A DNA stretch of 10,201 nt, from the NCBI GenBank assembly GCA_016209155.1, contig JACQWU010000060.1, positions 1 to 10,201 on the forward strand, in the 5' to 3' direction. The notes below the pieces were generated by a model, which was not told the DNA's origin, did no database searches, and was given only the letters and a program-made list of their open reading frames with translations. Shown in pieces: positions 1 to 10,201 of this stretch (its first letter is position 1; every line of letters begins with the position of its first letter). The stretch is from Candidatus Desantisiibacteriota bacterium. GTDB lineage: Bacteria > JACRDZ01. The position numbers and the translations under genes were made by a program.

Positions 1-48
1 TATTGCTTTGACAACGCTTTATTTTGTTTTAAAGATACGTTAATCATT

Positions 49-150
49 CAGGTATTTAGACTGAAGGCTGAAGGATATTATAAAATATCCAAAATTTTTT
101 GTCACTCATTATTTATAACTAAAAGCCTTCCACCTTCAGCCTATTCACCT
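49..150. repeat. Palindromic dispersed repeat, copy A (about 100 bp)
   Basis: The ends are imperfect inverted repeats. The left end (49-74) reads CAGGTATTTAG then ACTGAAGGCTGAAGG. The right end, read on the minus strand from 150, is AGGTGAATAG then GCTGAAGGTGGAAGG. The same ends flank a shorter copy at 4086-4145, and a half copy lies inside nqrC (8086-8112). The interior has a small 7-bp hairpin, GGATATT/AATATCC, at 73-90. There is no coding capacity, so this looks like a non-autonomous MITE- or REP-like element. It ends 4 bp from the DUF763 stop codon and could affect 3'-end formation of that mRNA. Confidence 0.7.
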
Positions 151-154
151 ATAT

Positions 155-1222
155 TTAAATATTCCCTAATCTTTTTAATGCATGAATTTTGTCACTTTGC
201 CCGATTTTGGCGAGTGTTATGGCTTTTCTTAAATATTCAATTGAATTGTCGTAATTTTTCCGGTCGACAGGATAGGGGAAACCGTCTTTACCTCCATGAG
301 CAAAACTATAGCGTGCTGGGTCTTCGAAACTCGGGGATTTGCCGTAAATAATTTCTGAAATTAATGCAAGAGCGCGGATGGTTTTAGGACCTACGCCTTC
401 AATTCCCAATAAATCTTCAAAGTTTTCAGGCTGTTTTTCATAGGTTGTAAGAAATATTTTTTGAAGATATTTTGAATTAATGTCTTTTTGTAAAATAGGA
501 TGCCTGCCTGGTAATTCAAGGTTAATAATCTTATCAATTTCTTTAGCAAGCTTCTCGGGATTTTCCTTTGCCGCATCCGTACTGATAATTCTTGCCTCTT
601 CACTTTTTTTTGCAACCATATTAAGAGTTTCACCGCGTTTGTCTGAACAAATCGCGGAATGAGGTTCACATACAAAATCAAGTACATCCTCGCTAAACCA
701 GTGGTATCGCCTTGCCCATTTGTTTATATCATTCATCCCCTGCTGAACAACCGCCCAATTGCCTTTTTTGGTAAATAAAAATGTGTGATGATAAAGCTGG
801 TATCCATCCTGGACAGCGGAGTTATCCACCTTTGCGGACATTCTGCTCGCGTAAACAAGTTTAAGCGGATTAATTGATAATTTTTCCGACCATAATTCTA
901 TCTCGGATGGTGTTTTTCTTGAGGTTTTGCCTTTACCGCCGGCAACGAAAACACCTAATTCTTTTTCAATCCCGCGAATTGATTCTTTTATTGCTCCGCA
1001 AACCGTTGTCGTTAATCCGCTTGAATGCCAGTCAAAACCAAGCACACAGCCGAATGCCTGAAACCAAAACGGATCAGACATTCTTTTTAAAAATTCTTCT
1101 GGTCCGAAATCGGAAACTATAAGGGTTATAATTTCCCTGCTCAGCGCGCGCATTTTGGTAAAAAGCCATGCCGGCGCGTTTCCATAATGAAGCGGTAAAT
1201 TTGCGGTTCCTGTTTTTGTCAT
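155..1222 (-). CDS. DUF763 family protein with helix-hairpin-helix motif
   Basis: This 355-residue protein matches the DUF763 (COG1415) family, found in archaea and many anaerobic or thermophilic bacteria; I recognise it by the N-terminal TGTANLPLHYG block and the DPFWFQAFGCVLGFDWHSSG block near residues 50-69. A helix-hairpin-helix motif, LLGIEGVGPKTIRAL (271-285), as in DNA-repair glycosylases and nucleases, suggests DNA binding. The C-terminal block FAHGGKDGFPYPVDR (307-321) is also family-like. The length looks complete. The biochemical role is not established, and a DNA repair or processing role is inference only. The ATG at 1222 has no clear Shine-Dalgarno sequence. A TATAAT-like hexamer about 6 bases upstream of it could give a leaderless transcript, but I see no convincing -35 box. 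The start lies 7 bp beyond the stop of the EamA fragment. Confidence 0.88.
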   Translation of the reverse strand: MTKTGTANLPLHYGNAPAWLFTKMRALSREIITLIVSDFGPEEFLKRMSDPFWFQAFGCVLGFDWHSSGLTTTVCGAIKESIRGIEKELGVFVAGGKGKTSRKTPSEIELWSEKLSINPLKLVYASRMSAKVDNSAVQDGYQLYHHTFLFTKKGNWAVVQQGMNDINKWARRYHWFSEDVLDFVCEPHSAICSDKRGETLNMVAKKSEEARIISTDAAKENPEKLAKEIDKIINLELPGRHPILQKDINSKYLQKIFLTTYEKQPENFEDLLGIEGVGPKTIRALALISEIIYGKSPSFEDPARYSFAHGGKDGFPYPVDRKNYDNSIEYLRKAITLAKIGQSDKIHALKRLGNI

Positions 1223-1229
1223 AATAGTA

Positions 1230-1397
1230 TTATACCATTTTAATCATTGCGATAAAAGATGCAATACAGACTGCCAGGCTTCTTAGCGTAACAGCTACAA
1301 TAGGAGAGGCTTTGGCAAGTCCAAGTTTATCCAGAATTGAAGCCATTCCCCACAATAAAGCAGTTAATAATGAATAAAATAATCCGCTTAATTTCAT
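1230..1397 (-). pseudogene. N-terminal fragment of an EamA/DMT-family membrane transporter
   Basis: A 55-codon frame starts at the ATG at 1397 (MKLSGLFYSLLTALLWGMAS) and continues through DKLGL, SP and VAVTLRSLAV, which is the first EamA repeat signature (TALLWG...LDKLGL...SP...LRSLAV). It holds about one and a half hydrophobic helices and then stops at TAA. EamA proteins have about 140 residues (single domain) or 280-300 (two domains), so most of the protein is missing. No downstream EamA sequence survives, because DUF763 begins 7 bp later. It follows two other broken genes (ketopantoate reductase, MDR dehydrogenase) and is probably part of the same decayed operon. A functional 55-residue membrane peptide is possible but less likely. 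Confidence 0.6.
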
Positions 1398-1426
1398 ATT
1401 GGGTTTAATACATTCTTCTTAATCAA

Positions 1427-1697
1427 TCAGAAGAAATCCTTTTTTTTTTGTAATTCATTAAAAATATATCGTGTAACAAGAGTATCCACTCCATATTGCT
1501 CTCCAAGCCTAAGAATCGAACCTCCAAATAGATCTCTTTCATCCGGCTTGTTTAAATTTTCGAAATCTCTCTGAAATGAGGTTTTAGTTTCAAAGGGAAA
1601 AGAACTTCCTGCTTTTAATGAGTCTTCTATTATTGACTCAGGAAGATTAATCCCAATAACCTCCAACTCCGCCAACACCTATTATCGCAATTTTCAT
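1427..1697 (-). pseudogene. panE: Ketopantoate reductase (ApbA/PanE) with the middle deleted and a frame change
   Basis: The ATG at 1697, preceded by AGAAGGA, opens MKIAIIGVGGVGGYW, the N-terminal Rossmann NADP-binding glycine motif of PanE, and the frame stops at 1647-1649 after 16 codons. In another frame, from about 1655 leftward, the PanE C-terminal helical domain follows: GINLPES, SFPFETKTSFQRDFEN and the FGGSILRLGEQYGV block typical of the family, ending at 1427. About 200 of the usual roughly 300 codons are missing, including the catalytic lysine region. The junction is near 1650-1656 (around TTGGGATTAA), where the two frames meet. An 83-residue reading frame over the C-terminal part begins at 1678, but its first residues are out-of-frame glycine-motif DNA, so it is not a genuine start. 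Intact PanE reduces 2-dehydropantoate to pantoate for coenzyme A synthesis; relatives act on other 2-keto acids. Confidence 0.8.
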
Positions 1698-1747
1698 TTA
1701 ATTTTATCCTTCTATTACAAAAGGTCTTTCCATTTGAACCCCATTTC

Positions 1748-1952
1748 TCAACAAATCTTTATAACAACTTTCCCTTTTACCCTTTCTGTTTCACTGTAAA
1801 TATGGGCGTCACGGATCTGCTCAAGTGTAAAAGTGCGATCAATAAGTGGGATAACTTTCTTATCTTTCATTATCCTTAGGTAAAGGTTGTTCAATATCCT
1901 TGATTTCCAGCACATCCGCCTGACCGTATTTTCCGATTATAACTGCTTTCAT
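1748..1952 (-). pseudogene. MDR-family (zinc-type alcohol dehydrogenase/quinone reductase) gene with the middle deleted
   Basis: The ATG at 1952 follows GAGGAGAAAAT and opens MKAVIIGKYGQADVLEIKD, then IEQPLPKDNE, the N-terminus of medium-chain dehydrogenase/reductase proteins. This frame ends at TAA 1860-1862 after 30 codons. In another frame, from about 1870 to the TGA at 1748-1750, the MDR C-terminus follows: KVIPLIDRTFTLEQIRDAH and then ETERVKGKVVIKIC. About 260-280 of the usual 320-345 codons are missing, including the zinc ligands and the Rossmann fold, so the product cannot be active. The layout is the same as in the ketopantoate reductase remnant next to it. It lies just downstream of the PNPOx-like gene in the same direction. 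Confidence 0.78.
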
Positions 1953-1967
1953 AATTTTCTCCTCATT

Positions 1968-2390
1968 TCAAAACTTTATCTGTTCAAGCTCATTTTCTTT
2001 ACCGTTATTTGCCAGCGTCCAGAAACGCGCGGTGCCGTGTGAAAGCCTTAGGAGTATAAATCTTGGATCGTCAGCTTTGCCTCCAAAAGATTTCAGATAA
2101 TCTCTTTCATTAAGCAATTTTTGTTTTTTCTCGCGATCATCTATAATTTCAATTTCACCTGTAATACGAAGCATCTTTGAATAATCTCGTGAACAGTAGC
2201 AAAGCTCGATCTTTTTATTTTTCACAAGATTTTTATAAACATTTTTTGTTGAAGCGGTTGTAAAATAAAATTTGCCGTCATTAAATGAAACTGTCAAAAA
2301 ACCTCTTACCCTCGGCTGGTCGCCGTCGATCGTAGATATAAAGCACACCGGATTTTCACTTGTAAAATCAAGAACATCTTTAAAAGACAT
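1968..2390 (-). CDS. PNPOx-like FMN-binding split-barrel protein
   Basis: This 140-residue protein belongs to the pyridoxamine 5'-phosphate oxidase-like (split barrel) superfamily. The N-terminal segment NPVCFISTIDGDQPRVRGF is the usual start of the FMN-binding barrel, followed by the KFYFTTASTKNVYKNL and KIELCYCSRD strands and the MLRITGEIEII hairpin. Members are small cytoplasmic flavin, F420 or heme binders, and short ones of this type are usually uncharacterised oxidoreductases. The length is normal and the frame is intact. The ATG at 2390 has a good AAGGAG site 6 bases upstream. It lies 40 bp behind the AraC-family gene and ahead of two broken oxidoreductases, so the group may once have been one regulon. 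The substrate is unknown. Confidence 0.85.
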   Translation of the reverse strand: MSFKDVLDFTSENPVCFISTIDGDQPRVRGFLTVSFNDGKFYFTTASTKNVYKNLVKNKKIELCYCSRDYSKMLRITGEIEIIDDREKKQKLLNERDYLKSFGGKADDPRFILLRLSHGTARFWTLANNGKENELEQIKF

Positions 2391-2430
2391 ATTTTTCTCC
2401 TTTTTATAATGCAGCTTTTTTTTCTTGATT

Positions 2431-3381
2431 TTAAAACAATTGAGGTATTTTGTCTTTCGTTTTTCTCTTATCTTTTTTAGAAATACTATCTTTTTTAAAA
2501 GCTTTCTGATAATCGGATGGAGTTATGTTAAATGCCTTTCTAAAACAAGCGGAAAGATATGAGGATGAACCAAAGCCGCAATCAAGAGCAATCTCTGTAA
2601 TGGGCTTATCCGATGCTTTTAATAAATTTTTAACTATTTTCATGCGAACTTTATTCAGATAATCCTGCGGCGGTTGTCCTATTTCATTTTTAAAAACACG
2701 GAAAAAATGAGAAGGTGACATACATGCGGCTTTCGCAAGGTTATCAACCGTAATTTTTTTATCGAGATTTTGATATAAGTATTCAATCGCTTTATCAATT
2801 TCCAGCCGGTTTGATATTTTGTCAAGTTCAGGTGTGAAATCAAATATACTTCTTATTATTGAATGGCATATTTCCAAATTCATAGCATGTAAAATTATTT
2901 CCGACCCCTCAATTTTATTATCAAATTCTATCATGAATTTTCTTAAAAGCGGCAAAAGAGACTGATTTACAGGATAAAATTCACCTATAAATTTAATATT
3001 TTGTTTTACAGTATACATAGCAAGCTGTCTTTTAAAAAAGAATTTATTAATAAAAATAGCGATATAACGCGGAGGAAATTCTGAAGGGAGTTCATAATGA
3101 GGGATATCAGGTGAAAGACAAAACATCTTCCCTGAAACAGATGTAATTGTTTTTCCGTATATTTTAAATTGTGTTTCATCATTGAAGGAAATAATAAACA
3201 TATATGATGGATGACTGTGCAAAGGAGCTAAAGCATATAAACATGCACCGCCAAGCGGTGTAAAAAGCCCGATATTTTTTGTAGCAAAACAATCCACATA
3301 ACGAAGTTGTTCTTCGGTAATTGGGCCAACTAAATCCCTGATTTGTTTAAAAGCATCCTCGGTTTTGATATTTTGATTCAT
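2431..3381 (-). CDS. AraC-family transcriptional regulator
   Basis: The N-terminal half (about residues 35-130) resembles an AraC-type cupin sensing domain, with PLHSHPSYMFIISF carrying two histidines and a later PHYELP. The C-terminal 100 residues form the double helix-turn-helix: TVDNLAKAACMSPSHFFRVF, then ITEIALDCGFGSSSYLSACF and the family ending FRKAFNITPSDYQ. A basic, lysine-rich tail follows. Two starts are possible. A GTG at 3387 overlaps the AGGTG Shine-Dalgarno sequence, whereas the ATG at 3381 sits 5 bases downstream of AGG, so I chose the ATG (316 residues). Its upstream region holds three 23-bp direct repeats that may be operator sites. The likely target is the oxidoreductase cluster downstream; the effector is unknown. 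Confidence 0.9.
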   Translation of the reverse strand: MNQNIKTEDAFKQIRDLVGPITEEQLRYVDCFATKNIGLFTPLGGACLYALAPLHSHPSYMFIISFNDETQFKIYGKTITSVSGKMFCLSPDIPHYELPSEFPPRYIAIFINKFFFKRQLAMYTVKQNIKFIGEFYPVNQSLLPLLRKFMIEFDNKIEGSEIILHAMNLEICHSIIRSIFDFTPELDKISNRLEIDKAIEYLYQNLDKKITVDNLAKAACMSPSHFFRVFKNEIGQPPQDYLNKVRMKIVKNLLKASDKPITEIALDCGFGSSSYLSACFRKAFNITPSDYQKAFKKDSISKKDKRKTKDKIPQLF

Positions 3382-3397
3382 ATTCACCTGATTTCTT

Positions 3398-3427
3398 AAT
3401 ATAAAAGCAAATTCACAAATAGTACAA
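3398..3427 (-). promoter_or_regulatory. Candidate promoter of the AraC-family gene
   Basis: On the minus strand, TATATT (3398-3403) matches the -10 consensus at 5 of 6 positions. TTGTAC (3422-3427) is a weak -35 at 18-bp spacing. Transcription would start about 10-15 bases upstream of the ATG at 3381. The -35 lies inside the first unit of the tandem repeat, which would couple repeat occupancy to expression. This is inferred from sequence alone. Confidence 0.3.
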
Positions 3428-3475
3428 GGGCAAATTTACAAATAATACAAAAGCAAATTTACAAATAATACAAGG
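3407..3475. repeat. Three tandem 23-bp direct repeats upstream of the AraC-family gene
   Basis: Units lie at 3407-3429, 3430-3452 and 3453-3475. The consensus is GCAAATTTACAAATAATA followed by CAAGG. Units 2 and 3 differ only in the last two bases, and unit 1 has two internal changes plus the same ending as unit 3. The period is close to two helical turns, and the array ends about 25 bp upstream of the AraC-family start codon. AraC proteins often bind direct repeats near their own promoters, so autoregulatory sites are plausible. A neutral slippage-generated minisatellite is the alternative. Confidence 0.75.
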
Positions 3476-3498
3476 GCAGGCACGGGGACCTGCCCCTA
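3474..3498. repeat. GC-rich hairpin, REP-like, possible terminator of the diaphorase operon
   Basis: GGGCAGG (3474-3480) and CCTGCCC (3489-3495) form a perfect 7-bp stem around the 8-base loop CACGGGGA, followed by CTAC. It stands out as GC-rich in an AT-rich gap. The form GTAGGGGCAGG...CCTGCCC resembles short palindromic intergenic repeats that I recall from many environmental bacterial genomes. On the minus strand it lies 12 bp beyond the stop of the ferredoxin-like subunit and is followed by TTGTATTATTTGT, so it could act as a weak intrinsic terminator, though the T tract is interrupted. Confidence 0.5.
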
Positions 3499-3510
3499 CA
3501 ATACAAATAT

Positions 3511-4068
3511 TCATACCTGTTCAATTTTTATGGCTTTTGTAGGACAAATATAAGCGCATGCGCCGCAGCCGATGCAAGTGTCTGAAATTTTATCAAATGG
3601 GGTTTGAACTTTTTTTCTTGTTCCTCTGCCTGCAAAACTTATTGCGCTCATACCAACTACCTCAGCGCAAACCCGAACGCATAATCCGCACAATATGCAA
3701 TCTGTTCTGGTTCCAAGATTAATACGTGTTTTGTTTACACCGTATTCTTCAGCAATTAATTTGATTTTTTCCGAATCCGGATTTCCGGCAAGGAGAAGTT
3801 CTATAACAATTTTTCGCGCTTTTTTAACTCTTTCGGTATCTGTTTTTACAATCAAGCCTTCAGTAACTTTATAAAGACACGCCGCATGAAGACCAATTCT
3901 GCCGCCTCCTGCTATTTCAACCAGACAAAGTCTGCATGCTCCATAGGGACTTAATTCTTTATTATAACATAAAGTCGGAATTTTTATACCGGAGGCAAAC
4001 GCCGCCTCAAGTATTGTTTTTCCATTTTCAACTTCTAATTCTCTGTCATTAATAATAAATTTAATCAT
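3511..4068 (-). CDS. HoxU/NuoG N-terminus-like iron-sulfur subunit of an NADH diaphorase
   Basis: This 185-residue soluble protein has three parts. An N-terminal [2Fe-2S] plant-type ferredoxin domain uses C34, C45, C48 and C64 (PTLCYNKELSPYGACRLC...AAC). A linker follows at about residues 70-120. The C-terminus has two [4Fe-4S] motifs, CILCGLCVRVC (124-134) and CIGCGACAYICP (165-176). This matches the N-terminal part of NuoG, HoxU and the electron-transfer region of HydA/HndD. It has no [FeFe]-hydrogenase domain and lacks the His-Cys3 motif expected between the ferredoxin and the [4Fe-4S] pair; that position reads LLLAGNPDSEKIKLIAEEYG. It probably passes electrons between the NuoF-like flavin subunit and an unidentified partner. 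ATG at 4068 with GAGGT 5 bases upstream. It is the last gene of the operon. Confidence 0.85.
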   Translation of the reverse strand: MIKFIINDRELEVENGKTILEAAFASGIKIPTLCYNKELSPYGACRLCLVEIAGGGRIGLHAACLYKVTEGLIVKTDTERVKKARKIVIELLLAGNPDSEKIKLIAEEYGVNKTRINLGTRTDCILCGLCVRVCAEVVGMSAISFAGRGTRKKVQTPFDKISDTCIGCGACAYICPTKAIKIEQV

Positions 4069-4085
4069 AGAAACCTCGGGAAATG

Positions 4086-4145
4086 CAGGCGTTTAGGCTG
4101 AAGGCTGAAGAAAAATAGTCTAAAATCCTTCAGTCTATCCACCTG
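4086..4145. repeat. Palindromic dispersed repeat, copy B (60 bp)
   Basis: The left end, CAGGCGTTTAG then GCTGAAGGCTGAAG (4086-4110), is the inverted partner of the right end, which reads on the minus strand from 4145 CAGGTGGATAG then ACTGAAGGATTTTAGA. Its ends match copy A (49-150) but the interior is shorter. It fills nearly the whole gap between the NuoF-like stop (4151) and the ferredoxin-like start (4068), so the operon mRNA would carry this hairpin there. Confidence 0.7.
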
Positions 4146-4150
4146 AATTA

Positions 4151-6019
4151 TTAATCCACACTAACAGCTTTAAATTTACATACTTCTTTGCACATTCCGC
4201 ATTTGATACAGGTATTCTGATCAATCTTATGTAATTGCTTTTTATCTCCGGAAATTGCTTTTACGGGACATTTTATTGCGCATAAGGTGCATCCGGTGCA
4301 TTTACTTTCAAGAATATGATATTTTATTAAAGCCTTACATACTTTTGCCGGGCATTTTTTATTTATATGCTCTTTATATTCATCTTTAAAATAATGCAAA
4401 GTACTTAATACCGGATTTGGCAGAGTCTGCCCTAATCCGCACATTGAGGCATCTTTAATGGCATGACTTAATTCTTCCATAAATTCAAGGTCAGATTCCT
4501 CTCCTTCGCCTCTTGTTATTTTCTCAAGAATTCCAAGTAAAGCAGATGCTCCATCTCTGCAGGATGTGCATTTGCCGCAGGATTCATCAGCTGTAAATTC
4601 AATGAAATATTTTGCCACATCCACCATACAGGTATCTTCATCCATAACAATCATTCCGCCGGAACCCATTATAGCCCCTGCTTCAGCTAATCTTTCATAA
4701 TCCACAGGTAAATTAATTAATTCGGAAGGAATACACCCGCCCGAAGGCCCGCCTGTCTGTACTGCTTTAAATTTTTTATTATCAGGGATCCCTCCGCCTA
4801 TATCATAAATAATCTCTTTAAGAGTAATTCCCATCGGCACTTCTATCAAACCTGTATTTGTAATTTTACCTACAAGTGAAAATATTTTTGTCCCTTTACT
4901 CTTTTCTGATCCAATTTTATAAAACCATTCAGCTCCATAATTAATAATTTTTGGAACAGTTGCCCATGTTTCAACATTATTTATACATGTCGGCATACCC
5001 CATACTCCTTTTTGCACCGGAAATGGAGGCCTCATTCTGGGTTCAGGATAACGTCCTTCAATGGAGGCTATTAATGATGTTTCTTCACCGCATACAAATG
5101 CTCCCGCTCCCTGCTTAATAGAAATATCAAAACTAAAACCGGTATTAAAAATGTTTTCTCCAATAAGTCCGTATTCTCTTGCCTGTTCAATCGCAGTACT
5201 CAGTCTTTCTCTGGCAAGAGGATATTCTGTCCTTATATATACATAACCTTCTTTTGCACCTATTGCTATTGCGCCAATAAGCATACCTTCCAAAACCGCA
5301 TGCGGATCGAGTTCAATAATACTCCTGTCCATATAGGCACCCGGATCTCCTTCATCAGCATTGCAAATAATATATTTAACATCACCGGGGGAATTTCTGC
5401 ATGATTCCCATTTTAAACCTGTCGGAAATCCGGCACCTCCCCTGCCCCTCAAAGAAGATTTTTTTATTTCATTTATAATTTCCTCAGATTTCATTTTTGT
5501 AAGAGCTTTTGCGAATGCTTTATAACCGTCTCTTGCTATGTATTCATCAATTTTTTCAGGATCGATAAGGCCTCTGTTCCTTAATACAATCAGAGTCTGA
5601 TTAGCAAAAAAATTAATATCCTTTAAATAGGGAATCCCATCACCTAAAGAATTCTGCCGATGCATAAATTTCTTAACAGGTCTTTTATTTATAAAATGTT
5701 CTTCCACTAAAAAAGGGATATCCGCTTCGGTTAAATTTTCATAAAATATACCATCCGGCAAAACTGTCATTACCGGACCTACCGCGCAAAAACCATTACA
5801 GCCTGTAATTACAACATGAATTTTTTCTTCCAATCCGTGTTTTTTAATCTCACGGTCTAATGCTTCTTTAACCCTGGAAGATTTATTAGAAATACATCCC
5901 GTCCCCGCGCATAACATTAAGTGAAAAATTCCGCTTCCAATTCCATCCCCTTCACGCAGAAGCATTGTTTTTTTTAATTTATCACTGATTTTATCTAAAT
6001 CTTCAATGGTTAATTTCAC
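4151..6019 (-). CDS. nuoF: NuoF/HndC/HydB-like NADH-binding flavin and iron-sulfur subunit
   Basis: The protein has 622 residues. Domains in order: a thioredoxin-like [2Fe-2S] domain (C37, C42, C74, C78); the NADH/FMN domain with RGRGGAGFPTGLKWE (191-205), ADEGDPGAYMDR (221-232) and GAGAFVCGEETSL (304-316); an SLBB segment; the N3-type [4Fe-4S] site ESCGKCTSCRDG (C481, C484, C487, with C527); and a C-terminal ferredoxin with CTGCTLCAIKCP (574-585) and CIKCGMCKEVC (604-614). This extended layout is typical of HydB/HndC of electron-bifurcating or NAD(P)-linked hydrogenases rather than respiratory NuoF. It oxidises NADH, or reduces NAD+, and moves electrons to Fe-S clusters. Start is the GTG at 6019, with AAAGG 8 bases upstream. 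All cofactor residues look intact. A palindrome lies between it and the NuoE-like gene. Confidence 0.93.
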   Translation of the reverse strand: MKLTIEDLDKISDKLKKTMLLREGDGIGSGIFHLMLCAGTGCISNKSSRVKEALDREIKKHGLEEKIHVVITGCNGFCAVGPVMTVLPDGIFYENLTEADIPFLVEEHFINKRPVKKFMHRQNSLGDGIPYLKDINFFANQTLIVLRNRGLIDPEKIDEYIARDGYKAFAKALTKMKSEEIINEIKKSSLRGRGGAGFPTGLKWESCRNSPGDVKYIICNADEGDPGAYMDRSIIELDPHAVLEGMLIGAIAIGAKEGYVYIRTEYPLARERLSTAIEQAREYGLIGENIFNTGFSFDISIKQGAGAFVCGEETSLIASIEGRYPEPRMRPPFPVQKGVWGMPTCINNVETWATVPKIINYGAEWFYKIGSEKSKGTKIFSLVGKITNTGLIEVPMGITLKEIIYDIGGGIPDNKKFKAVQTGGPSGGCIPSELINLPVDYERLAEAGAIMGSGGMIVMDEDTCMVDVAKYFIEFTADESCGKCTSCRDGASALLGILEKITRGEGEESDLEFMEELSHAIKDASMCGLGQTLPNPVLSTLHYFKDEYKEHINKKCPAKVCKALIKYHILESKCTGCTLCAIKCPVKAISGDKKQLHKIDQNTCIKCGMCKEVCKFKAVSVD

Positions 6020-6039
6020 AAATTAAACCTTTCACTATA

Positions 6040-6059
6040 AGACGCATTGCAATGCGTCT
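6040..6059. repeat. Perfect 20-bp palindrome between nuoE-like and nuoF-like genes
   Basis: AGACGCATTGCAATGCGTCT is fully self-complementary, with near-symmetric TATA flanks (ACTATA on the left, CTATAAA on the right). It resembles a GAGACGC...GCGTCTC palindrome family that I recall as dispersed in environmental genomes. In the mRNA it would form a hairpin about 20 bases upstream of the GTG of the NuoF-like gene, leaving AAAGG free. It has no T tract after it on the minus strand, so it is unlikely to terminate transcription. Confidence 0.7.
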
Positions 6060-6075
6060 CTATAAAAATTTTAAA

Positions 6076-6651
6076 TTAAATGCTCGTTGTAATACCGGAT
6101 TTTATTTTTTCTATTAATTCTACCGATTTCTTTCTATCAACAAAACCATGTATATCTTCATTTATTTTCATTACAGGCGCAATTCCACAGCAGCCGAGGC
6201 ATCTGACTCCCAATAGAGTAAAAAGCATATCTTCTGTCGTCTCACCCATTTTTATTCCCAGTGTAGTTTCCAGAGTTGAAAGAAGATTAAACGAACCTTT
6301 TACATGACAGGCTGTTCCGGTGCAAATATTTATTACATATTTGCCCTTTGGGACTAAACTGAAAGCATTATAAAAAGTTGCAACTCCATAAACATTGCTT
6401 AATGGCATTTTTAAATTAAGAGAAATATTTTTTAAAACAGGTTCGGGTAAATAATTAAAATGAGCATTAGTAGTTTGCAAAAGTGGAATTAAAGCTCCTT
6501 TTGTATTTATATATATATTTATTATTTCCGATGTTTTTAGGGTATCCTCATTAGATAATACGGCCTGTTTTTTTGCGGGAATATTATATTTTTGACCTGA
6601 AACTCTAAATTTCCATTTCTGATGCGGATTGTAATTATGATTTTCAACCAT
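6076..6651 (-). CDS. nuoE: NuoE/HndA/HydC-like [2Fe-2S] subunit
   Basis: The protein has 191 residues from the ATG at 6651. From about residue 40 it follows the NuoE fold: a helical segment GALIPLLQTTNAHFNYLP, then MPLSNVYGVATFYNAF, and the thioredoxin-like [2Fe-2S] domain with C110 and C115 (CTGTAC) and C151 and C155 (CLGCCGIAP). It partners the NuoF-like subunit and helps pass electrons from NADH to the Fe-S chain. The start is uncertain. The frame is open upstream through nqrE to an ATG at 7020, but that would overlap nqrE by 250 bp in another frame, and the upstream residues (Asn/Arg/Cys-rich) look non-coding. The ATG at 6651 lacks a Shine-Dalgarno sequence and overlaps the nqrF remnant. 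Residues 1-30 match nothing I know, so the original start may have been lost. Confidence 0.85.
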   Translation of the reverse strand: MVENHNYNPHQKWKFRVSGQKYNIPAKKQAVLSNEDTLKTSEIINIYINTKGALIPLLQTTNAHFNYLPEPVLKNISLNLKMPLSNVYGVATFYNAFSLVPKGKYVINICTGTACHVKGSFNLLSTLETTLGIKMGETTEDMLFTLLGVRCLGCCGIAPVMKINEDIHGFVDRKKSVELIEKIKSGITTSI

Positions 6652-6761
6652 TGATTTTATAGTCGTCAAAAAACACCATAAGTAACCAGGAACTTCTCGG
6701 CAATTAGAAGAAATACAGCTATAACTATTAAAATAACATTCATTATAATAATCGGGATCAT
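6644..6761 (-). pseudogene. nqrF: Remnant of nqrF: membrane anchor and possible last codons
   Basis: The ATG at 6761, 6 bases behind AAAGGT and 9 bp behind the nqrE stop, opens a 31-codon frame: MIPIIIMNVILIVIAVFLLI, then AEKFLVTYGVF, and TGA at 6666-6668. Its position, its single helix and the AEKxLV ending match the N-terminal anchor of NqrF. The ferredoxin, FAD and NADH domains (over 300 codons) are absent. In a shifted frame the next codons read VFFDDYKING and TGA at 6644-6646; NqrF proteins commonly end in LFDDFG or similar, so this may be the retained C-terminus. Alternatively it is just frameshifted N-terminal sequence after the T6 run. Either way no functional NqrF is encoded here. 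Confidence 0.6.
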
Positions 6762-6770
6762 TTTTAACCT

Positions 6771-7364
6771 TTATTGCAATGTGATTATTCCTGCAAAACC
6801 CATAAATGCAAAAGCAAGTAAACCTGCGATTATCATTGTTATTCCTGGACCTTGCAGTCCTTTTGGGATATCGCTTATTAAAACCAATTTTTCTTTTATT
6901 GCCGCCATTATTATTATAGCTAATGCCCAGCCGGCACTTGTGCCAAAAGAATAGAAGAGTGTCTGAATAAAAGTATATTTTCTCAAAACCATAAAAAGAC
7001 AGACTGCCAGAACAATACAATTAACAGTAATAAGCGGTAAAAATATACCAAAAGCTGATTGAAGGGGCGGAAAAAATCTTTCGATAATCATTTCTAATAA
7101 TTGCACTGTAGCGGCAATTACAATAATAAATACTAAATATGAAATAATTTCCGCATCAAGCGGTACTAAAATTTTCCAATAAATAGGCCAGTTTATAATA
7201 GCAGTTAATGTAACAACAAAAATAATTGATACTCCCATTCCTGATGCGGTTTTAAGATTCCTGGAAATAACAATAAATGGGCACATGCCTAAAATATAAG
7301 TAAGAGCAATATTATGAGTAAAGATCGATGCAACTAAAATTATTATAGGATTCATTGTATTCAT
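6771..7364 (-). CDS. nqrE: Na+-translocating NADH:quinone reductase subunit E
   Basis: A 197-residue, six-helix inner-membrane protein. It carries the NqrE landmarks TYILGMCPFIVISR (C28), VQLLEMIIERFFPPL (88-101), GIFLPLITVNC (106-116, C116) and GITMIIAGLLAFAFMGFAG near the end. In Nqr, NqrE and NqrD form an inverted pair that holds an intramembrane [2Fe-2S] cluster with four cysteines, one from each half of each subunit; both NqrE cysteines are present. NqrE is preferred to the related RnfA because of its neighbours and length. ATG at 7364, with AAGGA about 7 bases upstream. The next gene, nqrF, is only a remnant, so this subunit may sit in an incomplete or altered complex. Confidence 0.92.
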   Translation of the reverse strand: MNTMNPIIILVASIFTHNIALTYILGMCPFIVISRNLKTASGMGVSIIFVVTLTAIINWPIYWKILVPLDAEIISYLVFIIVIAATVQLLEMIIERFFPPLQSAFGIFLPLITVNCIVLAVCLFMVLRKYTFIQTLFYSFGTSAGWALAIIIMAAIKEKLVLISDIPKGLQGPGITMIIAGLLAFAFMGFAGIITLQ

Positions 7365-7378
7365 GTTAAATTCCTTGT

Positions 7379-7413
7379 TTTGAAATTTGAAATTTCAGAT
7401 CTCAAATCTCAAA
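7379..7413. repeat. AT-rich hairpin between nqrD and nqrE
   Basis: On the transcribed (minus) sense, arm TTTGAGATTTGAGA (7400-7413) pairs with TTTCAAATTTCAAA (7379-7392) over 14 positions, with two G-U wobbles and a 7-base loop. Each arm is itself a 7-bp near-duplication (TTTGAGA twice). It ends 15 bp before the nqrE start codon and fills most of the gap. It could influence mRNA stability or relative subunit levels, or be a dispersed repeat. There is no T tract, so a terminator is unlikely. Confidence 0.55.
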
Positions 7414-7420
7414 TTAGTAT

Positions 7421-8056
7421 TTAAGTATCTGTTTTTTTAGAGATTGTCCTGAAAATCCATAAATAAACACCTAAAAGAAAAAATGCGCCCGGCGCAATTG
7501 TTAAGACTGTCCAGTTTACCCATGAATCCGGCATTATTCTAAAGTCCAGAATTGTACCAAAACCCATAATCTCCCGTACGATTGACATGAGTAAAAGCAT
7601 AAATGTATAGCCTATGCCGCAGCCTAAAGCATCAAGAGCAGAATAAAACGGACTATTATTAATAGCATATGCTTCAGCTCTGCCCATTAATATACAATTT
7701 GTGATAATTAAACCGACATACGGTCCCATTGTTTCACTGATAAGAGGGAAAAAAGCTTTTAGAAATCTATCTACACAAATAACAAAAGTAGCAATAATTG
7801 TCATATAAGCAAGCATTCTTACTCTTCCGGGAATAGTATTTCTAAAAAGTGATATTAACAATGAACTGAAAACCGTACAAAAAGTAACCCCCAGTCCCAT
7901 GGCAATAGCGTTTGCCACTTTATTGGTTATAGCCAGAGATGAACATATTCCAAGCACCATACAGAATATCGGATTATCAAGCCAGATTCCGGAGGCAAAA
8001 ACTTTAAAAGCTTTGCTGTTTTTTATTTCATCAATAATATTTTTTTTATCTGACAT
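7421..8056 (-). CDS. nqrD: Na+-translocating NADH:quinone reductase subunit D
   Basis: A 211-residue, six-helix membrane protein. NqrD signatures are WLDNPIFCMVLGICSSLAIT (25-44), IPGRVRMLAYMTIIATFVI (75-93), GLIITNCILMGRAEAYA (115-131), GYTFMLLLMSIVREIMG and APGAFFLLG. The cysteines in LGIC (C38) and TNC (C121) are the pair that shares an intramembrane [2Fe-2S] cluster with NqrE. It resembles V. cholerae NqrD more than RnfE in the 25-44 and 115-131 blocks. ATG at 8056, with AAGGGTG about 8 bases upstream. The start overlaps the end of the truncated nqrC frame by 11 bp. This overlap is probably new: it arises because nqrC reads through the dispersed repeat. Confidence 0.92.
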   Translation of the reverse strand: MSDKKNIIDEIKNSKAFKVFASGIWLDNPIFCMVLGICSSLAITNKVANAIAMGLGVTFCTVFSSLLISLFRNTIPGRVRMLAYMTIIATFVICVDRFLKAFFPLISETMGPYVGLIITNCILMGRAEAYAINNSPFYSALDALGCGIGYTFMLLLMSIVREIMGFGTILDFRIMPDSWVNWTVLTIAPGAFFLLGVYLWIFRTISKKTDT

Positions 8057-8489
8057 AAAATTTCACCCTTTTACCTTCACCCCAAAAGCCTTCAGCCTTC
8101 AGTCTAATCCTGCCACCAAGACCCGGTGTTTCCTCCTGATAAGTAATTTTAAGCTTACGTATTGTTTTTAAATCCTTTTCCAGGCTTATAATTCCCGATA
8201 TGGGTCCCCATAAGCCCGGTCCATGAAATTCAAAAGCAATACTTTTGTCACTTGCAATGTAAAATGTATGATTGGATTTATTTAATACTTGAATTTGACT
8301 ATTAAATATATCGATAACTTTTGATTTTTCATAAGAAATTTCCAGCGCATCTAATATTGATGATTTCAATTTTAACTCATCATTTTTTGCAATAAAAATT
8401 GAAGTATAGGAATTTACTCCAATAAGTAGAACACCTGAAACTGTTCCCATAATGATCACAAAAATTAATATTCGGAAAGCAGATTTCAC
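8046..8489 (-). CDS. nqrC: NqrC, C-terminally truncated: covalent-FMN region missing
   Basis: The frame encodes 147 residues from a GTG at 8489 with a strong GAGGAGG site 9 bases upstream. It has one N-terminal membrane helix (about 6-27), then periplasmic sequence with the NqrC blocks FEFHGPGLWGPISG (86-99) and TYQEETPGLGGR (116-127). In V. cholerae NqrC, GLGG is followed by roughly 70-80 more residues, including the SGATxT motif whose threonine carries FMN. Here homology stops at residue 127, and residues 128-147 are encoded by a dispersed repeat (8086-8112) plus the nqrD leader. No SGATxT motif is present, so the protein should lack its FMN and probably cannot pass electrons. It may be a recent pseudogene with an open frame, or a structural remnant. 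Confidence 0.82.
   Translation of the reverse strand: MKSAFRILIFVIIMGTVSGVLLIGVNSYTSIFIAKNDELKLKSSILDALEISYEKSKVIDIFNSQIQVLNKSNHTFYIASDKSIAFEFHGPGLWGPISGIISLEKDLKTIRKLKITYQEETPGLGGRIRLKAEGFWGEGKRVKFYVR
8086..8112 (-). repeat. Half copy of the dispersed palindromic repeat inside nqrC (copy C)
   Basis: Read on the minus strand from 8112: CAGGATTAG then ACTGAAGGCTGAAGGCTT. This matches the left end of copy A (CAGGTATTTAGACTGAAGGCTGAAGG) except for a 2-base gap and small changes. It begins exactly where NqrC homology ends (the codons for GGR) and is translated there as RLKAEGF. The opposite inverted end is not recognisable before the nqrD start, so the copy is partial or one-ended. Confidence 0.7.
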
Positions 8490-8503
8490 TTAATCGTTCC
8501 TCC

Positions 8504-9574
8504 TCATGCTTTATATCTTATTTTTAATACTATCGAATCTATTAACGGTGTAAAGGCATTAACCAGTAAAATACTGAACATTACACCCTCAACATAACCG
8601 GAAAGCCCGCGTATTATAACAGTTAAAAATCCCAAAAGTATTCCGCCAATCCATCTTCCGGGTTTTGTAAACGGACTTGTAACCGGATCAGTAGCCATGA
8701 AAAAATCACCCAGGAGCAGTCCTCCGGAAAAAAGCTGAAATAAAGGAGGTACAAAATTACCAGGGAAAAATGTGTTGCCCAAAAAAGAAAAAATAATTAC
8801 ACTCGAAAGATATGACAAAGGAATACGCCAGTCAGCTATTTTTGTATAAATCAAAAATAAACCTCCTGCGATTAATCCGATACGGAATGTTTCTCCGATA
8901 CAACCGGCGCCGGATCCAAAAAGAAGATCTGTGATGGGAGTTAATATTTTCTGATTTTTAAAAATAACCAATGGAGTAGCCTTAGTTATTGCATCTATCC
9001 CGTTTTGATAGGAAACAAAACCTCCTAATCCGCTTGTTTTAGGTATCTGCCAATTTACTGTCATTATCTCGGGGAAAGAAATACTTAAAAATATTCTGCC
9101 TGCGATTGCCGGATTAAAAATATTTCTGCCGGTGCCGCCAAACACTTCTTTTCCGAATAATACACCGAATATAACACCTGCCGCGACTATCCATAAAGGT
9201 ACAGTCGGAGGCAGGATTAGCGGAAAAATTAAACCAGTAACAAAAAAACCCTCATGTATTTCTTTTTTTCTAATTATGGCAAAACTAACTTCAACTATTG
9301 CTCCGGATAAATAAGAAATAATTATTATCACCAGTACACGTAATCCCCATAAATATATTGATGCGATAACCGCAGGCAAAAGAGCATAAATAACAAATAA
9401 CATAAGTCTTTTAAGATCAATATTATCCGAAACATGAGGGATTACAGATGTTATCTCAGATGTTCCAAAGAATATCTTATCCAATGCTGATGAAATAGGT
9501 TTAAATTTTTTCAACTTTTCATTTTTTTCTATTTTACCGGATAAATTATCTAATTTTTGCTTTAATGATTGCAT
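8504..9574 (-). CDS. nqrB: Na+-translocating NADH:quinone reductase subunit B
   Basis: A 356-residue polytopic membrane protein. It has the NqrB blocks HEGFFVTGLIFPLILPPTVP (107-126), FGKEVFGGTGRNIFNPAIAG (140-159), GGLLLGDFFMATDPVTSP and SGYVEGVMFSILLVNAFTPL near the end. The segment DAITKATPL (194-202) corresponds to SGATPL of V. cholerae NqrB, whose threonine carries covalent FMN; T200 is the equivalent. NqrB is the main membrane subunit for riboflavin and quinone binding and Na+ transport. It is somewhat shorter than V. cholerae NqrB (about 415), mostly at the N-terminus. RnfD is the closest alternative but its neighbours and the EGFFVT/PPT blocks favour NqrB. ATG at 9574 with GAGGGA upstream, 16 bp behind nqrA. 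Its TGA at 8504 abuts the Shine-Dalgarno sequence of nqrC. Confidence 0.93.
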   Translation of the reverse strand: MQSLKQKLDNLSGKIEKNEKLKKFKPISSALDKIFFGTSEITSVIPHVSDNIDLKRLMLFVIYALLPAVIASIYLWGLRVLVIIIISYLSGAIVEVSFAIIRKKEIHEGFFVTGLIFPLILPPTVPLWIVAAGVIFGVLFGKEVFGGTGRNIFNPAIAGRIFLSISFPEIMTVNWQIPKTSGLGGFVSYQNGIDAITKATPLVIFKNQKILTPITDLLFGSGAGCIGETFRIGLIAGGLFLIYTKIADWRIPLSYLSSVIIFSFLGNTFFPGNFVPPLFQLFSGGLLLGDFFMATDPVTSPFTKPGRWIGGILLGFLTVIIRGLSGYVEGVMFSILLVNAFTPLIDSIVLKIRYKA

Positions 9575-9590
9575 ATTTCTTTATGTCCCT

Positions 9591-10201
9591 CTATAACCTT
9601 GTTGCTCCGCGATATTCTTCTATTATCTCAATATCAAAATGAGGAAGATCGCATTGATCTCTGTCACATCCCTGTTTGAGCAGCTTTTCCTGTCCTTCTT
9701 TAATTCTTTCAAACAATGGTATCTTTGACGGACATACGTAGCTGCAGAGACAGCAGTTGATGCAATTGAAAATTTCATATTTTTTAAGTGTCTCGTCAAT
9801 AATACCCTTATTTATGTATTTATATAAAAGATGAGGTATAATTCTCACAGGGCAGACATCTTCACAAAAACCGCATGATATGCATGGCCTTTTTTCCCCA
9901 TGGATATTTGTATCAGGTAATTTATTAAAAACAGGCAGGATTTTTGCAAGAAATGTATTAGTAAAAGAATCACTTTTCTTTCCCGAGCTCAAAAACGGAA
10001 GAAATTCTCTGTCCGTTTTTTCAGGTATGGCAATTATTTGTGAAAATTTTTTATCTATAGGGAATTTAAAATCTTTAAGCTGAAAACCCGTCAGGAGACT
10101 ATTTATTATTATTCTCGATGGGATATTTTCTTTAAGTCTGCCGGAAAGGACTTCGCTTACAGGTGTTCCAAAACGCACTTTCATATGAATATTTTCATTC
10201 A
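9591..10201 (-). CDS. nqrA: NqrA-like subunit, C-terminal part, with two RnfC-like [4Fe-4S] motifs (5' end outside window)
   Basis: The frame is open to the right edge (NENIH before M at 10184), so the ATG at 10184 is probably internal and the gene is cut by the window. About 200 residues are visible, numbered from that M. RFGTPVSEVLSGRL (4-17), INSLLTGF and the DREFLPFL segment (58-65) align with NqrA (GTP..., SGSVLTG, GREREFLGW), a segment RnfC does not have. The region then diverges from V. cholerae NqrA, carrying CISCGFCEDVCP (101-112) and CINCCLCSYVCP (141-152), the paired [4Fe-4S] motifs of RnfC, followed by SKIPLFERIKEG. So the protein combines NqrA and RnfC features. NqrA is the cytoplasmic, quinone-associated subunit; here it could also carry electrons from a soluble donor. 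The stop is 16 bp before nqrB. Confidence 0.85.
   Translation of the reverse strand, partial: NENIHMKVRFGTPVSEVLSGRLKENIPSRIIINSLLTGFQLKDFKFPIDKKFSQIIAIPEKTDREFLPFLSSGKKSDSFTNTFLAKILPVFNKLPDTNIHGEKRPCISCGFCEDVCPVRIIPHLLYKYINKGIIDETLKKYEIFNCINCCLCSYVCPSKIPLFERIKEGQEKLLKQGCDRDQCDLPHFDIEIIEEYRGATRL

Follow-up and report, generated by a model that had tools for sequence, protein, structure and literature searches.

The operon in the window, which is one whole contig of 10,201 bp, probably encodes a membrane complex of hybrid type, for which we use the name Nqr-Bfu. In this complex an Nqr core of subunits A to E would have its NADH input replaced by a Bfu/HydABC-type NADH/FMN module; judged from sequence, we give this reading a probability of about 70%. 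The contig belongs to a metagenome-assembled genome (MAG) of 3.08 Mb in 352 contigs. Every gene of the operon is carried by the minus strand, namely the 3' part of nqrA, nqrB, nqrC, nqrD, nqrE, a 31-codon open reading frame, nuoE, nuoF and a hoxU-like gene (Table 1). This confirmed the series nqrA to nqrE followed by nuoE, nuoF and hoxU-like genes reported in the preliminary description of this DNA, with nqrA present as its 3' part only.

Table 1. Features of the operon in the window
Feature	Position	Strand	Remarks
nqrA-type subunit, 3' part	9591..10199	-	gene cut by contig end; 50% identity to the full-length L035 A subunit
nqrB (RnfD/NqrB family)	8504..9574	-	PF03116, 5e-103; flavinylation-like ITKATP motif
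nqrC, truncated	8046..8489	-	147 aa; lacks C-terminal ~65 residues and [ST]GAT FMN site
nqrD, intact	7421..8056	-	TIGR01939, 8e-65
nqrE, intact	6771..7364	-	TIGR01940, 9e-58; both cluster cysteines present (LGMC, TVNC)
NqrF transmembrane helix remnant, 31 codons	6666..6761	-	translation MIPIIIMNVILIVIAVFLLIAEKFLVTYGVF*; aligned to residues 1-31 of L035
Hybrid linker (FLTTIKSMVENHNYNPHQKWKF) and NuoE [2Fe-2S] domain	6076..6696	-	L035 fusion residues 115-312, E 5.5e-61
nuoF/hydB (BfuB type)	4151..6019	-	TIGR01959, 7e-148; best PDB match 7t2r_B, E 1e-248
hoxU-like (short BfuA/NuoG-type) electron-transfer subunit	3511..4068	-	Fer2_4 and Fer4; no catalytic domain

NqrB, NqrD and NqrE of the window have Nqr/Rnf family scores under the curated NCBIfam Nqr cut-offs (290-307 bits for NqrB), as would be expected of a divergent branch. 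The nuoE product matches Pfam 2Fe-2S_thioredx (PF01257, 1e-47) with conserved cysteines. No nqrF above cut-off was found in the window's genome. Short repeats lie between genes of the operon at 7370-7415 and 6030-6060 (ttgagatttgagat..., palindrome agacgcattgcaatgcgtct), and a lone C-terminal ketopantoate reductase piece (ApbA_C) at 1427-1678 is apparently another gene fragment. The same genome has a separate rnfE-rnfA-rnfB cluster at the start of a contig (L050, 216-2358), and Rnf and the hybrid Nqr may coexist.

The ferredoxin-NuoE fusion and its copy in the window

In relatives of the window operon, one gene of about 318 aa codes for the NqrF transmembrane (TM) helix and [2Fe-2S] ferredoxin domain in direct fusion with NuoE. 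In G001 (locus L035), a 98% complete genome of the window's phylum, nqrA-B-C-D-E is followed by a fusion of 317 aa, nuoF (624 aa) and hoxU (201 aa); the part taken from NqrF corresponds to its residues ~1-130. The N-terminal half of the L035 fusion matches solved NqrF structures (8a1t_F and 7xk3_F) over residues 8-130 with E 1e-20, and its C-terminal half matches HydC (8a6t_C, E 2e-43). Profile TIGR01941 is matched in the fusion relatives only up to positions 124-155 of 405, and the FAD/NADH domain of NqrF is missing from the fused operons. The preliminary description had taken nqrF to be vestigial and nuoE to be a separate gene. The former holds for the window, where a TM remnant is left, but the family keeps the TM helix and the 2Fe-2S domain; the latter had to be abandoned, as nuoE in the relatives is the C-terminal half of a gene starting at the TM helix. 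In the same way, the idea that a soluble module had replaced NqrF stands for the FAD/NADH half and fails for the TM-ferredoxin part, which was retained. Where an intact nqrF was looked for between nqrE and nuoE of relatives, the half-nqrF fused to nuoE was found instead; the result named beforehand as refuting the hybrid did not occur, and what was found supports it.

After the ferredoxin domain, a linker of the form [FY][DN]xxx[KR]WxF is present in all fused and split members and in the window; it is absent from 13 of the 13 canonical NqrFs aligned, and the shared segment may serve for docking or as a joint. In four Desulfobulbales sequences, dN/dS was ~0.02-0.15 in the TM, ferredoxin, linker and NuoE segments, rough values with dS near saturation, and by this measure the fusion was shown to be under purifying selection. 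An AlphaFold model of the fusion, made from 8 sequences, was poor (pLDDT 51). The short NqrF of G082 proved to be canonical, its gene being interrupted by the end of the contig.

In the window copy of the fusion gene, about 92 codons are deleted with a change of frame. The TM helix is followed directly by FLTTIKSMVENHNYNPHQKWKF, a segment aligned with residues 123-144 of L035; the ferredoxin domain is absent and only the TM helix of NqrF is left. A second deletion removes the NqrC C-terminus with its flavinylation site (147 aa vs 190-204 in relatives and 196 in L035). Without the ferredoxin domain and the NqrC flavin site, the window copy as assembled should not work, and because both are gone it is taken to be a pseudo-operon or an assembly artefact. 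A programmed frameshift joining the TM reading frame to NuoE was considered, since a -1 slip is conceivable at the junction GTTTTTTGA, but it would leave the protein without its ferredoxin domain. It is quite possible, even if we lean somewhat against it, that the copy is intact in the cell and that both deletions are assembly errors. The MAG is fragmented and 79% complete, the frames of nqrB, nqrD, nqrE, nuoF and hoxU are full-length with the NuoF ligands retained, and both lesions are simple deletions; a real pseudo-operon, however, would look identical.

The NuoF/HoxU module and the A subunit

For the NuoF of the operon, similarity was greatest to HydB from the bifurcating NiFe-HydABCSL (7t2r_B), and in the window NuoF comprises an N-terminal 2Fe-2S domain, an FMN/NADH domain, the N3 cluster, a His-CPAxxC site and a C-terminal 2x[4Fe-4S] domain. 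The B1-B5 cysteines of 7t2r_B and the His-CPAxxC site are all aligned in the window NuoF, and the B1-B5 cysteines are also complete in L035 and L220. One or two N-terminal (B5) cysteines are missing in L091, L194 and L219; every fused member examined retains those of B1-B4, among them the ligands at the CPAxxC site and in the C-terminal 2x[4Fe-4S] domain. HoxU was compared with BfuA of Type 2, which is without the A3 and A5 clusters; it carries ligand sets for one 2Fe-2S and two [4Fe-4S] clusters and none for a His-ligated cluster, with cluster names assigned from sequence. At L220 a small HATPase gene (anti-sigma/kinase-like, 5518-6036) lies between nuoF and hoxU. An [FeFe]-hydrogenase partner encoded elsewhere in the genome had been considered in the preliminary description. 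PF02906, the H-cluster domain, was found in none of the eight fused-hybrid genomes and in neither of two further genomes of the same phylum, and with 0 of 10 genomes positive a stray hydrogenase module was rejected for the fused type. PF02906 domains do occur in G917, the planctomycete host of the split type.

The nqrA 3' part of the window encodes two complete CxxCxxCxxxC motifs with Fer4 matches, and two such RnfC-like [4Fe-4S] motifs are present in all hybrid A subunits examined. The L035 A subunit scores nearer RnfC than NqrA. The FMN and acidic motifs of RnfC are degenerate or absent in the hybrid A subunits, and an Rnf-like exit to NAD therefore looks unlikely, though there may be another exit. 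Inside the fused clade, some members have an RnfC-like A subunit and others one that resembles NqrA but has an Fe-S tail (L035 6099-7583, L220 12634-14193, L091 3534-4859, L193 7558-8886), so that this subunit seems to have been exchanged. The Fe-S clusters of NqrA had been proposed as the electron receiver; most likely this role falls to the retained NqrF ferredoxin domain, followed by NqrD/E, because the family retains the TM helix of NqrF and its 2Fe-2S domain, joined to NuoE.

Flavinylation of NqrB and NqrC needs ApbE, which is present in 10 of 10 host genomes; the partial ApbE in the window's genome reflects a contig-end cut instead of decay. The NqrC [ST]GAT motif is present in L035, L091, L219 and L220, takes the variant form TAAT in L197 and is absent from the truncated window NqrC. 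Strong UbiE/MenG matches were obtained in 5 of the 10 host genomes, and a quinone acceptor is therefore likely in these and not assured everywhere.

Distribution and phylogeny of the hybrid operons

The order nqrABCDE-nuoE-nuoF-hoxU without the NADH-binding half of nqrF, for which a search of related genomes had been proposed, was indeed found intact in seven other genomes: G001, four Desulfobulbales and two genomes of one Verrucomicrobiota class. The whole operon is intact in G001 (L035), G386 (L091, Desulfofustis), G592 (L193) and G642 (L220), and was followed as far as the contig ends in G578 (L192), G607 (L194) and G648 (L219). The Desulfofustis MAG came from a scan of a genome collection and carries A to E, the fusion, nuoF and hoxU, then the contig end. 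Three more Desulfobulbales genomes with the fusion (81% identity) were found among 242 drawn from the order, and 2 of 288 genomes (L219, L220) from the class of Verrucomicrobia UBA6015 have it. Among 372-386 widely drawn relatives, the intact arrangement occurred in G001 only and canonical nqrF in dozens. The Nqr-Bfu arrangement is rare but recurrent, and nearly all of the host genomes seem to be drafts or metagenome-assembled. G386, G387, G642 and G648 also have a canonical nqr operon, so that the hybrid is an additional enzyme in them. Genes resembling those for CoA-transferase, enoyl-CoA hydratase, acyl-CoA dehydrogenase and a GntR-type protein (named by eye) adjoin the hybrids at L091 (1-2780) and L193 (10295-14733), which suggests that the Desulfobulbales hybrid is linked to acyl-CoA oxidation.

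Unfused versions were found as well. In UBA6015 the TM-ferredoxin (156 aa), NuoE and NuoF are separate genes, and in the Planctomycetaceae MAG G917 nqrE is followed by a TM-ferredoxin (161 aa), a NuoE-NuoF-GltD-like fusion and hoxU. NuoE-NuoF fused to a GltD/NfnB-like flavoprotein domain, seen at L227 (684-4484) downstream of an unfused TM-ferredoxin half of NqrF, is an architecture of its own.

In a tree of NqrD+NqrE (IQ-TREE), the eight fused operons, the window's included, form one clade (UFBoot 100), which falls within the canonical Nqr operons and apart from Rnf. Their branching does not track phyla, which suggests horizontal transfer. The split-type operon of UBA6015 clusters with canonical ones of Verrucomicrobia (UFBoot 100), which indicates that the hybrid arose, or moved by recombination, at least twice. 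The fused operons do not all fall together in the NuoF tree, and NuoF may therefore have been exchanged.

Proposed electron path, alternatives and relation to known systems

In normal Nqr, the tethered ferredoxin of NqrF feeds NqrD/E. In the hybrid, NADH would reduce the FMN in NuoF, and an electron would move via the [2Fe-2S] cluster of NuoE onto the tethered [2Fe-2S] domain of NqrF type and from there by way of NqrD/E, NqrC and NqrB probably to quinone, with coupling to Na+ export. The complex may also co-oxidise (confurcate) NADH and reduced ferredoxin, or run in reverse. Such confurcation or reverse running is the most likely sub-step, although we put it at about even odds, since both NuoF and HoxU have retained the additional clusters by which HydABC serves ferredoxin and a third substrate. 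In HydABCSL the low-potential electron goes from FMN by the HydC C1 cluster and B2 to ferredoxin (PMC8880783). With the NqrF cluster fused to this HydC/NuoE subunit, electrons would enter Nqr next to the site of bifurcation. Schut et al. (PMC9304861) argue that oxidising NADH and ferredoxin together yields enough energy for pumping with menaquinone. The fullest form of the proposal is an undescribed class of electron-confurcating, Na+-translocating NADH/ferredoxin:quinone oxidoreductase, covalently wired through the tethered NqrF ferredoxin, which would have passed horizontally from phylum to phylum and come together on at least two occasions; this combination is tentative, its chances being a little short of even.

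Other readings of these operons are less probable. The module could be only an alternative NADH dehydrogenase, with electrons running from NADH through FMN, NuoE, the NqrF-type ferredoxin and NqrDE to quinone without bifurcation and the extra clusters kept as inherited baggage. The fusion to NuoE would then offer a direct route past the ferredoxin-side clusters, and the incomplete B5 cysteines of some members recall hydrogenases in which incomplete cluster sets accompany loss of bifurcation (PMC11406978). We consider this unlikely, if a serious contender, as the B1-B4 cysteines persist throughout the fused members examined and HoxU is conserved. Still less probable is a flow that is reversed or ends elsewhere, with quinol or the Na+ motive force driving NAD or ferredoxin reduction, or with exit through the A-subunit [4Fe-4S] clusters to another acceptor. 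The two [4Fe-4S] motifs of all hybrid A subunits examined, the RnfC-leaning score of the L035 subunit and the lack of a clear UbiE in some hosts fit such a flow, but the RnfC FMN and acidic motifs are degraded and the D/E phylogeny is that of Nqr, not Rnf.

The view that a decaying nqr operon lies next to an unrelated diaphorase operon by chance draws on the damage to nqrC and the nqrF part in the window itself. It is very unlikely, because the NqrF part and NuoE are fused in one gene. The order is moreover kept in the seven other genomes, of three groups, with split versions in two more, the fusion is under purifying selection, and the ten genomes searched hold no [FeFe]-hydrogenase partner. 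For the family as a whole, the fusion and the synteny across phyla ruled it out.

The Nqr-Bfu complex, as read from its genes, shares with Na+-NQR the gene order A to E, the cluster cysteines of NqrD/E, the flavinylation motifs of NqrB and NqrC (for NqrC, in intact relatives), the NqrF TM helix and 2Fe-2S domain, and the phylogenetic position of D+E. It differs in an NqrF without FAD/NADH domain that is fused to NuoE, in the addition of NuoF and HoxU, and in the two [4Fe-4S] motifs of its A subunit, where canonical NqrA has none. With HydABC and NiFe-HydABCSL (7t2r, 7p5h, 8a6t) it has the NuoF and NuoE subunits and clusters in common; in contrast, the hybrid operon has no H-cluster or NiFe subunit, and PF02906 is absent from the fused-hybrid genomes. 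Bfu modules are described as driving proton pumps in Nuo-Bfu and Mbh-Bfu (Schut et al. 2022, PMC9304861). Like these, the hybrid has a BfuB-type NuoF with the B1-B5 ligand set, NuoE (BfuC), a short HoxU-like BfuA and, to go by the genes, an ion-pumping membrane complex as partner. That partner is Nqr, a Na+ pump, instead of complex I or Mbh, and it is connected by a BfuC that is fused to a TM ferredoxin. Nqr-Bfu parallels Nuo-Bfu, where complex I has a Bfu module in place of its NADH module.

The term Nqr does not occur in the text of Schut et al. 2022 (PMC9304861), a term search of the Rnf/Nqr reviews PMC12174285 and PMC4014512 returned no mention of such a hybrid, and no prior report was found in the open literature, subscription literature being outside that search. 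The closest description is a Bfu-type variant of Nqr, not described in the open literature searched. To our knowledge, Nqr and complex I/bifurcating dehydrogenases have been treated as unrelated solutions for NADH entry. The natural fusion shows that the NADH module of the sodium pump is exchangeable and lends support to the view that NqrD/E receive their electrons from the tethered ferredoxin domain alone. Such a swap points to a new way of powering a sodium pump and to a route by which anaerobes could feed electrons of ferredoxin into a respiratory chain that pumps Na+, and the ready-made chimera makes electron input to Nqr testable.

With Rnf (RnfCDGEAB), the hybrid shares a homologous core, the RnfC-like Fe-S tail on the A subunit and an input subunit encoded after an A/E-type gene; it differs in operons without RnfB, in an A subunit without a clear FMN/NAD motif and in a core that falls in the Nqr clade. 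The hybrid may bear on the evolution of Nqr from Rnf, through loss of RnfB and gain of a gene for a new input subunit.

Variants of other kinds were seen among the operons compared. G004 (L036, 8633-10081) combines a canonical nqrF with an RnfC-like A subunit that scores above the rnfC cut-off; it takes a basal position in Nqr and is a possible Rnf/Nqr intermediate. In nqrBCDEF operons where BLAST detected no nqrA, a conserved protein of ~150 aa follows (L037 10678-11148, L196 6043-6510, L198 9066-9521, L221 4206-4658). This protein gave no Pfam match in the two cases tested (L198, L221), and these operons possibly encode an Nqr variant with a different A subunit.
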